Source of the DNA: Candidatus Jettenia sp. | GTDB lineage: Bacteria > Planctomycetota > Brocadiia > Brocadiales > Brocadiaceae | Length of the DNA stretch: 64,000 nt | Assembly (NCBI GenBank): GCA_021650895.1 | Contig: CP091278.1 | Location: 1,331,659-1,395,658, forward strand | Direction: 5' to 3' | Shown here: piece by piece, positions 1 through 64,000 of the stretch | Numbering within the stretch: the first letter of the stretch is position 1 | How the letters are laid out: every line of letters begins with the position of its first letter | Made by a program: the position numbers and the translations under genes | Notes under the pieces: model-generated | The model's database searches: none | What the model saw: the letters and a program-made list of their open reading frames with translations, nothing else | Told to the model about the DNA's origin: nothing

Positions 1-1758
1 CTAAGACATGGAAAATATCTTCTGGATGTATGTGGTCAATCCTAAATGAAGGGTTCTCAACAAATTCATTCGGCTCATATCCTATCATCCTTTTACTATT
101 ACTACTCATAAATGTAACACCATAATTGTCGAACGGTTTAGAACTATAGATAACCGCAGGACTATTCGTAAGGAGGTATTCCAACCGGGATTGGATTTCG
201 ATAAGTTTCTTTTTTATCATCTTTCGCTCAGTAATATCCTGAGTTGTTCCGCTTATCTGAATCGGCTTACCGGTATGATCAAAAACGACCTCAGCCTGTG
301 TATGAATACTACGTTCAGAACCATCTGGCAGAACTATGCGTACATCAATACAGCAAGGCTTTCCCTCATAAAGGGCATTGTTAACAGATTTTTTTAAGAA
401 TTCTCTATCATCGGGATGAATGCGTTCCAAAATGGCCTCATAGGTTGCATCAAATGACTGCGGTGTTACACCAAAGATGCGATAGTGTTCATCTGACCAG
501 TGTATTTTATTTTTTATTATGTCCCAATCCCAGCTTCCCAAATGGGCAATCCGTTGTGCATTAACAAGACTGGCCTCACTTTTTCTCAGCGCATCCAGTA
601 GAGATTTTTGTCTTTTCATTTCATCCTTAAGATGCTCAGCCATGATATTAAATCTGCTTGCCAGGATACCCATCTCATCCTTACCCGTTATCTTTATTCG
701 ATACTCTAACTCTCCTTGTGAAAATCTCCCTGTTGCATGTATTAATTCCTCAATAGACCTGGTCATCGAAATGGCATAGATAATTCCAAAGATAATCACC
801 GTGCCAGCCATACCTATCCAGAGAATTGATACAATGATACTGATCGTTTTTATTGGTGCAAATACTTCTGACTCATCCATCTCTGCCAAAAGTGTCCAGC
901 CATATTCAGGCATATACATGGAAGCACCAACAACAGACACCCCCCGATAGCCTTTATAAATACCAACCATCTCCTCACCACTCTTGATACTCTTACGAAT
1001 AGGCTCAGTATCTATTCTCTGTTTGAGTGATGCATTCTCCATAAACCTTGATTCAGTAAGCATTGTCTTATCCCTGGTAACCAGGTATACCTCGCCAGTT
1101 TTTCCTAATCCAACACGGTTGGTTGTAATCTCGTTTAAGACTTCAAGGGAATAGGCAATGATCAAGGCACCAAGAGGTTCATCATGATGTTTACGGTAAA
1201 TGGGCGCAGAGACAAAGAAGCAATTTTTAGGTAGGTAGGTAGGTAGGTAGGTAGGTAGGTAGGTAGGTAGGTAGGTGTGGGCTGACCAACGTATGATTCT
1301 CCGTAGTTCTTCTTCATCCCTTGCACAAAGGCATCCTGATCGGACATATCCTTACCAAACAATCTTTCATTCGTGGACGAAATAACCCTGCCATACCTAT
1401 CCACAATAAATACAGCAACAAAATGCCTGTGCAGGGGCATTTTACTCTCAGAGAGATGTCTATCTAAACCAAGTATCATTCTTCGATCAGTATCTCCTCC
1501 ACGAACAATTGTCTTAACCTTCATTCTTATATACCCATCAGTGCTAAAGTCTGCTGCACGTGCCTTTGCTCTCTCCATAGAAACAAGGATGTGCTGTTCT
1601 CTTGATTCTGCAACGGCCTTCAACTTCTCGGTAACTTGATACGTGAGAATACTTTTTACATGAAGGTAGTATATCGAGGTAATGATAGCAATAGGTATGA
1701 GAGAGATAGAAAGGCTGAATACGATTAATTTACTCTTTATTGATCGAAATAGATTCAT
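1..1758 (-). CDS. dCache-HAMP-PAS sensor (histidine kinase?), out of frame at a tetranucleotide repeat; cut by left window edge
   Basis: The reading frame from the ATG at 1758 encodes an N-terminal membrane helix and a periplasmic sensor region, enters an (ACCT)12 tract as repeated PTYL, then stops at 1162 after 198 residues. In the neighbouring frame, from about 1228 to base 1, I translated an uninterrupted continuation: the second half of a dCache domain (GKTGEVYL, EYGWTLLAEMD), a membrane helix, a HAMP domain (MTRSIEELIHATGRFSQGEL), and at least one PAS domain (GSWDWDIIKNKIHWSDEHY), with a second PAS-like stretch near the edge. The output domain lies outside the window, so kinase, cyclase or other is open. 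With 12 repeat units the full-length protein is not made; 10 or 13 would restore it. A sequencing slip in the repeat is the alternative explanation. Confidence 0.85.
1229..1276. repeat. Tetranucleotide microsatellite (AGGT)12 / (ACCT)12
   Basis: Twelve perfect tandem units inside the sensor coding region. On the coding strand 11 bases precede the tract from an in-frame GGT codon, so the downstream frame is correct only if 11 + 4n is divisible by 3, that is n = 10, 13 and so on. The present n = 12 is the off state. Tracts of this kind mutate by slipped-strand mispairing and underlie phase variation in other bacteria. Confidence 0.95.
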
Positions 1759-2212
1759 TTTAAAAACCTTATAAGATGGTAATGTTTTTGGAATGTATAC
1801 TTGGAGTGTTTTAGGAACTGGGTTTTGTGCTGATTTTTCACTATTCTATACTCATCGTCTGCACTATTGCACAGAAAAAAGTATACCCAATTTAAGTATT
1901 ACTTTCTAAAATGATTATATTATACGGAATAATTCCGTTGTAGTAAAATTCAAATATAACACTTCGTTCAATGATATTCGTAATATGCATCTTGCAGGCA
2001 TTTTATTTGCTGCATTAAAGGTGATGTCTTTGGATAATAGACGCGATATTTTTCCGACCAAGATTTCATGGAGGAGTACCATGACTGAAACCAGAAAGAT
2101 TCACAAGGTCTTGAAAAGTAAGCCCATGACGAAGGAGCCGGTGTCCACCTCAAACGGGTGTTTGGATAGTAATTACTCAAAATAAGATGCAAATCTGACC
2201 TAGGAGTTGTCC

Positions 2213-2300
2213 TAAAAGGTTATCTTTTCATGGTCATTGTGGGCAAGTCGAAGCTCAGAGCAAAGCAAAGAAGAAGTAATCCCCCTTAGTCCCCCTTTTT
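2213..2300. repeat. End of dispersed C-rich repeat, homologous in reverse orientation to about 37028-37110
   Basis: The segment with AAAAGGTTATCTTTT, GGTCATTG, GGCAAG, AGAGCAAAG and AGTAATCCCCCTTAGTCCCCC matches the reverse complement of 37028-37110 with scattered mismatches. It abuts the inverted-repeat element beginning at 2303. No coding frame is evident. Confidence 0.7.
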
Positions 2301-2302
2301 TA

Positions 2303-2547
2303 AAGCTTGTCCTTACCCACATCTTTAAATACCACAAAGAACACGGAGTACACGAAGAATAAGAGAGTTCCAAATCTCAATAAATTCTTTTTATGATCGA
2401 TCCCTTCTTGAGGCGAAGCAACACACCCCTACCTCAATTGTAAAGGCGCAAAATCTTGCATCTCTACGTTCTTCTTTCTTCGTGTACTTCGTGGTTTACC
2501 TTGCTTCTACCTTCGCTCCCTACCTAACTTGTGGGTAAGGATAAGTT
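2303..2547. mobile_element. MITE-like element, copy 1 of 2
   Basis: About 245 bp bounded by near-perfect terminal inverted repeats: CTTGTCCTTACCCACA at the left end and the complement of TGTGGGTAAGGATAAG at the right. A second inverted pair lies inside (ACCACAAAGAACACGGAGTA against TACTTCGTGGTTT). It carries no gene. Positions 58695-58965 hold a second, highly similar copy in the same orientation. Non-coding, short, with inverted termini and two copies is what a miniature inverted-repeat element looks like; no transposase family can be assigned. Confidence 0.8.
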
Positions 2548-2604
2548 AGAAAAGAGGGATATACGTAAGTGTTTTGAAAACCGAGCAACAAAAGCATCGG
2601 TTTC

Positions 2605-2840
2605 TTAAGTCTTTGAAATCACAAAATGTATAAAAACCTCTACAAGCATGGAAATACCTTTGCCTACATTACAGCCAACATCTAAAACTCTTTTCCATGA
2701 TTCTTGAAGTATGAGAGACTTTAAAAATTTATGATAAACCCTAAGACCACTAAATTCCTGAATTTTACTATGATCTTCCGTTGTTGTATCTATTTCATAA
2801 CATAGCCTTACTGAAACAATACCTGATTTATCTTTATAAC
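2605..2840 (-). pseudogene. Remnant of a SAM-dependent methyltransferase
   Basis: Downstream of the HAO-like gene an open frame without a plausible start codon reads ...YEIDTTTEDHSKIQEFSG..., then RVLDVGCNVGKG, which resembles the SAM-binding motif I of class I methyltransferases, and ends at a TAA at 2605 soon afterwards. The rest of a methyltransferase domain is missing, so this is probably a truncated relic. It is recognised only from the motif and its N-terminal context. Confidence 0.45.
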
Positions 2841-2844
2841 AGCC

Positions 2845-4434
2845 TCATTTCCCCCATTCTTTCCGCTTCCATCCCAGCAACATATCGGTATATTCTCCAT
2901 GCTTCCAGAATGGATAAGCGGTATGCTTTATGCCAAGTTTCTCTTCAATTTCTGCAAAGCGTTTAAGCTTACTGGCTTCATCCTTGATCTGAATAAGCCA
3001 TCGGTCCTGAGCCCACTCCCAATAACCATAGATTGGACTGTAATAGGCATTGTGGGATTTGGCCTTGTAAATAGCACCGACAATATCAACTAACATCTCG
3101 TAGGTTAATCTCTCGATATTGGAGACATTATATTTCCGCATCTCTCCTTTCCCCGGTAAAAGGCTAAATACCGTATGACCTCTGGAATCGGGAGCAAGGT
3201 CGTCAGGCATGGGATCAATGAGATTATCCCTGTATAAGTTCATTACAATACCCATTGCTTCACGATATTTCATAAAACTTAATTTTACCGCCTCATCCAT
3301 GGCTTCTAAATGATCCTTAGCAAATCTGGGTGAATGACAACCTTTACAGACATTAATCCATGCATCACGTGTTGGCTTATAACGATAGGCGCCCCGGTCT
3401 ACAAGAGAAGTACCCATATAAGTATAAACAGTAGACATCCTCGTAACATTATGTTCTCCTTCAGGCATATGGCAATACGCACAGGTTGGTACTACGTAGT
3501 TTTTAGCATTGAGAGGTTTTGTCCAATCCCATGTCTGCCCTTCACCCTGATACATCATACCATGATACGACTGCATATACATTTCATATTCATATTGCTC
3601 AGGACCGGAATGGCACACCGCACAACTCGTAGGTTTTCTTGCCTCAGCCGTAGAAAACCGGTGCCGTGTATGACAGCCATCACACCGGTTCTCGGCAATG
3701 GCATGACAGGCCAAACAGGCAGTTGTCTCTTCGGCAGGTTTCTCCATTTGACATCCCTGGTCTATAAGCTCAAGATGATAGGCGTGGGCATGCGAGCCTC
3801 GATCACCATCACGATGCCCCTTGAGTTGTTTCTCATGACATTCGCCACAGATAGTATATGAGGGCATTACAAGCCTCTCATGATTCTTCCCATGACATCG
3901 GTCACAACCAACAACTTCCTTACCTTCAGATGGCGTTCCATGCTTGCTTTGCTTCCATTGGGTCACAATGCCCGGACTTTCTCCCATATGACAGGTGATA
4001 CATTGCTCATGAGTATATTCACCGGTTACCGTACTACCGGGATGAAAGACATCACTATTAAAATAATATGCAGGGTCATACCATCGTATTACAGGAAGAA
4101 ATTTATAGAGATGCCCTAATTTCCCCTTTCCCGGAAAGAGTTCTCTCGGGCCAGTGTAGTAGCTTGCAAGACCACCCATCTTATAGACATCCCCAGAATC
4201 ATCCGCTCCAACCTTTTCTTCCAAAAGTTCAGCCATTTCATGGCGGAATTTCATATTACCCGGTACTCTGTGTGGTGTTGCATTTGTCTTAACTACTGGT
4301 ATATCAACGATTTGTGGATTTATATTTTCAGATTGAAGTTGAAAAGAATAGGTAATGGTTTGAGGAATAAAAAAAATGTATATAAAGAATAAAGAAATGA
4401 AGAATTGCTTTGTAGTAAAATATAGTTTATTCAT
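2845..4434 (-). CDS. Octaheme c-type cytochrome, hydroxylamine oxidoreductase (HAO)-like
   Basis: 529 residues with a hydrophobic signal sequence (residues about 8-30) and eight CXXCH motifs at residues 145, 177, 196, 240, 251, 271, 318 and 363, the count and spacing of the HAO family. HAO-like proteins are periplasmic or anammoxosomal; different paralogues oxidise hydroxylamine or hydrazine, or reduce nitrite. Oxidative members carry a tyrosine after the last heme that crosslinks to the catalytic P460 heme. The Tyr-rich stretch HNAYYSPIYGYWEW (461-474) is a candidate region, but I cannot decide the subtype without an alignment. The start codon lies 16 bases after the gcvH stop, so the two are probably co-transcribed. 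Confidence is high for the family and low for the substrate. Confidence 0.92.
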   Translation of the reverse strand: MNKLYFTTKQFFISLFFIYIFFIPQTITYSFQLQSENINPQIVDIPVVKTNATPHRVPGNMKFRHEMAELLEEKVGADDSGDVYKMGGLASYYTGPRELFPGKGKLGHLYKFLPVIRWYDPAYYFNSDVFHPGSTVTGEYTHEQCITCHMGESPGIVTQWKQSKHGTPSEGKEVVGCDRCHGKNHERLVMPSYTICGECHEKQLKGHRDGDRGSHAHAYHLELIDQGCQMEKPAEETTACLACHAIAENRCDGCHTRHRFSTAEARKPTSCAVCHSGPEQYEYEMYMQSYHGMMYQGEGQTWDWTKPLNAKNYVVPTCAYCHMPEGEHNVTRMSTVYTYMGTSLVDRGAYRYKPTRDAWINVCKGCHSPRFAKDHLEAMDEAVKLSFMKYREAMGIVMNLYRDNLIDPMPDDLAPDSRGHTVFSLLPGKGEMRKYNVSNIERLTYEMLVDIVGAIYKAKSHNAYYSPIYGYWEWAQDRWLIQIKDEASKLKRFAEIEEKLGIKHTAYPFWKHGEYTDMLLGWKRKEWGK

Positions 4435-4449
4435 ACAGAATATTTCATT

Positions 4450-4839
4450 TTAATGCTCAAATCCGGAAACAGTCTCGTATTGACCTGAGTTTAACAGTTT
4501 ATTGAACTCATTTGGGTCTGATATCTCCATATGAAAAAACCACCCTTCACCATAAGGGTCTTCATTCACAAGCTGTGGCTCTTCCTGGACTCTTTGATTA
4601 ATTTTGGTAACTTTACCTGACAGAGGAGAATAAATATCATAAGCAGCCTTCACAGACTCTACAACTGCACAGGGCGCGCCCATTTTCACTTCTTTACCTA
4701 TCGATGGTAATTCAACGAAGACGATATCTTTCAATTGCTTCTGCGCATAGTCAGTAATACCAACAACTGCTTCATGGGGGCCTATCTTCTTCGCCCACTC
4801 ATGTGTCTTGGTATAAAATAGTTCATTTGGTATATTCAT
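4450..4839 (-). CDS. gcvH: Glycine cleavage system H protein
   Basis: 129 residues, the normal length for GcvH. The lipoyl-attachment segment VVESVKAAYDIYSPLSG is present with the modified lysine at residue 64. The protein shuttles the aminomethyl group between the P, T and L proteins of the glycine cleavage complex in the cytoplasm. gcvT lies upstream on the same strand, separated by a 239-bp gap largely filled by a dispersed repeat, and the HAO-like gene follows 16 bases downstream. gcvP and lpd are not in the window. Confidence 0.95.
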   Translation of the reverse strand: MNIPNELFYTKTHEWAKKIGPHEAVVGITDYAQKQLKDIVFVELPSIGKEVKMGAPCAVVESVKAAYDIYSPLSGKVTKINQRVQEEPQLVNEDPYGEGWFFHMEISDPNEFNKLLNSGQYETVSGFEH

Positions 4840-4883
4840 TGATTTAAACTTCCTTTTTGTAAATGGTGAGAGCAGAACTTACC

Positions 4884-5070
4884 TCATATGCATCAAACTA
4901 AAATATGGAAACGGTGAAGAATAACATAATCCCCCTTAGTCCCCCTTTAGAAAAGGGGGAAATCCAATCCCCTTTGATTTTCTTTAAAAAGGGGAAATAG
5001 TGAATGTTTTAGAAAAGCGGAAAAAAAGGAAGTCTCCCTTTAGAAAAGGGGAAATCCCTCGTTCCTTCTT
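4884..5070. repeat. Dispersed C-rich/G-rich repeat between gcvT and gcvH
   Basis: Begins with CATATGCATCAAACTAAA and ACGGTGAAGAATAACATAAT, continues into CCCCCTTAGTCCCCCTTTAG followed by AAAAGGGGGAAAT, then further CCCCTTT/AAAGGGG inversions. The first 80 bp recur at 55790-55879 and, inverted, at 58964-59026. Transcribed as part of gcvT-gcvH mRNA it would form stacked hairpins between the two genes. Confidence 0.75.
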
Positions 5071-5078
5071 TTCTAAAC

Positions 5079-6179
5079 TTATCTTTCTTTTTTAATACTG
5101 CGGTAAAACGGGATATTCACAACACGTGCATTATAGTTATTATTTCTGATCTGAATTTGAAACGCCTCTCCTGTTTTGGCATACTGAGTTTTTACAAAAC
5201 ACAGGCCAACATTCTTGTGTGTGGAGGGACTGAAGGATCCACTGGTAACCTTACCAATACTCTCATTTCCTTTTAATACCGGATAACCATGACGTGGAAT
5301 GCCACGGTCTATCATCTCAAATCCCACCATTTTTCTTCCGATTCCCTTCTCCTTTTGTCTTGACAGGGCCTCTCTGCCGATAAAATCGCCTTTATCAAAC
5401 TTTACTGTCCAGTCGATAATCGTTTCAAGGGGAGTTATTGTTTCATCCATATCATTCCCATATAACAAAAGACAAGCCTCTAAGCGAAGTGTATCCCTTG
5501 CGCCAAGGCCTATTGGATTCAACCCATTCTGCTTATTTTTTTCCAAAAGCAGATCCCATAGTCTCACAGCTTGTTTTGCATCCACAAATATCTCAAAACC
5601 ATCTTCCCCGGTGTATCCCGTTCTGGAAATTACTATTCGTGTATCATCCCATAGAAAATTATCAAAGGAAAATCTTCTGAGATGATCAAGTTTGTAAGAT
5701 AAGGTAGCTTCAAGCATACGACCCGATAAAGGACCCTGGAATGAGATAAGGGATACACGATCAGTAACATCCTTCATTTCTAATGGTTGATAGTTTGTTG
5801 CTTGTTTTTGTAACCACAAAAAGTCCTTTTCTCTATTCCCGCAGTTCACTACAAGCATAAAACTTTTATCATGCCATTTGTAAACAAGGATATCATCGAT
5901 AATTCCACCTTGCTCGTTACACATAGGCGTGTAGAGAGCTTGTTTATCTGCCAGCCGAACTACATTATTTGTGATAACGTGTTGAATAAAGGGGAGTGCT
6001 TTATCTCCTGAAATCTCGAATCTTCCCATATGAGATACATCGAAAAGGCCGGCATTTTCTCTAACGCAAAGGTGTTCATTAATGATGCTGTTATATTGGA
6101 GAGGCATGGAATAATCATGGAAAGATACCATCGTTCCATTGAGTTTGAGGTGGGTATCGTAGAGTGAGGTCTTTTTCAT
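5079..6179 (-). CDS. gcvT: Glycine cleavage system T protein (aminomethyltransferase)
   Basis: 366 residues, full length for the family. It opens with LYDTHLKLNGTMVSFHDYSMP, contains NAGLFDVSHMGRFEISG near residue 45 and SRTGYTGEDGFEIF mid-protein, and has the C-terminal GCV_T_C barrel (IGKVTSGSFSPSTHKNVGLC). It transfers the methylene carbon from the H-protein-bound intermediate to tetrahydrofolate, releasing ammonia. The start ATG is 18 bases downstream of the YkgJ-type gene's stop, so the two are likely in one transcript. Confidence 0.95.
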   Translation of the reverse strand: MKKTSLYDTHLKLNGTMVSFHDYSMPLQYNSIINEHLCVRENAGLFDVSHMGRFEISGDKALPFIQHVITNNVVRLADKQALYTPMCNEQGGIIDDILVYKWHDKSFMLVVNCGNREKDFLWLQKQATNYQPLEMKDVTDRVSLISFQGPLSGRMLEATLSYKLDHLRRFSFDNFLWDDTRIVISRTGYTGEDGFEIFVDAKQAVRLWDLLLEKNKQNGLNPIGLGARDTLRLEACLLLYGNDMDETITPLETIIDWTVKFDKGDFIGREALSRQKEKGIGRKMVGFEMIDRGIPRHGYPVLKGNESIGKVTSGSFSPSTHKNVGLCFVKTQYAKTGEAFQIQIRNNNYNARVVNIPFYRSIKKER

Positions 6180-6197
6180 AAAGTATAGAGATACTGT

Positions 6198-6566
6198 TTA
6201 TTCATCATATTTGTAACCACACGTAGATTTAATATGATCAAAATAATCGTCACTATTATAAGGATACAGTGAACACATATGTGGTTTCCGGTCGTATACC
6301 TTACAGAGAGAAAGTCCGTTCTCATCGTACTCGAGATATTGACATTTAAAAGATGCATGGCAGCATCGGCCGCACCGCAGGCAGTGCCCCTTTCTTTTCT
6401 CCAGAGAGTGATAAATTTCACGCTTATTGAAGACATAATAAAACCGTCTCCATACCTGAAATAAGAGCGCAGAACAGAATATATCTGTCTTTGATGCTAT
6501 CTGTTGAACCTTTTGTACTACCCGACTGATTTTTTTTATTTCAAGCTTATTAATGAATTCGGTCAT
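6198..6566 (-). CDS. YkgJ-family cysteine-cluster protein (putative Fe/Zn-binding)
   Basis: 122 residues. The second half carries the clustered cysteines of the YkgJ/CxxCxxCC family: GHCLRCGRCCHASFKC, then CKVYDRKPHMCSLYP and a final CGY. These residues are thought to bind iron or zinc; the biochemical role of the family is largely unknown. It is the first gene of the minus-strand group leading to gcvT, gcvH and the HAO-like gene, and faces the divergent gene at 6766 across a short AT-rich gap that should hold both promoters. Confidence 0.8.
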   Translation of the reverse strand: MTEFINKLEIKKISRVVQKVQQIASKTDIFCSALLFQVWRRFYYVFNKREIYHSLEKRKGHCLRCGRCCHASFKCQYLEYDENGLSLCKVYDRKPHMCSLYPYNSDDYFDHIKSTCGYKYDE

Positions 6567-6765
6567 GGATTTTTATCCTTTTTGATTGATAAAGTCAATA
6601 AATAGCTCCTTTTTTATATCAAATTTATATATTTTTTATATATTTCAGTCAAGATAAATGATAATAAATTTAGAAAATTATTTATGTGCTCTTATGCTAT
6701 ATAGCAACTACACTTGTAAAAACTTTATCGTTGACTTCAAAAATGCCTTGTGGAATAATTGCATC

Positions 6766-7137
6766 ATGATTCTCAATTCTCATATATCAAAATTTATCAA
6801 AATAGGCGCTGTGTTATTTTGCTTTATGTGTCTTTTTTTTGCCATCAATACGGCATCAAAGTATGAATATCAGAAAACAGAAACTGAGATTCAGAGCAAT
6901 AAGGTAAGAGAACTTGAGGAAAAGATACGTGAATTAACGATCATAAATCAGGAACTTTTACATATACGCATGATATTGGCGCAAGATAGAGAACAGTTAA
7001 TGAAAGAAATCAGCTCCTTACAAAAAAAATATCCCGAATTGGAAGATTGGAAACTTACCTCAAAAAGCGAACCTTCCTCCATAGGACAAACAGGAAATCC
7101 ATTGTCTATTCAGGAATCGAAAGAAACTCGGCAGTAA
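6766..7137 (+). CDS. Small membrane-anchored coiled-coil protein of unknown function
   Basis: The frame is open from 6658, but the ATG at 6766 gives a compact start (MILNSHISKF) directly before one membrane helix (GAVLFCFMCLFFAINTA). This is followed by about 45 residues of heptad-like coiled coil (KVRELEEKIRELTIINQELL) and a short polar tail, a layout reminiscent of FtsB/FtsL-type or other single-pass coiled-coil proteins. I see no catalytic motif and no clear family. The upstream start at 6658 would add 36 residues without recognisable features. Confidence 0.6.
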   Translation: MILNSHISKFIKIGAVLFCFMCLFFAINTASKYEYQKTETEIQSNKVRELEEKIRELTIINQELLHIRMILAQDREQLMKEISSLQKKYPELEDWKLTSKSEPSSIGQTGNPLSIQESKETRQ

Positions 7138-7351
7138 GGCCATCTTATTTCTATCGTGCCAGTTTTATGAGTGTAAGTATCTGTTATTTATACTGACACT
7201 ATTTACGAACATTGTCTACTGTTAACTGTTACAAGATCCTTTCCTTTGCGTCCCCTGATCATTCAGGTAGAGTTTACCTTTATCGCGACGCCTCGTAATA
7301 CAGCGCCAAAAAAGACACCTGTTAAGAATGAAAGAATAGAGAGAATTCGTG

Positions 7352-8020
7352 TTAACGGGATTTTGGAAACAATTTTATAAGAATAATGCCTAAAACAAAT
7401 CCTCCAATATGTGCCCACCATGCTACTCCTCCACTTTCAACGGAAGAAATTGCTGCTGTTCCACTGAAAAACTGAATAAAGAACCAAAAACCCAATACAA
7501 TTACGGCGGGTAATTCAATAAGCTGCCAAATAATGAACAACGGTAGAATAACGAGCACCCTTGCTTTTGGAAAGCTAATCATATAAGCTCCTAATACACC
7601 AGCAATTGCGCCACTTGCTCCTATACAGGGGACTCCGGACTGATAATTGAAGTAAACATGTACAATGGCAGACCCAATTCCACAAATAAGATAAAAGAGG
7701 ATAAATTTGAATCGCCCCAGCATAGCTTCGATATTATCGCCGAAAATCCACAAATACCACATATTTCCTATGAGATGAATAAAGCCCCCGTGGAGAAACA
7801 TATAGCTAAAAAAGGGGAAATATGCCTCTGCCATACTCATATCAGGAATTTCATCGCGGTAGGATAATTTAGCAGGAATAACACCAAATTGAAAAAGGAA
7901 GGATTCTAATTGATGACCCAATGAGAGTTCAAAGAGAAAAACTATCACATTTAAGGAAATAATACTGGCGGTAATAAAAGGAAATGCGCCTGAAGGATTT
8001 CGGTCACGAATGGGTATCAT
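7352..8020 (-). CDS. Rhomboid-family intramembrane serine protease
   Basis: 222 residues with about six membrane helices. The catalytic serine motif is in GASGAIAGVLGAYM and the histidine partner in WWAHIGGFVLGI. The conserved loop 1 region (YMFLHGGFIHLIGNMWYLWIFG) with the HxxxN element is also present. Rhomboids cleave substrate membrane helices within the inner membrane. The protein is complete with no extra domains, and the substrate cannot be inferred from the neighbours. Confidence 0.92.
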   Translation of the reverse strand: MIPIRDRNPSGAFPFITASIISLNVIVFLFELSLGHQLESFLFQFGVIPAKLSYRDEIPDMSMAEAYFPFFSYMFLHGGFIHLIGNMWYLWIFGDNIEAMLGRFKFILFYLICGIGSAIVHVYFNYQSGVPCIGASGAIAGVLGAYMISFPKARVLVILPLFIIWQLIELPAVIVLGFWFFIQFFSGTAAISSVESGGVAWWAHIGGFVLGIILIKLFPKSR

Positions 8021-8129
8021 GGAATCTTGGAGCGAATAGAAGGAACTTGGCTACATCGGCTAAATCCTTCTCAGGACCAGACAAAGCTACGCAAGCCGTT
8101 GTAATCCACATCTAAAACAAAATTCGGCA

Positions 8130-8723
8130 TTACCACTTAGCACTTTGAGCAAGTACTTTATAATAAGGAAAATTTCTTCCGGGACAATCTGTATCTTTAA
8201 TATGCTTATGGGTAATAATGTTTTTTGAAGGAATATGGCACCTATCCTGAAGATATTCTACCAGCGCTGAAAGAGAAGCCATTTGTGCCGGCGTTGGAGA
8301 AGATTCATTGAAATTTCCAACCAGGCATATTCCAATTCCATAATGATTGTATTCCTTAACACCGGCATGAGCGCCATCAATCTGATTTACCCATCTGTTA
8401 CCAATCTCGATTTGCCCATCACACGAGCCACATCCATTCCCTATCACAAAATGGTAACCCAGACCGTTTTCCCAACCCCTTGTTTCTCTGTGGAATTTAT
8501 CAAATTCGGCAGCACAACCAGATACTGAAGCGCTATGGTGGATAACGATATACTTCCAGTCCCGCACAAAATAACGATCTAGCTGTGTGATAATATATGG
8601 TTCTTTCTTTGGGAGAGGCTTCATAGGAGTTACTGGTTTGAACGTAGGTGGTGTATAGCAGCCGTACAAGAAAAAAGTGGTAAGAAAAATAAAGACGATA
8701 TAGCGTTTCCACCGACCTGACAT
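8130..8723 (-). CDS. Secreted N-acetylmuramoyl-L-alanine amidase / peptidoglycan recognition-like lipoprotein
   Basis: The ATG at 8723 is preferred over the longer frame from 8873: it follows an AGGAGA ribosome-binding site and begins a lipoprotein-type signal (MSGRWKRYIVFIFLTTFFLYGC). The rest is an Amidase_2/PGRP domain with candidate zinc ligands in VIHHSASVSG, the conserved GYHFVIGNG, and THKHIKDTDCPG. It should cleave the lactyl-amide bond between muramic acid and the stem peptide. The gene at 25485 is a paralogue. The gene is transcribed divergently from the binding-protein gene at 8946. Confidence 0.88.
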   Translation of the reverse strand: MSGRWKRYIVFIFLTTFFLYGCYTPPTFKPVTPMKPLPKKEPYIITQLDRYFVRDWKYIVIHHSASVSGCAAEFDKFHRETRGWENGLGYHFVIGNGCGSCDGQIEIGNRWVNQIDGAHAGVKEYNHYGIGICLVGNFNESSPTPAQMASLSALVEYLQDRCHIPSKNIITHKHIKDTDCPGRNFPYYKVLAQSAKW

Positions 8724-8945
8724 AGACAGTCTCCTGAAATAATGATGTTTAACACTGACGCTGTATGTACATCTGATAAATTTGATACTACACGGGAAGT
8801 ATATCACATGCGTACTTTTTGTCAAATAACAAATTTTTTTATTCAAAATCTGGTAAGCTTGAAAATAACTCAAAATATGATACTATATGTAGTGTGCTAT
8901 CAATTACTTGATTAAATCAAGCAAAAAAAGGGAAAATAAATCATT

Positions 8946-9923
8946 ATGGTACACAAATACCGTAACACGTTTCGATATCGAAATTTCACGGTAGTACTTT
9001 GGTTCATCCTTTCACTTCCCTCTCAAATCTTATACCACATACCCAAAACGATTGCCGCAGAAAATACTGTTCTTATTATTCGAAGTCAATCAATTGCAGC
9101 CTACAATGAAGCAATCAAAGGTTTTGAAGAAGGATGCAAAGGGAAGAATATCTCTATACAAGCGCTGTATGATTTGAAGGGAAATTTAGAGGAGGGCAAG
9201 AAAGTTATTCGAGATCTGAAAGAAAATAAGACGAAACCCGATCTTATCTTAGCAGTAGGTATCCTTGCTGCAACCATTGTAAAAGATCAATTTACGGATA
9301 TACCGATCATATTTTGTATGGTTATCAACCATGAACGCTTTAATTTACAGGGAGCCAATATTACCGGCATCTCTTCTGAGGCATCGGTAGAAAACCAATT
9401 TACTGTTCTTAAGGAATTTCTCGGCACCCATAAGAATATAGGGGTTATTTACGATCCAATGAAAACGAAAGAGATTATTTCGGAGGCCAGCCGTATTGCA
9501 AAAAAGTTTGAATTTAATCTTATTACGGCACAAATCAGGTCAGACAGAGAAGTAGCTTTCGCATTAAACACGATGTTGAAAAAAATTGATGCGTTATGGA
9601 TAATCCCTGATGGTACCGTAATTACCAAAGAATCGCTCGAAGCCTTGTTGAAAGGGGCACAGAAACAGCATCTTCCTACCTTCTGCACATCTAGTGCAAT
9701 TGTAAAGGCAGGGGCATTAATCTCTGTCTCGACAGATTATATCCATACAGGTATCCAGGCAGCGAAGATGGCGCAAACATTATTAAACAGCCCGGAGGTT
9801 ATTTCATTGGGTGTTCAACAGCCGGATAAGTTAAAGTTAACCTTAAATACCCAAACGGCAGAAAAAATCGGGATAGACCTTGCATCTATCCAAATGGGTC
9901 CGGATGTAGTCTTTTACCCATAA
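8946..9923 (+). CDS. ABC-type substrate-binding protein (ABC_sub_bind / TrpX-like family)
   Basis: 325 residues with an N-terminal signal sequence (about 15-37) followed by the two-lobed fold of the ABC_sub_bind family, with typical segments KPDLILAVGILAATIVKD, IPIIFCMVINHE, KNIGVIYDP, ALWIIPDGTVIT and HLPTFCTSSAIVKAGALIS. No permease or ATPase follows. Instead it is 21 bases upstream of a membrane histidine kinase, which suggests it acts as a periplasmic ligand sensor for that kinase rather than in transport (inference from order). Confidence 0.85.
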   Translation: MVHKYRNTFRYRNFTVVLWFILSLPSQILYHIPKTIAAENTVLIIRSQSIAAYNEAIKGFEEGCKGKNISIQALYDLKGNLEEGKKVIRDLKENKTKPDLILAVGILAATIVKDQFTDIPIIFCMVINHERFNLQGANITGISSEASVENQFTVLKEFLGTHKNIGVIYDPMKTKEIISEASRIAKKFEFNLITAQIRSDREVAFALNTMLKKIDALWIIPDGTVITKESLEALLKGAQKQHLPTFCTSSAIVKAGALISVSTDYIHTGIQAAKMAQTLLNSPEVISLGVQQPDKLKLTLNTQTAEKIGIDLASIQMGPDVVFYP

Positions 9924-9944
9924 TCGTTTTTTAGTTGGAAATGC

Positions 9945-11645
9945 ATGATGAGTATCCGTACAAAACTTATTCTCTTTATAAGCACACTGATAATCATTAT
10001 TGGAGCGCTCAGTTGTCTCTTCTTCCTTGTCAATTCGAAAAAGCAGCAAGAAGATGCGCTGAGAAGGTTCGGTATCTCTCTTATTATGCTGTTTGCCCAG
10101 GATGACGAGGTAAAACATGCGTTGAGTTACACACAACCTGCATTCTTAGACGCCCCTATTAAAAGAATAAAGGCGCTTGATACCGAAGGGGAAATTGGTT
10201 ATTTGCGTATATCAAATACTCAAAAAATTATGGTTGAAGAAAAAGCTCCCTGGATTACTGCTGATATGGAAAAAATTCCCATAGGAGATACTATTCAAAG
10301 CCCTGGCGTATCGTTTACCGATCGGATGTGGACAAGAGGCGGTATACGGTACATTGATTCTTCCCGGAACCCCGATATATTGATCACGAATAACATCGTT
10401 ATCTCTTCAATACATGAATTTTACGATTTTTCACTTCCTATCATTGAGAAACATACATTTTCAGAGGAAGAATTTGCTGCACAGATCTTAGGTGAAGCTG
10501 ATGTCGTTAAAGAAGATAGACACATTCTGGGATTTATACAAATCGGATTATCCCGGCATAAGTTACATGAAAGGATTCATGCAATCGTTCGAAGAAGCAT
10601 TATTCCCATGGGGATAACAATCATTGCAGGAGGAGTGTGTATTACCTTCTTTCTCACCAAATACATTATTTCTCCAATAAAACACATGGCAAATATCACA
10701 CTCGACATCGCAAAAGGAAATCTTACCCGTACGGTAGATATCCGTTCTAAAGATGAAATTGGTCAATTATCTATAAATTTTAATCAAATGACCAAGGCCC
10801 TGAAGAATTCCTATGATGAAAAAGAAAAAATTATGGTACAACTACGGGAGCATATTACTAATTTATTTCAAACAAACAAAGAATTAACGAAAATAAATGA
10901 ACAATTAAACGATGCGCAGGAACGTTTGGTGCGTTCAGAGAAATTGGCTGTCATTGGTAAATTAGCATCGGGCATTGGACATGAGCTGCGAAATCCGCTC
11001 GGTTGCATTAAAAATGCACTTTTCTCTATAAAAAAGAAAACCTTACCTATCGGGATGTTTCCTGATAATCAAAGAATAAACCAATTAATAGAAATTGTTG
11101 AAAAAGAGACTGAACGAAGTATAAAAATTGTAAATGATTTACTAGAATTTTCAAGAACTACAAAACCTACCGTGTCCCCTACAAATATTCATTCTCTTAT
11201 TGAATCTTCTCTTTCAAGACTTACTATCCCTGAAAAAATTAAACGAACTGTGCATATAGAAGAACCTCTACCATTAATAGCAGTTGATGCAACCCAAATC
11301 GAACAGGTATTTATCAACCTGATTCAAAATGCGTGTGATGCTATGCCTATGGGTGGACTCTTAACTATTCATGCACAAAAAGAAAACAGTTCTTTAACCG
11401 TTACCTTTACCGATACCGGATATGGTATTCCCGATACTATTAAAAATAAGATATTTGACCCTCTTTTTACTACAAAGCCGAAAGGGATGGGATTAGGGTT
11501 GGCTATCAGCTTCAATATTATACAAAGACATGGTGGAAATATTGACTTAAAGAGTAAAGAAGGGGAAGGGACCAGTTTTATTGTTACATTACCTACAGAA
11601 AAAGCTAGTGGAACAAAAATCCAGACAACAACATACGTTACCTAA
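9945..11645 (+). CDS. Membrane sensor histidine kinase (HAMP, HisKA, HATPase)
   Basis: 566 residues: a membrane helix at about 7-27, a periplasmic region of about 190 residues, a second helix near 215-235, a HAMP domain (SPIKHMANITLDIAKGNLTR), a coiled linker, then the phosphoacceptor H-box GIGHELRNPLG, the N-box FINLIQNACDAM, G1 DTGYGIP, F-box FDPLFTTKP and G2 GMGLGLAIS. All kinase motifs are intact. It sits between the binding protein and a response regulator on the same strand, forming one signalling operon. Confidence 0.93.
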   Translation: MMSIRTKLILFISTLIIIIGALSCLFFLVNSKKQQEDALRRFGISLIMLFAQDDEVKHALSYTQPAFLDAPIKRIKALDTEGEIGYLRISNTQKIMVEEKAPWITADMEKIPIGDTIQSPGVSFTDRMWTRGGIRYIDSSRNPDILITNNIVISSIHEFYDFSLPIIEKHTFSEEEFAAQILGEADVVKEDRHILGFIQIGLSRHKLHERIHAIVRRSIIPMGITIIAGGVCITFFLTKYIISPIKHMANITLDIAKGNLTRTVDIRSKDEIGQLSINFNQMTKALKNSYDEKEKIMVQLREHITNLFQTNKELTKINEQLNDAQERLVRSEKLAVIGKLASGIGHELRNPLGCIKNALFSIKKKTLPIGMFPDNQRINQLIEIVEKETERSIKIVNDLLEFSRTTKPTVSPTNIHSLIESSLSRLTIPEKIKRTVHIEEPLPLIAVDATQIEQVFINLIQNACDAMPMGGLLTIHAQKENSSLTVTFTDTGYGIPDTIKNKIFDPLFTTKPKGMGLGLAISFNIIQRHGGNIDLKSKEGEGTSFIVTLPTEKASGTKIQTTTYVT

Positions 11646-11697
11646 AAATTGATGGCAATTATGGCTTTTCTTAAAACTTAATACACAGATACCTAAT

Positions 11698-12846
11698 ATG
11701 GCATATGAAGCATTGAATAAAATTTGTATCATGCTGGTGGATGATGACCTCTCCGTCCTGCAAACAACTGCAATAATTTTAGAAGAAGAAGGCTATACTA
11801 TTGTAACTTGCTGTGGAGGAAAAGAGGCTATCGGTAAACTGAATGACACGATCTTTACGGTAATACTCGACATCAATATGCCGGATATGTCTGGCCTGGA
11901 AGTTTTTGAGATTATGAAATCGAGAAACCAATACCTTCCCATCATTTTTCATACAGGCTATGGTGAGAAAGAAAAAAGAACTGATATCCGTAAACATTTT
12001 CGGCCACATGCTTATGTGGTTAAGGGCAGCGACCCGGAGCAATTACTCGATACCGTTGCTGGTGCAGTCGAATCGTACAAGAATATCCTGGAAAATGTTA
12101 CCCTAAATAATGCCCTTAAGGAGCGAAACGCATTAATTGAGGAATTCAACCGTTCCCTGGAAGATAAAGTAAAAAGGCAGGTGGAAGAAATTCAAAGAAC
12201 AAGCCGCCTGAAAAGGTATGTCTCTCCGCAAATTGCTGACACTATCATCTCGAGCGGAAGCGATAAATATCTAATTAGCGCCCGAAAATTATTGACAATA
12301 TGTTTTGCCGATCTAAAAGGTTTTACCGAAGCCAGTGAGAGCATGGAACCAGAGGATACAGTAAACTTATTAAATGAATATTTCGCAGAGATGACCACCA
12401 TCATTTTCAGGTACGGAGGTACACTTGATAAATTCATGGGAGATGGTATCCTTATTTTTTTTGGTGATCCTATCTACTGTGACGATCATGATGAAAAGGC
12501 AGTCAGAATGGCCATCGATATGCGCGATAAAGTACAGGAATTACGGAAAAATTGGCTTAAGAATGGCTGCAATATTGATATATGCTTCGGTATAAATACC
12601 GGATATGTCACGGTTGGAAATGTCGGATCATCAATCCAAATGAACTACACCGTTATAGGCCACAGGGTTAATATTGCCCACAGACTCCAATTGGAAGCGA
12701 AAGCGGGGCAAATCTTAATCACAGCACGTACACTTGCGGGAATAGAAAATCTGGTAGAAACAGAGGAAATAAAAAATGTAAAACGCAAGGGGATTATTAA
12801 GCCTATAAATGTATATAATGTAATAAGATACAAAAAGATTCTATAA
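11698..12846 (+). CDS. Response regulator with class III adenylate/guanylate cyclase output domain
   Basis: 382 residues. The receiver domain (about 9-125) has the acidic pocket MLVDDD and phosphoacceptor LDINMPDMSG. A coiled segment (about 135-170) leads to a class III nucleotide cyclase catalytic domain (about 190-370), with metal-binding aspartates in CFADLKGFT and KFMGDGILIFFG and the transition-state region NTGYVTVGNVGS. The position that usually reads IGDxVN reads IGHRVN, so the purine-specifying residue differs from textbook adenylate cyclases and cAMP versus cGMP is uncertain. Likely target of the kinase 52 bases upstream. Confidence 0.92.
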   Translation: MAYEALNKICIMLVDDDLSVLQTTAIILEEEGYTIVTCCGGKEAIGKLNDTIFTVILDINMPDMSGLEVFEIMKSRNQYLPIIFHTGYGEKEKRTDIRKHFRPHAYVVKGSDPEQLLDTVAGAVESYKNILENVTLNNALKERNALIEEFNRSLEDKVKRQVEEIQRTSRLKRYVSPQIADTIISSGSDKYLISARKLLTICFADLKGFTEASESMEPEDTVNLLNEYFAEMTTIIFRYGGTLDKFMGDGILIFFGDPIYCDDHDEKAVRMAIDMRDKVQELRKNWLKNGCNIDICFGINTGYVTVGNVGSSIQMNYTVIGHRVNIAHRLQLEAKAGQILITARTLAGIENLVETEEIKNVKRKGIIKPINVYNVIRYKKIL

Positions 12847-12916
12847 TCATTTCACCCCTTCGGGGTTGTTCATCATGGTTGTTCACACCTATAATCATGT
12901 CAGCCCTTCGGGCTTG
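12842..12916. terminator. Two tandem UUCG-tetraloop hairpins between convergent genes
   Basis: ACCCCTTCGGGGT at 12854-12866 and AGCCCTTCGGGCT at 12902-12914 are stable cUUCGg-loop hairpins, each preceded by the direct repeat TATAATCAT. They lie between the convergent cyclase and coaB genes, where a bidirectional terminator is expected. There is no strong U-tract, so they could instead be a short REP-like repeat. Confidence 0.5.
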
Positions 12917-13009
12917 AAGTATCGTAATTAATGATTGAAAACCGAACGGCATATATCGGAGAAGAGGCATGTGCTCATCTGGCTGTTTGAGAATGGAGAA
13001 TTCAAAAAA

Positions 13010-13720
13010 TTAGGTATTGATATTCAACCGTTTCGATATCACATCCATGAGATTTTTTGATATGTCTTGTTTGGTCTCACATTCAGATTCGACCTTTTTA
13101 TAAGAGTTAATCAAATAAGCATGATGCTTATCCCCTTCAATCTCATCCTGATTATTAGCCACAACAAAGTCCGCACCACTCTCTATCAGGGAGGCATATG
13201 CCCTTTCAACAAGTTCATCTCTCGATAGACCTACCTCTAACTTAAACCCTATTAAAAGAGTATCTGGCCATAATGATCGTATGAGTTTTATTACCTTTGG
13301 AGTTTTTGTTAAATGTATTGTTAGTTTATCCCTGCGAGAGGATAGTTTACCTTCGCTATGCTTTTCAGGAATATAATCCAGCACCGCCATAGCATGTATA
13401 ATAGTATCAAATGACTCTCCTTTTAAGCTTCCCTGAATTGTCATTATCAGATCTTCAATTGTCTCAATCTCAATAAGGGTAAGACGGCAAGCATATTCTT
13501 TACTCAATAATGTGCTATCGGGAATTATACTTCCCGTTCCATAAATAAAGGTAACCAAAGCATTCCTTTTGAGAGCTTCGGTTGCAATAACCGCTCCCAA
13601 CTTACCGGTAGATTTATTACTAATATATCTTACAGCATCTATATAACCTCTCATTGGCCCGGAAGTTATCATGATACTTTTTCCTTCCAAATCACCATAT
13701 CCTTTACACTTTTCCACCAT
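13010..13720 (-). CDS. coaB: Phosphopantothenate-cysteine ligase (stand-alone CoaB domain)
   Basis: 236 residues matching the C-terminal (ligase) half of bifunctional CoaBC: SIMITSGPMRGYIDAVRYISNKSTGKLGAVIATEA at the N-terminus, AVLDYIP in the middle, then KLTIHLTKTPKVI and LIGFKLEVG and ADFVVANN. It joins phosphopantothenate and cysteine in coenzyme A synthesis. The flavin-dependent decarboxylase half (CoaC) is absent from the protein and from the surroundings, so the two activities are split in this organism or CoaC lies elsewhere. Confidence 0.85.
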   Translation of the reverse strand: MVEKCKGYGDLEGKSIMITSGPMRGYIDAVRYISNKSTGKLGAVIATEALKRNALVTFIYGTGSIIPDSTLLSKEYACRLTLIEIETIEDLIMTIQGSLKGESFDTIIHAMAVLDYIPEKHSEGKLSSRRDKLTIHLTKTPKVIKLIRSLWPDTLLIGFKLEVGLSRDELVERAYASLIESGADFVVANNQDEIEGDKHHAYLINSYKKVESECETKQDISKNLMDVISKRLNINT

Positions 13721-13876
13721 CGAACCTAACTCTTAATCCCCTTCTGTAGTATTAACCTGTAAAAAAACTTCTTTTTTTTGTAAGTTTTTCTTTGTATCCT
13801 TTGTGTGCTTTGTGGTTAAACTCTTTTTGGTTGCAGCTTTGCTGCACGATGCATCTTCCTGTTATTTGCAAAAATT

Positions 13877-14302
13877 TCATATGATTCTAATATTTTCTTC
13901 AATATATTGCAATAATAAGACACTATAGGATACGAATAAGGGATTGGGTTTTGGTATAGGTAAAGGCAAAGGTGGTGGTGTTGGTGGAGACGGAGGAGAG
14001 TGTACTTGTGCTAATGCTCGTAGTAATATCGCATTGTTATATAAATTTAGATGTTTAACATGTATGGGGATATTTTTACTACAAACAGCTACATCATCTC
14101 TCAATTGCTCATCGCTATTAACTTTCCCCACACAATCCTCTGACTTTACAGGAAGATTATAAGAACTCTCCATTGAAATTCTCGAGGCAACCCATGCTGA
14201 TGTGCCATAAGAGGTACATGCAACAAACAGTGAAAGTAAAACCATTCTATTTAAAAATACGTAAAAACCTGATTTGGCAAAGCTAAAAAGTACCTTTCTC
14301 AT
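13877..14302 (-). CDS. Small secreted protein with proline-rich C-terminal stretch, function unknown
   Basis: 141 residues: an N-terminal hydrophobic signal (about 9-35) with a following Ser-rich stretch, two scattered cysteines, and a proline-rich segment (PPSPPTPPPLPLPIPKP) near the C-terminus. The proline stretch is encoded by a purine/pyrimidine-biased tract. No known domain is recognised. It is isolated between coaB and a degenerate insertion-sequence region, and may be a real exported protein or a decayed gene. Confidence 0.4.
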   Translation of the reverse strand: MRKVLFSFAKSGFYVFLNRMVLLSLFVACTSYGTSAWVASRISMESSYNLPVKSEDCVGKVNSDEQLRDDVAVCSKNIPIHVKHLNLYNNAILLRALAQVHSPPSPPTPPPLPLPIPKPNPLFVSYSVLLLQYIEENIRII

Positions 14303-14639
14303 ACATTTACCTCTCTTTCTCTAAGCTTTTTATTAAAAAATTAGGATAAGTTATTCAAAATGAATGTTGAATCATATTGGTAGTGTTTACAAGGGATAAG
14401 CAGTTACCAATCATGAAACAAGTGCGTTCTAATTATGCAAATACTTAGCCATATCTATCAATTTTGTACCTTCTTTTGAGTAATTATTTTTATAAAAACA
14501 AAAAAGCCTTACAACTTACATTCAAGAGGTTTTTATGAGGAGAGGTAAAATTTAATTGATTTTTCCGGAGGATAGAGTAATTTACCTGGTAAAAGCATTC
14601 AGAAAAGAAAGGAAAAAGGTATGCCAGCGCCGGTGTTTT

Positions 14640-14950
14640 GAAGAAAACCCAGTAGAGTCTCTCACAAAGGAGACAAAAGCTGAATAAATTTATTCTGGTG
14701 ACTAATACAGAGATTCTAAAAGGTATACAAGGGGACAATCTTCTGTGGAGATAAACTTTAAATGGGCTAAGAATCCTGCGGCAGCAGCCCCTATCTTGCT
14801 AAAGAACCCAAGAGGATTGCAGTATTAGGATTCGTTTATCTGGTAGCTCTTATGGTGTATATTTTCATGCAACGGCAGATAAGGCAGATAAGATAGTCAC
14901 TGAAAAGGGCACAGAAGAGCATACCAGGTAATAAGGGGCTTACCGATAAT
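14640..14950 (+). pseudogene. Degenerate IS1634-like transposase C-terminal remnant
   Basis: Reading on the plus strand across at least one frameshift gives KFILVTNTEILKGIQGD, then NFKWAKNPAAAAPILLKNP, then KRIAVLGFVYLVALMVYIFMQ. The order and spacing match the C-terminal third of IS1634-family transposases, where a [A/V]TN strand, a RFLK-type segment, and a hydrophobic LGF-[LV]YL-ALLVY block occur. Stops and frameshifts show it is dead. No intact copy is in the window. Confidence 0.6.
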
Positions 14951-15050
14951 CCAATAGGGAGAGTATTGTTTCAGAATATGAATGGAATATCTGTGGTTGT
15001 TATTTCCCTGGGTAAATCTCTCCTTAAGTAGATTACTCATTTTACACAAC

Positions 15051-15241
15051 TACTACACTGTCAACTTAATTTACCATAATAGACTCTCTCGTATGTGTCA
15101 TTGCGAGGGGTATTTTCCCGAAGTAATCTCTTTTGAAATGTCCAGGGGGATTGCTTCGGACAATACCCTCGCAATGACACAGCCCCATGCAGTTGAACCG
15201 ATACAAATCGTATTATCATGAATTATATTGACAGTGTACTA
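15051..15241. repeat. Nested inverted repeat with palindromic core
   Basis: Outer arms TACTACACTGTCAACTTAAT (15051) and the complement of the segment ending TTGACAGTGTACTA (about 15241) match over about 23 bp with four mismatches. Inside, 15095-15180 is an inverted repeat with ends GTGTCATTGCGAGG and complement, plus inner AAGTAATC/GATTGCTT arms. It is non-coding and resembles a small MITE or repetitive palindrome. Confidence 0.65.
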
Positions 15242-15303
15242 CATACGGATATCCTGAATTATTTATTTCGCCTTTGATGCCACAATCTATCAACCATTAA
15301 AAA

Positions 15304-16563
15304 CTATTTCTTCTGTTTAAGAAGAAAAATCTCTCGAATATCAGGTAAAATAATTGAAATTTTAGTATACTTCCCTTCAATACTATCAATAGTAAGTTTA
15401 CCACCGTGGTCATTCACAATTGCATGAGACAGATACTTAGCCCTAATCCCATTCTCTGTTATATAGGAAGGTATGCCAGTACCGTGATTATAAAAAGTAG
15501 TTTTTACAAATTTATGCTCATGTATAGTTATTTCTTCAGCCAGGATCTCGATAATTTTATTACCATGTGATTTTGGATATTTTTGGTTCAGGGCATATCG
15601 TGCATTACTGATAAGATTCATGAAGACTTCCTGAATTTCTTGGAGATTTACGAGTATTTTTGGCAAATTATTAGGAATATCCAGCTTTATTTTTATACAA
15701 TCTTTTTGTAATTGTGTTCCTGTAAGGGTAAGAATATCAGATACTATTTCATGTATACTGGCCATAGTTTTCTCTTTTACATCACTGCCTCGAGCAAAAG
15801 AAAGAAGTTTGCTAACGATATTCGCTATGCGGTCTCCTTCCTTGATAATCCGGCTAGCAAGATTTTTTTCTCTGCTTCCTTCACGGCTTTTATTCAATAA
15901 AATCTGGGCACAATTAATAACACCCGTTATGGGATTATTGATTTCGTGGGCAACACCTGTTGCTAGTTCACCTAAGAGTGCTAAATGTCTCGATCGTTCA
16001 GTATCCTTTTCAAGCTTTACCCTTTCAACCATATCTAAAGCAGTGCCTAAGATACCAATAATGTCCCCCTTTTCGTCTTTTACAGGAACCTTAATTGTAT
16101 AGAAAATTAATTCCTGTCCATCTTTCCAATATCTCCGTTCTTTATCTTTTCTTTGTCCCGATCTTATAACTTCCTTATCATATTCTCTATACTCTTTAGC
16201 AATATCCTTAGGGAAAAAATCGTAGTCCGTTTTACCTACAATTTCCTCTGTTTTTATATGTAAGTATCTGGCAAAGTTCTCATTACAAAATAGGTAGATT
16301 GATCTTTTATCCTTATAGAATATTTTTACTGGAAGATTCTCATGGAGTAATTTGCATTTATTTTCACTTATAAGGAACACTTCCTTTTTATATTTCTGCG
16401 TTTCCCATATATTTTGATATTCATATAATTTATTAATTATTTTCTTAATACTTTCAGTGAATTCATCTGGAACGTTATTACTATTTTCTGCTAATAATTT
16501 TTCAGTCTGCTTGAGCAATTTGTTAGTTTGCTTAAACTCATTTTGTGTACAAGCATCATTCAT
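15304..16563 (-). CDS. PAS-domain sensor histidine kinase with a damaged ATP-binding lid
   Basis: 419 residues, no membrane helix. An N-terminal coiled region and a PAS domain (about 70-185; FYKDKRSIYLFCNENFARYL, GKTDYDFFP) precede the H-box GVAHEINNPITG (H206) and the N-box FMNLISNARYAL. The G1-type motif is NHGTGIP, but the F-box is missing and the frame then reads ENGIRAKYLSHAIVNDHGG. The adjacent frame of the same DNA encodes MGLGLSIC, the expected G2 box, just before HAIVNDHGG. A deletion that removed the F-box plus a 2-base insertion (TC) after TGT would explain this. ATP binding is therefore doubtful. Confidence 0.85.
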   Translation of the reverse strand: MNDACTQNEFKQTNKLLKQTEKLLAENSNNVPDEFTESIKKIINKLYEYQNIWETQKYKKEVFLISENKCKLLHENLPVKIFYKDKRSIYLFCNENFARYLHIKTEEIVGKTDYDFFPKDIAKEYREYDKEVIRSGQRKDKERRYWKDGQELIFYTIKVPVKDEKGDIIGILGTALDMVERVKLEKDTERSRHLALLGELATGVAHEINNPITGVINCAQILLNKSREGSREKNLASRIIKEGDRIANIVSKLLSFARGSDVKEKTMASIHEIVSDILTLTGTQLQKDCIKIKLDIPNNLPKILVNLQEIQEVFMNLISNARYALNQKYPKSHGNKIIEILAEEITIHEHKFVKTTFYNHGTGIPSYITENGIRAKYLSHAIVNDHGGKLTIDSIEGKYTKISIILPDIREIFLLKQKK

Positions 16564-17390
16564 AGTATATTTGAAATCATTACAGGATTAAGCCTTTTCA
16601 GTATCAAATGGACTATCTATTTATTCAATTCTCATCGCAGATATTTATCTTACTGCTTTGATTAATTCTGGAAGCGTTATATTTCCTTATAGATAATGCC
16701 AAAAGCGAAGTAATCAAAAGGAGAAAAAGAGGTTAAAAAATCCAGATTACTATTGCTCTATTTAGTTAAAAACACACTATACGGAATGGAATGAAGTAGT
16801 AAATTATCAGGCTATGGATATTTCTTAGTATTATCTAAGAGTGCTTATAGTATCTTCGCTTTTGGGTAGGACTCAACATCTTTAAGAGGTTATTTTTTGT
16901 TCAACAAAATTTATTTTAGATAGAATTTTTAAAAAAAATTTTTTTTGATACAATATCTGGCTGCTTTGTAATAGTTTTGTAAAAAATATACTTCCCCCGT
17001 AAAGGTTTTAGGAGGATTAAAATCGTATAAATTCTCCATAATAAGCTCATTATATGGCTTTTTACTAAACCCATTTTTTTACTTGTAGCAATGTGCTACT
17101 GCTATACGTCTCGTATTAGAAAGAGCAAGCCTATTCACATGCTCTGTATGATCAATTTTCATAAATAGCTAAGGCACCACAGTATCCTTTATCTTTTTAA
17201 CAGGTCTTCTTAAAGTACTTTTCAATTGGATTCATAATCTACGAAAAAGTTTTAATCTAAAATTATCGCTTTCTTAAAGGTTTTCATTTATTAAGTCATT
17301 TAACATACTGGTTGATTATATAGGATTATATAGAAAATTTCTATTTATTAAACAAAAAAATATAGAAAAATTCTGTATCACAAATAAATT
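16564..17390. other. AT-rich gap of about 830 bp, no gene recognised
   Basis: No frame with a plausible start and family resemblance is visible on either strand. The region should contain the divergent promoters of the kinase (minus strand) and the HTH gene (plus strand), but I cannot pinpoint them. Confidence 0.5.
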
Positions 17391-17876
17391 ATGCAAGATA
17401 TCTTACAAAGAGCATTTAGAGAAGTATTAAAAAAATATATAGAAAGAAAAAAGACTCAAAAAATGAATCAAAAAGATTTTGCAAAAATCATAAAATTATC
17501 GGGAACCGAGCTAAGCAATATATTAACAGGACAAGAAAATATAGGGAAAAAACGATGGAATGATATAGTTGAAAAACTAGGCTCATCATTTGACGTTGAT
17601 GTTAAAAAAAAGGTTGTAGAACTGATAGAAGAATCATTAAAAGAGAAATCTGCAAAATGTAAAACGCAATCTGAATATCTGGGAAAATATAAACCTTTTG
17701 AATTGGAAGAACAAAAATATATTGGTCTATTAATTGAAATTTTCAGAGGCTCAAACAAAAAAAATATAAGAGCCCTTAAAGAGAATATTGGGGCATTTTA
17801 TGATACGCGCAATATAAAAACGGAAACAGAAACAAATGCCATACAAAACAACCATATAAAAAAACCTGCTTGCTGA
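17391..17876 (+). CDS. Lysine-rich HTH (Cro/C1-type) DNA-binding protein
   Basis: 161 residues. Residues about 24-72 (MNQKDFAKIIKLSGTELSNILTG...RWNDIVEKLG) fit a Cro/C1-type helix-turn-helix: an A-K-I-I helix, a short turn, and a recognition helix with TELSNILTG. The rest is charged and has no recognised domain. The codons are strongly A-rich and lysine content is unusually high compared with neighbours, which may indicate acquisition from elsewhere. A strong hairpin terminator follows about 80 bases downstream. Confidence 0.6.
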   Translation: MQDILQRAFREVLKKYIERKKTQKMNQKDFAKIIKLSGTELSNILTGQENIGKKRWNDIVEKLGSSFDVDVKKKVVELIEESLKEKSAKCKTQSEYLGKYKPFELEEQKYIGLLIEIFRGSNKKNIRALKENIGAFYDTRNIKTETETNAIQNNHIKKPAC

Positions 17877-17956
17877 ATTAGCCAAAATGAGAAAATTACT
17901 TTGTTTAAGATGTTGGCGGGGAGAACCCCATGAATGCCATTATGATTAAAAAGTGA

Positions 17957-17995
17957 AAAGCCTTGTTCTTGTGATTATAGAGAACAAGGCTTCTT
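17957..17995. terminator. Bidirectional hairpin terminator between convergent genes
   Basis: GCCTTGTTCT (17960) pairs with AGAACAAGGC (17981-17990), with A-rich sequence on the left and T-rich on the right, between the HTH gene and the ferritin-like gene, which converge here. Confidence 0.8.
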
Positions 17996-18028
17996 ACCAT
18001 ATAACGAGATTACTTCTCTTATTTCCTT

Positions 18029-18472
18029 TTAATCTTCCCGAAAGACAATATCATCATAATACAATTCAAGCTTGTGCTTATGTTTTAGTTCTTCCTGAGC
18101 CAAAATCTTGCATAATTTTTTTATATCAGCATTATCAGCCGATTTGGCCATGCTAACATAAAAGTTATAGGATTTCTGCTCTTTCTTCATAGCAACGATA
18201 AGTACATCCTGGAAGTCTTTAACTTCTGTAATATCCTTATCAACCAAATATTCAGTAATATGGAGATCCTGAATTTTTTCAGGCTTAAATTTTTTGATCT
18301 TAGAGGCATCAAAATTTTCCAACATCTCCTTATGTTTCAATTCTTCCTCGGCAAGTTCCTTTATCCATACTTTTGAAGCCGCATCTTTTACAAGCTTTAA
18401 TGCATTCGTATAAAATTTATATGCTTTATCTTCTTGTTCCGCGGCTTGTTTAATAATCTCTTTTACATCCAT
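18029..18472 (-). CDS. Ferritin-like diiron protein
   Basis: The ATG at 18472 (MDVKEIIKQAAEQE) is chosen over the longer frame from 18523 because a GGGAGGGG ribosome-binding site lies about 8-15 bases upstream and the family begins here. The 147-residue product holds two similar helical hairpins, each with a glutamate on the first helix (AAEQEDKAYKFY; MKKEQKSYNFY) and an ExxH on the second (EEELKHKEML; QEELKHKHKL), the ligand set of a rubrerythrin-type diiron centre. The rubredoxin-like zinc/iron ribbon is absent. Likely role: peroxide or oxygen detoxification, or iron handling. Confidence 0.85.
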   Translation of the reverse strand: MDVKEIIKQAAEQEDKAYKFYTNALKLVKDAASKVWIKELAEEELKHKEMLENFDASKIKKFKPEKIQDLHITEYLVDKDITEVKDFQDVLIVAMKKEQKSYNFYVSMAKSADNADIKKLCKILAQEELKHKHKLELYYDDIVFRED

Positions 18473-18578
18473 TATTCTATTACCCCTCCCTTCAATAGTT
18501 AAGATACTATTAAGTTTAACCATACCAATTATGCATTAATTACGGTGCAAAGATAATAATTTATCTCATGTATTGGAT

Positions 18579-19562
18579 TTATTTCTTTGTTTTGCCTAAG
18601 GATTTTAATTCTGTCAATTTATGTTCAGCCGCAATAGCCGCAGTAACCCCTTCTCCAACGGCAGTTGCAATTTGCCGATAAGAATTTTTTCGAATATCGC
18701 CGACAGCATACAGTCCCTCAATAGCTGTTTCCATATGGATGTTTGTCTCAATATGGCATCCGGTATCTACACAGAGCAAATTGCCTAAAAAATCTGTATT
18801 CGGTGAACTTCCAATGAAAATAAAAACTGCTTGACAGGGAAAATCCTTTTTCTCTTTCGTTAGAACATTTTGAGTGGTAACCCCTTCAATCTTCTCTTTG
18901 CCGTTAACACTTTCAACTATAGTATTTAATACTACACTTATTTTTGGATTTGAAAAGGCATCGTCGAGATAAATCTTTGTAGCCCGAAACTCATCCCTCC
19001 TGTGTATTATCCTGACTGAATTGGCATATTTGGTAAGAAAAATGCCTTCTGTAATAGCAGAGTCGCCTCCTCCAACAACAACAACATCTTTACCCTTATA
19101 AAACGCTCCGTCGCAGGTGGCACAGTAGCTAACGCCATTCCCATAAAACTCCTTCTCTCCAGGTATCTCTAATTTTTTTGGGTCTGCGCCAGCAGCCAAA
19201 ATAACTACATGGCTTGCATATTTATCGGTATCAGTCGTAACAATTTTTAAGCCATTTTCCAAATCTAATTTCAAAACTTCCTCATACCGAATCTCTACAC
19301 CAAATCGTTTGGCCTGCGCTTCCATTCTCTGTACCAAATCAACGCCGGTAATAACCTCAGGAAACCCTGGGTAATTCTCAATGAGTTCAGTACCGATTAA
19401 CTGACCTCCCAGATATCTCTTCTCAAGAATTACCGTCTTAAGCAGGGCACGACAGGTATAGACAGCAGCGGCAAGGGCAGCCGGTCCTCCTCCCACAATA
19501 ATTACATCATAATCTCTATTCACATTCCCTTTAATCCTCTCATTGCATTTAAAACTTGCCAT
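18579..19562 (-). CDS. trxB: Thioredoxin reductase
   Basis: 327 residues with the FAD-binding GGGPAALAAAVYTCRA, redox-active CATCDGAFYKGKDVVVVGGGDS, NADPH-site HRRDEFRATK, and C-terminal GLYAVGDIRKNSYRQIATAVGEGVTAAIAAE. It reduces thioredoxin with NADPH in the cytoplasm. The ATG at 19562 would overlap the upstream cytochrome gene by 43 bases; a GTG at 19523, preceded by AAAGGG, would begin nearer the family's usual N-terminus and is an alternative. It is flanked by other redox-defence genes on the same strand. Confidence 0.93.
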   Translation of the reverse strand: MASFKCNERIKGNVNRDYDVIIVGGGPAALAAAVYTCRALLKTVILEKRYLGGQLIGTELIENYPGFPEVITGVDLVQRMEAQAKRFGVEIRYEEVLKLDLENGLKIVTTDTDKYASHVVILAAGADPKKLEIPGEKEFYGNGVSYCATCDGAFYKGKDVVVVGGGDSAITEGIFLTKYANSVRIIHRRDEFRATKIYLDDAFSNPKISVVLNTIVESVNGKEKIEGVTTQNVLTKEKKDFPCQAVFIFIGSSPNTDFLGNLLCVDTGCHIETNIHMETAIEGLYAVGDIRKNSYRQIATAVGEGVTAAIAAEHKLTELKSLGKTKK

Positions 19563-20125
19563 CCATAAAAATTTAAGGCAAACTGTTTTTTTTCAATATG
19601 ACACGCTAAACATTGCTTCGTTCCTTCCGTAGCCCAATTACGGGTTACAAACGCAGTTTTAGACTTTTCTCCTTTTGGTGTTAACTTTTCCTTTCCTGCA
19701 TGGCAAAAATTACATTCCGTTCCCATAACTTCAGAAAGCTCAAACATCTTCCTGGCCTGTTGTTCGTTTTCCTTATAATGCTTCAGATCAATATGACAAT
19801 GGTCGCATTCAACACCCAGCGCAACAGAAGCCTTCATCATTTCCTTTGATTTCTCCCCTGCTTCTGTAAAAACTGTTAAATCTTCATTATGGCAAAAATT
19901 ACAATCAACGCCCAGGAGGGATGTCATCCTTTTTATCAATGCTTCTCTCTCTTCTTTTGTACCTTTAAAGTAAGGATTTGAGTAGGTAACGCTTGGTGTG
20001 TTTTCCCGCCTCTGTTCTGTATTCGATAAAGCGTAACTTTCAAAGCAAGATATCGCAATACCCGTGATGATTATATATATTCTCAAGTTTTTCTTTTGAA
20101 ATAGTTTTAGCATACATGCTACCAT
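19520..20125 (-). CDS. Secreted tetraheme c-type cytochrome
   Basis: Four CXXCH motifs (CNFCH, CDHCH, CNFCH, CLACH) follow a signal sequence. The ATG at 20125 (MVACMLKLFQ, with another at 20113) is preferred to the longer frame from 20272, which would overlap the rubredoxin gene. Two near-identical heme segments (DCNFCHN... and ECNFCHAG...) alternate with ECDHCHID, indicating internal duplication. The motif GVDCNFCH...FTEAGEKSKEM resembles the multiheme cytochromes of photosynthetic-reaction-centre-like type found in planctomycetes. Electron-transfer role; partners unknown. Confidence 0.85.
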   Translation of the reverse strand: MVACMLKLFQKKNLRIYIIITGIAISCFESYALSNTEQRRENTPSVTYSNPYFKGTKEEREALIKRMTSLLGVDCNFCHNEDLTVFTEAGEKSKEMMKASVALGVECDHCHIDLKHYKENEQQARKMFELSEVMGTECNFCHAGKEKLTPKGEKSKTAFVTRNWATEGTKQCLACHIEKKQFALNFYGWQVLNAMRGLKGM

Positions 20126-20198
20126 AAAATTAAAGTTATAATAAAAAAACAACAACCCAAATGGCGTTTGGATAGGAATATATCGACGGTTAAGGTTT

Positions 20199-20360
20199 TT
20201 AATCGAGTTTGTCAAACATATCCTTACCAGCACCGCAGGATGGACAAATCCAATCATCTGGTAAATTCTCAAAAGACGTCCCGGGTTTTACACCATTATC
20301 CGGATCTCCTTTTTCTGGGTCGTATACATAGCCACACACCCTGCATTCCCACTTTGACAT
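20199..20360 (-). CDS. Rubredoxin
   Basis: A 53-residue protein below usual ORF-length cut-offs. It begins [20 protein letters not shown] and ends near [19 protein letters not shown]. The two CxxCG loops ([11 protein letters not shown] and [10 protein letters not shown]) are the complete Fe(Cys)4 site of rubredoxin, and the [18 protein letters not shown] middle is the typical family sequence. It is a cytoplasmic one-electron carrier, commonly a partner of rubrerythrins and oxygen reductases, consistent with the ferritin-like genes nearby. A ribosome-binding site GAGGAG precedes the start. Confidence 0.95.
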
Positions 20361-20433
20361 TTATTTTTTCTCCTCAATGTTTAATGATAAATATTTTACA
20401 CTACATTCTATAAGGTTATCAATCTTTAAAAAC

Positions 20434-20472
20434 AAAGAAAGTGCAAAAGACCCCTTCTTTTGCACTTTCTTT
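20434..20472. terminator. Perfect hairpin terminator downstream of cytochrome c'-like gene
   Basis: AAAGAAAGTGCAAAAGA pairs with TCTTTTGCACTTTCTTT around a CCCC loop; the arms are perfectly complementary and A/T-rich at the base, so it can work in either direction. It lies 24 bases beyond the stop of the gene ending at 20496. Confidence 0.85.
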
Positions 20473-20495
20473 CTCGCTCATACTGCATTCAAAAC

Positions 20496-21023
20496 TTAAC
20501 GGTTTTCAATAGGTATTTGCTTATCCCGAAGATTCTTATGGCACTCGAAACAGGTCTTTTCTATCATAGTTGTGAAAGATTTAAGGGTTGCTCCTTCATC
20601 GTTCGACTTTGCAGCTTTTTGAATTTCTAATGCTGATGATGCAATATCTTTTAAATACACATCAAAATCCTCTTTTAATTTTGTAATCTTCTTTGAATCA
20701 TTTGGATCTATCTTGGCCCGTTTATACCATGGATTCTCCTTTGGATCCACCTGAAAGAATGTTTCGTTTATCTTATAGCTTTGATTTACAACTGCGCCTG
20801 CCTCCTGCGCGACATATTTAAAATTCCCTGCTAGTATTCCATCAAGAATATTTTCCATATGGTTTGCTATCTCATTCATCAATGCCCTGGTAGGTTCTAT
20901 AACTCGCTCATGGGAGGCAACTTCTTCCTCAGCTGCGGAAACCATAGAAAAGTTAATGCTATTCCCCAATCCTATCAAACTCAAACCTAATAAACCAATA
21001 TTTAAAAACCCCATCCTTTTCAA
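20496..21023 (-). CDS. Cytochrome c'/c-556-like monoheme cytochrome (paralogue 1)
   Basis: 175 residues: signal peptide (about 1-30), an all-helical middle, and one CXXCH (CFECHKNLRD) close to the C-terminus, the arrangement of cytochrome c' and c-556. It shares the segment ILDGILAGNFKYVAQEAG and the C-terminal heme helix with the next gene upstream. Cytochromes c' are periplasmic; known members bind NO or CO, which fits an organism handling nitrogen oxides, but the ligand here is unproven. Confidence 0.85.
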   Translation of the reverse strand: MKRMGFLNIGLLGLSLIGLGNSINFSMVSAAEEEVASHERVIEPTRALMNEIANHMENILDGILAGNFKYVAQEAGAVVNQSYKINETFFQVDPKENPWYKRAKIDPNDSKKITKLKEDFDVYLKDIASSALEIQKAAKSNDEGATLKSFTTMIEKTCFECHKNLRDKQIPIENR

Positions 21024-21157
21024 GTTATATCTCCTTTCTAAAAATGATAAAAAATAATATACAGGACTAATATTATCCTCTAAATGTATACTATTTTAGC
21101 ATAGGGTTCAATGGTAAAAATAACGGATGAAATTTCTCATATCACTGAAACCCTATA

Positions 21158-21284
21158 GTTCACCGCAGAGGGCGCTGAGAGCGCAGAGAAATATTAAGGA
21201 AAGAGAGAAATTTTGTATAATACTTCTGCTTATACCTCTCTTACATTCTCAGCGACCTCGGCGTTCTCTGCGGTGGGCTGAACT
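21158..21284. repeat. Inverted repeat with CACCGCAGAG arms
   Basis: GTTCACCGCAGAGGGCGCTG at the left and the complement of CTGCGGTGGGCTGAAC at the right form long arms around about 75 bp of non-coding sequence. It is GC-richer than its surroundings and resembles a dispersed palindromic element. Confidence 0.7.
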
Positions 21285-21348
21285 GTTACTAATTGACTTC
21301 AATAAGCATAGCAGAAAGAAACATGCTTCATATACATCAAAAGAACAA

Positions 21349-21380
21349 AAGAGTGCAGGTAATTTATTATCTGCACTCCC
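21349..21380 (-). terminator. Hairpin terminator for the upstream cytochrome c'-like gene
   Basis: GAGTGCAG (21351) pairs with CTGCACTC (21371-21378). On the minus strand it is followed by TTTTGTTCTTTT, an intrinsic-terminator layout about 70 bases after the stop of the gene ending at 21449. Confidence 0.7.
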
Positions 21381-21448
21381 TTGCCAATTCATTACTCAGA
21401 GTTTGAAAAGACCTCGTAACCATTCAATAATTTTCAGGTGGTATTTTA

Positions 21449-21991
21449 TCACTCATGCATCTTTTTGTGGCAATCGAGACATGTGTTTTTTATCAAACCC
21501 GAAAAGGCATCAAATGCTGTTTCCTCATTTTTTGAATCCGCTGCTTTTTGAATCTCTTGCAGAGATGCATCTATCTTTCCAAAATAGCTTAAAAAATCTG
21601 CTCTTAATTGTTTAAATTTCTCCAAATCTTCCGGCTGCAAATGGGAGGTTTTAGGATCTTTCTCATATGCTTCAATATCCAAGCTTTGAGGAAAATAGGT
21701 ATTAATAATCTGTTGACCTTTTTCTGAAACGGCTGTGGCGTTTTGTTTAACAGATTCAAAATTACCTTCTAATATCGCAGTTAGTAGCGCATTTATCCTG
21801 TCCCTTATCTCCAATGCCATGTTTCTCAGAGGTAACTTAACATCTTTATGCCACATAGCTTCATATTTATGATAAATCATTTGTCCTTCACCTGCCCCTG
21901 CATAAACGGTTGAAGATCGGACGATATTTGCTGACCCTATGAATACCACAAAACCTAAAAGACTTATACCCAAAAATATTACCTTTTTCAT
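21449..21991 (-). CDS. Cytochrome c'/c-556-like monoheme cytochrome (paralogue 2)
   Basis: 180 residues with signal peptide (about 1-32), helical body and a single C-terminal CLDCHKKMHE heme site. It is clearly related to the gene at 20496: compare LLTAILEGNFESVKQNATAV with ILDGILAGNFKYVAQEAGAV. The tandem arrangement suggests local duplication, with each copy followed by its own terminator. An ATG preceded by AAGAAGGAGG at good spacing supports the start. Confidence 0.85.
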   Translation of the reverse strand: MKKVIFLGISLLGFVVFIGSANIVRSSTVYAGAGEGQMIYHKYEAMWHKDVKLPLRNMALEIRDRINALLTAILEGNFESVKQNATAVSEKGQQIINTYFPQSLDIEAYEKDPKTSHLQPEDLEKFKQLRADFLSYFGKIDASLQEIQKAADSKNEETAFDAFSGLIKNTCLDCHKKMHE

Positions 21992-22115
21992 ACAAAACCT
22001 CCTTCTTACCTAATAATAATTTAAAGCAAATAGAGTTATCACTGTGTCGACAAACAATCCTCCTTTCTTGTATCACGGATTTTCTGAAAAAAAATAAATC
22101 ACAAAGATTACAAAT

Positions 22116-23537
22116 TTATACAGAAGCGCCTTTTGTATGCGGCTCAGTCATAAAAGCAGGAGATAATACCTGGTCTAATTGATCTGCAGGAATAAGTTTG
22201 TGTTGCTGAATAATCTCTTTTACAGATTTCCCTGTCCGCATCGATTCTTTTACGATATCAGCCGCTTTTGAATATCCTATAATAGGATTCAGAATAGTAA
22301 CGATTCCCAAACTCCTAATGGCATAGTCCCGGCATTTATCCACATTTACCGTAATACCATAAATACATTTCTCATGAAATATCCTTGCAGCATTTGTAAG
22401 AATGATAATGGAATCAAGTAGCTTATACTGAATTAACGGCATCATAACATTCAGCTCAAATTGCCCGGCCTGGGCAGCCAATGCTATTGACATATCGTTG
22501 CCCAAAATAGAAAAACAGACCATATTCATCATTTCAGGAATAACAGGATTAACCTTTCCTGGCATAATAGATGACCCTGGCTGCATTGCAGGCAGATCAA
22601 TCTCCGCCAATCCTGTGTTTGGTCCGGAATTCATTAATCTCAGATCATTTGAGATACGGATAAGTTCCACAGCTAAAGTGCGAAGGGACCCAGAGTATTC
22701 GACAAAAGGCGCATTACTTTGCGTGGCCTCAAATCGATTCTTTGATTCCTTGAGGTCAAGATTGGTCATCTTCCTGAGCTTTTCAATAACCCTGCGAGCA
22801 AACTCCGGATGAGTGTTAATTCCTGTACCTACAGCGGTTCCACCGATTCCTAATTCTTTTAAGCTTTCGCTTGCCTTTTCAATACCTTTAGTCGCTTTAA
22901 ACAGGGATTCCGTATAGCCAGAGAATTCCTGTCCTACCCGGATAGGCACAGCATCATGAAGATGTGTACGGGCTGATTTTATCATTGAATCAAATGATTT
23001 TGCTTTCTGATTAAACACTTCAACCAGGATATACAAGCCCTTAATAAGTTTTTTAGATAACTGTAACGCTGCGATACGCATTGCAGTAGGATAGATATCA
23101 TTGGTAGATTGTCCATAATTCACATGGTCGTTCGGATGCACGATAGAATAATCACCTTTTTCACCACCCAGCATTTCGATTGCAATATTAGCAACAACTT
23201 CATTTACATTCATATGATGTGATGTTCCTGCCCCTGCCTGGTATACATCCACCAGAAACTGTTCCTGAAATTCACCATTCAATATGCGATCACATGCCAG
23301 AATAATCATGTTGCCAATCCTGCTATCGAGACAACCGAGTTCTACGTTCACCATAGCAGCTGCCTTTTTTATATGAACAATGGCCAAGGTAAATACCGGC
23401 TGAGATGTTTGACCACTAATGGGAAAATTCTCAATAGCCCTGGCAGTTTGGATTCCGTAGTAGACCGTTGCAGGAATGTGCATCTCACCCAGGGAATCTT
23501 TTTCGGTACGGAATGAATCTATCTTTCTTTTGCTCAT
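22116..23537 (-). CDS. aspA: Aspartate ammonia-lyase (fumarase/aspartase superfamily)
   Basis: 473 residues, full length. The superfamily signature GSSIMPGKVNPVIPEMMNMV is intact, as are SAGTSHHMNVNEV-type segment (GAGTSHHMNVNEVVANIA), HPNDHVNYGQSTND and RTHLHDAVPIRVGQEF. These fit aspartase better than fumarase C, and the length and C-terminus match AspA. It releases ammonia from aspartate to give fumarate. It overlaps the upstream ferritin-like gene by four bases (ATGA), so the two are translationally coupled. Confidence 0.88.
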   Translation of the reverse strand: MSKRKIDSFRTEKDSLGEMHIPATVYYGIQTARAIENFPISGQTSQPVFTLAIVHIKKAAAMVNVELGCLDSRIGNMIILACDRILNGEFQEQFLVDVYQAGAGTSHHMNVNEVVANIAIEMLGGEKGDYSIVHPNDHVNYGQSTNDIYPTAMRIAALQLSKKLIKGLYILVEVFNQKAKSFDSMIKSARTHLHDAVPIRVGQEFSGYTESLFKATKGIEKASESLKELGIGGTAVGTGINTHPEFARRVIEKLRKMTNLDLKESKNRFEATQSNAPFVEYSGSLRTLAVELIRISNDLRLMNSGPNTGLAEIDLPAMQPGSSIMPGKVNPVIPEMMNMVCFSILGNDMSIALAAQAGQFELNVMMPLIQYKLLDSIIILTNAARIFHEKCIYGITVNVDKCRDYAIRSLGIVTILNPIIGYSKAADIVKESMRTGKSVKEIIQQHKLIPADQLDQVLSPAFMTEPHTKGASV

Positions 23538-24076
23538 ACTTTTTTACTTACCATATTCACCCACAGATCATAAATACGTCCTTCATTCTCAGCTTCCCAA
23601 AGCTCTGTATTTTCAAGATATTCAAGTGTATTCTTTAAAATAGTGCAATGTATCTCCTCTTCACTGGCAAGGAAATGATACACATCCTTTTCCCTTCTGT
23701 CATGCGCATCTTTAGCAGCTTGTTCATAAAATTTAATTCCATTTTCCTCTATCTTTATAGCCAGCTTCACAGCTTCTATATCATTTGTGTTTGCATTTAC
23801 CTTTTGTTTTAGCTCATCGCCCATATCTTGAAAGATATTCATTAGTCTCTCTCTGGGATTTATTGTAGTTTTTTCCCTTTCCTGAACAGCCTCTTTATGG
23901 GTAAACAATAAGGTTTTGATCCTTTTCGCATGCATTTTTTCATCTTCTATAAAAGATCGGAACATAGCCTTACCCATAGGATGAAAGGTTTTGGATGCCA
24001 TATCAGTATAGAATTTTATCCCGTCTATTTCCATCTGGAGTGCAATTGATTTTATATCCTTTAAAGCCTCGCTCAT
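23534..24076 (-). CDS. Ferritin-like diiron protein (rubrerythrin-type, two-hairpin)
   Basis: 180 residues. Two repeated helical hairpins each supply a glutamate (LQMEIDGIKFYTDMA; IKIEENGIKFYEQAA) and an ExxH (EDEKMHAKRI; SEEEIHCTIL), together a complete diiron ligand set. No rubredoxin-type ribbon is present. Its stop overlaps the start of aspA. Probably an oxygen- or peroxide-scavenging or iron-storage protein. Confidence 0.85.
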   Translation of the reverse strand: MSEALKDIKSIALQMEIDGIKFYTDMASKTFHPMGKAMFRSFIEDEKMHAKRIKTLLFTHKEAVQEREKTTINPRERLMNIFQDMGDELKQKVNANTNDIEAVKLAIKIEENGIKFYEQAAKDAHDRREKDVYHFLASEEEIHCTILKNTLEYLENTELWEAENEGRIYDLWVNMVSKKV

Positions 24077-24107
24077 TGTATATCCTTAAAATTGAATAGT
24101 TAAAATA

Positions 24108-24236
24108 GGCCTTCGGCTACTTTTGTTTTTAATCAAAACGTAGGGCAAGGCTTTAGCCTTGCTTCCCTGCATGAACGTACATGGGGGAGAGCAACCCTAA
24201 AGGGTTGCCCTACAGAATTGAAATTCCTATACATTA
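24108..24236. repeat. REP-like composite repeat, full-length copy A
   Basis: 129 bp starting GGCCTTCGGC, with the palindromes GTAGGGCAAGGCTTTAGCC / TTGC and AACCCTAAAGGGTTGCCCTAC, and ending GAATTGAAATTCCTATACAT. It matches 34073-34200 almost base for base. Partial copies are at 30591, 37266, 47711, 54728, 55772 and 62435. Confidence 0.85.
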
Positions 24237-24282
24237 AATTAAGCTATCTTTGGCAGCGACTCACAAAAAACGGAGTCGAAAT

Positions 24283-24350
24283 AGGGCGAGGTCTTAGCCT
24301 TGCCAAACAACCCTGAAGGGTTGCCTACGTAATTGAAATTCCTAATCGTT
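24283..24350. repeat. REP-like composite repeat, diverged copy adjacent to copy A
   Basis: AGGGCGAGGTCTTAGCCTTG, CAACCCTGAAGGGTTGCC and AATTGAAATTCCTAATCGTT are degenerate versions of the copy at 24108-24236. Together the two copies fill the 290-bp gap between the ferritin-like genes. Confidence 0.7.
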
Positions 24351-24367
24351 AAAGTTCTCATACCCTA

Positions 24368-24724
24368 TTATTGCGGAAGGGATTTTATTGAATAATCATT
24401 CGCTATATCAACAAGAGCAAATTTCTGGCAGCACAATGAGCACCGTTCCTCATTCCCCACCGAAGGCATCTTCCCAAAATTAATCTCCCAGCCACACATA
24501 AGACAATAGAAACTCACATCATGATTATCAGATTCAATATCTCTGATAATTCTTCCTATAGCATCCCGGTGTCCTTTGGCTGCCCTTGCCAGATGTTGAA
24601 AAGTTTCTTTTACCTTAATATCTTTCGAAGCAACGGCAAGTTGGTTATATAAATGTTCTTGCTCTTCCTCTACCTCTAAATTTTCCTCCAGGAATTCAAG
24701 TATAGATTTATACCCTTCTCTCAT
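24368..24724 (-). CDS. Rubrerythrin-like protein with C-terminal zinc-ribbon/rubredoxin-type module
   Basis: 118 residues. A single helical hairpin with EVEEEQEHLYNQLA and a second helix (HLARAAKGHRDAI) is followed by a ribbon with CLMCGWEI and CSLCCQKF, which can bind one metal. The helical part is about half a normal rubrerythrin, so a complete diiron site would need a dimer. It sits just downstream of the 60-residue half-ferritin gene, 20 bases apart, and may work with it. Confidence 0.75.
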   Translation of the reverse strand: MREGYKSILEFLEENLEVEEEQEHLYNQLAVASKDIKVKETFQHLARAAKGHRDAIGRIIRDIESDNHDVSFYCLMCGWEINFGKMPSVGNEERCSLCCQKFALVDIANDYSIKSLPQ

Positions 24725-24743
24725 CTGTATCTCTCCTAATTAT

Positions 24744-24926
24744 TTAAGATAATCTACTCAAATGGTCTTCCAGTTCTGCTTTATGCCGTATTTCATTGTG
24801 CAGAATACCCTCAAGCAGGGCATTGATTTTAGGATCATGAAATACCTTAATCTGATTACTGTATCTTTCAATGGATATATCTTTTTTTTGTATCGCCAAT
24901 TTTACATTTTCAATATCTTTACTCAT
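24744..24926 (-). CDS. 60-residue half-ferritin (single helical hairpin)
   Basis: MSKDIENVKLAIQKKDISIERYSNQI forms one helix and a second helix carries HNEIRHKAELEDHL with an ExxH pair. This is the size of one hairpin of a ferritin four-helix bundle, comparable in concept to other short, dimerising ferritin-like proteins. The first-helix glutamate position is ISIERY. It is the first gene of the minus-strand ferritin-like group. Real coding is supported by similarity to the neighbours and by the tight spacing to the next gene. Confidence 0.7.
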   Translation of the reverse strand: MSKDIENVKLAIQKKDISIERYSNQIKVFHDPKINALLEGILHNEIRHKAELEDHLSRLS

Positions 24927-25013
24927 TTCTTAATTTCCCCTTCCTGCAAAAATAATATTTTTAAGTTATACTCATTCTATAATCAATTATTATACCAAAA
25001 TGTTGTCTTTTGA

Positions 25014-25484
25014 AAATTACACTCAAATATATCCTACTTATAATCAATACTTGTAGTTACAAGAAATGTACAATCAAAAAAATTTAAATTCTCAAGCAAC
25101 TTATATCAAGAATTTTAGACCGAAAATCCATTTCTTTAGATTTTTATCCTTTGGTTTAATACATTTTTGAATAAAACTCCAAAGTTTACTTTAGCAATTT
25201 AACTGTTGACAATATAGGATTTCAATTTATAATGATTTTTAACATAACGGCAGCCTCCAAGTGGTTGAGAGGACAAAAGTAAAGGGTCTTTAACCTGTTG
25301 TATATTCAAATGAAGTAACACAAACAAATACCATACATAAAGTTGTTAAGATAGCCTTACTGCCGAAGATGTTCTTTGATGAATATTTTCCCTGTAAGGT
25401 TTTTTATTTATAGATGGATATGAAAAAAAGCCTGCTTCGAAAAAAGCCAGTGTATTACTCAATAAAAATTTTTAGGTTAAAAAT
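25014..25484. other. Intergenic gap of 470 bp, nothing recognised
   Basis: AT-rich, between divergently transcribed genes (half-ferritin on minus, amidase on plus). It should hold both promoters; I see no clear repeat, hairpin or small gene. Confidence 0.5.
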
Positions 25485-26150
25485 ATGCGAAAACATGAAA
25501 GAATTATTCAATATCTTTCGCTGACCGCAACGGTAGTCGCTACATCAGGACTACTCATTTCCATACCCTCTTTTAATAATGTAAAAATCGAAAAATCCCT
25601 CCCTTTTTTCAACATTTCCAAATTGAAAGAATCTTCTCCTGAATTGAATCTTGTTAGCATTTGTCGTACCGATGTAAGCGAAAATCAGTGGAAATATATT
25701 GTTATTCATCACAGCGCAACTGAAAAGGGAAACGCTGCTCGATTTGATAATTATCACAGGAATAAGAGAGGCTGGGAATATGGTCTTGCGTACCACTTTG
25801 TAATTGGAAATGGTTCATTTTCGGGAGATGGAGAAATAGAGGTTGCTGAGCGATGGAAAAAACAGATACATGGAGCACATACAGCAAATATGGCCTGCAA
25901 TCGTGTGGCAATCGGGATTTGTCTGGTTGGTGATTTTGAAAATGGAGGTGTTCCTACCGATAACCAACTCGAATCGTTAGTTAAATTAATCCAATATCTC
26001 TCAAGAAGATATACTATCCCTGTATCAAATATATTATTACATAAACAGGTACATCAAAAGGGCACAGCTTGTCCGGGTAAGAATTTCCCATTTGCCGAAC
26101 TTAAGATGAAGCTTCTGCAAATGGCCTCAAATCCGACCAACCATATTTAA
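25485..26150 (+). CDS. Secreted N-acetylmuramoyl-L-alanine amidase (PGRP/Amidase_2), paralogue 2
   Basis: 221 residues with an N-terminal signal (about 12-30) and an Amidase_2 domain. The ligand regions are VIHHSATEKG, AYHFVIGNG and LLHKQVHQKGTACPG, with GWEYGLAYHFVI and GICLVGDFENGG matching the paralogue at 8130. Here the N-terminus is a plain hydrophobic segment without a lipobox cysteine, so this copy may be soluble or anchored by its uncleaved helix. It precedes the convergent pilus block on the minus strand. Confidence 0.88.
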   Translation: MRKHERIIQYLSLTATVVATSGLLISIPSFNNVKIEKSLPFFNISKLKESSPELNLVSICRTDVSENQWKYIVIHHSATEKGNAARFDNYHRNKRGWEYGLAYHFVIGNGSFSGDGEIEVAERWKKQIHGAHTANMACNRVAIGICLVGDFENGGVPTDNQLESLVKLIQYLSRRYTIPVSNILLHKQVHQKGTACPGKNFPFAELKMKLLQMASNPTNHI

Positions 26151-26167
26151 GGATACCGGATTTTGCC

Positions 26168-26515
26168 TTATTTTATTTGTGTCTTTAAGAGTTCAGCTTT
26201 CACATCTTCAATAGATGCACCAAAGGGCTTCCCGTAGTGCTGTAATTTTTTATCATACTTATAATTTCTTGCAGCCACTAATCCCAGACTTCCTCCCTGA
26301 AAATATTCATAAACCATGATAACCTGTTCCTCAGTATCCACAAGGTAAAATGGTTGTCTACTTCCTAATTGTCCACCTACTACACCAAAAACCTGTTGCG
26401 CACTTCCGTCTCCCTGGGCAATAACATAATTTGTTGTATTCCTAAAAATTAGAATCATAAGCAACAAGGCAATAATAATAAGCAAGAGTGTATTCACCTT
26501 ATACATTTTACGCAT
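26168..26515 (-). CDS. Single-pass membrane protein of unknown function at end of pilus operon
   Basis: 115 residues: one membrane helix (LLLIIIALLLMILIF, about 10-25) then an extracytoplasmic domain with VFGVVGGQLGSRQPFYLVDTEEQVIMVYEYF. No known family is recognised. It follows the secretin gene by 66 bases on the same strand and may be the last gene of that operon. Confidence 0.65.
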   Translation of the reverse strand: MRKMYKVNTLLLIIIALLLMILIFRNTTNYVIAQGDGSAQQVFGVVGGQLGSRQPFYLVDTEEQVIMVYEYFQGGSLGLVAARNYKYDKKLQHYGKPFGASIEDVKAELLKTQIK

Positions 26516-26581
26516 AAGACATCCTCGAATGAATAAATATTTTATTTGTTTAACGAGTATAAATAACGAAATGGATGCTTC

Positions 26582-28771
26582 CTAAGGGTTATTTGAATCT
26601 GTCACATGAAACTTTTTATTCGATATGCTACTCAGAAAATCTGCTTCTTGCTCTTCTTTGATAATAATAGTGGGTTTTAAAAGAATAATCAAATTTGACT
26701 TTCTGTTATTCTTCAAATTTCGGGAAAACAACCTCTTTAGCAGAGGTATTTTCGATAATACGGGAATACCCGTTGTCTGATCATCCTTGTTAATAGAACC
26801 GAGTCCGCCAATAATAAGCGTGCCTTTGTCAGGCACACAAACTGTTACAGATACCTGAGAAACATTTATTGTCGGCAATTGAACAGTTGAGGTAGGAGGT
26901 ATGTTAACAACTCCTGTACCTCCAGTCGTAAGGGTTGTATCGGTACCAACTCCGGTAAAAGTAAACGATTCTATTGTCTCAATTTGAAACACAGAAGGAG
27001 TTACTTCCAGATAAATGTACTTTCTATCTGCACTTACAATAGGTCTTACATCAAAGGTTGTTCCTTCGGGAATTGTACCAATAACAGGAGTTACAACACC
27101 TTCTGCAACGGAAGTACTTTGAATATAATTCGTAGTTTTAACAACAGCAATATTACCACGCTGGGTATTAGAGAGTGTTATTCGCGGTGATGTGAGTATT
27201 TCCGAATCCTTGCTTTCCTGGACAGCGCGTATAAATCCTTTTAGCATACTATTATGTAAGATGGAATAATTGAGCGAAAGCCCACTGCCAGCGACTAGTT
27301 CGCTAATATCTGTTTCAGCGCCTGTATCGATAGAGGTATCATCACTAAAAAATTTACTGAAATTGCTGCCTATATCCTCAAGAAATTCATCAGTAACGGA
27401 AATAAAACGGGCTTCAATATTTACCTGAAGGTTCTGTGACGACCTTAAAGAAGCCAAAAGGTTCTCAATCTGCCTATGAACGAATTTACTATTAACCACT
27501 ACGAGGTCTCCCGGGTGACCCACCCTTGCAATGATACTCCCTTCGCCCTGACCAGGAATATTCATGTGCCGCTGACTGTTGGGAATAGCAGTGCCAATAA
27601 CATGAGTACGATATGACCACGATGCTGGTTCGATAGTGGTAACAATCAATTCGATCAGATCCGATACCCGTTCCGAAGGATCTTTTGTTTTAATCGTTTC
27701 TTTTTTTCGCATACTCAATTGAGAGGAAGATGCTGTAATATCAAATTCAAGGGGATCTTTATCATCCAGATTGATTAATATATCCCTTACATCATAAACT
27801 CGCAGTTCCATTTTTTGTTTATAAATATGCAAGATATCCCCTTCAATCACATATTCATATCCCTTTGGCAGAATATACTTCAAAGCTACTCTTAATGGCA
27901 CATCTTTCAGTTTTAAGGTAATAAGAACATTTCCTGCTTCTGAATCAATAATCATATTAATATTTGTCTTTTCCCTTAAGAAGATAACAACATCCTTCAA
28001 AGGTGTATCTAAAAACTCAAAGGAGATGATCATATTCAGGGCATCTTCAATTTCCTTTGGGGGGGTACTTTCCACAGGATTGAGATTCATTTGAAGCTGT
28101 TCTGTCTTTCTTTTATTTTCTTTTACAATCTTGTCTAAATCGGGAAGTATGCGATCCGAAGCATCTTTCCATTGTTCTTTTGTAGGAAATCTTAGGATTT
28201 CTTGATAAGGAATGGATAATTCTCTAAGGTATTCGTTGCTTTTCAACTTTTCTTGTGCATCGATAGTTTTTAAATGCTCTGTAATATGCTCATGCCTTAT
28301 ATCATTTAGCTTTCCTTTTATATATAACACCTTTTTATTCAGAGGGTCTATCTTAAGCATGAAATCTGATATCTCTGCAGCATCATCATATCGTCTCTCG
28401 TAAATGGCAGTGTACACATCCCCTAGTAAAGCCGATATATCTTTATGCACAGGAGGAGTAACTACTGTTTCTTTTTGCACATCAATGTTGCTCTGTATTT
28501 TAGATAGCATCTTCTTTCCCTCAAGGCATTGTCGTGATTCTTTCAGTAATATTTGTGCCTCTCTATTGGCAGGTTCTAACAAAATAGCTAATTCCAGCGC
28601 CTCAATAGCATTCGGATAATCTTTTAGCTCAAAATATATTTTAGCAATCTTAAGATAGTGATTGTTGAGCGTAGAAGATTCTGTTTTTGAAGTATTCTGT
28701 GCGTCTATTTGATTCGATGCAGAAAGCAACAAAACTATGTTTAAGATAATGATTAAGATCCTGTTTACCAT
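26582..28771 (-). CDS. Type IV pilus / type II secretion secretin (PilQ/GspD-like)
   Basis: 729 residues: signal peptide (1-24), TPR-like N-terminal repeat (about 35-80), a second helical region, an STN domain (about 251-320; FEFLDTPLKDVVIFLREKTN), a NolW-type domain and the secretin channel domain (about 540-705) ending with VPDKGTLIIGGLGSINKDDQ and IPVLSKIPLLKRLFSR. It forms the outer-membrane pore through which a pilus or secreted protein passes. It is the fourth gene of a minus-strand operon led by the PilM-like gene, matching the order PilM, N, O, P, Q. Confidence 0.9.
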   Translation of the reverse strand: MVNRILIIILNIVLLLSASNQIDAQNTSKTESSTLNNHYLKIAKIYFELKDYPNAIEALELAILLEPANREAQILLKESRQCLEGKKMLSKIQSNIDVQKETVVTPPVHKDISALLGDVYTAIYERRYDDAAEISDFMLKIDPLNKKVLYIKGKLNDIRHEHITEHLKTIDAQEKLKSNEYLRELSIPYQEILRFPTKEQWKDASDRILPDLDKIVKENKRKTEQLQMNLNPVESTPPKEIEDALNMIISFEFLDTPLKDVVIFLREKTNINMIIDSEAGNVLITLKLKDVPLRVALKYILPKGYEYVIEGDILHIYKQKMELRVYDVRDILINLDDKDPLEFDITASSSQLSMRKKETIKTKDPSERVSDLIELIVTTIEPASWSYRTHVIGTAIPNSQRHMNIPGQGEGSIIARVGHPGDLVVVNSKFVHRQIENLLASLRSSQNLQVNIEARFISVTDEFLEDIGSNFSKFFSDDTSIDTGAETDISELVAGSGLSLNYSILHNSMLKGFIRAVQESKDSEILTSPRITLSNTQRGNIAVVKTTNYIQSTSVAEGVVTPVIGTIPEGTTFDVRPIVSADRKYIYLEVTPSVFQIETIESFTFTGVGTDTTLTTGGTGVVNIPPTSTVQLPTINVSQVSVTVCVPDKGTLIIGGLGSINKDDQTTGIPVLSKIPLLKRLFSRNLKNNRKSNLIILLKPTIIIKEEQEADFLSSISNKKFHVTDSNNP

Positions 28772-28817
28772 ATTCTGTATGTATGCTCTTTTAAAATAAT
28801 CCTGCCAAAAATGTCTT

Positions 28818-29618
28818 TCAATGAGTTAAAGAGGTATTTGTTAGCGGATGAACAATAACTGTCTCTGTCCCCAGATTTACAAATTCTCCTATCCACAAGT
28901 CATAAGATTTGCCTTTCTTATATTCAAACACAATTTTTGAAGTTGAAATCATCTCTACCTCTTCTGTAACTGAGGTACCTAAGAAATTATTCTCTTTATC
29001 CCGAAGAACACTCGCCCTTTTCATCATAAGCGGCTTTTGCGCAAAAGGAACTATTTCGATCAATTTACAACGAGTATCAAAATCTATCGTTTCACCTCTG
29101 ATTGTCTTTTTCTCACCTATGGTTTTCCCCTTTTCGACGATAAAACTTTTCGTCCACCAGACATCCTTATACAATCTCCTGACCTGAATCAAGGCTAGTT
29201 CCGGAGTACCCCCTTTAAAGATAAATTCTCTATCTCCCGGGACATCAACCTTTAAATGCGGATAGGTTTGTAATTCTGCTTTCTTTAATAAGTCTTCCAT
29301 GGTAATATCCGAAATTGATTCTCCTTTTGCAGGCTTACGAAAGATTTGGAACTGTTGCAGGAAATTTGCCTTAGGTGGCGTTGCGAATCGCAATTCGAGC
29401 TGCATTGCCTCTTTGAGTTTTGTACTTATTGCCGGAGGTTCGCTCATCTTTAGTTTTCTTTCGATAACATCCGATAGTGATTGTAATTTTGTATTAACCT
29501 TATGCGTTTTTCTTTTTAATATCATGCTGGTATAGAACACCGTATAGATAAAATAACCTACCGCAATACCGAGAACAAATTTCTCAACATGTTTGAATAG
29601 AAAGTTCTTTGGGCTCAT
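28818..29618 (-). CDS. PilP/GspC-position membrane protein of the pilus operon
   Basis: 266 residues with one N-terminal membrane helix (FVLGIAVGYFIYTVFY, about 13-28) and a periplasmic remainder of mixed beta and charged sequence. Sequence similarity to PilP is not evident to me; the assignment rests on position directly upstream of the secretin gene (46 bases) and on topology. In known systems this slot is the periplasmic lipoprotein that connects the inner-membrane complex to the secretin. No lipobox is seen. Confidence 0.5.
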   Translation of the reverse strand: MSPKNFLFKHVEKFVLGIAVGYFIYTVFYTSMILKRKTHKVNTKLQSLSDVIERKLKMSEPPAISTKLKEAMQLELRFATPPKANFLQQFQIFRKPAKGESISDITMEDLLKKAELQTYPHLKVDVPGDREFIFKGGTPELALIQVRRLYKDVWWTKSFIVEKGKTIGEKKTIRGETIDFDTRCKLIEIVPFAQKPLMMKRASVLRDKENNFLGTSVTEEVEMISTSKIVFEYKKGKSYDLWIGEFVNLGTETVIVHPLTNTSLTH

Positions 29619-29678
29619 GATTCTATAAAAATAGCAATAAAAATTTATATTTCAATTTCCTGCGGCAAGCACCCATAC

Positions 29679-30584
29679 TTATGTTTTATAGTCAATAACA
29701 TACGCATCAATAGTAACACAAATCACGGGATATGATACGGAATGGTTAGCATCCTGGATTAAAATATCTTCATCTTCGTCTGGTGGATCAGGATTAAGAT
29801 TTTTATCTATACTTACTATACTAATGCCCTCGATAACAAATGGAATATCCGATTTAAGAATTTCATACAAGAGGAATTCTATACAATCTGCTCGTAACTC
29901 AACGGTAAGGGTAACAGGCACAACGGTATAAAGATGTGCAAAAGAGGGATCGTACGAAGATGATATTTCTCGGAAACGAATCTCTTTGATTCTGGTAATT
30001 CCTGTGGTATTTGTGGCGACATGAACGAGTGCTTCTATGATCCAGAAATTTTTTTGTACTGATAAGATAGTATCCCGCGCTGGGATGTCATATCCCCAGC
30101 TTTGAAATGGCAAAACACCTTCACTTATAGCAATATTATGTGTTCGTATCTTTGCTAATAATGCGGAAGTTCTTTTTACATACTCATTCTTCCAGAGCGC
30201 CTCATCCTCTATCTTAGTAAAACCTTTTTCTGTATCTCCTATTACAAAAAGAGCTTCTAACAGATCATCTCTTCCTTTAAAAAAGGATCTGCATTTTCCA
30301 ATTTCTTCTTCATACAGATCTTTCTCTAATTTTTTTGATTCAATCCATGTATTGTTGTGAATATTTTTTTTTAAAGCATATTTTTCCAATGCAACAGATA
30401 AATCCTCCAGGGCTTTGTGACTTATTCTGTATTGATTTGAAAGTGGATAGATATATACAAATAACAGAATAATCAAGCTAAGAAAAACAATGCTAATAGC
30501 TATCCAAAAAACTAATCGCCCGGAAAAAATGCTCGAAAAGATATTCTTTAATTGTGAGAAATTCAGGTCTTTGCCAATATTCAT
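29679..30584 (-). CDS. PilO-like inner-membrane protein of the pilus operon
   Basis: 301 residues: short cytoplasmic N-terminus, one membrane helix (LVFWIAISIVFLSLIILLFVYIY, about 24-46), then a coiled region and a periplasmic mixed alpha/beta domain. This is the topology of PilO, which pairs with PilN. The family match is from position between the PilMN fusion and the next gene, and from topology, not from a clear motif. Confidence 0.55.
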   Translation of the reverse strand: MNIGKDLNFSQLKNIFSSIFSGRLVFWIAISIVFLSLIILLFVYIYPLSNQYRISHKALEDLSVALEKYALKKNIHNNTWIESKKLEKDLYEEEIGKCRSFFKGRDDLLEALFVIGDTEKGFTKIEDEALWKNEYVKRTSALLAKIRTHNIAISEGVLPFQSWGYDIPARDTILSVQKNFWIIEALVHVATNTTGITRIKEIRFREISSSYDPSFAHLYTVVPVTLTVELRADCIEFLLYEILKSDIPFVIEGISIVSIDKNLNPDPPDEDEDILIQDANHSVSYPVICVTIDAYVIDYKT

Positions 30585-30590
30585 AAATTA

Positions 30591-30677
30591 GGCCTTCTGT
30601 AATTTTTATCTCTTATTAAATTAATACGTAGGGCAAGGCTTTAGCCTTGCTTCCCCCCCGACTGAATACATGCACCG
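30591..30677. repeat. REP-like composite repeat, truncated copy
   Basis: GGCCTTCTGTAATTTTTATC, ACGTAGGGCAAGGCTTTAGCC and GACTGAATACATGCACCG correspond to the first two thirds of the copies at 24108 and 34073; the right end is missing. Confidence 0.75.
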
Positions 30678-30717
30678 AGTTAGTAATAAGGCCAGTACCA
30701 GACAAATACAAACCCAT

Positions 30718-30741
30718 AGAGACGCAAGATTTTGCGTCTCC
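30718..30741. repeat. Palindrome AGAGACGCAAGATTTTGCGTCTCC
   Basis: Short perfect stem (GAGACGCAA/TTGCGTCTC) recurring at 52825-52852 and, with a different loop, at 32688-32711; also embedded in degenerate form in the MITE copies. It lies directly downstream of the PilMN-like stop. Confidence 0.7.
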
Positions 30742-30748
30742 CCGTATC

Positions 30749-32521
30749 TTATAATCTCTCAGAGGAGGTTGAAGTTCCAGGTACTGCTAACAGCTTTTCC
30801 GTTTCCAACTGTATCTCATGGTATGATTTTATAATCCAACGTATTTCAAAGCTGATATAACCTTCCTGTTCATCCTTATGTTCTATCTGACGACATGAGC
30901 CTGGAACAATTTCTACATTTTTGAATGCCGGAACCTTTTGATCAAAAAGGGTTACCCCCTGAAGGGGTTTCAGGATATGTTCTTCTATAAAACCCATACT
31001 CGGATCTCTGCTTTCTCCTTTTATATCCATAAGAAGCAGTTTTTGGGAAATTGCAGATTTTACCGGCGCGTTTGTCTTTTTAGTTTGAAAAAATACTGAT
31101 GATGCTTGTTTCTCACTATTTCCAATCTTTACGGTATCCGCATCTACCCATGAGGATTGTATACTCGTTACCGATACATTATCGGGTATCAAAGCCAGTA
31201 AGGTATCCAATACTTCCATCCAAAAAAACCGGGAAGAATCAATAGAGGAGATAAGATCTAGCGCAGATTTGCTTGTTTGTGCCTGGGCCTCAACATCCTT
31301 ATATTTCCCTTCAAGCCCTTTTATGTTTTGCAATATTTTTTGGTGATAGCTCTGAGAATTATCCAGATGATTAATTTGCATATGTAACCCACAGTATTGA
31401 ACAATAAGTGATAAAGCAAAACAACCAATACTGGCTACGGCATAAGGCTTTTTCTTAGATATCTCTACCGCTTTGATTAATTCTGGTGGTAATAAGTTTA
31501 TCTGTATTCGGCCTAATTTTAGACCCTGCAGCGCAAGTCCTAAAGCAGTATTTAAATTCACCAGGTTATCGGTAAAATAGGCAGGATTAATAGTATCTGA
31601 TACTTTTAGATTATTCAGGATATTAAGAACTTTTACCTCATATTTAAAATTATCGGCTATAAAGTTTATATTGAGTGGATCTTTAAATTTGCTTCCCGTT
31701 AAGAGAAGAGTTTTAAAGCAAACAGTATCTTTCGTTAAGGATTTATAATATTCCATCGATCTCTGTATCTCCTTCACAAGATCAGTATTTATTGTGGAAA
31801 AGGAGACGCTTCTCAACCAAAGATGTAAGTTGTCAACAATGATCAAATCAGTATTTTCAGTTTCCCCATGTATGATTATCGTTGCACCTCCGATATGCTG
31901 ATCAAAAAGAGCAAGGTTGTAGATAGCCAAGGGTGTAATCTGTAAGGCGTTTATTCTGGATTTAAGGGATGCAATATTTGTCAATATGTAATCAAGCGTC
32001 GTTCTTTTCGATGCGAAAAGTCCAATTTCTATGCTTTCCATATCAGGACTTATATCAGATAGCTGCTGGTAGTCCCATATAATATCTTTAAAATCAAAAG
32101 GAATTTGTTGTTTTGCCTCGTAATTAACAATATCTTTTACTTGTTTCCGGTCTACAGGGGGAATGCTGATAAATCGGGACAATATAAAATGTCCTGGGAT
32201 AGATACCAGAACAGTATCTGACCTGGCAATACGATGCTTTGCCAGAAAAGTTTGGATAGCCTCTTGAATGTGTGTTGATTGTAAAAGATCTCCATTCGGC
32301 GGTACTGTAGAATATTCAATAACATCAAAGTCTTCCACCCGTAAACAACCAGATACTTGTGCAATCTTTACTGCCTTAAAAGCATAGCCACCAATGTCTA
32401 AGCCCCATGCAGCTTTTGTCTTATTCTCTTTAAAGGCCTGTGAGAGTTTTCGAACCTGCGACAGCTTCCGAATAGGTAAGCTAAACTTTTTGGAATCAAT
32501 TCGTAAAAAAGGAAGTCTCAT
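30749..32521 (-). CDS. Type IV pilus assembly protein: PilM-like ATPase fused to a PilN-like domain
   Basis: 590 residues. The N-terminal half is an actin-like PilM domain (AAWGLDIGGYAFKAVKI at about 37-53; DTVLVSIPGHFILSRFISIPP; VKDIVNYEAKQQIPFDFKD; LLTGSKFK). From about residue 345 a membrane helix (YAVASIGCFALSLIVQYCG) starts a PilN-like periplasmic domain with coiled segments and LLALIPDNVSVTSIQSSW. In most bacteria pilM and pilN are separate genes; here one polypeptide carries both. It starts the operon that ends with the secretin. Confidence 0.82.
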   Translation of the reverse strand: MRLPFLRIDSKKFSLPIRKLSQVRKLSQAFKENKTKAAWGLDIGGYAFKAVKIAQVSGCLRVEDFDVIEYSTVPPNGDLLQSTHIQEAIQTFLAKHRIARSDTVLVSIPGHFILSRFISIPPVDRKQVKDIVNYEAKQQIPFDFKDIIWDYQQLSDISPDMESIEIGLFASKRTTLDYILTNIASLKSRINALQITPLAIYNLALFDQHIGGATIIIHGETENTDLIIVDNLHLWLRSVSFSTINTDLVKEIQRSMEYYKSLTKDTVCFKTLLLTGSKFKDPLNINFIADNFKYEVKVLNILNNLKVSDTINPAYFTDNLVNLNTALGLALQGLKLGRIQINLLPPELIKAVEISKKKPYAVASIGCFALSLIVQYCGLHMQINHLDNSQSYHQKILQNIKGLEGKYKDVEAQAQTSKSALDLISSIDSSRFFWMEVLDTLLALIPDNVSVTSIQSSWVDADTVKIGNSEKQASSVFFQTKKTNAPVKSAISQKLLLMDIKGESRDPSMGFIEEHILKPLQGVTLFDQKVPAFKNVEIVPGSCRQIEHKDEQEGYISFEIRWIIKSYHEIQLETEKLLAVPGTSTSSERL

Positions 32522-32573
32522 ATTACTGTTGTGAAAGAGAAAGATTTCCGTGCATCAGGATAAATTCTATAAA

Positions 32574-32635
32574 AACAAAAAAGCCTTACTCCGAAAACGT
32601 GTATACAAACAGTTTCGGTAGTAAGGCTCTTGTTT
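32574..32635. terminator. Bidirectional hairpin terminator between miaA and the pilus operon
   Basis: AAGCCTTACTCCGAAAAC pairs with GTTTCGGTAGTAAGGCTC, bounded on the left by ACAAAAAAG and on the right by TTGTTTGTTTT. It separates miaA from the downstream pilMN promoter region. Confidence 0.75.
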
Positions 32636-32687
32636 GTTTTATCTGTATTTATCATGTTCGGTAGTAGGGCTATCTTTAATTCATAGG

Positions 32688-32711
32688 AGAGACGCATTAT
32701 GATGCGTCTCT
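32688..32711. repeat. Palindrome GAGACGCATTATGATGCGTCTC
   Basis: Perfect short palindrome in the gap upstream of the pilus operon, a variant of the GAGACGCAA palindromes at 30718 and 52825. A neighbouring segment (about 32720-32775, GCGTCCCCTGATCACTCAGG) repeats the sequence at about 7232-7282. Confidence 0.65.
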
Positions 32712-32903
32712 ACCAGTATGATAAAGATCCTTTACTTTGCGTCCCCTGATCACTCAGGGTTTGCCTTTATCGTTCTGTATCTACGATCCAGATGTTTGCT
32801 TATATAACATCCGTAATGTTCTAAGTCAAACAAAAACTGGAAATACTTTAGACTATGAAATCTCCTTAAATTCAATTTCTACAGGAAAATTGTCTCTTTG
32901 GGT

Positions 32904-33842
32904 TCATTTATTTACCTTACCTGTAAATTGCTCAAGTACCCTTTCTGACAGACGTATTATATCATTATCCGTGGATACATGAACCCAATGGATGTCTGAA
33001 AAACTCCGGAACCAGGTCATTTGCCTTTTTGCAAACCAGCGCGTTCTTTTTTTCATTACCTCTATAGCCTCATAAAGGGTATATTTCCCACTGAGATAGT
33101 TAATAATCTCTTTGTATCCGAGCGCCTGAGAGGCCTGTTTACTTAACCCTGACGGATTATGTAATAAAATCCGTACTTCATCTATAAGTCCACGAAGAAG
33201 CATACGGTCTATACGTGCTTCTATACGCTTATACAAGATATCACGATCGTGTTCAAGAGCAACTATCAGGCAATCATATTTCGGATTCTTATGGCCAAAT
33301 TGAGTTTGAAAAGAAGAGATGCGCTGTCCTGTCGTCTTATATACCTCCAGTGCCCGAATAACCCTTTTTTGATCATTCGAGTGTAGCTTAGTGGCAATCT
33401 CAGGATCTACCTCAATAAGTATTTTATGAAGATAATCGGAACCTTTTTCTTCAGCAACAGATCTTAAGTAGTTCCGGTATTCCCAATCCGCAGGTGGCCC
33501 CTCAAATAAACCGTCTACAATAGCCTTTAAATAAAGAGCTGTTCCACCTACAATCATAAATGGTTTGCTCTGTTGATAAAGTTTGGAAATAACTCCTTCT
33601 AAATCTTTCACATATTGTCCTACACTATATTCCTCCCACGGCTCTACAATATCAATTAAATGATGTGGAATAGTATTTCTTGCGGTACGAGAAGGCTTTT
33701 CTGTACCGATATCCATACCCCGATATACCAACATAGAGTCAGCGGAAACTATTTCAGCACCAATACTCTCTGCAATCTTTAATGCAACATCCGTCTTACC
33801 GCTCGCCGTAGGTCCTGTAAGTATCCAAATAGGAATAGCCAT
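32904..33842 (-). CDS. miaA: tRNA dimethylallyltransferase
   Basis: 312 residues, normal MiaA length. P-loop GPTASGKTDVAL, substrate-binding VSADSMLVYRGMDIGTEKPS, HHLIDIVEPWEEYSVGQY, LKAIVDGLFEGP, KRVIRALEVYKTTG and the C-terminal KKRTRWFAKRQMTWFR are all present. It adds the isopentenyl group to A37 of tRNAs that read UNN codons. The two neighbouring transcription units are separated by terminators and repeats, so it is probably monocistronic. Confidence 0.95.
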   Translation of the reverse strand: MAIPIWILTGPTASGKTDVALKIAESIGAEIVSADSMLVYRGMDIGTEKPSRTARNTIPHHLIDIVEPWEEYSVGQYVKDLEGVISKLYQQSKPFMIVGGTALYLKAIVDGLFEGPPADWEYRNYLRSVAEEKGSDYLHKILIEVDPEIATKLHSNDQKRVIRALEVYKTTGQRISSFQTQFGHKNPKYDCLIVALEHDRDILYKRIEARIDRMLLRGLIDEVRILLHNPSGLSKQASQALGYKEIINYLSGKYTLYEAIEVMKKRTRWFAKRQMTWFRSFSDIHWVHVSTDNDIIRLSERVLEQFTGKVNK

Positions 33843-34072
33843 AGGGGTTGTACAAAAAGTGTATTTTCTCTAAAAGAAAGGATTAAGAGATAAAAATTCA
33901 ACACTTTTACTATTGTAAATAATTTACAGGGAATGTGCACGTATAAAAATAATGGTGCAATTGAAAACGATTGTACCAGCCTGATAAAACCACTTACTTA
34001 CAATGAAAAGCCCTATAGACAACTTAAGGAGAAATGCTCCGTTGCTATTCTTTTACTATTTATGTTTCATTA

Positions 34073-34200
34073 GGCCTTCGGCGATTTTTAAACCGTAAAG
34101 ACGTAGGGCAAGGCTTTAGCCTTGCTTCCCCGCCTGAATATGTGCACGGGGATAGCAACCCTAAAGGGTTGCCCTACAGAATTGAAATTCCTATACATTA
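34073..34200. repeat. REP-like composite repeat, full-length copy B
   Basis: 128 bp with the same order of motifs as 24108-24236: GGCCTTCGGC, GTAGGGCAAGGCTTTAGCC, GCACGGGGATAGCAACCC, AAAGGGTTGCCCTAC, GAATTGAAATTCCTATACAT. It lies between comEC and miaA. Confidence 0.85.
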
Positions 34201-34260
34201 CATGAGATTGTAAACCAGAATATACCATAATTCTGATGAATGTATCTATATACCATCAAA

Positions 34261-36777
34261 CTAATCCTGCAATTTTTCTTCGTGAAAAGAAGAGTACGTT
34301 ATCCCGTTCTTATCTATGATAAATGTTATAGCCCCTTCACGATGCGCCTGCAAGGTTTTGATATGATTCTTTTGCAAGATACTCAGCGTAGTATGAGAGG
34401 TAATATTATCACTTGAATTAATAAAGGAGTATACTGGTTGCACAGCCTTAATCAACAGTTCCAGGTTATGGAGAGAGGAACCGTGATGGGGTATCTGAAG
34501 TATTGTCGACTTGATTCCTGCCGACCTTGATAAGATCGATTCTATGCCCTGTTCTTGGATATCAGCACACAGGAGTATTGTATGTCCAAGGTATTCAATT
34601 TTTAAAACACATGAATTATCATTTATTGGGGTAGTATGAGAATGAAAAGGCGGAGGATGTAATATTTTTACCACTGCAGGCTCAAAACCTTTTAAGTCAT
34701 CGCCGGAAGAAAGAACATCGGTACAAATATTCCTTTTATCAAGCATGGAGAATATTCTTTGACCCACATTTGATGAGAAAAGATGGCGCTGTGAATAAAC
34801 AGATTTTACAGAAAATCTTTCAATAAGAGATGGCAGGCCGTTCCAGTGATCCTCGTGCCCGTGAGAGAGAATTATCAGATCAATTTCTTTGATCTTTTGC
34901 CTCCATAAAAAGGGAGCTACAATATATCTTCCCACATCATGATTTTGCCACGAGCCAACATCATACAAGATATTTTTCCCGTTTGGAAATTGAATAAAGG
35001 TAACTCCACCATGCCCTACATCTAAACAGGTAATCGTTAAAGAATTTTTGGGAAATTTGAGTATGCTGGCAAAAATCAAAATATGAGCACTCAGAAGACC
35101 CCATATCACAATTCGGGCAATATCCAAAGACAGATAGTTGTGATAGAAAAGCAATACAATACCGATGTAATAAAGAATAATTTCCGTCTGTGAAGGTCCA
35201 ACAACATAAAAATACGAGTATGGTAAGGATGCCAGGTTTGAGACAAGTGATTCTAATACTATATCTGTATGAGATGCCAACCATGCAGATGTCGCTGCCA
35301 AAGGAGGGCATATTATCCCCAGCGTCAATAGCACAATACCACAAACGATGATGACCCAGAATAATGGGAATACCAGGATGTTCGTGATAGCTATAAACGG
35401 TGTAACAAGATGAAAATAATAAGCCGTGAGGGGTACGGTAGCCAGCCATGCAGCAAGAGAAATACAGAAAGATTTACGAAGATATTTTTTTAGAAAAAAT
35501 AACCGTCCCCGCTCGGTCTTTACTTGTAGTTTCTCTATAAATAAAGCAGTTTTAAATAATGTGCCTTCAATTTTTGATGGTCCATAAACAATACCCATCG
35601 TTGCCAATACCGATAGCTGAAATCCGATATTAAAAAGATCTGATGGATTCCTTACGAGGATAAAAAATATGGCGGTAAAGATACCGCTGGTAATATCCCA
35701 CTGTCTGCATACTAAAAAGCTGCAGAAGAAAATAATGGCCATGATACTGGCGCGCAGTACCGGCGGGTTAAGTCCAGTTAAAAAGGCATAGAGAATAATG
35801 ATAATAAGGATAATCCCTGTTGATAGTGTCTGGTTGATCCCGAATAAACGTAACGGCAAAAGCACGGTAAAAACTACAATCCCTACATTAAAGCCGCTAA
35901 TGGCTATGAAATGGATAATGCCTGTTTTCATAAAATTATCAATCACCTCGCCTGAGAGGTCAACTCTGTTACCTAATAATATGCTGCTGATCAAGGGCGC
36001 ACTGTTACTGAAGGTATGGGTATAAATGGTATTATTCAGATAATTGTTTAACGCAGAGAGAAAACTATATAGCCAATTCGTATGATACGAGTCTTTAACT
36101 TTTATATTATTCATATGTACCACGGTCATTAAACACCGGATTGATGGCATTTGTCCCTGCAAATATCTTTTGTAATCAAATTCACCCGGATTGGCAGGAG
36201 ATTTTGGAAGGAATGCATAACCAAAAAGCTCCAGCCTCTGACCATACACTAACTTGTTTAAAATAGGGAAGGAGTTGTTTGTTTGCATAAGTTGTTCTTT
36301 TGATAGATAGAGATTCACTTTGATAGTGCCGGATATGTTTTTCCATCCCGATAGAGTCTCTATTTTTTCTGCCTGGAGAGTAAAAGACATCTTATAGTCC
36401 GGTTTATAAAAAGTGTGTTTTGGTTGGAATTGAAGTAACCGCTTAGCTAAGGTATCCTCATCCAGGATAATGGGTGGATTTATAATAATTCCTGTAATGC
36501 GTTGCAGGGATTTCCGGGTAGTTAATACACGCTCAACATGATTGGCAGAAAGAGACTCAGTACGTGAATCATAATATGCCATTGATATGGCAACAAGAAG
36601 GATAGGCAAACAGGGAAGTAAAATTACCGTAAATTTGTGAAAGCATAAACACAAGAGGCAAAATATCCACAAGAGAAAAACTACGGTGAGCGTAATAGAA
36701 ATAGAAATCTTTGTAAGATATCCTAAATAGATACCACATACAAACAATAGCGTAATAAAAACAATAGGACGCTTCAC
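34261..36777 (-). CDS. comEC: ComEC/Rec2-type DNA-uptake channel
   Basis: 838 residues. N-terminal membrane helices and a DUF4131-type region precede the Competence domain (SSILLGNRVDLSGEVIDNFMKTGIIHFIAISGFNVGI; GLNPPVLRASIMAIIF), and a C-terminal metallo-beta-lactamase-fold domain starts near residue 575 (LDVGHGGVTFIQFPNGKNILYDVGSW) with the metal-binding SHGHEDHWNG. ComEC passes single-stranded DNA across the inner membrane in transformation. Together with the type IV pilus genes just downstream it suggests DNA-uptake capacity; other com genes are not seen here. Confidence 0.92.
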   Translation of the reverse strand: MKRPIVFITLLFVCGIYLGYLTKISISITLTVVFLLWIFCLLCLCFHKFTVILLPCLPILLVAISMAYYDSRTESLSANHVERVLTTRKSLQRITGIIINPPIILDEDTLAKRLLQFQPKHTFYKPDYKMSFTLQAEKIETLSGWKNISGTIKVNLYLSKEQLMQTNNSFPILNKLVYGQRLELFGYAFLPKSPANPGEFDYKRYLQGQMPSIRCLMTVVHMNNIKVKDSYHTNWLYSFLSALNNYLNNTIYTHTFSNSAPLISSILLGNRVDLSGEVIDNFMKTGIIHFIAISGFNVGIVVFTVLLPLRLFGINQTLSTGIILIIIILYAFLTGLNPPVLRASIMAIIFFCSFLVCRQWDITSGIFTAIFFILVRNPSDLFNIGFQLSVLATMGIVYGPSKIEGTLFKTALFIEKLQVKTERGRLFFLKKYLRKSFCISLAAWLATVPLTAYYFHLVTPFIAITNILVFPLFWVIIVCGIVLLTLGIICPPLAATSAWLASHTDIVLESLVSNLASLPYSYFYVVGPSQTEIILYYIGIVLLFYHNYLSLDIARIVIWGLLSAHILIFASILKFPKNSLTITCLDVGHGGVTFIQFPNGKNILYDVGSWQNHDVGRYIVAPFLWRQKIKEIDLIILSHGHEDHWNGLPSLIERFSVKSVYSQRHLFSSNVGQRIFSMLDKRNICTDVLSSGDDLKGFEPAVVKILHPPPFHSHTTPINDNSCVLKIEYLGHTILLCADIQEQGIESILSRSAGIKSTILQIPHHGSSLHNLELLIKAVQPVYSFINSSDNITSHTTLSILQKNHIKTLQAHREGAITFIIDKNGITYSSFHEEKLQD

Positions 36778-36840
36778 GGTACAATTATTTTATAGATGTT
36801 GTACAGTAAAACCTTATGTGAGGAGCAACTGAAGCATCTT

Positions 36841-37042
36841 AATCCCCCTTGATCCCCCTTTAAAAAAGGGGGAAATGTAGGTGTTTCTTTCGTTTTGGAA
36901 AGATGAAAGAGAATTAACAATTCCTGTATTTCCCCTTTGACAGAACTTCCCAAACCCTTCCTTTTCAAAACACTCACATTTCTCCCTCTTTTCTCAATCA
37001 CTCATACGCCTCCCCCTTTTCTAAAAGAGGACTAAGGGGGAT
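36841..37042. repeat. Inverted C-rich/G-rich repeat upstream of comEC
   Basis: AATCCCCCTTGATCCCCCTT at the left pairs with AGGACTAAGGGGGATTA at the right, each also forming its own CCCCCTTT/AAAGGGGG hairpin. The right end continues into sequence shared, inverted, with 2213-2300. Non-coding, in the 700-bp gap between comEC and the Uma2 gene. Confidence 0.7.
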
Positions 37043-37265
37043 TACTTCTCATTTCCTTTGCTCTGGTATTAGGCTTGCCTGCAATGACCGTTAAAAGATA
37101 ACCTTTTCGGAGAGCTCACAGGTCAAGTTTTCACCTTATTTTGAAATAATTACGTTAAAAAGAACTTGGACTACGGAGAAAAGAATACCACCAGGTGAGA
37201 GGATAAAGCAAGAAATTTCCCAAGTATTTCAATGGAAGAATGAACTTCCTGAACATTACATTCTA

Positions 37266-37330
37266 TGCCCTCGGCAACTTTTATCTTTTATCAAAACGTA
37301 GGGAAAGGCTTTAGCCTTGCTTCCCCGCCT
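37266..37330. repeat. REP-like composite repeat, truncated copy
   Basis: GCCCTCGGCAACTTTTATC then ACGTAGGGAAAGGCTTTAGC and CTTGCTTCCCCGCC match the left half of the 24108 and 34073 copies. Confidence 0.7.
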
Positions 37331-37491
37331 TTATCATATTTTATTTCAAAGGCAGAACAGAAATGTTATAATCATCCGAAGATCAATAGCTTCATGAACA
37401 AGACCTCTGAACAATATAAAAGTATTGAAGTGCTCTTTTCACCTTGATCTTAACCTCAATTTTTCATAACAATACCTTACTGGAGATAGCC

Positions 37492-38046
37492 ATGCTCAAA
37501 ACCAGAATAACATACACCTACAACGATTATGCCAACATGGACAACGATAAAAGATATGAATTGATTGAGGGTGAATTGTATATGGTACCGTCACCTGGTT
37601 TTTATCATCAGACTATCTCAATGAACATTTCTCATCCTCTGAAAAAATTTGTTAAAAAAAACGACCTCGGTATCGTTCTCTACGCCCCTTTTGATGTAGT
37701 CCTATCAGAAACTAATGTAGTACAGCCAGATATTATCTTTATTTCCAAAGAAAGAATAGGGTTGATAACAGAAAAAAATTTACGAGGCGCACCTGATATA
37801 GCTATTGAGATCTTATCCAGGAAAACCAGAGAAAGGGATAAGTTAGTAAAAAAAAGACTTTATATGGACCACGGTGTAAAGGAATTCTGGATAGTCGACC
37901 CTGATAAGAAGACAATCGAAATTATGGTATTGAAAGAAACAGGCTTTGATACCGTTGGCATATATTTTATTGATGATGAACTTACTTCACCTCTTTTACA
38001 AGGTTTCAGGCTTAATCTAAAGGAAGTATTTTTATCACAAACGTGA
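37492..38046 (+). CDS. Uma2-family (PD-(D/E)XK nuclease-fold) protein
   Basis: The ATG at 37492 is chosen because GGAGA lies 6-10 bases upstream and the family begins there (MLKTRITYTYNDYANM); the frame is open from 37444. The 184-residue product has the Uma2/DUF820 core: RYELIEGELYMVPSPGFYHQ, VVQPDIIFIS, GAPDIAIEILS and VKEFWIVDPDKKTIEI. The D of QPD and the E in AIEIL are the expected nuclease-fold acidic residues. Uma2 genes are scattered widely in bacteria with many paralogues and poorly known function. Confidence 0.85.
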   Translation: MLKTRITYTYNDYANMDNDKRYELIEGELYMVPSPGFYHQTISMNISHPLKKFVKKNDLGIVLYAPFDVVLSETNVVQPDIIFISKERIGLITEKNLRGAPDIAIEILSRKTRERDKLVKKRLYMDHGVKEFWIVDPDKKTIEIMVLKETGFDTVGIYFIDDELTSPLLQGFRLNLKEVFLSQT

Positions 38047-38064
38047 TGTGTCTAGAAATACCCT

Positions 38065-39204
38065 ATGAAAATTGCCATTAATACAACCTCTGCCGTTGCA
38101 GGTGGTGGCATCACATACATAAAAAACCTTTTAACCTATTTATCAAAAATAGATACAAATCATCAATATCTTATACTGACAACATCTAACGGAAAAGAAA
38201 CTTTCTATTTTCAGCATCCCAATTTTACCTTTATATCTTTTAGAATACCCTCACAAAATTCTCTTTTACGTATTCTGTGGGAACAATGTATTTTACCTTC
38301 CTTTTTAAAAAGAGAAGGAGTAGACATCCTTTTCTCTCCTGGTAATATATGTCCCCTTTTTTCGACTATACCAAATATTGTTATGATACAAAATCTTGCC
38401 CCATTCAATGATAGTATTATTAATGCCGAACGTAAAACCCAAAAATATAGATTAAAATTATTAAAATTATTAACTATAGCATCAATTAAAAAAGCAAAAA
38501 AGGCAATATTTATATCAAAAAAAGCTATGAGAGATATGAAGGAACTAGGACTTTCTCTAAAACATACTTGTTTAATATATCACGGAAAAAATGAGAATTT
38601 ATTTCACAACAATATTGATAAGACAAAAACACGTCAAATACTTAATAAGTACAATTTAAATGCATTTATACTTTATGTATCAAATATACATCGTTATAAA
38701 AACTTTTTTGAGCTAATAAAAGCATTTTCGATGATTTGCAATACAATAGATGATGAAATAAAACTTGTATTAGCAGGAAGGTGCTTTGACCATGTTTATT
38801 ACGATGATATGATGAGGTTTATAAGACAAAAGGGAATTGAAGAAAAGGTATTGTTCCTTGGTGAGATTCCCTATAATGAGCTTCCTTTTCTTTATGCTTC
38901 ATGTTTACTTTTTGTATATCCTTCTACATGCGAGAATTGTCCAAATATTTTAATAGAGGCAATGGCCTGTGGCGCTCCCATACTTGCCTCTAACATAGAA
39001 CCCATGCCGGAGATGTGTGCTGATGCAGCAATTTATTTTGATCCAACGAATCCAGTTGCAATGGCCGATATAATATTGGGAATATTGCAGAATCAAGAGT
39101 TAATTTCTACCTTGAGGGAAAAAGCAATAGAAAGGGCAAAAACCTTTTCATGGGAAAATACTGCGATAAGCACTTTAGAAATTTTTGAAAGTATTGTTAA
39201 ATGA
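38065..39204 (+). CDS. Family 4 glycosyltransferase
   Basis: 379 residues with GT-B fold signatures: N-terminal MKIAINTTSAVAGGGITYIKNL, a nucleotide-binding region near ILYVSNIHRYKNFFELIKAF and KLVLAGR, GIEEKVLFLGEIPYNELPFLYASCLLFVYPSTCENCPNILIEAMACGAPILAS. The PSxxE-type element of GT4 enzymes is present as PSTCENCPNILIEAMACG. It adds a sugar to a surface-glycan intermediate. It is the only plus-strand gene in the glycan locus and converges with the GT2 gene at 39266. Confidence 0.88.
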   Translation: MKIAINTTSAVAGGGITYIKNLLTYLSKIDTNHQYLILTTSNGKETFYFQHPNFTFISFRIPSQNSLLRILWEQCILPSFLKREGVDILFSPGNICPLFSTIPNIVMIQNLAPFNDSIINAERKTQKYRLKLLKLLTIASIKKAKKAIFISKKAMRDMKELGLSLKHTCLIYHGKNENLFHNNIDKTKTRQILNKYNLNAFILYVSNIHRYKNFFELIKAFSMICNTIDDEIKLVLAGRCFDHVYYDDMMRFIRQKGIEEKVLFLGEIPYNELPFLYASCLLFVYPSTCENCPNILIEAMACGAPILASNIEPMPEMCADAAIYFDPTNPVAMADIILGILQNQELISTLREKAIERAKTFSWENTAISTLEIFESIVK

Positions 39205-39265
39205 AATTCTCTACATACACATATCTCTTACTATTCCACAAGTTTTCTCTTAAATAAATCCTTAT

Positions 39266-40057
39266 CTATCGATAGGTACGTTTCTGCCATAGATAACCTC
39301 TCAAAGTTGATAAAGCTTTTCTTCCAAAAATTTTTAGGACAATCTTTCTTGCCAAATATCGTATAAAATTGTCTGCACACATAATAGATTCGCTGATAAC
39401 TGATGAAAGCTTATGGGATCTCCGAATCGTCCAGTCATCAAGGTTAAAAGTTGAACCTCCTTTTCCATCTGCGCGCATGCGGACAAGTATATCATTAAGT
39501 ATAACCCATGAAATGTTAGCCTTAAGACATCTCAACACAAAATCATAGTCAGCACCTATTCGGTAGCAGGTGTTAAAAGATCCTACACACTCATACACAC
39601 GGCGGCGCACAAATGTAGCCGGATGTTGAACAGTCATGCCCTTATGCAGATGGAGTAAACTCGATCTCAAAACCACTTTAGCACCGCTGGCAGAATCTTC
39701 CCAGACTTCTATCGATCCGGAAACTATATCAATATCCGGATTACGTGAGAATACAGAGGTAATCCGTTCAAGAGTGCCTGGTAGCCAGGTATCGTCACTA
39801 TTGAGGATGGCAATAACGTCGCCGGTTGCACGTCTAATACCCTTGTTCATGGCGTCGTATATGCCATTATCTGGTTCTGACTGCCAGCCCGCAATAGCCA
39901 TTGGATATCTTGTAACAATGGTTTTTGTGCCATCCGTGGACTTGCCGTCCTGTATAATAATTTGAAGATCAGGCCAATTTTGGCTAATTATGCTCTTAAG
40001 TGTATCCTCAATAGTCTTTACACTGTTGAAGGTAGGAACAACGACACTTATCTTCAC
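39266..40057 (-). CDS. Family 2 glycosyltransferase
   Basis: 263 residues. GT-A fold with VVPTFNSVKTIEDTLKSIISQ at the N-terminus, IIIQDGKSTDGT, DNGIYDAMNKGIRRATGDVIAILNSDDTWLPG (the DxD-type metal site is NSDD), and ATFVRRRVYECVGSFN. It transfers a sugar from a nucleotide-sugar donor; the linkage is not predictable. It ends the minus-strand glycan operon, 22 bases after the next gene. Confidence 0.9.
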   Translation of the reverse strand: MKISVVVPTFNSVKTIEDTLKSIISQNWPDLQIIIQDGKSTDGTKTIVTRYPMAIAGWQSEPDNGIYDAMNKGIRRATGDVIAILNSDDTWLPGTLERITSVFSRNPDIDIVSGSIEVWEDSASGAKVVLRSSLLHLHKGMTVQHPATFVRRRVYECVGSFNTCYRIGADYDFVLRCLKANISWVILNDILVRMRADGKGGSTFNLDDWTIRRSHKLSSVISESIMCADNFIRYLARKIVLKIFGRKALSTLRGYLWQKRTYR

Positions 40058-40078
40058 ATTGTTTATTATTCTCTTTCG

Positions 40079-41041
40079 CTATAAATAATTAATTGAAGCA
40101 AAGCGTACTATTTTATTTACTCTTCTTTTGAGGTAACGCAACATTCCCCATTTTTCTTTTGCTTGCGCGATATATGGTATTGTAATATGATGCGCTCTCA
40201 TTAAACTGAGTTGTTTGCTCAAACTCTTCAAGTACTGATCATAAAAAAGCAGCCCTTGTTTCCCTATTCTATAGCCATGATATAATTTAACCTTATGCGG
40301 ACTTATTATTCTGAAACGGTGAAAATGATAGAAGACAGGAGTAGCTAATTTCTCCTTTTTTTTCTCAACATAAAGCACATTCCAAGGTGCCAAAGTTTTC
40401 TCAACTTGCTGGACAATATGTACTACACTACCAAATAAATCAGGCCAACTATCCAAATATTTCTGATCACCAAACTTTCCATCTTCTAACCGTGCAAAAC
40501 ACCAATCCAAACATTTATCCTGCCACCATTTCATAACTTCTGCAGATGGCTCAGTTTTTCTAAAAGTTATAAACTGAACACAAAATCGGCCACTTTTATA
40601 AGATTGGTCATATTGAGGATCATAAGCATGTTCTGTAATTAAAATATGCTTTCCGCTCGCATCTAATTCACCAAGCAAAATCCTTGGATCATCAAAAAAG
40701 AAAATATCCGCATCCAGGTAAGTAACGCGTCCCACATGTAAATCTCGCTTAAATACAACCTGAGGAGTAAACGGTGTTAATGTCCAGCAATATTCTCCTA
40801 CTGTTCGTTCGGGCCTTACATCTGCTAACTCTTTTGTCTCAACTTCTCTTAATGGAATTAATGTCACGTTAGGCAGCGATAGGAGTCTCAATTGTTTTTC
40901 AACGAATTCATCTACGCACAATATCCACAAATGGAAAGGTTGAGCGTGAATCATTAGGGAATCATGGAGCGCCATTCCTATAGGTAAGAAATTATTATCA
41001 AAGAGAGTAACAAAATGCTCTATCGATTTACTTGAATTCAT
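40079..41041 (-). CDS. Putative glycosyltransferase (GT-A fold, GT8-like)
   Basis: 320 residues with the metal-binding YLDADIFFFDD (DxD) at about residue 107 and a following acceptor-binding region; NSSKSIEHFVTLFDNNFLPIGMALHDSL at the N-terminus resembles other GT-A transferases that act on cell-surface glycans. I do not recognise a close named family. It overlaps the DegT-type aminotransferase gene by 14 bases, so the two are translationally coupled. Confidence 0.7.
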   Translation of the reverse strand: MNSSKSIEHFVTLFDNNFLPIGMALHDSLMIHAQPFHLWILCVDEFVEKQLRLLSLPNVTLIPLREVETKELADVRPERTVGEYCWTLTPFTPQVVFKRDLHVGRVTYLDADIFFFDDPRILLGELDASGKHILITEHAYDPQYDQSYKSGRFCVQFITFRKTEPSAEVMKWWQDKCLDWCFARLEDGKFGDQKYLDSWPDLFGSVVHIVQQVEKTLAPWNVLYVEKKKEKLATPVFYHFHRFRIISPHKVKLYHGYRIGKQGLLFYDQYLKSLSKQLSLMRAHHITIPYIAQAKEKWGMLRYLKRRVNKIVRFASINYL

Positions 41042-42125
41042 TAATAACCTCTATCACTCTGGAAACATCGTTGTCACTCATCTGAGGATGACACGGAATA
41101 GAGAGACAACGGGTGGTAAAAGATTCAGCGTGAGACAAACCATTAGGATCGTATTGCACATTCCTGCACGGTGATTGATGGTGAATAGGTATTGGATAAT
41201 GAATAAGATTATCTATCCCATGCTCTCTAAGGTAATTACTAAGGTGATCTCTTTTATCACATAGGATTACAAAAAGATGATAAACATGATTTTCATTATT
41301 TATTGGTTTCTTTAATAAGTGAATGGACGGATTTTTTATGCCATCGAAATAGGCCTGTGCAATTTTTTTTCTTCGAGCTACAAAAAGATCAAGCCAATCA
41401 AGGCGAGTAGTTAGAATAGCAGCATGTATCTCATCCAAACGACTATTCATACCTAGTTCTAAATGATGATAACGATGGGTTTGTCCGTAGTTACGTAATA
41501 TTCTGGCCTGACTTGCTATATCTACCAAATTAGTAACTATTGCCCCGCCATCGCCTATTGTACCTAAATTTTTCGTGGGATAAAAACTATAGGTTCCCCA
41601 TACACCAAAAGATCCGGCAACCCTATTCTTCCATGAGGCTAAATGGGATTGAGCACAATCTTCCAATAAATGAATTCCAGCATGCTTACTAAGCGCAGTC
41701 CATGTATCCATATCTCGTACCTGACCATAGAGATGGACAAGCAAGATTGCTTTCGTGTGAGATGATAGACACCGTTCAACACTGAAAGGATCTAATAAGG
41801 CTGTTTCAATATCAATATCAGCAAGAACCGGTATTGCACCAGCACGAATAATCGCTAATACTGTTGCAAATGCAGTTACAGGTGTCGTAATTATCTCATC
41901 TCCAGGGCCAATCTTAAGGGCTCGTAGGCCTATTTCAATGGCATCCATTCCATTACCAACTCCCACAGCATAATTTATTCCACAGCGGGAAGCCCAGGCT
42001 GATTCGAAATTCTTAACCTCATCTCCAAGAATATACCAACCAGACTTAATTACCCTTTCAACGGCAGCAACTTCCTGTTGTATAAGCTCTGCCGGTTCAG
42101 TCTGAAAATCATTCATCAATATCAT
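41028..42125 (-). CDS. DegT/DnrJ/EryC1-family sugar aminotransferase
   Basis: 365 residues. PLP-dependent fold with VGNGMDAIEIGLRAL, GDEIITTPVTAFATVLAIIRAGAIPVLADID, LVHLYGQ, LLEDCAQSH and the PLP lysine in TYSFYPTKNLGTIGDGGAIVTN. Enzymes of this family usually place an amino group on a keto-sugar nucleotide. The partner oxidoreductase/epimerase is the adjacent upstream gene at 42129, four bases away, so the pair may make an amino sugar for the glycan. Confidence 0.9.
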   Translation of the reverse strand: MILMNDFQTEPAELIQQEVAAVERVIKSGWYILGDEVKNFESAWASRCGINYAVGVGNGMDAIEIGLRALKIGPGDEIITTPVTAFATVLAIIRAGAIPVLADIDIETALLDPFSVERCLSSHTKAILLVHLYGQVRDMDTWTALSKHAGIHLLEDCAQSHLASWKNRVAGSFGVWGTYSFYPTKNLGTIGDGGAIVTNLVDIASQARILRNYGQTHRYHHLELGMNSRLDEIHAAILTTRLDWLDLFVARRKKIAQAYFDGIKNPSIHLLKKPINNENHVYHLFVILCDKRDHLSNYLREHGIDNLIHYPIPIHHQSPCRNVQYDPNGLSHAESFTTRCLSIPCHPQMSDNDVSRVIEVINEFK

Positions 42126-42128
42126 ATT

Positions 42129-43124
42129 TTACTCCCAGTAATGGGTCCTATTTTGAATATAATATTCTATAGTTTGTTTTAGCCCATCTCTAAGAGAAAC
42201 ACGGGGTGACCAGCCTAACGATTGATTAATCTTCGTATAGTCACTGTAATAATTCCCAATATCGATTGCCTTGAGCTCAGGCGGAAAGGGTACTATCCTA
42301 TATGTCCCCCCCTGAAAGAGTTCAATGAGCAAAGCAGCCAGATCTTTCAGGCTTATGTATTGGGTACTTCCTAAATTAAATACCTCACCATAGGCTTTAG
42401 GATTAACTGCTGCTATTAAAATGGCATCTACCACATCACTAACATAATTAAAATCACGTAATTGTAGTCCGTCACCAAACACCTTAATCGGTACACCTTC
42501 AATTAAATTCCTCAACCAAATTCCTAGAAATGTTTGCCGGGCATCTTTTACCCGCATACCTGGACCATAAGTATTGGTTAAGCGCAATGCACACGATCGA
42601 ATCTTATAGACGTTATTATAGAGTAAGTGGTACCACTCTCCGGCAAGTTTATTAATGCCATTTACATCAACAGGGCAAATTGGATGCTGCTCATCAACGG
42701 GTAAATATTCTGGTTTGCCATAGAGTTGCCGGGTACTGGCAAAGACAATTCTTACATCAGGATTATGCTTGCGACAGGATTCAAGAATAGATAATTGGGC
42801 TGACGCATTGATATCCAGATCAGTCTGCGGATTAGTCATAGAATCAACATGACTTGTTTGGCCTGCCAAATTAAATAAAAAGTCCTTTCCTTTAATAAGG
42901 TAAGCCATAGCATAAGGATCCCGGACATCGCTAATATTAATAGTAATTCGGTCTTTTATATCATGAACATTAAAAAGATTGCCACCATAAAGGGGTATAA
43001 GACTATCTACCACAGTAACCTTAGCGTGCAGTCGGACTAGTCGTCTAGCGAGTGACGAGCCGATAAATCCAAGCCCACCCGTAATAAGTATATTGGTATT
43101 ATTAAATTCCTGGAGATCCCTCAT
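42129..43124 (-). CDS. NAD-dependent nucleotide-sugar epimerase/dehydratase family protein
   Basis: 331 residues, Rossmann start NILITGGLGFIGSSLARRLV, LAGQTSHVDSM, VFASTRQLYG and RDFNYVSDVVDAI typical of extended short-chain dehydrogenases. The usual catalytic YxxxK reads NGINK here (N155/K159), so the tyrosine is missing. This may be a natural subfamily that uses another residue, or the enzyme may have changed chemistry. The gene overlaps the methyltransferase gene by four bases and precedes the aminotransferase. Confidence 0.85.
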   Translation of the reverse strand: MRDLQEFNNTNILITGGLGFIGSSLARRLVRLHAKVTVVDSLIPLYGGNLFNVHDIKDRITINISDVRDPYAMAYLIKGKDFLFNLAGQTSHVDSMTNPQTDLDINASAQLSILESCRKHNPDVRIVFASTRQLYGKPEYLPVDEQHPICPVDVNGINKLAGEWYHLLYNNVYKIRSCALRLTNTYGPGMRVKDARQTFLGIWLRNLIEGVPIKVFGDGLQLRDFNYVSDVVDAILIAAVNPKAYGEVFNLGSTQYISLKDLAALLIELFQGGTYRIVPFPPELKAIDIGNYYSDYTKINQSLGWSPRVSLRDGLKQTIEYYIQNRTHYWE

Positions 43125-43849
43125 GCTGCTTTTCTCTTCTTTAGCAGGATTATGTTATCCAGATATAAATCTTCATTCTTTGGCAAAATTTTAGAAAGCA
43201 ATTCACCAGCAATATTACATGGAGACATTAAGAATATTGTAATAAGGAGATTTACAAACACATTTTTTGAAGCTGTTATTTTATAAATATAGCAATTAAG
43301 CAGTTGGAAGATTACTCTAATATCGCAAACACTCTTCCTTTGTTCAACGATTTCAAAGCCAAATTTCTCTAAAATATACTTCAATCCAAAAGATGAATAG
43401 CGCGCATAATCATATGGTTTTTCATGCTCATCCCAAACAAAAGGAACTGTCACAAGGAGCATTCCCTTTGGTTTTAAAACCCGATATATTTCGCTTAAGA
43501 AATTATCGGGATTAAAAACATGCTCGAAAACCTCATTGATAATTACACTATCAAATTCATTATCTTGAAATGGGAATTTATTCCCATCATAAAAATAATC
43601 AGCTTTTTTATTTTTTCTATTTTCCTGGGTATCAATTTCAAGACCAATATAGAGAAAAGAATTAAATAATCTCCCGTAAGGCTTTTGTCCGCAACCAATA
43701 TCGAGTATTTTACCGTTTATATCCTTTGCCAAAGCAGAAATATTATCAAATAGTCCTTTTCGGGCAAAGTAAAATGGATTCAAGAAAAGCCCAAAAACAG
43801 AAGGAGTGAATTGCTCCTTATTGATTATTTCTTTTATGATATTAATCAA
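43121..43849 (-). CDS. SAM-dependent class I methyltransferase
   Basis: 242 residues. Motif I is GKILDIGCGQKPYGRLF, followed by the acidic YIGLEID, and post-motifs FDSVIINEVFEHVFNPDNFLSEIYRVLKPKGMLLVTVPFV. The Methyltransf_11/25 layout suggests a small-molecule or sugar methyltransferase. C-terminal residues are hydrophobic. Four-base overlap with the epimerase gene shows a shared operon. Confidence 0.88.
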   Translation of the reverse strand: MINIIKEIINKEQFTPSVFGLFLNPFYFARKGLFDNISALAKDINGKILDIGCGQKPYGRLFNSFLYIGLEIDTQENRKNKKADYFYDGNKFPFQDNEFDSVIINEVFEHVFNPDNFLSEIYRVLKPKGMLLVTVPFVWDEHEKPYDYARYSSFGLKYILEKFGFEIVEQRKSVCDIRVIFQLLNCYIYKITASKNVFVNLLITIFLMSPCNIAGELLSKILPKNEDLYLDNIILLKKRKAA

Positions 43850-43897
43850 TTAATTTTTTGTAAAAAATTTGTTAAAAAGAAACGGTAAATAAACCAA

Positions 43898-44950
43898 CTA
43901 TTCCCAGTATTTTTTTGTTTCTTCTCTTGGGAATATACCGGTACAATCATGACACATAGTCTCGCAATACTGCCCTTCGGATTTTTGTTTTTTTATTAAC
44001 CTTCTATTATACTGGTACTTTTTCCCATTCCATACTTCCCAAAAGTTATCTGTTACTATGTTACCAACTTTGTATTCTCTTTCACCTGAAGGAAAACAAC
44101 AAGTGTACCAGTCACCATTCCAGTCAATGGTAATGTGTTTATAGAGATCGAAACATTTTTTAACATTTCCATAAGGATGAAAAGGCTGATATTTTTCATT
44201 ATTAGGAATATAATCTAATTTTTGAGTAATATCTTTCCCCAATTTTGACATGAACGACATTCTTATAAAATTAACAGTATCTACTCCGATTGACTTCCAA
44301 AATTTTTCATAGGTATTCATCTCGTTTTCATTAAACTTAAAAACAATACATTGCATTTCAATGAATGGCTGCTTTGATTTTAGCCTTTTTTTTAATTCGA
44401 TCAGACTTTCTACACCCTTAATAACCTTTGAGATATCCCCGCCTCGCCTATATTTTCCATAAGTTTCCTGATTTATTCCATCGCAAGAGACTATGAGCTT
44501 CATTAATCTTGATTGTATAAGATTCTTGCCAATCCCTTCTGTATATAACATCATGTTTGTACTGAGTTGCGTCTTGACTCTCTGCTTATAAGAATACTCA
44601 ATACATTTAAACAATTCTTTATTCAGAAAAGGCTCTCCCCAATTATACAAGAGAATCGATTCTAATTCTGGTAGTAATTTATCAAGCCCAATTTTAAAAG
44701 TTTCAAAACTCATACAACCTCTTTGAACATGTTTATAGTATTCTCTCATACCACCGGTATTACATAATAGACAGTTTAAATTACAATTATTTGACATCTC
44801 GAAAATTGCATTTGCAGGTTTATTATAGGCTTTAATAGTCTGCAAACTGCTTGAAAATCTACTTAATATCTTATTAAAAGATCTCAGTATGAGCTTAAAA
44901 CATCTTACTTTGCCAATAATTTTGAGATTCGTTAAAACCATTCTCTGCAT
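43898..44950 (-). CDS. Radical SAM protein with SPASM-type C-terminus
   Basis: 350 residues. The [4Fe-4S] motif CNLNCLLC (CxxxCxxC) is in MSNNCNLNCLLCNTGG, followed by ILLYNWGEPFLNKELFKCIEYS. The C-terminal region holds further cysteines (WYTCCFPSG, ETMCHDCTG), as in SPASM/twitch auxiliary cluster domains. In glycan loci such enzymes modify sugars or peptides, but the substrate is unknown. No clear neighbouring peptide substrate is visible. Confidence 0.85.
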   Translation of the reverse strand: MQRMVLTNLKIIGKVRCFKLILRSFNKILSRFSSSLQTIKAYNKPANAIFEMSNNCNLNCLLCNTGGMREYYKHVQRGCMSFETFKIGLDKLLPELESILLYNWGEPFLNKELFKCIEYSYKQRVKTQLSTNMMLYTEGIGKNLIQSRLMKLIVSCDGINQETYGKYRRGGDISKVIKGVESLIELKKRLKSKQPFIEMQCIVFKFNENEMNTYEKFWKSIGVDTVNFIRMSFMSKLGKDITQKLDYIPNNEKYQPFHPYGNVKKCFDLYKHITIDWNGDWYTCCFPSGEREYKVGNIVTDNFWEVWNGKKYQYNRRLIKKQKSEGQYCETMCHDCTGIFPREETKKYWE

Positions 44951-45047
44951 GGCTTATTTTATAAAATAAAAAATACTCACAGGTATGGACACACTTTTAC
45001 CTAATTGGCAAATCAAACATTGTTATCATTGTATTAAAATTATTCAT

Positions 45048-46757
45048 TTATTCCGCTCTCTCAAAGATAAACCCTTTGAATACTGAAGGTATATTTGCTT
45101 TATCATGTGCATCAAATTCTGCAATTAACTTATACCTTTCTGAGAATAAATCCAGGAATTTTTCTTTACTAAAGAACCAGGCTGGATAGCTTGCTGTATA
45201 GATACAAGGAGGAACTTTCTGTATCGTAATGCGATCTTTGCCTTTTTCTAAAAAAGGTGTTCTATCAAAAAGGATATATTTAAAATCCATGTTTATGATT
45301 TTTTCAAGAAATGAGTAAGGATTCTCCACATATTGAAGAACAGCTGAAAGCAGGATCACATTCGCCCTAACTTGGGCCTGGCAGGATTCTAAATCATAAA
45401 AAAAACGAAGCTGCTCACCCTCAAACATCTCTTTACCACAAGTTACAAATTTACTTTGCTCTACAATACTCCATTTTAAATCATCGAGATTTGAGAGAAA
45501 GTTTTTACACTGGAAATACGTACTTCCAAGTGAACCACCAAAATCAATAATACTCAGTTTATTATCATTTTTTGAAGCAATCCATAGTAATCCAGCAAGT
45601 AGTGGCCATGAGTATTGAATTGTATTAAATACCACAGAGTCTCTTTCAAAAACTGCTTCACCGGTCTTAATTTTTAACATTGAGTCTCTAATTTTATCCA
45701 ATATAAGGTCAGAATCATACCCTGTAGATACCTTTTTAGCTTCATCCCAACTTGAATAATTACCAAAAAACCCATAGTTTATTGTTGTTCTTTGATAAAT
45801 CCTTAATAATAATGGTGGTATAAGATCTTTTATAACCTCTTTCATATACTTAGCTATCCGTACCCATTTAAAATTTTTTATCCTATTAATAATGAGAGTA
45901 ATAAAAGATGCTTTTTTTGATTTAAGATATCTTTCAATTTCTTCCCGTACGAAACTACTCTCTATAAAAGGGAGTCTCTGCACTGAGATAGGTCTATCGG
46001 CAATTTCTGTATCAAATATATTTGATACTTTACAATGCGTCCCACTATTATCATTTCCAATATTATGAATAAGTGACTTTCCCGGATGGAGTGTAAGCCT
46101 TTCTTTTAAAAAGGCAGAAGCACGCCAAAGTACAGCCCAGGAATCATTTTTACCTCTAACTCTATTCTCCAGCATTTTCGTATAGGGATAGGATCCGTTT
46201 ATATCGAATTGTTTCTGAAGCTTTCTTTTTTTAATTTCATTTAAAAGTTCTGAACCGTTCTGTTCAAATAAATCCCATCCCCTCTTCCATGTGGCCCATC
46301 CCCAACAGTCTGCTCCTCTCAGGAAAAATGTTTCAGGCAATCTGGCTCTAATAGCATACATATAGCCATGAATGCATATGACTTTTTCATCATCTTCATA
46401 AAATTCTAATGCCTCATTCATGAATTTTAAAAAGTATGGAGAAGTAACCATATCATCTTCCAAAACAATAATACGACCATAGTTGTTAACTATTTCTGTA
46501 ATTCCCGTGACTATTGAATTGGCAAGTCCAATATTGTGATGCCTCTTCGTGATGGTTACATTTTTAAATCCTGTAATCTTTTCGATATACCCTCTAACTC
46601 TTAATACTTTTTCTGTATCTTCCTGGGACTTTGGGCCATCAGAAAATATAAAAAGTTCACTAGCCTCTGCTAATTCATTTTTCTGCAATGCTTCAATAGT
46701 TTGTTGTGTATGCCATAATCTATTGTAAGTAAATAAAGCAATCGGAGCTAAAATCAT
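45048..46757 (-). CDS. Fusion of a glycosyltransferase and a TIGR04325-type methyltransferase
   Basis: 569 residues. Residues about 1-300 are a GT-A transferase (APIALFTYNRLWHTQQTIEAL; RIIVLEDDMVTSPYFLKFMNEAL; GADCWGWATWKRGWDLF). After a linker, residues about 320-569 look like the TIGR04325 putative methyltransferase family (YGFFGNYSSWDEAKKVSTGYDS; IIDFGGSLGSTYFQCKNFL; ILLSAVLQYVENPYSFLEKI; ILFDRTPFL). The two activities could transfer a sugar and cap it by methylation. Family names are from memory of motif layout. Confidence 0.75.
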   Translation of the reverse strand: MILAPIALFTYNRLWHTQQTIEALQKNELAEASELFIFSDGPKSQEDTEKVLRVRGYIEKITGFKNVTITKRHHNIGLANSIVTGITEIVNNYGRIIVLEDDMVTSPYFLKFMNEALEFYEDDEKVICIHGYMYAIRARLPETFFLRGADCWGWATWKRGWDLFEQNGSELLNEIKKRKLQKQFDINGSYPYTKMLENRVRGKNDSWAVLWRASAFLKERLTLHPGKSLIHNIGNDNSGTHCKVSNIFDTEIADRPISVQRLPFIESSFVREEIERYLKSKKASFITLIINRIKNFKWVRIAKYMKEVIKDLIPPLLLRIYQRTTINYGFFGNYSSWDEAKKVSTGYDSDLILDKIRDSMLKIKTGEAVFERDSVVFNTIQYSWPLLAGLLWIASKNDNKLSIIDFGGSLGSTYFQCKNFLSNLDDLKWSIVEQSKFVTCGKEMFEGEQLRFFYDLESCQAQVRANVILLSAVLQYVENPYSFLEKIINMDFKYILFDRTPFLEKGKDRITIQKVPPCIYTASYPAWFFSKEKFLDLFSERYKLIAEFDAHDKANIPSVFKGFIFERAE

Positions 46758-46887
46758 TTTCTGCCATAATAATGGGGTTTATAAATTAAAGACAGTTTTT
46801 TTCTGAGGAAATACTATAAAAAGAACTAAAGTATTCTGTGAAATACTATTCTTTCTTACCATATATTATTTAGAGTAATTCGAACTC

Positions 46888-47648
46888 TTAATTTTTTCTA
46901 AGCTTATCTATATAAAATAATGAATTAAATGTTTTAGCAAAGAACTCATAATTATGATCGATTATATATTGATGGAGAAGGCAATCAAAAATGCTAGAAA
47001 GGCTTGATTTCAATGACTCTACCAGTAAACATTTTGGCCTGTATAACTCCCAGTTGTTAGACTTGAGAACGTTCAAATCATACCCTTCTGCATCAATAGA
47101 CAGGAAATCAATTGGTAGGTTATTTGGCAAGTACTCGGTAAGTATCGAATCGAGTCGATCAACTTTTACTTTTTTCCTGCCAATAATTTGATAAGTCGTA
47201 TTGACTACCCTGTTTTCCGATAATTCTTTATCAAATGAATTCAGTGCTGGTTCATTAAACATACAATACGTTAGCTCCCCTTTTTGATCTGATACACCCA
47301 TTTCAAGGTTTATATCACCAGTACGATATTTTTTAAATAATTTAACAACAGCAGGATTAGGTTCTATATTAATTCCCCTCCATCCACGTTTATAAAAAAA
47401 ATAGGTATTAGAGTATTTTTTGGGTGATAAGCACCTATATCAATATAAAAACCAGATTTCTGTTCCTCAAAAATCCGGTAAAGAATCATATCCTCGCCTT
47501 CTTGAGAATAGGATTTCATTGCATAGCCATCCAGCATATTAAATTTTATATACCTACATGCTTGCAACATCACAGTGGGCAATATTTTTTTTACTATGTC
47601 TCTCATTTTTACTTCTTCATAACTATTGCTTATCATACTCACATACAA
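46888..47648 (-). pseudogene. FkbM-type methyltransferase, split by a homopolymer frameshift
   Basis: The N-terminal part (from 47648) reads KSYSQEGEDMILYRIF and GFYIDIGAYHPKN, then loses frame and stops at 47364. In the next frame the sequence continues KKYSNTYFFYKRGWRGINIEPNPAVVKLFKKYRTGDINLEMGVSDQKGELTYCMF and runs to 46888 with FLSIDAEGYDLNVLKSN. The break falls in a run of six A on the coding strand (about 47409-47414); seven A would restore a normal FkbM protein of about 250 residues. It is either a real frameshift or a sequencing slip. Confidence 0.85.
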
Positions 47649-47710
47649 ATATCCGGACTTTCTCAGATAATAAGATATATATTACATCATATAGATAACT
47701 TTATCAGAAT

Positions 47711-47810
47711 TATGGTATATCCTTGTTTAACGTTGAGGAATTTCAACTCCGTAGGGCAACCTTTTAGAGTTGAGTTGCCTGGCAAGGCTAAAGCCTCGCC
47801 CTACCTATGA
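47711..47810. repeat. REP-like composite repeat, rearranged copy
   Basis: ATGGTATATCCTTGTTTAAC, GGAATTTCAACTCCGTAGGG and GGCAAGGCTAAAGCCTCGCC appear in inverted order relative to the 24108 copy. It fills part of the gap between the FkbM-type relic and the flippase gene. Confidence 0.7.
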
Positions 47811-47906
47811 TCTATGTTAACTACAGAGTAAGAGAACAACACCCAGGAGTGTTTCTCTTTAAGGTATCTATAGCTTTTCAGGAATATACTATATAAGACT
47901 GCCAAT

Positions 47907-49250
47907 TTAATCACTTTTCCATATCCTTGGATAAATTATTGCTTTTGTCAGCATAAATCCAGTTTTATGAAGTGGCTTATAAAAAAAACATGCCCCATGT
48001 GCTGCAAACCAATAGGCAATACAGGTAGAAATAGCCGCCCCCATTCCTTCATAAACAGGTATCAAAAAATAGTTCAAAATAACGTTGATTAAACATCCCA
48101 AAAAAACAGTCAAAAAATGAGCTTTGGTCCAATTCATTGTGGTGAGAAAGGAGCTACGCGCAACTCCTAAATTAACGAATAAACTGGCCCAAACAAGAAC
48201 TGACAATAAAGCACCAGCCTTACTGTAAGCTTCGCCATATAAAAGTTTAATAGCCAAGTTTGATAAGAAGGTTGTAGGGATTGCAACAATATAGGCAAGA
48301 AAAACCATTACATTATAAAGTTTTTGAAGTTTTTCATAGAAAAATGAATCACCAATCTGCTTTGCTTCTACAATATTAGGAAAAAGCGAGGAGACAATCG
48401 ACATCGGTATAAAATACCAAACTTCAGCAAGCCGTACTGCAGCAGAATAAAGGCCAACCTCTTTATTACTGATCATATTTCCTAACATTATTTGATCAAT
48501 CCGCATATAAATCATAATCATAATGCTTGACAGTATCAATGGCCAACTATCTTTAAGAAGTCTCCGTGCAAGAGAAATACTGCTTCGCCAGGCCTTTATG
48601 TATTGTTTATTTATCCGATAAATTACCACGAGCGCTACCGAGCCAATTATTACTTCAGCCAACCCTGCCCAGGCAAAGGCGAGAAGAGAAGCTTTTACAG
48701 ATATTAAAGCCACCTTAACAAAAGCAATGAGCAAAAAAGCAGTATTTTTAGCATATACTGTGTATTTTGATTTAATTTGCGACTGAAACCAAAAGTCTAT
48801 AGTATCAAACGCCTGAAAAATCATACCAGCAGCTATGATACCAATCAGCCATTTTATTAAAGCATCCTGTGATCGAATGAAAGAAATGACTGCTACTGAC
48901 AAGAGGAAAGCAACGCTCCCACCAATAAGTCTTAAAACGAAAGTAGTACCGAGTATTTCATTCTTTTTTGATGGTTCACGCACGATGTCCCGTACTACAA
49001 TCCCGTCTAATCCTAAGGTAGCAATTGCTGAAAATAACATAACAAATGCCACGGCATAGTTAAATAATCCAAATTGCTCTGGCCCAAGATACCGGGCAAT
49101 CCATACTCCAACAAACAACCCAACACCCATACGTAGTATCTTATCAATAAATAACCAGCCAGTATTTGCTAGTATATTCTGTAAATTAACACGGCTTTCT
49201 AATCTAACACGAACGAAGGATGGCAGGAATTTCATTAAGGTTTGATTCAT
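47907..49250 (-). CDS. Oligosaccharide flippase (Wzx/MATE-like polysaccharide exporter)
   Basis: 447 residues with about 12-14 membrane helices throughout. LQNILANTGWLFIDKILRMGVGLFVGVWIARYLGPEQFGLFNYAVAFV near the N-terminus is the hallmark of the polysaccharide synthase/Wzx family. It moves lipid-linked oligosaccharide across the inner membrane. Placement within the glycan operon, downstream of fcl, supports the role. Confidence 0.9.
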   Translation of the reverse strand: MNQTLMKFLPSFVRVRLESRVNLQNILANTGWLFIDKILRMGVGLFVGVWIARYLGPEQFGLFNYAVAFVMLFSAIATLGLDGIVVRDIVREPSKKNEILGTTFVLRLIGGSVAFLLSVAVISFIRSQDALIKWLIGIIAAGMIFQAFDTIDFWFQSQIKSKYTVYAKNTAFLLIAFVKVALISVKASLLAFAWAGLAEVIIGSVALVVIYRINKQYIKAWRSSISLARRLLKDSWPLILSSIMIMIYMRIDQIMLGNMISNKEVGLYSAAVRLAEVWYFIPMSIVSSLFPNIVEAKQIGDSFFYEKLQKLYNVMVFLAYIVAIPTTFLSNLAIKLLYGEAYSKAGALLSVLVWASLFVNLGVARSSFLTTMNWTKAHFLTVFLGCLINVILNYFLIPVYEGMGAAISTCIAYWFAAHGACFFYKPLHKTGFMLTKAIIYPRIWKSD

Positions 49251-49322
49251 TTCTGCAAGGGGAAAAAATATTGATTGACTATTTTCTGTATTTTGTGGGC
49301 TTATTATCTTAGTTATAATTAC

Positions 49323-50327
<1,005 letters not shown>

Positions 50328-50338
50328 CTAGTGTCCAT

Positions 50339-50366
50339 TTAGGTTGAGGTTAAGGTTGAGGTTGAG
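50339..50366. repeat. Left hexamer arm of the four-helix-bundle element
   Basis: AGGTTGAGGTTAAGGTTGAG followed by GTTGAG: tandem GGTTRA hexamers. It overlaps the 3' end of the four-helix-bundle gene (encoding its TQPQP tail) and starts 12 bases from the fcl start codon. Confidence 0.85.
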
Positions 50367-50736
50367 TTTTCTTTTCTAAAGAGTTAATCAGAGAGTTTAA
50401 CTCTTTCCATATTTCCTCAACAAGGTTGGATGAACCCTCAAATTCTGTCTTAGGAAAATATTCCACACGATATCCATAAATTAAGTAATTCCTGGTCTCG
50501 GTTAAAGAGGCACGGGAGTTATAATAAAAGTTTAACTTATCTTTCATATGCTTTCGGCCAAATCCCTCAGCCAGATTTCCTGAAATTGATAACGTTGATC
50601 GTCTAATCTGCGAAGTTAAACCATAGTCTTCTTTTCTTGGAAGTTTTTCTGTTAACTTAAATATCCTTACAGCTAAGTCCATGGCCTTTTGCCAAACAGG
50701 CATTTCTTCGAATGAATTATATCCCATATTGCTCAT
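50350..50736 (-). CDS. Four-helix bundle protein (23S rRNA intervening-sequence protein family)
   Basis: 128 residues of the four-helix bundle / 23S rRNA IVP family (TIGR02436, PF05635): MPVWQKAMDLAVRIFKLTEKLPRKEDYGLTSQIRRSTLSISGNLAEGFGR is the family core and the C-terminal helices follow. Members are encoded inside 23S rRNA intervening sequences in some bacteria and also occur alone; their function is unknown. Here the gene lies between gmd and fcl, interrupting an operon that usually has these two adjacent. Hexamer inverted arms bound it. The last residues (TQPQP) and stop are encoded by the left arm. Start is 50736 or the ATG nine bases downstream, which has better spacing to GGAAG. Confidence 0.92.
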   Translation of the reverse strand: MSNMGYNSFEEMPVWQKAMDLAVRIFKLTEKLPRKEDYGLTSQIRRSTLSISGNLAEGFGRKHMKDKLNFYYNSRASLTETRNYLIYGYRVEYFPKTEFEGSSNLVEEIWKELNSLINSLEKKTQPQP

Positions 50737-50760
50737 GCTTCCAGGTTGGGTTATTTGACT

Positions 50761-50805
50761 TTAGCCTAAACCTCAACCTCAGCCTGAGCCTCAACCTTAG
50801 CCTAA
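50761..50805. repeat. Right hexamer arm of the four-helix-bundle element
   Basis: TTAGCCTAAACCTCAACCTC, AGCCTGAGCC, TCAACCTTAGCCTAA: CCTCAR-type hexamers, the reverse complement of the left arm design. The arm supplies the last codon and stop of gmd (50797). Confidence 0.85.
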
Positions 50806-51939
50806 TATAAACTTATTCTCCGTCCAATGTATCCCTTTTTCTTTTAATATCTTCTTTCCTTCGCCAGGAGTGTCTATGCCTATAAGTTCCATATCAGAAT
50901 CAACCATGATTTTAATAAGCTCTTCAAAAGTAACTTTTGGCACCCAGCCTAAATTCTTCTTCGCTTTGATAATATCAGCCCGTAAAAAATCAACCTCTGT
51001 CGGCCTGAAATACTTAGGGTCTATTTCAATAAGCGTATCTCCAACTTTTACATGAGGAGTTAAAGTTTGAAGACGATAGCTTAAAGATTTTACTATACCT
51101 TTTTGATAAACCCCCACGCCTTTCCATTCTATTTCGATTCCAGCATATCTGAAGGCAAGCTCCACAAATTCCTTTACTGAATGGCTTTCACCGGTGCCTA
51201 TTACATAATCATCTGGTTTATCCTGCTGAAGCATTAACCACTGACATACCACATATTCGGGAGTAAAACCCCAATCCCTCTTTGCTTCGAGATTTCCCAA
51301 ATACAACTTTTTCTGTTTTCCCGCAATTATATACGCAATTGCCCTTGTTATCTTCCTCGTTACAAAGGTCTCGCCTCTTCTTGGCGACTCATGATTAAAT
51401 AGTATCCCATTACAGGCAAACATATGGTATCCATCCCGATAATTGACCGTCATCCAGTAAGCATAGACCTTAGCCGCAGCATACGGACTTCTTGGCCTGA
51501 AAGGCGTTATCTCGTTCTGAGGAGCCGGGGCATCCCCAAACATTTCGCTACTGCTTGCCTGATAAAATTTGGTTTTAATACCACTTCTCCGGACAGCTTC
51601 CAGTATCCTGGTAGCGCCTAAACCGGTAATATTTCCCGTAAATTCAGGCATATCGAAACTCACACGTACATGGCTCTGAGCCGCTAAATGATAAATCTCA
51701 TCAGGCTGAATATTGTAGACAAGATTCGTTACCTGACCTGAATCAGAGAGGTCTCCATAGTGGAGGAAAAGACGTGCCTGGGGATCGTGAGGGTCGAGAT
51801 AGAGGTGATCAATCCTGTCAGTATTAAAGGTACTGGAACGACGAATAAGACCGTGGACCTCATAGCCATTCGACAGGAGAAACTCTGCCAGATAAGAACC
51901 ATCCTGGCCCGTAATCCCTGTTATCAATGCCCTCTTCAT
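50797..51939 (-). CDS. gmd: GDP-mannose 4,6-dehydratase
   Basis: 380 residues. [64 protein letters not shown], the catalytic [13 protein letters not shown] and [21 protein letters not shown] are all family signatures. It dehydrates GDP-mannose to GDP-4-keto-6-deoxymannose, the substrate of Fcl. The last codons and stop lie in the hexamer arm of the adjoining four-helix-bundle element. It is the first gene of the minus-strand glycan group; a hairpin terminator upstream (52121-52170) isolates it from the tatA region. Confidence 0.96.
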
Positions 51940-52120
51940 ACTATTTTATATTTTCTCTAAAATTTTTGATAACAATTTCGCTTTTTGAAAAACCCAGACA
52001 CCTGGTGGAGAAATGGAGAGTAACACACCCACGATTCAAAACTTCAATCTTTTAAATATTTTTGAACAAACTGTCAACAAAAATTAAAATTTCCATAGCG
52101 ATTTAAGTCATAGAAAAATA

Positions 52121-52170
52121 AAAAAAGCTATCTTATAGAGTCAAAACGACTACGCTAAGATAGCTTTTTC
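52121..52170. terminator. Bidirectional hairpin terminator upstream of gmd
   Basis: AAAAAAGCTATCTTA (52121) pairs with TAAGATAGCTTTTTC (52156-52170). On the minus strand it ends the transcript of the 32-residue gene and tatA. Confidence 0.8.
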
Positions 52171-52233
52171 TAACCAATAAATATTACTGATTGGTTTTCT
52201 AAAAAACGATTTTTTATTTACGAGATACAAATG

Positions 52234-52332
52234 CTACTTATACTTTCCAACCCTTCTGCCCTTGCATCCCATTCTTCCATGGTTTGCTCGTTTACTACGC
52301 CATGTTAATCTTATTCTTCTCTTATCTCTCAT
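52234..52332 (-). CDS. 32-residue basic protein downstream of tatA (possibly ribosomal bTHX-like)
   Basis: A small frame with a good GAGGAG ribosome-binding site 8 bases before the ATG encodes MRDKRRIRLTWRSKRANHGR and then MGCKGRRVGKYK, ending at TAG. Nearly half the residues are Arg or Lys, with glycine-rich ends and a C-terminal GKYK. Size, charge and ending recall the small ribosomal protein bTHX, but I cannot prove it. It follows tatA by 55 bases on the same strand and precedes a strong terminator, which supports a real transcript. Confidence 0.6.
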   Translation of the reverse strand: MRDKRRIRLTWRSKRANHGRMGCKGRRVGKYK

Positions 52333-52387
52333 GTTAATTACTCCTCATTACCTTTCTAAAATTTCAGTATTGTATTATCTTTTTAAT

Positions 52388-52618
52388 TTAGACTTCTTGC
52401 TTATTTTCCTGTTTGGTAACTTCTTTCTCAAGAGTTATCTTTTGCGCACTTTTATTGCTAGACTCTTCTACATCTTCTTCAACTCCCTTTACACCTTTCT
52501 TAAACTCAACAATACCACGTCCCAGCGATTTCATCACCTCAGGAAGTCTCTTACCAAAAATTAGCAGTGCTACAATCAGGATGATAAGCCATTCCCAACC
52601 ACCTGGCATACTAAACAT
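52388..52618 (-). CDS. tatA: Twin-arginine translocase subunit TatA/TatE-like
   Basis: 76 residues from the ATG at 52618, chosen because AGGAGG sits 7 bases upstream of it; the ATG at 52624 would be only one base from this site. A membrane helix [36 protein letters not shown], with the FGxxxLP hinge (FGKRLPE) and amphipathic helix, defines TatA. The C-terminal tail is charged. TatA forms the pore of the Tat export system for folded proteins. tatC is not in the window. Confidence 0.88.
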
Positions 52619-52824
52619 ATACATGCCTCCTTATATAAAATTCTAAGAACAACTATTTGTGATTATATCCGTAGACCGATAAAAATCAATGAATTTTCAA
52701 AAATAACCTTTCACTGGTTCAATCATCTTCGATTGAATCTACCCAGAAATTTAATTCTTAAGTAGGGTGGATTAGGCAGACCGCATCCACCAAAGAGGGA
52801 AAGAAGCACACCCCCAACTCAATT

Positions 52825-52852
52825 GTAGAGACGCAAGATTTTGCGTCTCTAC
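52825..52852. repeat. Perfect palindrome GTAGAGACGCAAG...TTGCGTCTCTAC
   Basis: Stem of 12-13 base pairs around a short loop, a longer version of the palindrome at 30718. It lies in the non-coding 390-bp gap between tatA and rluD. Confidence 0.75.
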
Positions 52853-52862
52853 AGGGGAATGG

Positions 52863-52954
52863 ACCCACCCCTAACCCCTCCCAAGAGGGGAATAAAAGCT
52901 AGTCATCGACCTGATCGGGAAAGTCCCCTCTCGGGAGGGGATTTAGGGGTGGGT
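52863..52954. repeat. Long inverted repeat with C-rich/G-rich arms
   Basis: ACCCACCCCTAACCCCTCCC at the left and GGGAGGGGATTTAGGGGTGGGT-type complement at the right, around about 40 bp. It would fold into a long hairpin 60 bases beyond the rluD stop and might help terminate that transcript. Confidence 0.75.
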
Positions 52955-53013
52955 AATGGCTATACTTATCTATGCATAGCTTTACCAACACAATTTTGTA
53001 TAATTACATAATA

Positions 53014-54018
53014 TTAATTTCTATGAGGTCTTACTTCCCTTAATGTTTTAATAAGAAGGGATATATCGTTCGGAACATCTACCTGAAATTCCATTCTCTT
53101 ATTTTGTATAGGATGGAAAAACTCGATCTTGTGCGCATGAAGTGCTTGCCTTTCGATGATGGGGACCTCTCCCGGTTCTCTCTCCTTCTGCAACAGGTCT
53201 GAAAGATAGCAGGATTCGCTGCTACTGTACATAAAGTCAGCAACAACAGGGTGCCCTATTGAACGCATGTGTACACGAATTTGATGGGTACGGCCTGTTT
53301 TGGGCATAATCTTTACCAGGGTATAACCACGGAAGCGCTCTAATACCTCATATACCGATACAGCTTCCTTACCAATATCTCGCCTTATTGCCATCTTTTG
53401 CGGCTCATTTTTATGTCTGCCAATAGGTAAATTAATCTCATCCGAATCCAGGTCAAATTCACCCTCCACTACGGCAAGATATTCCTTTTTGACATACCTT
53501 TTTTCAAATTGCATAGCAATGTGCGAATGGACAGCATCGCTTTTAATCGATAACATAATCCCGCTCGTATCTCTATCCAACCGGTGCACAATACCCGCTT
53601 TTAACGGTCCATTAACCTGTGAAAGGTTTTGACAATGAAAGGCAAGCGCATTTACCAGCGTTCCAGAAGGATGCCCACCTGCAGGATGTACAACCATATC
53701 ATATGGTTTATTAATGAGCATTAAGTAATCGTCTTCATAAACAATGTTTAAAGGAATATTTTCAGGAACGATCTTGCTTTCCTCAAGAACGGGTAAACGA
53801 ACAGAGATAGTATCTCCCTTTTGGATATCGTAACTGCTCTTGACTGAACGCCCGTTGACTACTACAGCACCTTCTTTTACTAATTTTTGAATAAAGGTCC
53901 TTGAATAGTCAGGGAGGCGCGCGGCAAGGTATCTGTCAATCCTTCTGTCCTCAAACGTCTTTTTTATCTCGAAGGTTACTTCTTTTATTTGGGTAATTTC
54001 TTCCAACATAGCATGCAT
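53014..54018 (-). CDS. rluD: RluA/RluD-family pseudouridine synthase
   Basis: 334 residues. An N-terminal S4 RNA-binding domain (RIDRYLAARLPDYSRTFIQKLVKEGAVVVNGR) precedes the catalytic domain with HRLDRDTSGIML (catalytic Asp), MVVHPAGGHPSGTLVNAL and GRTHQIRVHMRSIGHPVVAD. RluD makes pseudouridines in the 23S rRNA helix 69 region; other RluA relatives modify other sites. The S4 domain and length favour RluD. The TPR gene ends 18 bases upstream on the same strand. Confidence 0.9.
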   Translation of the reverse strand: MHAMLEEITQIKEVTFEIKKTFEDRRIDRYLAARLPDYSRTFIQKLVKEGAVVVNGRSVKSSYDIQKGDTISVRLPVLEESKIVPENIPLNIVYEDDYLMLINKPYDMVVHPAGGHPSGTLVNALAFHCQNLSQVNGPLKAGIVHRLDRDTSGIMLSIKSDAVHSHIAMQFEKRYVKKEYLAVVEGEFDLDSDEINLPIGRHKNEPQKMAIRRDIGKEAVSVYEVLERFRGYTLVKIMPKTGRTHQIRVHMRSIGHPVVADFMYSSSESCYLSDLLQKEREPGEVPIIERQALHAHKIEFFHPIQNKRMEFQVDVPNDISLLIKTLREVRPHRN

Positions 54019-54035
54019 TGTGGATTAAAGAATAA

Positions 54036-54686
54036 TTATCGAATTACCGACAAACGGTATTGTGACATGGTAGCCCAGTTACTTTTGGGGGAGAGTTCTA
54101 CTGCCCTGGTGTAAGAGCGAATTGCATCGTTTGTCTGGCCTGACTTTTCGTAGCAACGACCTGCATCCCACCCTACTTGTGCAGTAAGAAAACTATCATG
54201 AACCGGAACACTCTCAAACTGTTGAATTGCTTCAGGAAAAAGCCCCTTTTCTTCATAAGCATATCCCAGAGATTGTTTCACAATAGGGGCAAGGAGATGA
54301 CCGCTATACCTATCCAAAAAATCATTATACGCCCTGATGGCCTCATCGTAATTTTCCATGCGGTAATAAATATTTCCTAATTGGAATATTGCCCATGGAG
54401 TGGCGCTCGAAGAGGACATGGTATCCTTCATATATTTGTAAGCATCGGCTGCTGTAGATAACGCTGCATTTCTCTCTTTGCGATCCTTTCCTTTTTGCTC
54501 CAACGCCGTTGACAAGTCATTATTTATTTTTGATAAATTTTCCCATGCAGCCTCAGCTTTTTGGTTCTTTTGATTCATAAAAAAAATACTCCCTGCGCCG
54601 AGAGCAATAGCAACGCCAATACCTATACCAATAAAGACTTTATATTTATTGAGTATACTTACTATATTTGAGGTAGATTCGTTCAT
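54036..54686 (-). CDS. Membrane-anchored TPR protein (YfgM-like)
   Basis: 216 residues: short cytoplasmic N-terminus, one membrane helix (VFIGIGIGVAIALGAGSIFFM, about 16-37), a coiled region, then three or more TPR units (ATPWAIFQLGNIYYRMENYDEAIRAYNDFLDRY; APIVKQSLGYAYEEKGLFPEAIQQFES; AGRCYEKSGQTNDAIRSYTRAVEL). YfgM-like proteins have this layout and work at the Sec translocon. The TPR units are not diagnostic. It shares an operon with rluD. Confidence 0.8.
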   Translation of the reverse strand: MNESTSNIVSILNKYKVFIGIGIGVAIALGAGSIFFMNQKNQKAEAAWENLSKINNDLSTALEQKGKDRKERNAALSTAADAYKYMKDTMSSSSATPWAIFQLGNIYYRMENYDEAIRAYNDFLDRYSGHLLAPIVKQSLGYAYEEKGLFPEAIQQFESVPVHDSFLTAQVGWDAGRCYEKSGQTNDAIRSYTRAVELSPKSNWATMSQYRLSVIR

Positions 54687-54727
54687 GTTCTTTTCTTCTC
54701 TCTAAATGTTATAAACTAAATATTTAT

Positions 54728-54779
54728 GTAGGGCAAGGCTTTAGCCTTGCACAGGTGCAAGGCTAAAGCCTTGCCCTAC
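54728..54779. repeat. Perfect 52-bp palindrome made of two inverted REP-like cores
   Basis: GTAGGGCAAGGCTTTAGCCT plus TGCAC, a two-base centre, and the exact complement. Each arm is itself a GGCTTTAGCC palindrome. It is the most symmetric member of the REP-like family in the window and sits between the PHP gene and the TPR gene on the same strand. Confidence 0.85.
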
Positions 54780-54835
54780 GTATGACGTATTACACACGTA
54801 TATATTAATTACCCACGTAAATTTCTTATGTAGAT

Positions 54836-55474
54836 TTATTTTATGAGAGATTCTGCTTCCCGGAAAAGCTCCTGAATATCATTATCTTCCAAACCAGCCC
54901 CACGGGCAATCCGTTCAGCGTGGTTACGGTCTAATAAATCATCAGGCGTATGAGAGTCGGAACCAAAAACGAGTTTTGTCCCGATCTTTTTTGCCACTTT
55001 AACGACATGTCCATTCGCATAAGCATGCCCTTTCCGCCCGGTGACCTCCAGCCTGATACCATTACTTTTTGCAAGTCGTGCATCATCCTCCGTTATAAGG
55101 CCGGGATGCGCCAGAATATCAGCACCAGCTTCTATCGCTGCCCGATTTGTCCCCGCCAGCACAGGCTCTGTAATAGTTTCTCCATGTACTAACACGATAC
55201 AAGCGCCTAACTCCCTTGCCCGTTTTACCATAGATTTTATATGTTCCGGACGGAGATGAGTTAGTTCAGCACCGGCAAATACCTTCATTTTTGAGACAGA
55301 TGCTATTTCCCTGCAAGCCCTCAAAACGTTCGGTATCACGATCTCAATATTAGAATAGTCAACATGGTCGGTTATCACTAACCCACGAAATCCTTTTGCC
55401 TCACAACGCCGGGCTAATTCGGCCGGTAAGAGCACGCCGTCGGAGAATAAGGTATGAGTATGTAAATCGATCAT
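54836..55474 (-). CDS. PHP-domain metal-dependent phosphatase
   Basis: 212 residues with the four PHP motifs: LHTHTLFSDGVLLPAEL (motif I), ITDHVD (motif II), VLVHGETITE and LAHPGLITEDDA (motif III region), and FGSDSHTPDDL (motif IV). These histidines and aspartates bind metal ions in histidinol-phosphate phosphatases and related hydrolases. The substrate cannot be assigned. It is probably single-gene: tRNA-Arg lies just upstream and a palindrome separates it from the TPR gene. Confidence 0.9.
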   Translation of the reverse strand: MIDLHTHTLFSDGVLLPAELARRCEAKGFRGLVITDHVDYSNIEIVIPNVLRACREIASVSKMKVFAGAELTHLRPEHIKSMVKRARELGACIVLVHGETITEPVLAGTNRAAIEAGADILAHPGLITEDDARLAKSNGIRLEVTGRKGHAYANGHVVKVAKKIGTKLVFGSDSHTPDDLLDRNHAERIARGAGLEDNDIQELFREAESLIK

Positions 55475-55504
55475 ATATATAAAGATACGTATATAACTAT
55501 TTAA

Positions 55505-55578
<74 letters not shown>

Positions 55579-55771
55579 ATTGTTTATAAAAATGCTGTAA
55601 AAGTGCTGTAAAACAGACTCAATAAACAAAAAATAAATTATACAGAAAATATTGTTATGTTCAAGGGAATTTATACCCACCCCTTCTGACAATGTGCCCA
55701 ATGATGCGCTAAAATCCTCTTTATGTTGGCTATAGTACCCTCTGTATGGAACCAAACATGCCACATTCAAC

Positions 55772-55879
55772 CGTAGGGCAAGGCTTCAGCCCATATGCAT
55801 CAAGCTAACATGTGAAAACGGTAAAGAATAACAAACCACCCGTAATCCCCCTTAGTCCCCCTTTAGAAAAGAGGGAAAC
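55772..55879. repeat. Adjoining fragments: REP-like core and C-rich repeat
   Basis: CCGTAGGGCAAGGCTTCAGC (a REP-like fragment) is followed directly by CCCATATGCATCAAGCTAAC, ACGGTAAAGAATAACA and AATCCCCCTTAGTCCCCCTT then AGAAAAGAGGG, the same repeat as 4884-4965 and, inverted, 58964-59026. Confidence 0.75.
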
Positions 55880-56399
55880 CCCTAGAAGATAGAATATCGT
55901 GCATCAAGCATTGTGTATCTTGTCTTCTGAATTCTATATTCTGTTGATAAAGAGAATGTACAAAAACTTGTGATCAGGTACTTATACGTCATTACATACC
56001 ATAAAAATAAAAGTGCATGTTATGCATACAATATTGTATGATTTTAAAAATAGGTAGGATGAAATATAAGACTTGATTCTGACACTATTTATGATAATTA
56101 GCAATTAAAATTGTATGATATCTATACAGAAAGTACGAATACTTAACAAAGGGAAATTAACAGAATAAATTACCTGCATTCGTTATAATGAATTATGTTT
56201 TCAATAGTTATATATTATCCTTGTCAAAGGTTCCCACAAAAAGAATTTCTTGGCAAGTACATTGCTATTAGACATACGCAGTATATCATGCAGCTCTAAA
56301 AGTTATGGCGATATTGTGTAAGTCTTTTGGATTGGCACGAAAAGTTTTTCAGAAAATAGAATTTTTGTATTTGTTTAGTCGTCTATAGGCTAAATATGC

Positions 56400-56694
56400 T
56401 AAGTTTGCTCTTTGAGAAATTAAATACCTTTCACAAATCTGTTGCTGTAATTAACAGGTAAACCCTATTAGCTATTCTGAGAATGTTCTCAGGGGCGTAG
56501 GATATTTTTTCCCTAATCTAAGGAAGGATATCCTACACAGTTGATAACAGAGGAGAAAAAGAAAGAAAAAAAAGAGGATGGACACTTCATACAATAAGCA
56601 GTACTGCACAGTATACAAGTACTACCTATGCGTATTAGTGGTAGCGTTCTTTCAAAAGACACAAAAAAGGCAACTCATGTGAGTTGCCTTTTTT
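56400..56694 (+). ncRNA. Candidate structured small RNA or leader with terminal intrinsic terminator
   Basis: Three clear hairpins in order: CTGAGAATGTTCTCAG (56477-56492); a 40-nt hairpin at 56497-56536 with perfectly matched GTAGGATAT/ATATCCTAC arms and an inner TTCC/GGAA stem; and the terminator GGCAACTC-ATGT-GAGTTGCC with flanking A- and T-tracts (56663-56694). A TATAGGCTAAAT-like -10 box at about 56384 precedes it. The terminator ends well before the sigma-54 activator at 56901, so this may be an independent RNA. No known family is recognised. Confidence 0.4.
56663..56694 (+). terminator. Strong intrinsic terminator
   Basis: AAAAAA, GGCAACTC, four-base loop, GAGTTGCC, TTTTTT: a perfect hairpin with a U-tract, and symmetric A-tract on the other side. 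No protein gene ends immediately upstream, which is why a short RNA is suspected. Confidence 0.9.
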
Positions 56695-56900
56695 GTTAAA
56701 TCATTACGATGTTTTATCATTTTTAAAATGATCAATTATAGTGTCTTTTCTATTTGTTTTTGTGTTTCAGTTTTAGTGTTTCAGTTTTACATTTGTTGGT
56801 TCTCCATTATAGGGATAAATGCGGAAGTTCAGAATCCTTATGGTATTAAGATACTATTACCATATCATTTTGATAGTGGGCAATTTTACTATAGGAAGGG

Positions 56901-58619
56901 TTGATGAAAGCAAAAATACTTGTAATTGATGATGAAGAATGTATCAGATTTACCTTTGAAAAATTTCTCCAATATGAAGGATACGAGGTGTTTACTGCCA
57001 AAGATTATAATGAAGCCTTAGCAAAGGTCTCTGAATTACATTTCGATTTAATATTTGCAGATATTGTTCTCGAGGGCAATACGGGAATTAATTTTTTGAG
57101 AGAGGTTAAGGAAAGGAATTGTAGCTATCCTGTTGTCATGATTGCGGGAAATCCCAGTATCGAAACTGCAGCCCAGGCATTGAGACTCGGTGCATTTGAT
57201 TATATTCCCAAACCAGTGCGGCAAGAAACGCTATTGCAAGTTACCCGGAACGCATTACAGTACAAAACAGGGGTGGATGAAAAGGAAAAATACCAGTTAA
57301 ATCTGGAGGCCATTTTCAGTAGTGTCAGGAACGCTATTATTACGGTAGATAAGGAATTGTCGGTAATTGAGATCAATGAGGCAACAAAAACTATTTGTAA
57401 CCTGACGAGAGATGCTATTGGAAAGTCAATAAATTCTTTATCAAATTTTTGCAATAGACAATGTCTTAAAGCACTTGAAAAAACCCTTCATGAAGAACAG
57501 CCTGCAGAAATATATCGCCTCGAGTGTAAACACAAATTTCATCCACAGCAGGTTGTAAATATTACTACCCACCCGCTTCTCGGTAACAAAGGAGTATTTT
57601 CTGGGGCGGTTTTAATAATTAAAGATGAAACACACATGGAAGACCTTGAACGCGATATAAGAGAACGTCAGCAATTTCACAATATCATAGGGAAAAGTGA
57701 AAAGATGCAGGCAATTTATTCTCTCATTGAGAATTTAGCAAATGTTCAAACTACCGTTTTGATTACTGGAGAAAGTGGTACCGGCAAAGAATTAGTTGCC
57801 GAGGCATTACATTATGAAGGAGAACGAAACAATAAACCTTTTGTTAAGGTAAACTGCTCAGCTTTGTCCGAAAATTTACTTGAAAGTGAGCTTTTTGGGC
57901 ATGTCAAAGGAGCTTTTACCGATGCTGTTCGGAATAGGACTGGTCGGTTCCAGGAGGCAAATAGTGGGACGATCTTTCTCGATGAGATCGGTGATATATC
58001 ACCCAAGATGCAACTGCAACTTTTAAGGGTATTACAAGAAAGAACGTTTGAGAGTGTAGGAGATTCTACTCCTATCAAGATAGATGTCCGGGTTATTGCG
58101 GCAACGAACCAGAATCTCAAAGAAAGAATCAGGCATGGTAAATTCCGGGAAGACCTTTACTACCGTCTGAAGGTCGTGGAAGTAAGCTTGCCGCCATTAA
58201 GAGATAGAAGGGAAGATATACCACTTCTGGTAAATCATTTTATTAATAAATTCAATAAAAAATTACAGAAAGAGATTGTGGCTATCTCTTCGGATGTACA
58301 AAAGATATTTATGGCATATCAATGGCCTGGTAATGTGAGGGAACTCGAACATACCCTTGAACATGCATTTATTCATTGTCATCAAAAGACTATTACTGTT
58401 AATTATCTGCCAACTGTCTTTAAAGGGTTCGTTGGAACAAAAACTTCTTTTATCGAAGACATGAAAGTTAATGAACCTCGAGCAATCCTCCAGGCTCTTA
58501 AAATTGCCTCAGGGAATAAGGCAATGGCGGCTCGTTTACTAGGTATAAGTAGGCGTACTATCTATCGGAAAATTCATGATTACAAAATAATAAGCTTTAG
58601 AAAAAGAGAAGATGTATAA
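56901..58619 (+). CDS. Sigma-54-dependent response regulator (NtrC family) with internal PAS domain
   Basis: 572 residues. Receiver domain (about 3-118; ILVIDDEECIRF, phosphoacceptor FADIVLEGNTG), a PAS-like domain (about 128-240; AIFSSVRNAIITVDKELSVIEINEATKTICN), a sigma-54 AAA+ domain (about 262-490; Walker A GESGTGKELVAEAL, sigma-54 contact loop ESELFGHVKGAFTDA, GTIFLDEIGDI) and a C-terminal Fis-type helix-turn-helix (KAMAARLLGISRRTIYRKI). The contact loop reads GAFTDA rather than GAFTGA, a variation seen in some activators. The partner kinase is not adjacent. The start shown, ATG two codons before MKAKILVIDDEE, could also be the next ATG. Confidence 0.94.
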   Translation: MMKAKILVIDDEECIRFTFEKFLQYEGYEVFTAKDYNEALAKVSELHFDLIFADIVLEGNTGINFLREVKERNCSYPVVMIAGNPSIETAAQALRLGAFDYIPKPVRQETLLQVTRNALQYKTGVDEKEKYQLNLEAIFSSVRNAIITVDKELSVIEINEATKTICNLTRDAIGKSINSLSNFCNRQCLKALEKTLHEEQPAEIYRLECKHKFHPQQVVNITTHPLLGNKGVFSGAVLIIKDETHMEDLERDIRERQQFHNIIGKSEKMQAIYSLIENLANVQTTVLITGESGTGKELVAEALHYEGERNNKPFVKVNCSALSENLLESELFGHVKGAFTDAVRNRTGRFQEANSGTIFLDEIGDISPKMQLQLLRVLQERTFESVGDSTPIKIDVRVIAATNQNLKERIRHGKFREDLYYRLKVVEVSLPPLRDRREDIPLLVNHFINKFNKKLQKEIVAISSDVQKIFMAYQWPGNVRELEHTLEHAFIHCHQKTITVNYLPTVFKGFVGTKTSFIEDMKVNEPRAILQALKIASGNKAMAARLLGISRRTIYRKIHDYKIISFRKREDV

Positions 58620-58694
58620 ATGATTGAAAAAAGGGAAACCTGGGAAGCCTGACTAAAGGAGAACTAAGGGGGACTATGCATCTCCCCCTTTTTT

Positions 58695-58965
58695 AACTTG
58701 TCCTTACCCACATCTTTAAATACCACAAAGAACACGAAGTACACGAAGAATAAGAGAGTTCCAAATCTCAATAAATTCTTTTTATGATCGATCCCTTCTT
58801 GAGGCGAAGCAACACACCCCTACCTCAATTGCAAAGGCGCAAAATCTTGCGTCTCTACATCTTTCGCAAAATCTTGCTTCTCTCCGTTCTTCTTTCTTCG
58901 TGTACTTCGTGGTTTACCTTGCTTCTACCTTCGCTCTCTACCTAACTTGTGGGTAAGGATAAGTT
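58695..58965. mobile_element. MITE-like element, copy 2 of 2
   Basis: About 271 bp with the same ends as 2303-2547: AACTTGTCCTTACCCACA and the complement of TGTGGGTAAGGATAAGTT. The internal sequence is nearly the same; copy 2 has about 26 extra bases, a duplication of GCAAAATCTTGC-type sequence. It is embedded in the C-rich/G-rich repeat. Confidence 0.85.
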
Positions 58966-59026
58966 TTCTAAAGGGGGATTATGTTATTCTTCACCGTTTC
59001 CACATGTTAGCTTGATGCATATGGGA
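58964..59026. repeat. C-rich/G-rich repeat end, inverted copy
   Basis: TCTAAAGGGGGATTATGTTA, TTCTTCACCGTTTCCACATG and TTAGCTTGATGCATATGGG are the reverse complement of the repeat at 4884 and 55790. The gap 58620-59510 also contains a MITE copy; from 59027 to 59510 I see no gene or repeat. Confidence 0.75.
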
Positions 59027-59510
59027 TTTACCGGTCTTTTCAAGTTGTGAACGGATTATTCCATATATTTCTGCCACTTTTTCATCAAAAGAGGCAATTT
59101 CGAGGGGTAGGACAAATGTGCTTCGAGGGCAATTCTGTTTTGTTTCCTGTGCTGACTTTTGGCTGCACCGTACTGAAGTTCTTCAAGGGTGATAGAAGAA
59201 ATGCCTACTTCGTTTAAGGAAAAAACAATTTTATGCAGCCAAATCTTGCGTTTCAGGACATTACTGGTAAAATTATTACGAAATACTTTTTAACGTAAAT
59301 ATTTATGAAGATGGTTTTAGAGACTGCTGAGAAGCAATTACATTATTTGACATTTGACAGGATGAACATGATAAACAAGATATTTTTACCCTGTTCATCC
59401 TGTCTATCCCAGTAAAAAAGTTGCCAAAAGCAGCCTCATGTAATAAGTGCGGTTATAGCTCGTTGAATATTTTCAGGAATGGGTGAAAGAATTATGTCTG
59501 GAGGACATTC

Positions 59511-61316
59511 ATGGCATTGTTAAGCTTGCAGGATGTAAGTATGGGCTTTGGAAGGCCTTTATTACTTGAACATGTGAATTTACAGATAGAACGGGGCGAA
59601 AGGGTGTGCCTTCTTGGTCGCAATGGCGCTGGCAAGTCTACTCTGCTAAAACTGATCAACGGAGACCTGCTTCCCGATTCAGGCGAGATTGTCCGCCAAA
59701 AGGGAATGTATACCGCATATCTTTCTCAAGAAATTCCCAGAGAATTGCGCGGAACCGTGTTCGATATTGTATCCGAAGGGCTGAAAGTATCAGATCGTTG
59801 TCAATCCATACAAAACAGAGATCAGGGATGGAAAAAGCAGCATCAGGTCGAAAAGGTAATCTCGCAGATGCAATTAGATAGTAATGCTGAGTTCAATACC
59901 CTTTCCTCTGGTCTTAAACGCCGGGTGTTACTTGCCAGAGGATTGGTATGCAACCCTGATATTCTGTTACTCGATGAGCCGACTAACCATTTGGACATTG
60001 ATTCGATCGGTTGGCTGGAGGAGTTCCTTCTGCGTTATGGAGGAACAATACTCTTTGTTACCCACGACCGTACGTTTCTGAAGAAACTGGCTACCCGCAT
60101 TATTGAACTTGATCGGGGAAATCTGGCAAACTGGGCATGTGATTACGAGACCTTTCTGGTGCGCAAGCAGGCAGTCCTTGACGCGGAAGAACGTCAGCAG
60201 GCTGTTTTTGATAAAAAATTGGCACAGGAAGAGATATGGATCCGGCAAGGAATCAAGGCGCGGCGTACCAGAAATGAAGGGCGGGTACGGGCACTGGAAG
60301 ATATGCGCAGGGCCCGACAGGAACGGAGGCAGGTCATGGGCACAGTACGCATGCAGGTTCAGGAAGCTGACCGCTCCGGGACACTCGTGATAAAGGCTGA
60401 AGATGTCACGTATAGCTACGATGCCAAACCGATTATCAGAGGTTTTTCTGCAGCAATTATGCGGGGCGATAAGATAGGGATAATTGGTCCCAATGGATCG
60501 GGGAAGACCACACTTTTGCGACTTCTCCTAGGAGAATTGACTCCCCAACAGGGTAATGTGCGACATGGCACTCGTCTCAACATTACCTATTTTGACCAGC
60601 TCCGCGCTCAATTGAAAGAGGATGCATCGGTATTTGATAATGTAGGGGATGGGAACGACTTCATTACCTTTAACGGTAAACCACGGCACGTTATCAGCTA
60701 TCTGCAGGATTTTCTGTTTCTCCCCGATCGTGCGCGCATCCCTGTAAATGCCCTTTCAGGTGGAGAACGCAATCGGCTCCTTCTGGCACGACTATTTTCC
60801 AGACCATCCAACGTCCTTGTGATGGATGAACCCACAAATGATCTGGACTTAGAGACCTTAGAGCTGTTGGAAGAATTGCTTTTAGATTATCAGGGCACAC
60901 TCCTCCTGGTCAGCCATGACCGAACCTTCCTCAATAATGTAGTAACCAGTACCTTTGTGTTTGAAGGGGAAGGAAAGGTAAATGAGTATATTGGCGGGTA
61001 TGACGATTGGCAACGCCAGAGCGAAGGAAAAAAGAAAAATACCCTAGAGAAAACCCCATCGAAGACAGAATCTCTCCGTAAACAATGTGAACGACCCCGC
61101 AAGCTTAGTTTTAAAGAACAACGTGAACTTGAGGCTTTACCGCAGCGTATTGAAATCATGGAAACAGAGCAACAACAATTGTATCAAGTTATGGGTGACC
61201 CCCTGTTTTATCAAAAAGGGAAAGACGAGATTGCAAATATCAAGGCCAGAGTATCATCCCTGGAATGCGAATTGGCTGAGGCTTATCAACGATGGGAGAC
61301 TTTGGAAAAGTTTTAA
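59511..61316 (+). CDS. ABC-F family ATPase (Uup/Ettx-like)
   Basis: 601 residues, two ABC ATPase domains in one chain and no membrane segments. Walker A motifs GRNGAGKSTL and GPNGSGKTTL, signature LSSGLKRRVLLARGL and LSGGERNRLLLARL, Walker B LLLDEPTNHLD and LVMDEPTNDLD. The interdomain linker is charged and helical. The C-terminus carries a coiled-coil as in Uup. ABC-F proteins act on ribosomes or nucleic acids. A ribosome-binding site GGAGG precedes the ATG. Confidence 0.93.
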   Translation: MALLSLQDVSMGFGRPLLLEHVNLQIERGERVCLLGRNGAGKSTLLKLINGDLLPDSGEIVRQKGMYTAYLSQEIPRELRGTVFDIVSEGLKVSDRCQSIQNRDQGWKKQHQVEKVISQMQLDSNAEFNTLSSGLKRRVLLARGLVCNPDILLLDEPTNHLDIDSIGWLEEFLLRYGGTILFVTHDRTFLKKLATRIIELDRGNLANWACDYETFLVRKQAVLDAEERQQAVFDKKLAQEEIWIRQGIKARRTRNEGRVRALEDMRRARQERRQVMGTVRMQVQEADRSGTLVIKAEDVTYSYDAKPIIRGFSAAIMRGDKIGIIGPNGSGKTTLLRLLLGELTPQQGNVRHGTRLNITYFDQLRAQLKEDASVFDNVGDGNDFITFNGKPRHVISYLQDFLFLPDRARIPVNALSGGERNRLLLARLFSRPSNVLVMDEPTNDLDLETLELLEELLLDYQGTLLLVSHDRTFLNNVVTSTFVFEGEGKVNEYIGGYDDWQRQSEGKKKNTLEKTPSKTESLRKQCERPRKLSFKEQRELEALPQRIEIMETEQQQLYQVMGDPLFYQKGKDEIANIKARVSSLECELAEAYQRWETLEKF

Positions 61317-61448
61317 GTGTTGAGTTTTACCCTGCTCAATCCCACTACAGAATTGGTTAAATCGTCCCCGGTTGCACCACACTATGTGGCAGTTCTCTGT
61401 TTCAGTAACTCAGTGACAATACTATCTTCCCTGTATTAAAATTATCGT

Positions 61449-62189
61449 ATGAGCTTAATCATTCAGAAAAAAACTGTTAAATCCGTTCTTAGTAAATCAG
61501 GCATTCCCGATATTGACTACTGTATCAATCCCTACATAGGCTGCTCTCATGGCTGCAAGTACTGTTACGCAACATTCATGAAAAGGTATACCGGCCATAC
61601 CGAGGAGTGGGGAAGTTTTGTGGATGTCAAGATAAACGCACCGGAAATTCTCAAAAAACAGATGAAAAGAGCAGCATGGGGTAATATTATCATTAGTTCC
61701 GTAACGGATGCCTACCAACCTATTGAGGCAAAATACAAACTCACAAGGCAGTGTCTTGAAGCTCTTTTACCGTATCAGTTCCCTGTAGATATACTCACAA
61801 AATCTCCCCTTGTTTTGAGGGATATGGATCTGATCAAGCAATTTAAAGATAGAGAGGTTGGCATTACCATTACAACTGATAACGAAGCGATCCGGAAGAT
61901 TTTTGAGCCACATGCACCATCCATTGACATGAGAATTCAGGCCTTAAAGGCGCTCCATGATAATGGAATAAAGACCTATGCGTTTATAGCCCCGATTCTG
62001 CCTATGAATCCTGAGACACTTTTAGAGAGGATACGTCCTTATGCCGACAGCATCCTTATCGACAGAATGAACTATACCTCAAAGACTCTCAGTATATACA
62101 AACGAACAAATCTGGTCAGATGGCTTGATAAAGACTTTGTGGATACTATCATTAGGAAGTTAAAGACGGATTTACCATCAAATCGGTAA
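61449..62189 (+). CDS. SPL-like radical SAM protein
   Basis: 246 residues. The radical SAM cluster motif in INPYIGCSHGCKYCYATF, with CxxxCxxC spacing, and the downstream WGNIIISSVTDAYQPIEAKYKLTRQCLEALL and DILTKSPLVLRDMDLI are typical of the spore-photoproduct-lyase-like radical SAM family found in many non-spore-forming bacteria. The function of such members is unknown. It stands alone 130 bases after the ABC-F gene. Confidence 0.88.
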   Translation: MSLIIQKKTVKSVLSKSGIPDIDYCINPYIGCSHGCKYCYATFMKRYTGHTEEWGSFVDVKINAPEILKKQMKRAAWGNIIISSVTDAYQPIEAKYKLTRQCLEALLPYQFPVDILTKSPLVLRDMDLIKQFKDREVGITITTDNEAIRKIFEPHAPSIDMRIQALKALHDNGIKTYAFIAPILPMNPETLLERIRPYADSILIDRMNYTSKTLSIYKRTNLVRWLDKDFVDTIIRKLKTDLPSNR

Positions 62190-62239
62190 GTATAGATACC
62201 TTTATAAGAATATGGTATATCCTCGTTTCCTGGTTAAGA

Positions 62240-62425
62240 ATTTCATTTCCGATAAGGGTAGGGAAGATTTCCGCATTCCCTCCGAGCCGTACAGGCGGAT
62301 CTCCCGCATACGGCTCTCCGGTTCTTCAACCCCCTCAGTACATCCTTCGCTTCTTCTTCACTCTGACACAGGTTCACACTATCATCGGCATACCTGACCA
62401 TCTCATAGCCTTTCCTCTCCATCTA
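62240..62425 (-). pseudogene. Group II intron relic: reverse-transcriptase fragment joined to domain V
   Basis: On the minus strand the segment encodes MERKGYEMVRYADDSVNLCQ, then SEEEAKDVLRGLKN, with the YADD active-site motif of a group II intron reverse transcriptase. It runs straight into a 33-nt domain V-like hairpin (62284-62316): GAGCCGTATGCGG, loop, CCGCCTGTACGGCTC, with the catalytic AGC triad at its base. Everything between these parts of an intron is missing, so this is an internally deleted relic. Confidence 0.75.
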
Positions 62426-62434
62426 CAGTATCGC

Positions 62435-62516
62435 AACGCAGGGCAAGGCTTTAGCCTTGCTCCCCCGTCTGAATAGGTAATCGGGAATGGCAACCCTAAA
62501 GGGTCGCCCTACAGAT
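62435..62516. repeat. REP-like composite repeat, partial copy
   Basis: ACGCAGGGCAAGGCTTTAGC, GTCTGAATAGGTAATCGGGA and CAACCCTAAAGGGTCGCCCT match the centre of the copies at 24108 and 34073. Confidence 0.8.
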
Positions 62517-62546
62517 ATGTGATTTTTTGAGGGATTCATCAGGATT

Positions 62547-63725
62547 TTAATGTTCATAGGCTCCCAGGTCAGGTACCGATCCATTGGATGAAGGAGGAAG
62601 TAAGTCCAAAACAACTTCAGAATTCCATTCAAAACGGATTGTGCCGCTATCGATGCATGGGCTTCCATCTAAAAGACGATAATTGGCATCGTATTTCGGA
62701 TCCATATCCAGCAAGAGAGGTTCACTGGTGACACTGTTTTGAATATGTGTCCCATTCTGATAGAAAATACTGTAACCTACAACGGAATCCACCTTAACTC
62801 CTTTTATGCCTACATTTGTATTGTTAGCAATAATATTATTAAGAGCAATCATATTATCCCCACCCGTAACACCAACTACATTCCCCACAACGGTATTATT
62901 GTAGAAATATACCCGCTCTTTCATGGATGATCCTGCATAGTTTTCTCCACTATCCCTATTGGCCATACATCCTAAGCCTGCCATTGCATTGTTTGCAAAT
63001 ACATTATTAGAGATAGAAAAGACTCTATTAGAAAAGCCCCTATTTGATACATCATCATAATCAATTAATTGAATACCATCCTCACGGTTTCCAAAAAAAG
63101 TATTGTTGTTAATCGTGTATTTTATTGTGGGACCGGCATATTCGCTTAAACGGATTTCAATGCCGTCATCCCTACAATTTCGGATTGTATTGTATTCAAT
63201 CGTGTAATATCCCCCCTTCCTCCCGTCAATATCGATCCCATCGTCACCACTTTGTTCAATCGTATTATAACCGACATAGCCGTAGCCAGAGGCTTCAAAA
63301 CTAATGGTGTCACCTTTACTACCAAAAAATATATTGCGCTTTATAGCAACCAAATCATATATGATAATTGGTTTATAAGAGTTTATAAATTTTAAACCGC
63401 TAATCTCCACGTTTATTCCCTGGCTACGGATTGTTGTAAATACGTTAGCATCTCCACCATCGATGACCGTTTGACTTATATACTGTTCATCCCCAGTGGT
63501 ATAATACCAGGAGGTGACGGTAAGCCTCTTATTAATACTTATTTTATTTTCGCGGTAAGTTCCTGGAGCTATAAGAATAACATCGCCAGGAGATGCATTA
63601 TTTACAGCATTTTTAATCGTGGAGTAATCTTGTGGCACATGAATGATGCTTCCATAGGAAGTACTTAACAAGCAAGAGAGTAATGCTACTTTACAGAAAA
63701 AAATTCTATATACGGTATTTCCCAT
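62547..63725 (-). CDS. Secreted right-handed parallel beta-helix protein
   Basis: 392 residues with a signal sequence (about 1-25). After IHVPQDYSTIKNAVNNASPGDVILIAPGTYRENK, the usual start of NosD/pectate-lyase-like beta-helix domains, come many short repeated turns rich in Asn and Ile (NTIEQSGDDGIDIDGRKGGYYTIEYNTIRNCRDDGIEIR). The C-terminal part ends DGSPCIDSGTIRFEW and VPDLGAYEH. Such proteins bind or cleave polysaccharide or are structural; catalytic residues cannot be named. It may belong to an extracellular-glycan system. It follows the partial gene at the right edge by about 60 bases. Confidence 0.85.
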   Translation of the reverse strand: MGNTVYRIFFCKVALLSCLLSTSYGSIIHVPQDYSTIKNAVNNASPGDVILIAPGTYRENKISINKRLTVTSWYYTTGDEQYISQTVIDGGDANVFTTIRSQGINVEISGLKFINSYKPIIIYDLVAIKRNIFFGSKGDTISFEASGYGYVGYNTIEQSGDDGIDIDGRKGGYYTIEYNTIRNCRDDGIEIRLSEYAGPTIKYTINNNTFFGNREDGIQLIDYDDVSNRGFSNRVFSISNNVFANNAMAGLGCMANRDSGENYAGSSMKERVYFYNNTVVGNVVGVTGGDNMIALNNIIANNTNVGIKGVKVDSVVGYSIFYQNGTHIQNSVTSEPLLLDMDPKYDANYRLLDGSPCIDSGTIRFEWNSEVVLDLLPPSSNGSVPDLGAYEH

Positions 63726-63786
63726 ATTTTCCTCTTTTCCGTTTTAAGAGCCTTTAAAGTAAAATTGCTTATAATTTTATACTATT

Positions 63787-64000
63787 CTATTCTTTTGTTG
63801 GCTTAAAGCAATAAATTTTACCATCAAAGGATAGCATATAGAGCTCATTTTTCTCATCAATTCCGAATGAGGATATGTTTAAACTTGTAGTTAGTAATTC
63901 AGTATTGATGGGCAAACTGGAGCCATCATATCTTAAATACCAAATCCTTCCAGACATAAAGTCACTATAGATATAAGCACCAATGAGTTCAGGAACCTGA
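63787..64000 (-). CDS. C-terminus of a PQQ-dependent sugar dehydrogenase-like protein (cut by right edge)
   Basis: A frame open from the right window edge, 70 residues to a TAG at 63787, reads VPELIGAYIYSDFMSGRIWY, LRYDGSSLPINTELLTTSL, NISSFGIDEKNELYMLSFDG, KIYCFKPTKE. The pattern G-AYIYSDF-SGRIW and the S-FGIDE-NELY-LSFDGKIY ending match the last blades of soluble glucose/sorbosone dehydrogenases (GSDH family). The start and the active site lie outside the window. Confidence 0.75.
   Translation of the reverse strand, partial: QVPELIGAYIYSDFMSGRIWYLRYDGSSLPINTELLTTSLNISSFGIDEKNELYMLSFDGKIYCFKPTKE

Follow-up and report, generated by a model that had tools for sequence, protein, structure and literature searches.

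A putative slippage-driven ACCT switch in a sensor histidine kinase gene of an anammox bacterium

Can a simple-sequence repeat of the kind that switches genes at random in pathogens also decide whether an environmental autotroph perceives a signal? The question is raised by a run of ACCT units inside a sensor kinase gene on a stretch of 64,000 nucleotides (hereafter the window) from Candidatus Jettenia sp. (contig CP091278.1, assembly GCA_021650895.1; here G000). Research on repeat-driven phase variation has, to our knowledge, dealt nearly always with host-adapted bacteria, and for the most part with their surface and DNA-modification genes. Anammox bacteria are obligately autotrophic, non-pathogenic and slow-growing organisms used in nitrogen removal, and a literature search found no paper on phase variation or contingency loci in them. 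The genome encodes a hydrazine dehydrogenase (1,237 bits against an equivalog cut-off of 900 bits) and its owner is therefore an anammox bacterium, as the sequence-only reading had supposed. The evidence presented below leads us to consider, with a probability of roughly three in four, that the tract is a slippage-driven contingency locus switching a sensor kinase.

The ACCT tract within the sensor domain

The tract was returned by Tandem Repeats Finder as 12.2 copies of TAGG at 1228-1276 with 100% matches, and it forms, inside a gene, a pure short-unit repeat of a length far above chance, about 1e-16 such tracts being expected per genome under a first-order Markov model of the window (Table 1). 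It is also the sole tetranucleotide tract of at least 4 units in 424 kb of G000, sampled as the window together with 18 stretches of 20 kb each at even spacing. Pattern searches of this genome for RYYY and RRYY (at least 7 units) and RYRY (24 bases) repeats yielded no further perfect repeat, and a pattern search for poly-G tracts of at least 10 found none in the three congeners. A hexanucleotide run, (CCAATA)6, occurs elsewhere in G000 (L114:7440), where the frame would survive a change in length.

Table 1. Location of the features discussed, in window positions unless a contig or stretch is named
Feature	Position	Strand	Remarks
(ACCT)12 tetranucleotide tract	1229..1276 (1228-1276 with partial unit)	-	PTYL repeats encoded in every frame
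ORF1: kinase gene start, N-terminal membrane helix and first dCache half	1162..1758	-	198 codons at 12 units
Downstream kinase frame: second dCache half, HAMP, PAS, HisKA, HATPase_c	1..1227, continuing past the window	-	ends at G000:C1:1329944
Second half of dCache_1	884..1165	-	residues 1-94 of the 959-aa frame
HAMP	626..772	-	residues 132-180 of the 959-aa frame
PAS_3	245..508	-	residues 220-307 of the 959-aa frame
HAO/HDH-like multihaem cytochrome (neighbour, not part of the switch)	2845..4434	-	upstream of the kinase, same strand
(GGAA)21, G000	G000:C1:1770346-1770429 (L184:10346-10429)		
(GGAA)7, G001	L175:3313-3340		
(GGAA)12, G002	L176:3338-3385		

At 12 units the stop of ORF1 falls about 22 codons past the tract, while the neighbouring frame, one step over, meets no stop for about 980 codons (959 when counted from the TTG at 1165) and ends about 1,714 bases to the left of the window. 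The reading frame is set by the number of units and a full-length product is obtained at some lengths: uninterrupted reading is possible in G000 only at 7, 10, 13 or 16 units (1,158 codons at 13), and the assembled state of 12 units is OFF, one unit short of ON. The sequence-only reading had described twelve perfect ACCT units in a sensor domain, an entering frame closed 22 codons later, an alternative frame open for more than 1.2 kb to the window edge, ON states at 10, 13 or 16 units, and dCache, HAMP and PAS motifs in the correct order; each of these points holds, 7 units being an additional ON length.

When the two frames are joined, the N-terminal 336 residues match dCache_1 with 89 bits against a cut-off of 45 bits, whereas either half alone stays below that cut-off (ORF1 by itself gives a partial match over residues 41-159). 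Downstream, HAMP, PAS_3 (two stretches), PAS_4, HisKA and HATPase_c follow, so that the ON frame presents the order dCache-HAMP-PAS-HisKA-HATPase_c of a histidine kinase with all domains above their curated cut-offs and with the H-box (HEINNP), N-box and glycine boxes intact. The top NCBIfam model is AtoS with a score far under its cut-off, and for this reason no specific function can be assigned to the kinase. No response regulator was found adjacent to the gene, a PDB sequence search with the sensor domain gave no match, and a single scan of contigs of named relatives yielded distant kinases alone, with no congener among them. For the AlphaFold2 model of an in-frame G000 paralogue (mean pLDDT 87), Foldseek gave matches to solved dCache domains, among them those of DctB, PctA and Mlp24, and the residues that the tract replaces form in this model a turn between strands 160-162 and 167-177 of the membrane-distal module. 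The tract belongs to the distal half of dCache, at a turn where, judging from the model, insertions are likely tolerated. With 7 to 16 units, the ON forms would gain about 3 to 15 residues (PTYL repeats) at this turn, and since this gain varies with the ON length, the ON lengths could differ in sensing too.

The orthologue in a sister species and the state of the downstream frame

The sister species G002 harbors a syntenic orthologue, with 93% nucleotide identity across the surrounding segment, in which the tract is a pure (ACCT)16 with slightly different flanks. Both frames are kept intact there and the downstream frame is equally long; the gene would be ON at 9, 12, 15 or 18 units and is OFF at 16, requiring one unit fewer. 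The sequence-only reading had asked for the repeat number in orthologues and had named a single fixed length or a plain pseudogene as outcomes that would speak against phase variation; the data from the two species (12 versus 16 units, the other OFF phase, intact frames) fit neither of them and favor a switch. As copy number differs in the sister species, a random switch of the pathogen type probably works in an environmental bacterium as well. Consensus assemblies can miscount repeats, and the real tract might then have one fixed in-frame length. Such an error is very improbable considering that two independent genomes show unlike lengths that are both out of frame, that tracts of 49-68 bp are shorter than ordinary reads and that a tetranucleotide is not a homopolymer.

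It could also be proposed that one or two polypeptides are made at every length, by ribosomal or transcriptional frameshifting at the repeat or by reinitiation at a TTG codon (1162-1165, TTGA), which at 12 units overlaps the TGA stop of ORF1. However, G000 needs one unit more and G002 one unit fewer, and with OFF steps in opposite directions no one fixed programmed frameshift explains both. Additionally, the ORF1 frame of G002 stops elsewhere, which means that the overlap of stop and start does not serve both species, and the split would cut a dCache domain that the paralogues keep whole; we therefore give this explanation little credence.

A recent pseudogene, in which the tract was frameshifted in both species, perhaps separately, and the kinase is now decaying, deserves closer consideration. 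Between G000 and G002, 212 substitutions after the tract created zero stops, aligned indels were of whole codons only, and the third codon position was the most frequently substituted (62, 57 and 93 by position). When these substitutions were placed at random, the mean number of stops was 6.2 and 0.14% of trials were free of them, that is, P = 0.0014 if all downstream substitutions are neutral, but only about 0.05 by our estimate with the same mean if half of them are. Coding capacity downstream of the tract has thus been kept by selection, although the constraint is weak, since the dN/dS of the kinase (0.42) exceeds that of five neighbours (0.08-0.17) and is threefold the value for an in-frame paralogue among the dCache kinases (0.14). 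Elevated dN/dS is predicted by part-time expression and equally by recently begun decay; this is the main remaining uncertainty and the reason why decay stays a rival, and the finding that both assemblies are out of frame and that the gene is missing from the congener G001 can be read in the same direction. The presence of two OFF assemblies is nevertheless compatible with chance (4/9 if the states are equally likely), 254 substitutions have left about 1,140 codons free of stops and frameshifts in both lineages, the kinase motifs are intact, and the lesion itself is a reversible, length-variable repeat. Taken together, a pseudogene appears rather unlikely, and phase variation is the reading supported by the orthologue comparison, tempered by the dN/dS value, the two OFF assemblies and the absence from the third congener. 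Along the kinase, synonymous divergence between G000 and G002 (L048) is a mosaic, with dS of 0.30 in the PAS region and 0.05 in the last 477 codons, a pattern that suggests recombination between the two species.

In G001 the kinase is missing together with its HAO-like neighbour, with about 110 bases between the flanking genes (L111, G001:C27); loss is the simpler reading because many members of the family have the HAO-like gene. A gcvT-gcvH-HAO-like cluster is kept in several genera. A conserved functional link between the kinase and the HAO-like gene was considered and is unsupported, as no kinase was found within about 1.5 kb of this cluster in those genera. Dispersed repeats are also present beside the kinase (window positions about 2169-2641, and L017:33-234), matching many places in G001 and G002 at 80-96%.

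Origin of the tract and a second tetranucleotide tract

In about 30 paralogues and homologues the site of the tract is a short repeat-free loop (e.g. GQPHYSPYLHANC), often SPYL. When encoded as TCN CCN TAC CTN, SPYL holds nearly two CCTA units, and G002 retains TCA CCC TAC C ahead of its tract. The tract probably arose by local expansion of this SPYL codon seed before the split of G000 and G002. Both tracts are pure in spite of a divergence of about 9% in the adjoining coding sequence, which points to continued turnover by slippage.

A second tract of the genus, composed of GGAA units, is shared by the three congeners. It occupies the 3' end of a KaiB-domain ORF and lies about 20-50 bases ahead of the start of another histidine kinase, which has PAS, HisKA and HATPase_c domains and whose frame is unbroken by the tract; in G002 it is accompanied by degenerate copies. 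Its lengths of 21, 7 and 12 units in G000, G001 and G002 imply that such tracts readily change length in the genus. A change in GGAA length could affect the tail of KaiB, the stop codon of that ORF and the translational coupling to the kinase. The tract came to light through a polypurine search and its stretch was selected on that account; as the repeat classes listed for G000 were RYYY, RRYY and RYRY, with at least the GGAA tract in the polypurine class, we make no claim of statistical enrichment. Some 300-350 bases ahead of the tract (L184, L175), close to its 5' end, the kaiB-like ORF of G000 and G001 has a frame change and an early TAG. The frame of G002 is open at this place (CAG), and in the other two genomes the start of the ORF may therefore have been lost or moved. 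In another genus of the family (G006), an (ACTC)10 tract at the upstream end of a porin-like outer-membrane protein frame (L091:1303-1342) is possibly a further repeat-controlled locus.

Both tracts known in the genus, ACCT and GGAA, adjoin histidine kinases. We tentatively suggest, at somewhat less than even odds, that a small group of histidine kinases in the genus is under repeat control (the dCache kinase and the kaiB-linked one with 7, 12 or 21 GGAA units), in which random switching is a bet on signal perception itself and not on surface structures.

Proposed mechanism and comparison with known phase-variable systems

In the proposed mechanism, slipped-strand mispairing during replication of living cells would add or remove ACCT units. 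At 7, 10, 13 or 16 units the gene would be ON and yield the full dCache-HAMP-PAS-HisKA-HATPase_c kinase of about 1,150-1,160 residues, whereas at other lengths it would be OFF, with a stop at most about 25 codons from the tract that leaves the N-terminal membrane helix and half of the sensor domain. Part of a clonal population would then perceive the signal while the remainder is deaf to it, and such a mixture would presumably be of benefit to the bacterium. If this is true, repeat-driven phase variation extends to environmental autotrophs by way of a sensor kinase, and clonal anammox biomass mixes cells that hear and cells that do not hear a given signal.

The class of mechanism, a simple-sequence contingency locus, is known (compare licA, PMC539331, and bvgS, PMC1891110); what is new is the organism group and the placing of a tetranucleotide switch inside the domain with which a kinase senses its signal, for which the comparison of two species gives support. 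The closest likeness in repeat type is to the tetranucleotide-repeat loci licA (PMC539331) and mod of Haemophilus influenzae and its relatives, where the number of units of an intragenic tetranucleotide ((CAAT)n in licA) modulo 3 sets the frame and gives reversible translational ON/OFF control. In host-adapted pathogens those tracts typically sit close to the 5' end of genes for surface structures or methyltransferases; the anammox tract, on the other hand, is found some 160 codons into a histidine kinase's sensor domain, and its length differs between the assemblies of two species. BvgS of Bordetella pertussis shares the location, a frameshifting repeat within a sensor histidine kinase gene that gives functional and truncated forms (PMC1891110), but there the repeat is a C6/C7 homopolymer in a pathogen with experimentally shown switching, unlike the tetranucleotide of the anammox kinase. 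Finally, the phase-variable CmrRST system of Clostridioides difficile (PMC6837544) similarly places signal transduction under random ON/OFF control, through site-specific DNA inversion of a regulatory segment, whereas the anammox kinase would be switched by repeat slippage.

Follow-up and report, generated by a model that had tools for sequence, protein, structure and literature searches.

A histidine kinase gene of Candidatus Jettenia that lost its ATP lid and regained its reading frame probably encodes a protein that regulates related kinases, and is less likely to be a kinase gene or a fresh pseudogene

To our knowledge, few bacterial pseudo-histidine kinases with an intact acceptor histidine have been described, and RetS of Pseudomonas aeruginosa is the best studied of them. 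RetS lacks G-boxes, does not autophosphorylate, retains an HExxT motif and acts on the kinase GacS; it lowers GacS signalling in that it takes phosphoryl groups, acts as a phosphatase and blocks autophosphorylation (PMC5992135). The block of GacS autophosphorylation is exerted via a heterodimeric DHp interface (PMC12148439). DivL of Caulobacter crescentus has the order PAS-DHp-CA and has lost kinase activity with retention of the fold (PMC4211667; PDB 4q20), and in ChrS-fs of Corynebacterium glutamicum a frameshift in the CA domain gave rise to a signalling-competent pseudokinase beside a paralogous kinase (PMC9491836). The literature on motif-level surveys of degenerate kinases and on Jettenia kinases yielded nothing specific. 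In the cited natural precedents, the step that cost the kinase its ATP site and restored its fold is not visible. The Jettenia gene described here joins this small class of pseudo-histidine kinases with an origin that is unusually legible.

The gene lies in a window of 64,000 nucleotides, the whole stretch of DNA that was analyzed, from the genome of a Ca. Jettenia (G000), an anammox planctomycete with a single contig of 3.82 Mb. It was compared with both congeners in our genome collection, Candidatus Jettenia ecosi J2 (G001; SULG01000024.1) and a second species, G002. The gene is an orphan, with no response regulator adjacent on the same strand; a kinase/receiver-cyclase pair at 9945-12846 is on the other strand, ~2.5 kb away. 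Just downstream of the gene, at 15048-15244 of the window, is a MITE-like element of ~195 bp with imperfect 31-nt terminal inverted repeats, of which there are about 40 copies in G000 at 95-98% identity; neither G001 nor G002 has the surrounding stretch (14889-15244) at the orthologous place. The features of the gene are as follows.

15304..16563, minus strand: whole gene, coil-PAS-HisKA(DHp)-degenerate HATPase_c, 419 aa
16357..16563, minus strand: N-terminal coil, residues 1-69; split by an IS element in G002, with an in-frame deletion in G001
16009..16356, minus strand: PAS sensor domain, residues 70-185 (Pfam PAS_4, 60.5 bits)
15778..16008, minus strand: HisKA/DHp, residues 186-262 (Pfam HisKA, 49.1 bits)
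15946..15948, minus strand: phospho-acceptor His206 in the H-box VAHEINNP (HExxN motif)
15583..15642, minus strand: N-box helix QEIQEVFMNLISNARYALNQ, intact
15469..15489, minus strand: G1 box NHGTGIP, its adenine-binding Asp changed to Asn359 in 3/3 species
15450..15456, minus strand: junction of the 44-bp deletion (F-box and ATP lid lost), between ITE and the G2 DNA
15432..15449, minus strand: G2-box DNA (GLGLSI), out of frame; the in-frame reading is ..GIRAKY
15427..15431, minus strand: TGTCT, which holds the frame-restoring 2-base insertion
15340..15426, minus strand: last helix and two strands of the CA domain (HAIVNDHGG...IILP), again in the ancestral frame

The preliminary description of this locus reported NGIRAKYL followed by SHAIVNDHGG, with GLGLSI encoded one frame over, and both ORF and DNA read as stated. 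The 419-residue frame contains ...YNHGTGIPSYITENGIRAKYLSHAIVNDHGGKL..., and GGATTAGGGCTAAGTATC (15449 down to 15432) encodes GLGLSI one frame over, with TGT-CT-CATGCA as the next bases. Where the family alignment has DHGTGIPAHIRDKVMNPFFTTKPxGKGTGLGLSISHGII, the protein has NHGTGIPSYITENGIRAKY, a 14-residue gap and LSHAIV, and so the F-box is indeed missing. The spacing from ITE to GLGLSI has fallen from 48 nt in the family to 4 nt (44 bp lost), which is why the GLGLSI DNA is one frame off, and the two bases added in TGTCT bring the helix and strands after it into frame again, for a net change of -14 codons. The insertion has several equivalent placements, TC after TGT being one. Deletion and insertion may have come in either order, and possibly as one event. 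The out-of-frame G2 DNA is genuinely homologous and no chance resemblance: up to 16/18 of its bases (median 14) agree with the in-frame G2 DNA of intact paralogues, against only 11/18 for the best 18-mer elsewhere in the lesioned gene; GGATTAGGGCTAA is an exact match common to the gene and the paralogues L122 and L141.

The ATP site is in fact broken twice because, besides this lesion, the Asp of the G1 box (residue 359, now NHGTG in place of DxGxG) is Asn in all three Jettenia species and Asp in the 60 intact loci described below, a change that the preliminary description does not mention. Nucleotide binding in HisKA-type kinases is defined by the F-box, the lid, the G2 glycines and the G1 Asp. 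None of the corresponding motifs is whole in the lesioned protein, from which the F-box and lid are absent and in which the G2 box (GxGLGL) survives only as the DNA remnant. Intact Jettenia and other Brocadiaceae PAS-HisKA-HATPase paralogues (e.g., L120, L122, L140, L153) have the same domain order, ~60-62% identity overall and D(H)GxGxP, PFFTTK and GTGLGL all present. Pfam HATPase_c scores 21.4 and 18.0 bits, below the cut-off of 26.4, compared with 67.8 in an intact relative. Much else is retained: the N-box reads VFMNLISNARYALNQ, 29/31 invariant CA positions are kept, and the H-box, which had been called intact, is VAHEINNPITG in 3/3 species, including the phospho-acceptor H206 and the HE motif (HEINN).

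Syntenic orthologues in both congeners carry the same lesion, at amino acid identities of 91% (G002) and 87% (G001). They lie between collinear blocks on either side and have, besides the lesion, their own species-specific point changes. The paralogous loci that we read come from G000, G001, G002, G005 and three other genomes; G1, F and G2 motifs are intact in 60/60 of them, and the lesion was found in 0/60. The F-box and G2 box are thus where homologues would be expected to have them, and the proposal of a deletion with a compensating 2-base insertion is backed by these loci as well as by the three species that share the product. In a 62-row tree the lesioned trio groups together with 100/100 support on a stem of 0.45, nested in a subclade of 11 rows (100/99) in which every other member is intact. 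Since all 60 loci are intact and the trio is nested among intact kinases, the lesion is derived and arose on the stem of the trio, before the species split. The genome of the window has ~14 close paralogues of the gene, at 53-60% identity. The lesioned copy is the sole member of its subclade there, the intact L120, L121, L122, L140 and L141 having no counterpart in that genome. The natural birth of a pseudokinase can here be assigned to a branch of a tree. What was lost can be read from the out-of-frame G2 DNA, retention of the product is documented by the three species, and the same cell offers ready-made controls in the form of a dozen or more intact paralogues. A further kinase paralogue, L109:468-725 (G000:C1:854454-856310), has a perfect 129-bp (43-codon) in-frame tandem duplication in its catalytic domain, which is found in G000 only and not in the orthologues of G001 and G002.

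Constraint on the lesioned gene is the weakest of all the orthologue groups that we compared, and is strongly relaxed. Its dN/dS between species (NG86) is 0.44-0.48, and every other orthologue pair computed gave 0.04-0.37. The changes since the split number 54 nonsynonymous and 30 synonymous, where a neutral simulation, transition-biased and drawn from the genome's own spectrum at four-fold sites, expects 56:25 (P=0.14). We therefore did not take the NG86 values alone as purifying selection; as that ratio is compatible with neutrality, we used indels, the placement of substituted sites and a codon likelihood ratio instead.

These findings bear on the possibility that the gene is a slowly decaying pseudogene, in which the deletion left the kinase without a use and luck and a short divergence (dS about 0.1) account for the open frame. 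The highest dN/dS of the family, the fit of its substitution ratio to neutrality under one model, a lack of premature stops in the shared codons of the three species that is not significant under the neutral simulation (P=0.06), independent 5' lesions in 2/3 species and the long stem branch all speak for decay. Against this, no stops, uncompensated frameshifts or indels have arisen in the 350 codons shared by the three species since their split. In the non-coding DNA on its flanks, 35 indels were counted for 214 substitutions, from which ~14 would be expected for the gene's 84 substitutions, an extrapolation from AT-rich non-coding DNA that may be more indel-prone. The 50 amino acid changes shun conserved positions: they fall at family-variable ones (mean entropy 1.55 vs 1.07 under neutrality, with 0 of 4000 draws equal), and the replacement residues are already found in paralogues in 70% of cases vs 46% (P=0.0005). 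With the gene taken as a whole, a codon model, whose result consists of likelihoods only, rejects omega=1 (2dlnL 6.99, P about 0.008), where intact orthologue groups give 33-82.

Purifying selection, for which the preliminary description proposed to test the two halves of the gene, was borne out by likelihood in the CA domain (2dlnL 4.74, P about 0.03), was borderline in DHp (3.68) and was not found in PAS (0.05, omega=1 not rejected); the entropy effect at substituted sites holds in each of the three taken separately. Moreover, the restoring 2-bp insertion was fixed, though the unrestored frame stops within a few codons. We therefore consider slow decay unlikely. A pseudogene confined to a single strain and of recent origin is ruled out, as the lesion is common to three species. 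The two outcomes first put forward for this gene, a kinase-dead signalling protein and an early pseudogene, fare differently: the former is favored, and the latter is disfavored because the lesion is older than the species split, no later change has closed the frame and the changes respect family conservation. A fair summary of the sequence comparisons would be weak but real constraint on what appears to be a translated protein.

Decay may still be under way, above all in the copies with a damaged 5' end. The orthologue in G002 (L098; G002:C4 near 69070-70220) has an IS5-type element of 1,151 bp inserted near codon 20, flanked by a 9-bp target duplication, CAAGCAGAC; the next in-frame ATG beyond it, at ~codon 55, would still yield PAS-DHp-CA. 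The orthologue in G001 has lost ~64 N-terminal codons through an in-frame deletion beside the original start. With both 5' ends damaged, either the N-terminal coil is dispensable or decay has begun in these two lineages.

The reading that we favor, with somewhat better than even confidence and by analogy with RetS, is that the product is a pseudo-histidine kinase that acts through its DHp domain on sister kinases or on their response regulators. The comparisons show that one PAS-HisKA-HATPase paralogue in the ancestor of the three Ca. Jettenia species lost its F-box and lid through the 44-bp deletion and regained its frame through the 2-bp insertion, with the G1 Asp also replaced by Asn, and that the reading frame and most family-conserved positions have been maintained afterwards. 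Going by what is known of the family, the protein would neither bind nor hydrolyze ATP and would therefore not autophosphorylate. It may instead, with less certainty, pair with paralogous kinases, which it would block or which would phosphorylate it in trans, and/or dock with and dephosphorylate their response regulators, and its PAS domain may still sense a signal. We propose action via DHp because the dimerization and phosphotransfer helices, His206 and HExxN are intact and highly similar to those of the sister kinases. DHp identity is 81-88% to intact members of the subclade to which the gene belongs, falls to about 70-82% for most paralogues outside it, and reaches 88% to intact paralogues over residues 193-260. 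An AlphaFold2 model of the protein retains the CA sandwich and is poor only at residues 371-375 (pLDDT <50), although this retained fold is perhaps partly imposed, since the alignment included intact relatives; it matches the CA domain of LvrB with Z 22.6 and an rmsd of 1.5 Å over 148 residues. As dimerization helices this similar could let one dead member pair with many live ones, it is conceivable, although we hold this only tentatively, that the dead member became fixed because the large paralogous kinase family had in it a common inhibitor or phosphatase hub.

The parallel with RetS lies in a degenerate HATPase domain without G-boxes beside an intact H-box phosphatase motif (PDB 6dk7, 7n0e). 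RetS, however, is a membrane-bound hybrid with REC domains, whereas the Jettenia protein is PAS-HisKA-HATPase only, with no Pfam match to Response_reg. Descent from RetS is not suggested, the nearest relatives of the lesioned gene being intact anammox kinases. ChrS-fs differs in that it arose in laboratory evolution and kept its foreign tail, while in Jettenia the frame was restored by a second mutation, and all three species of the genus share the form.

DivL raises the alternative of a scaffold or sensor only, which would bind a response regulator or partner with no phospho-chemistry at His206. DivL, without kinase and phosphatase activity, still controls CckA (PMC4211667), and the Jettenia protein keeps the same architecture. 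The AlphaFold2 model also matches DivL 4q20, with Z 18.9 and an rmsd of 4.5 Å over 205 residues. DivL, however, has kept its ATP lid and changed its acceptor His to Tyr, whereas here the lid is gone and His206 and HExxN are kept in 3/3 species, and a role as a mere scaffold appears rather improbable to us.

A pseudo-histidine kinase that works through DHp is also preferred over a weak kinase in which the rewritten NGIRAKYLS serves as a substitute lid and some ATP binding and autophosphorylation are left. The intact N-box, the remaining CA core and the predicted persistence of the CA fold are consistent with residual activity, but the protein has neither F-box nor lid, has lost the G2 glycines and has Asn for the G1 Asp, and with 0/60 intact relatives lacking any of these, such activity is very unlikely. 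A sequencing or assembly error in the genome of the window, for which nothing speaks beyond the oddity itself, can be dismissed, as the separately assembled congeners show the same lesion with species-specific substitutions.

Elsewhere in the kinase family, matches in G032:C48 (L013) and G032:C28, from another genus (g11), equal two G000 kinase loci in score and identity, and probably represent binning contamination, or else recent transfer.
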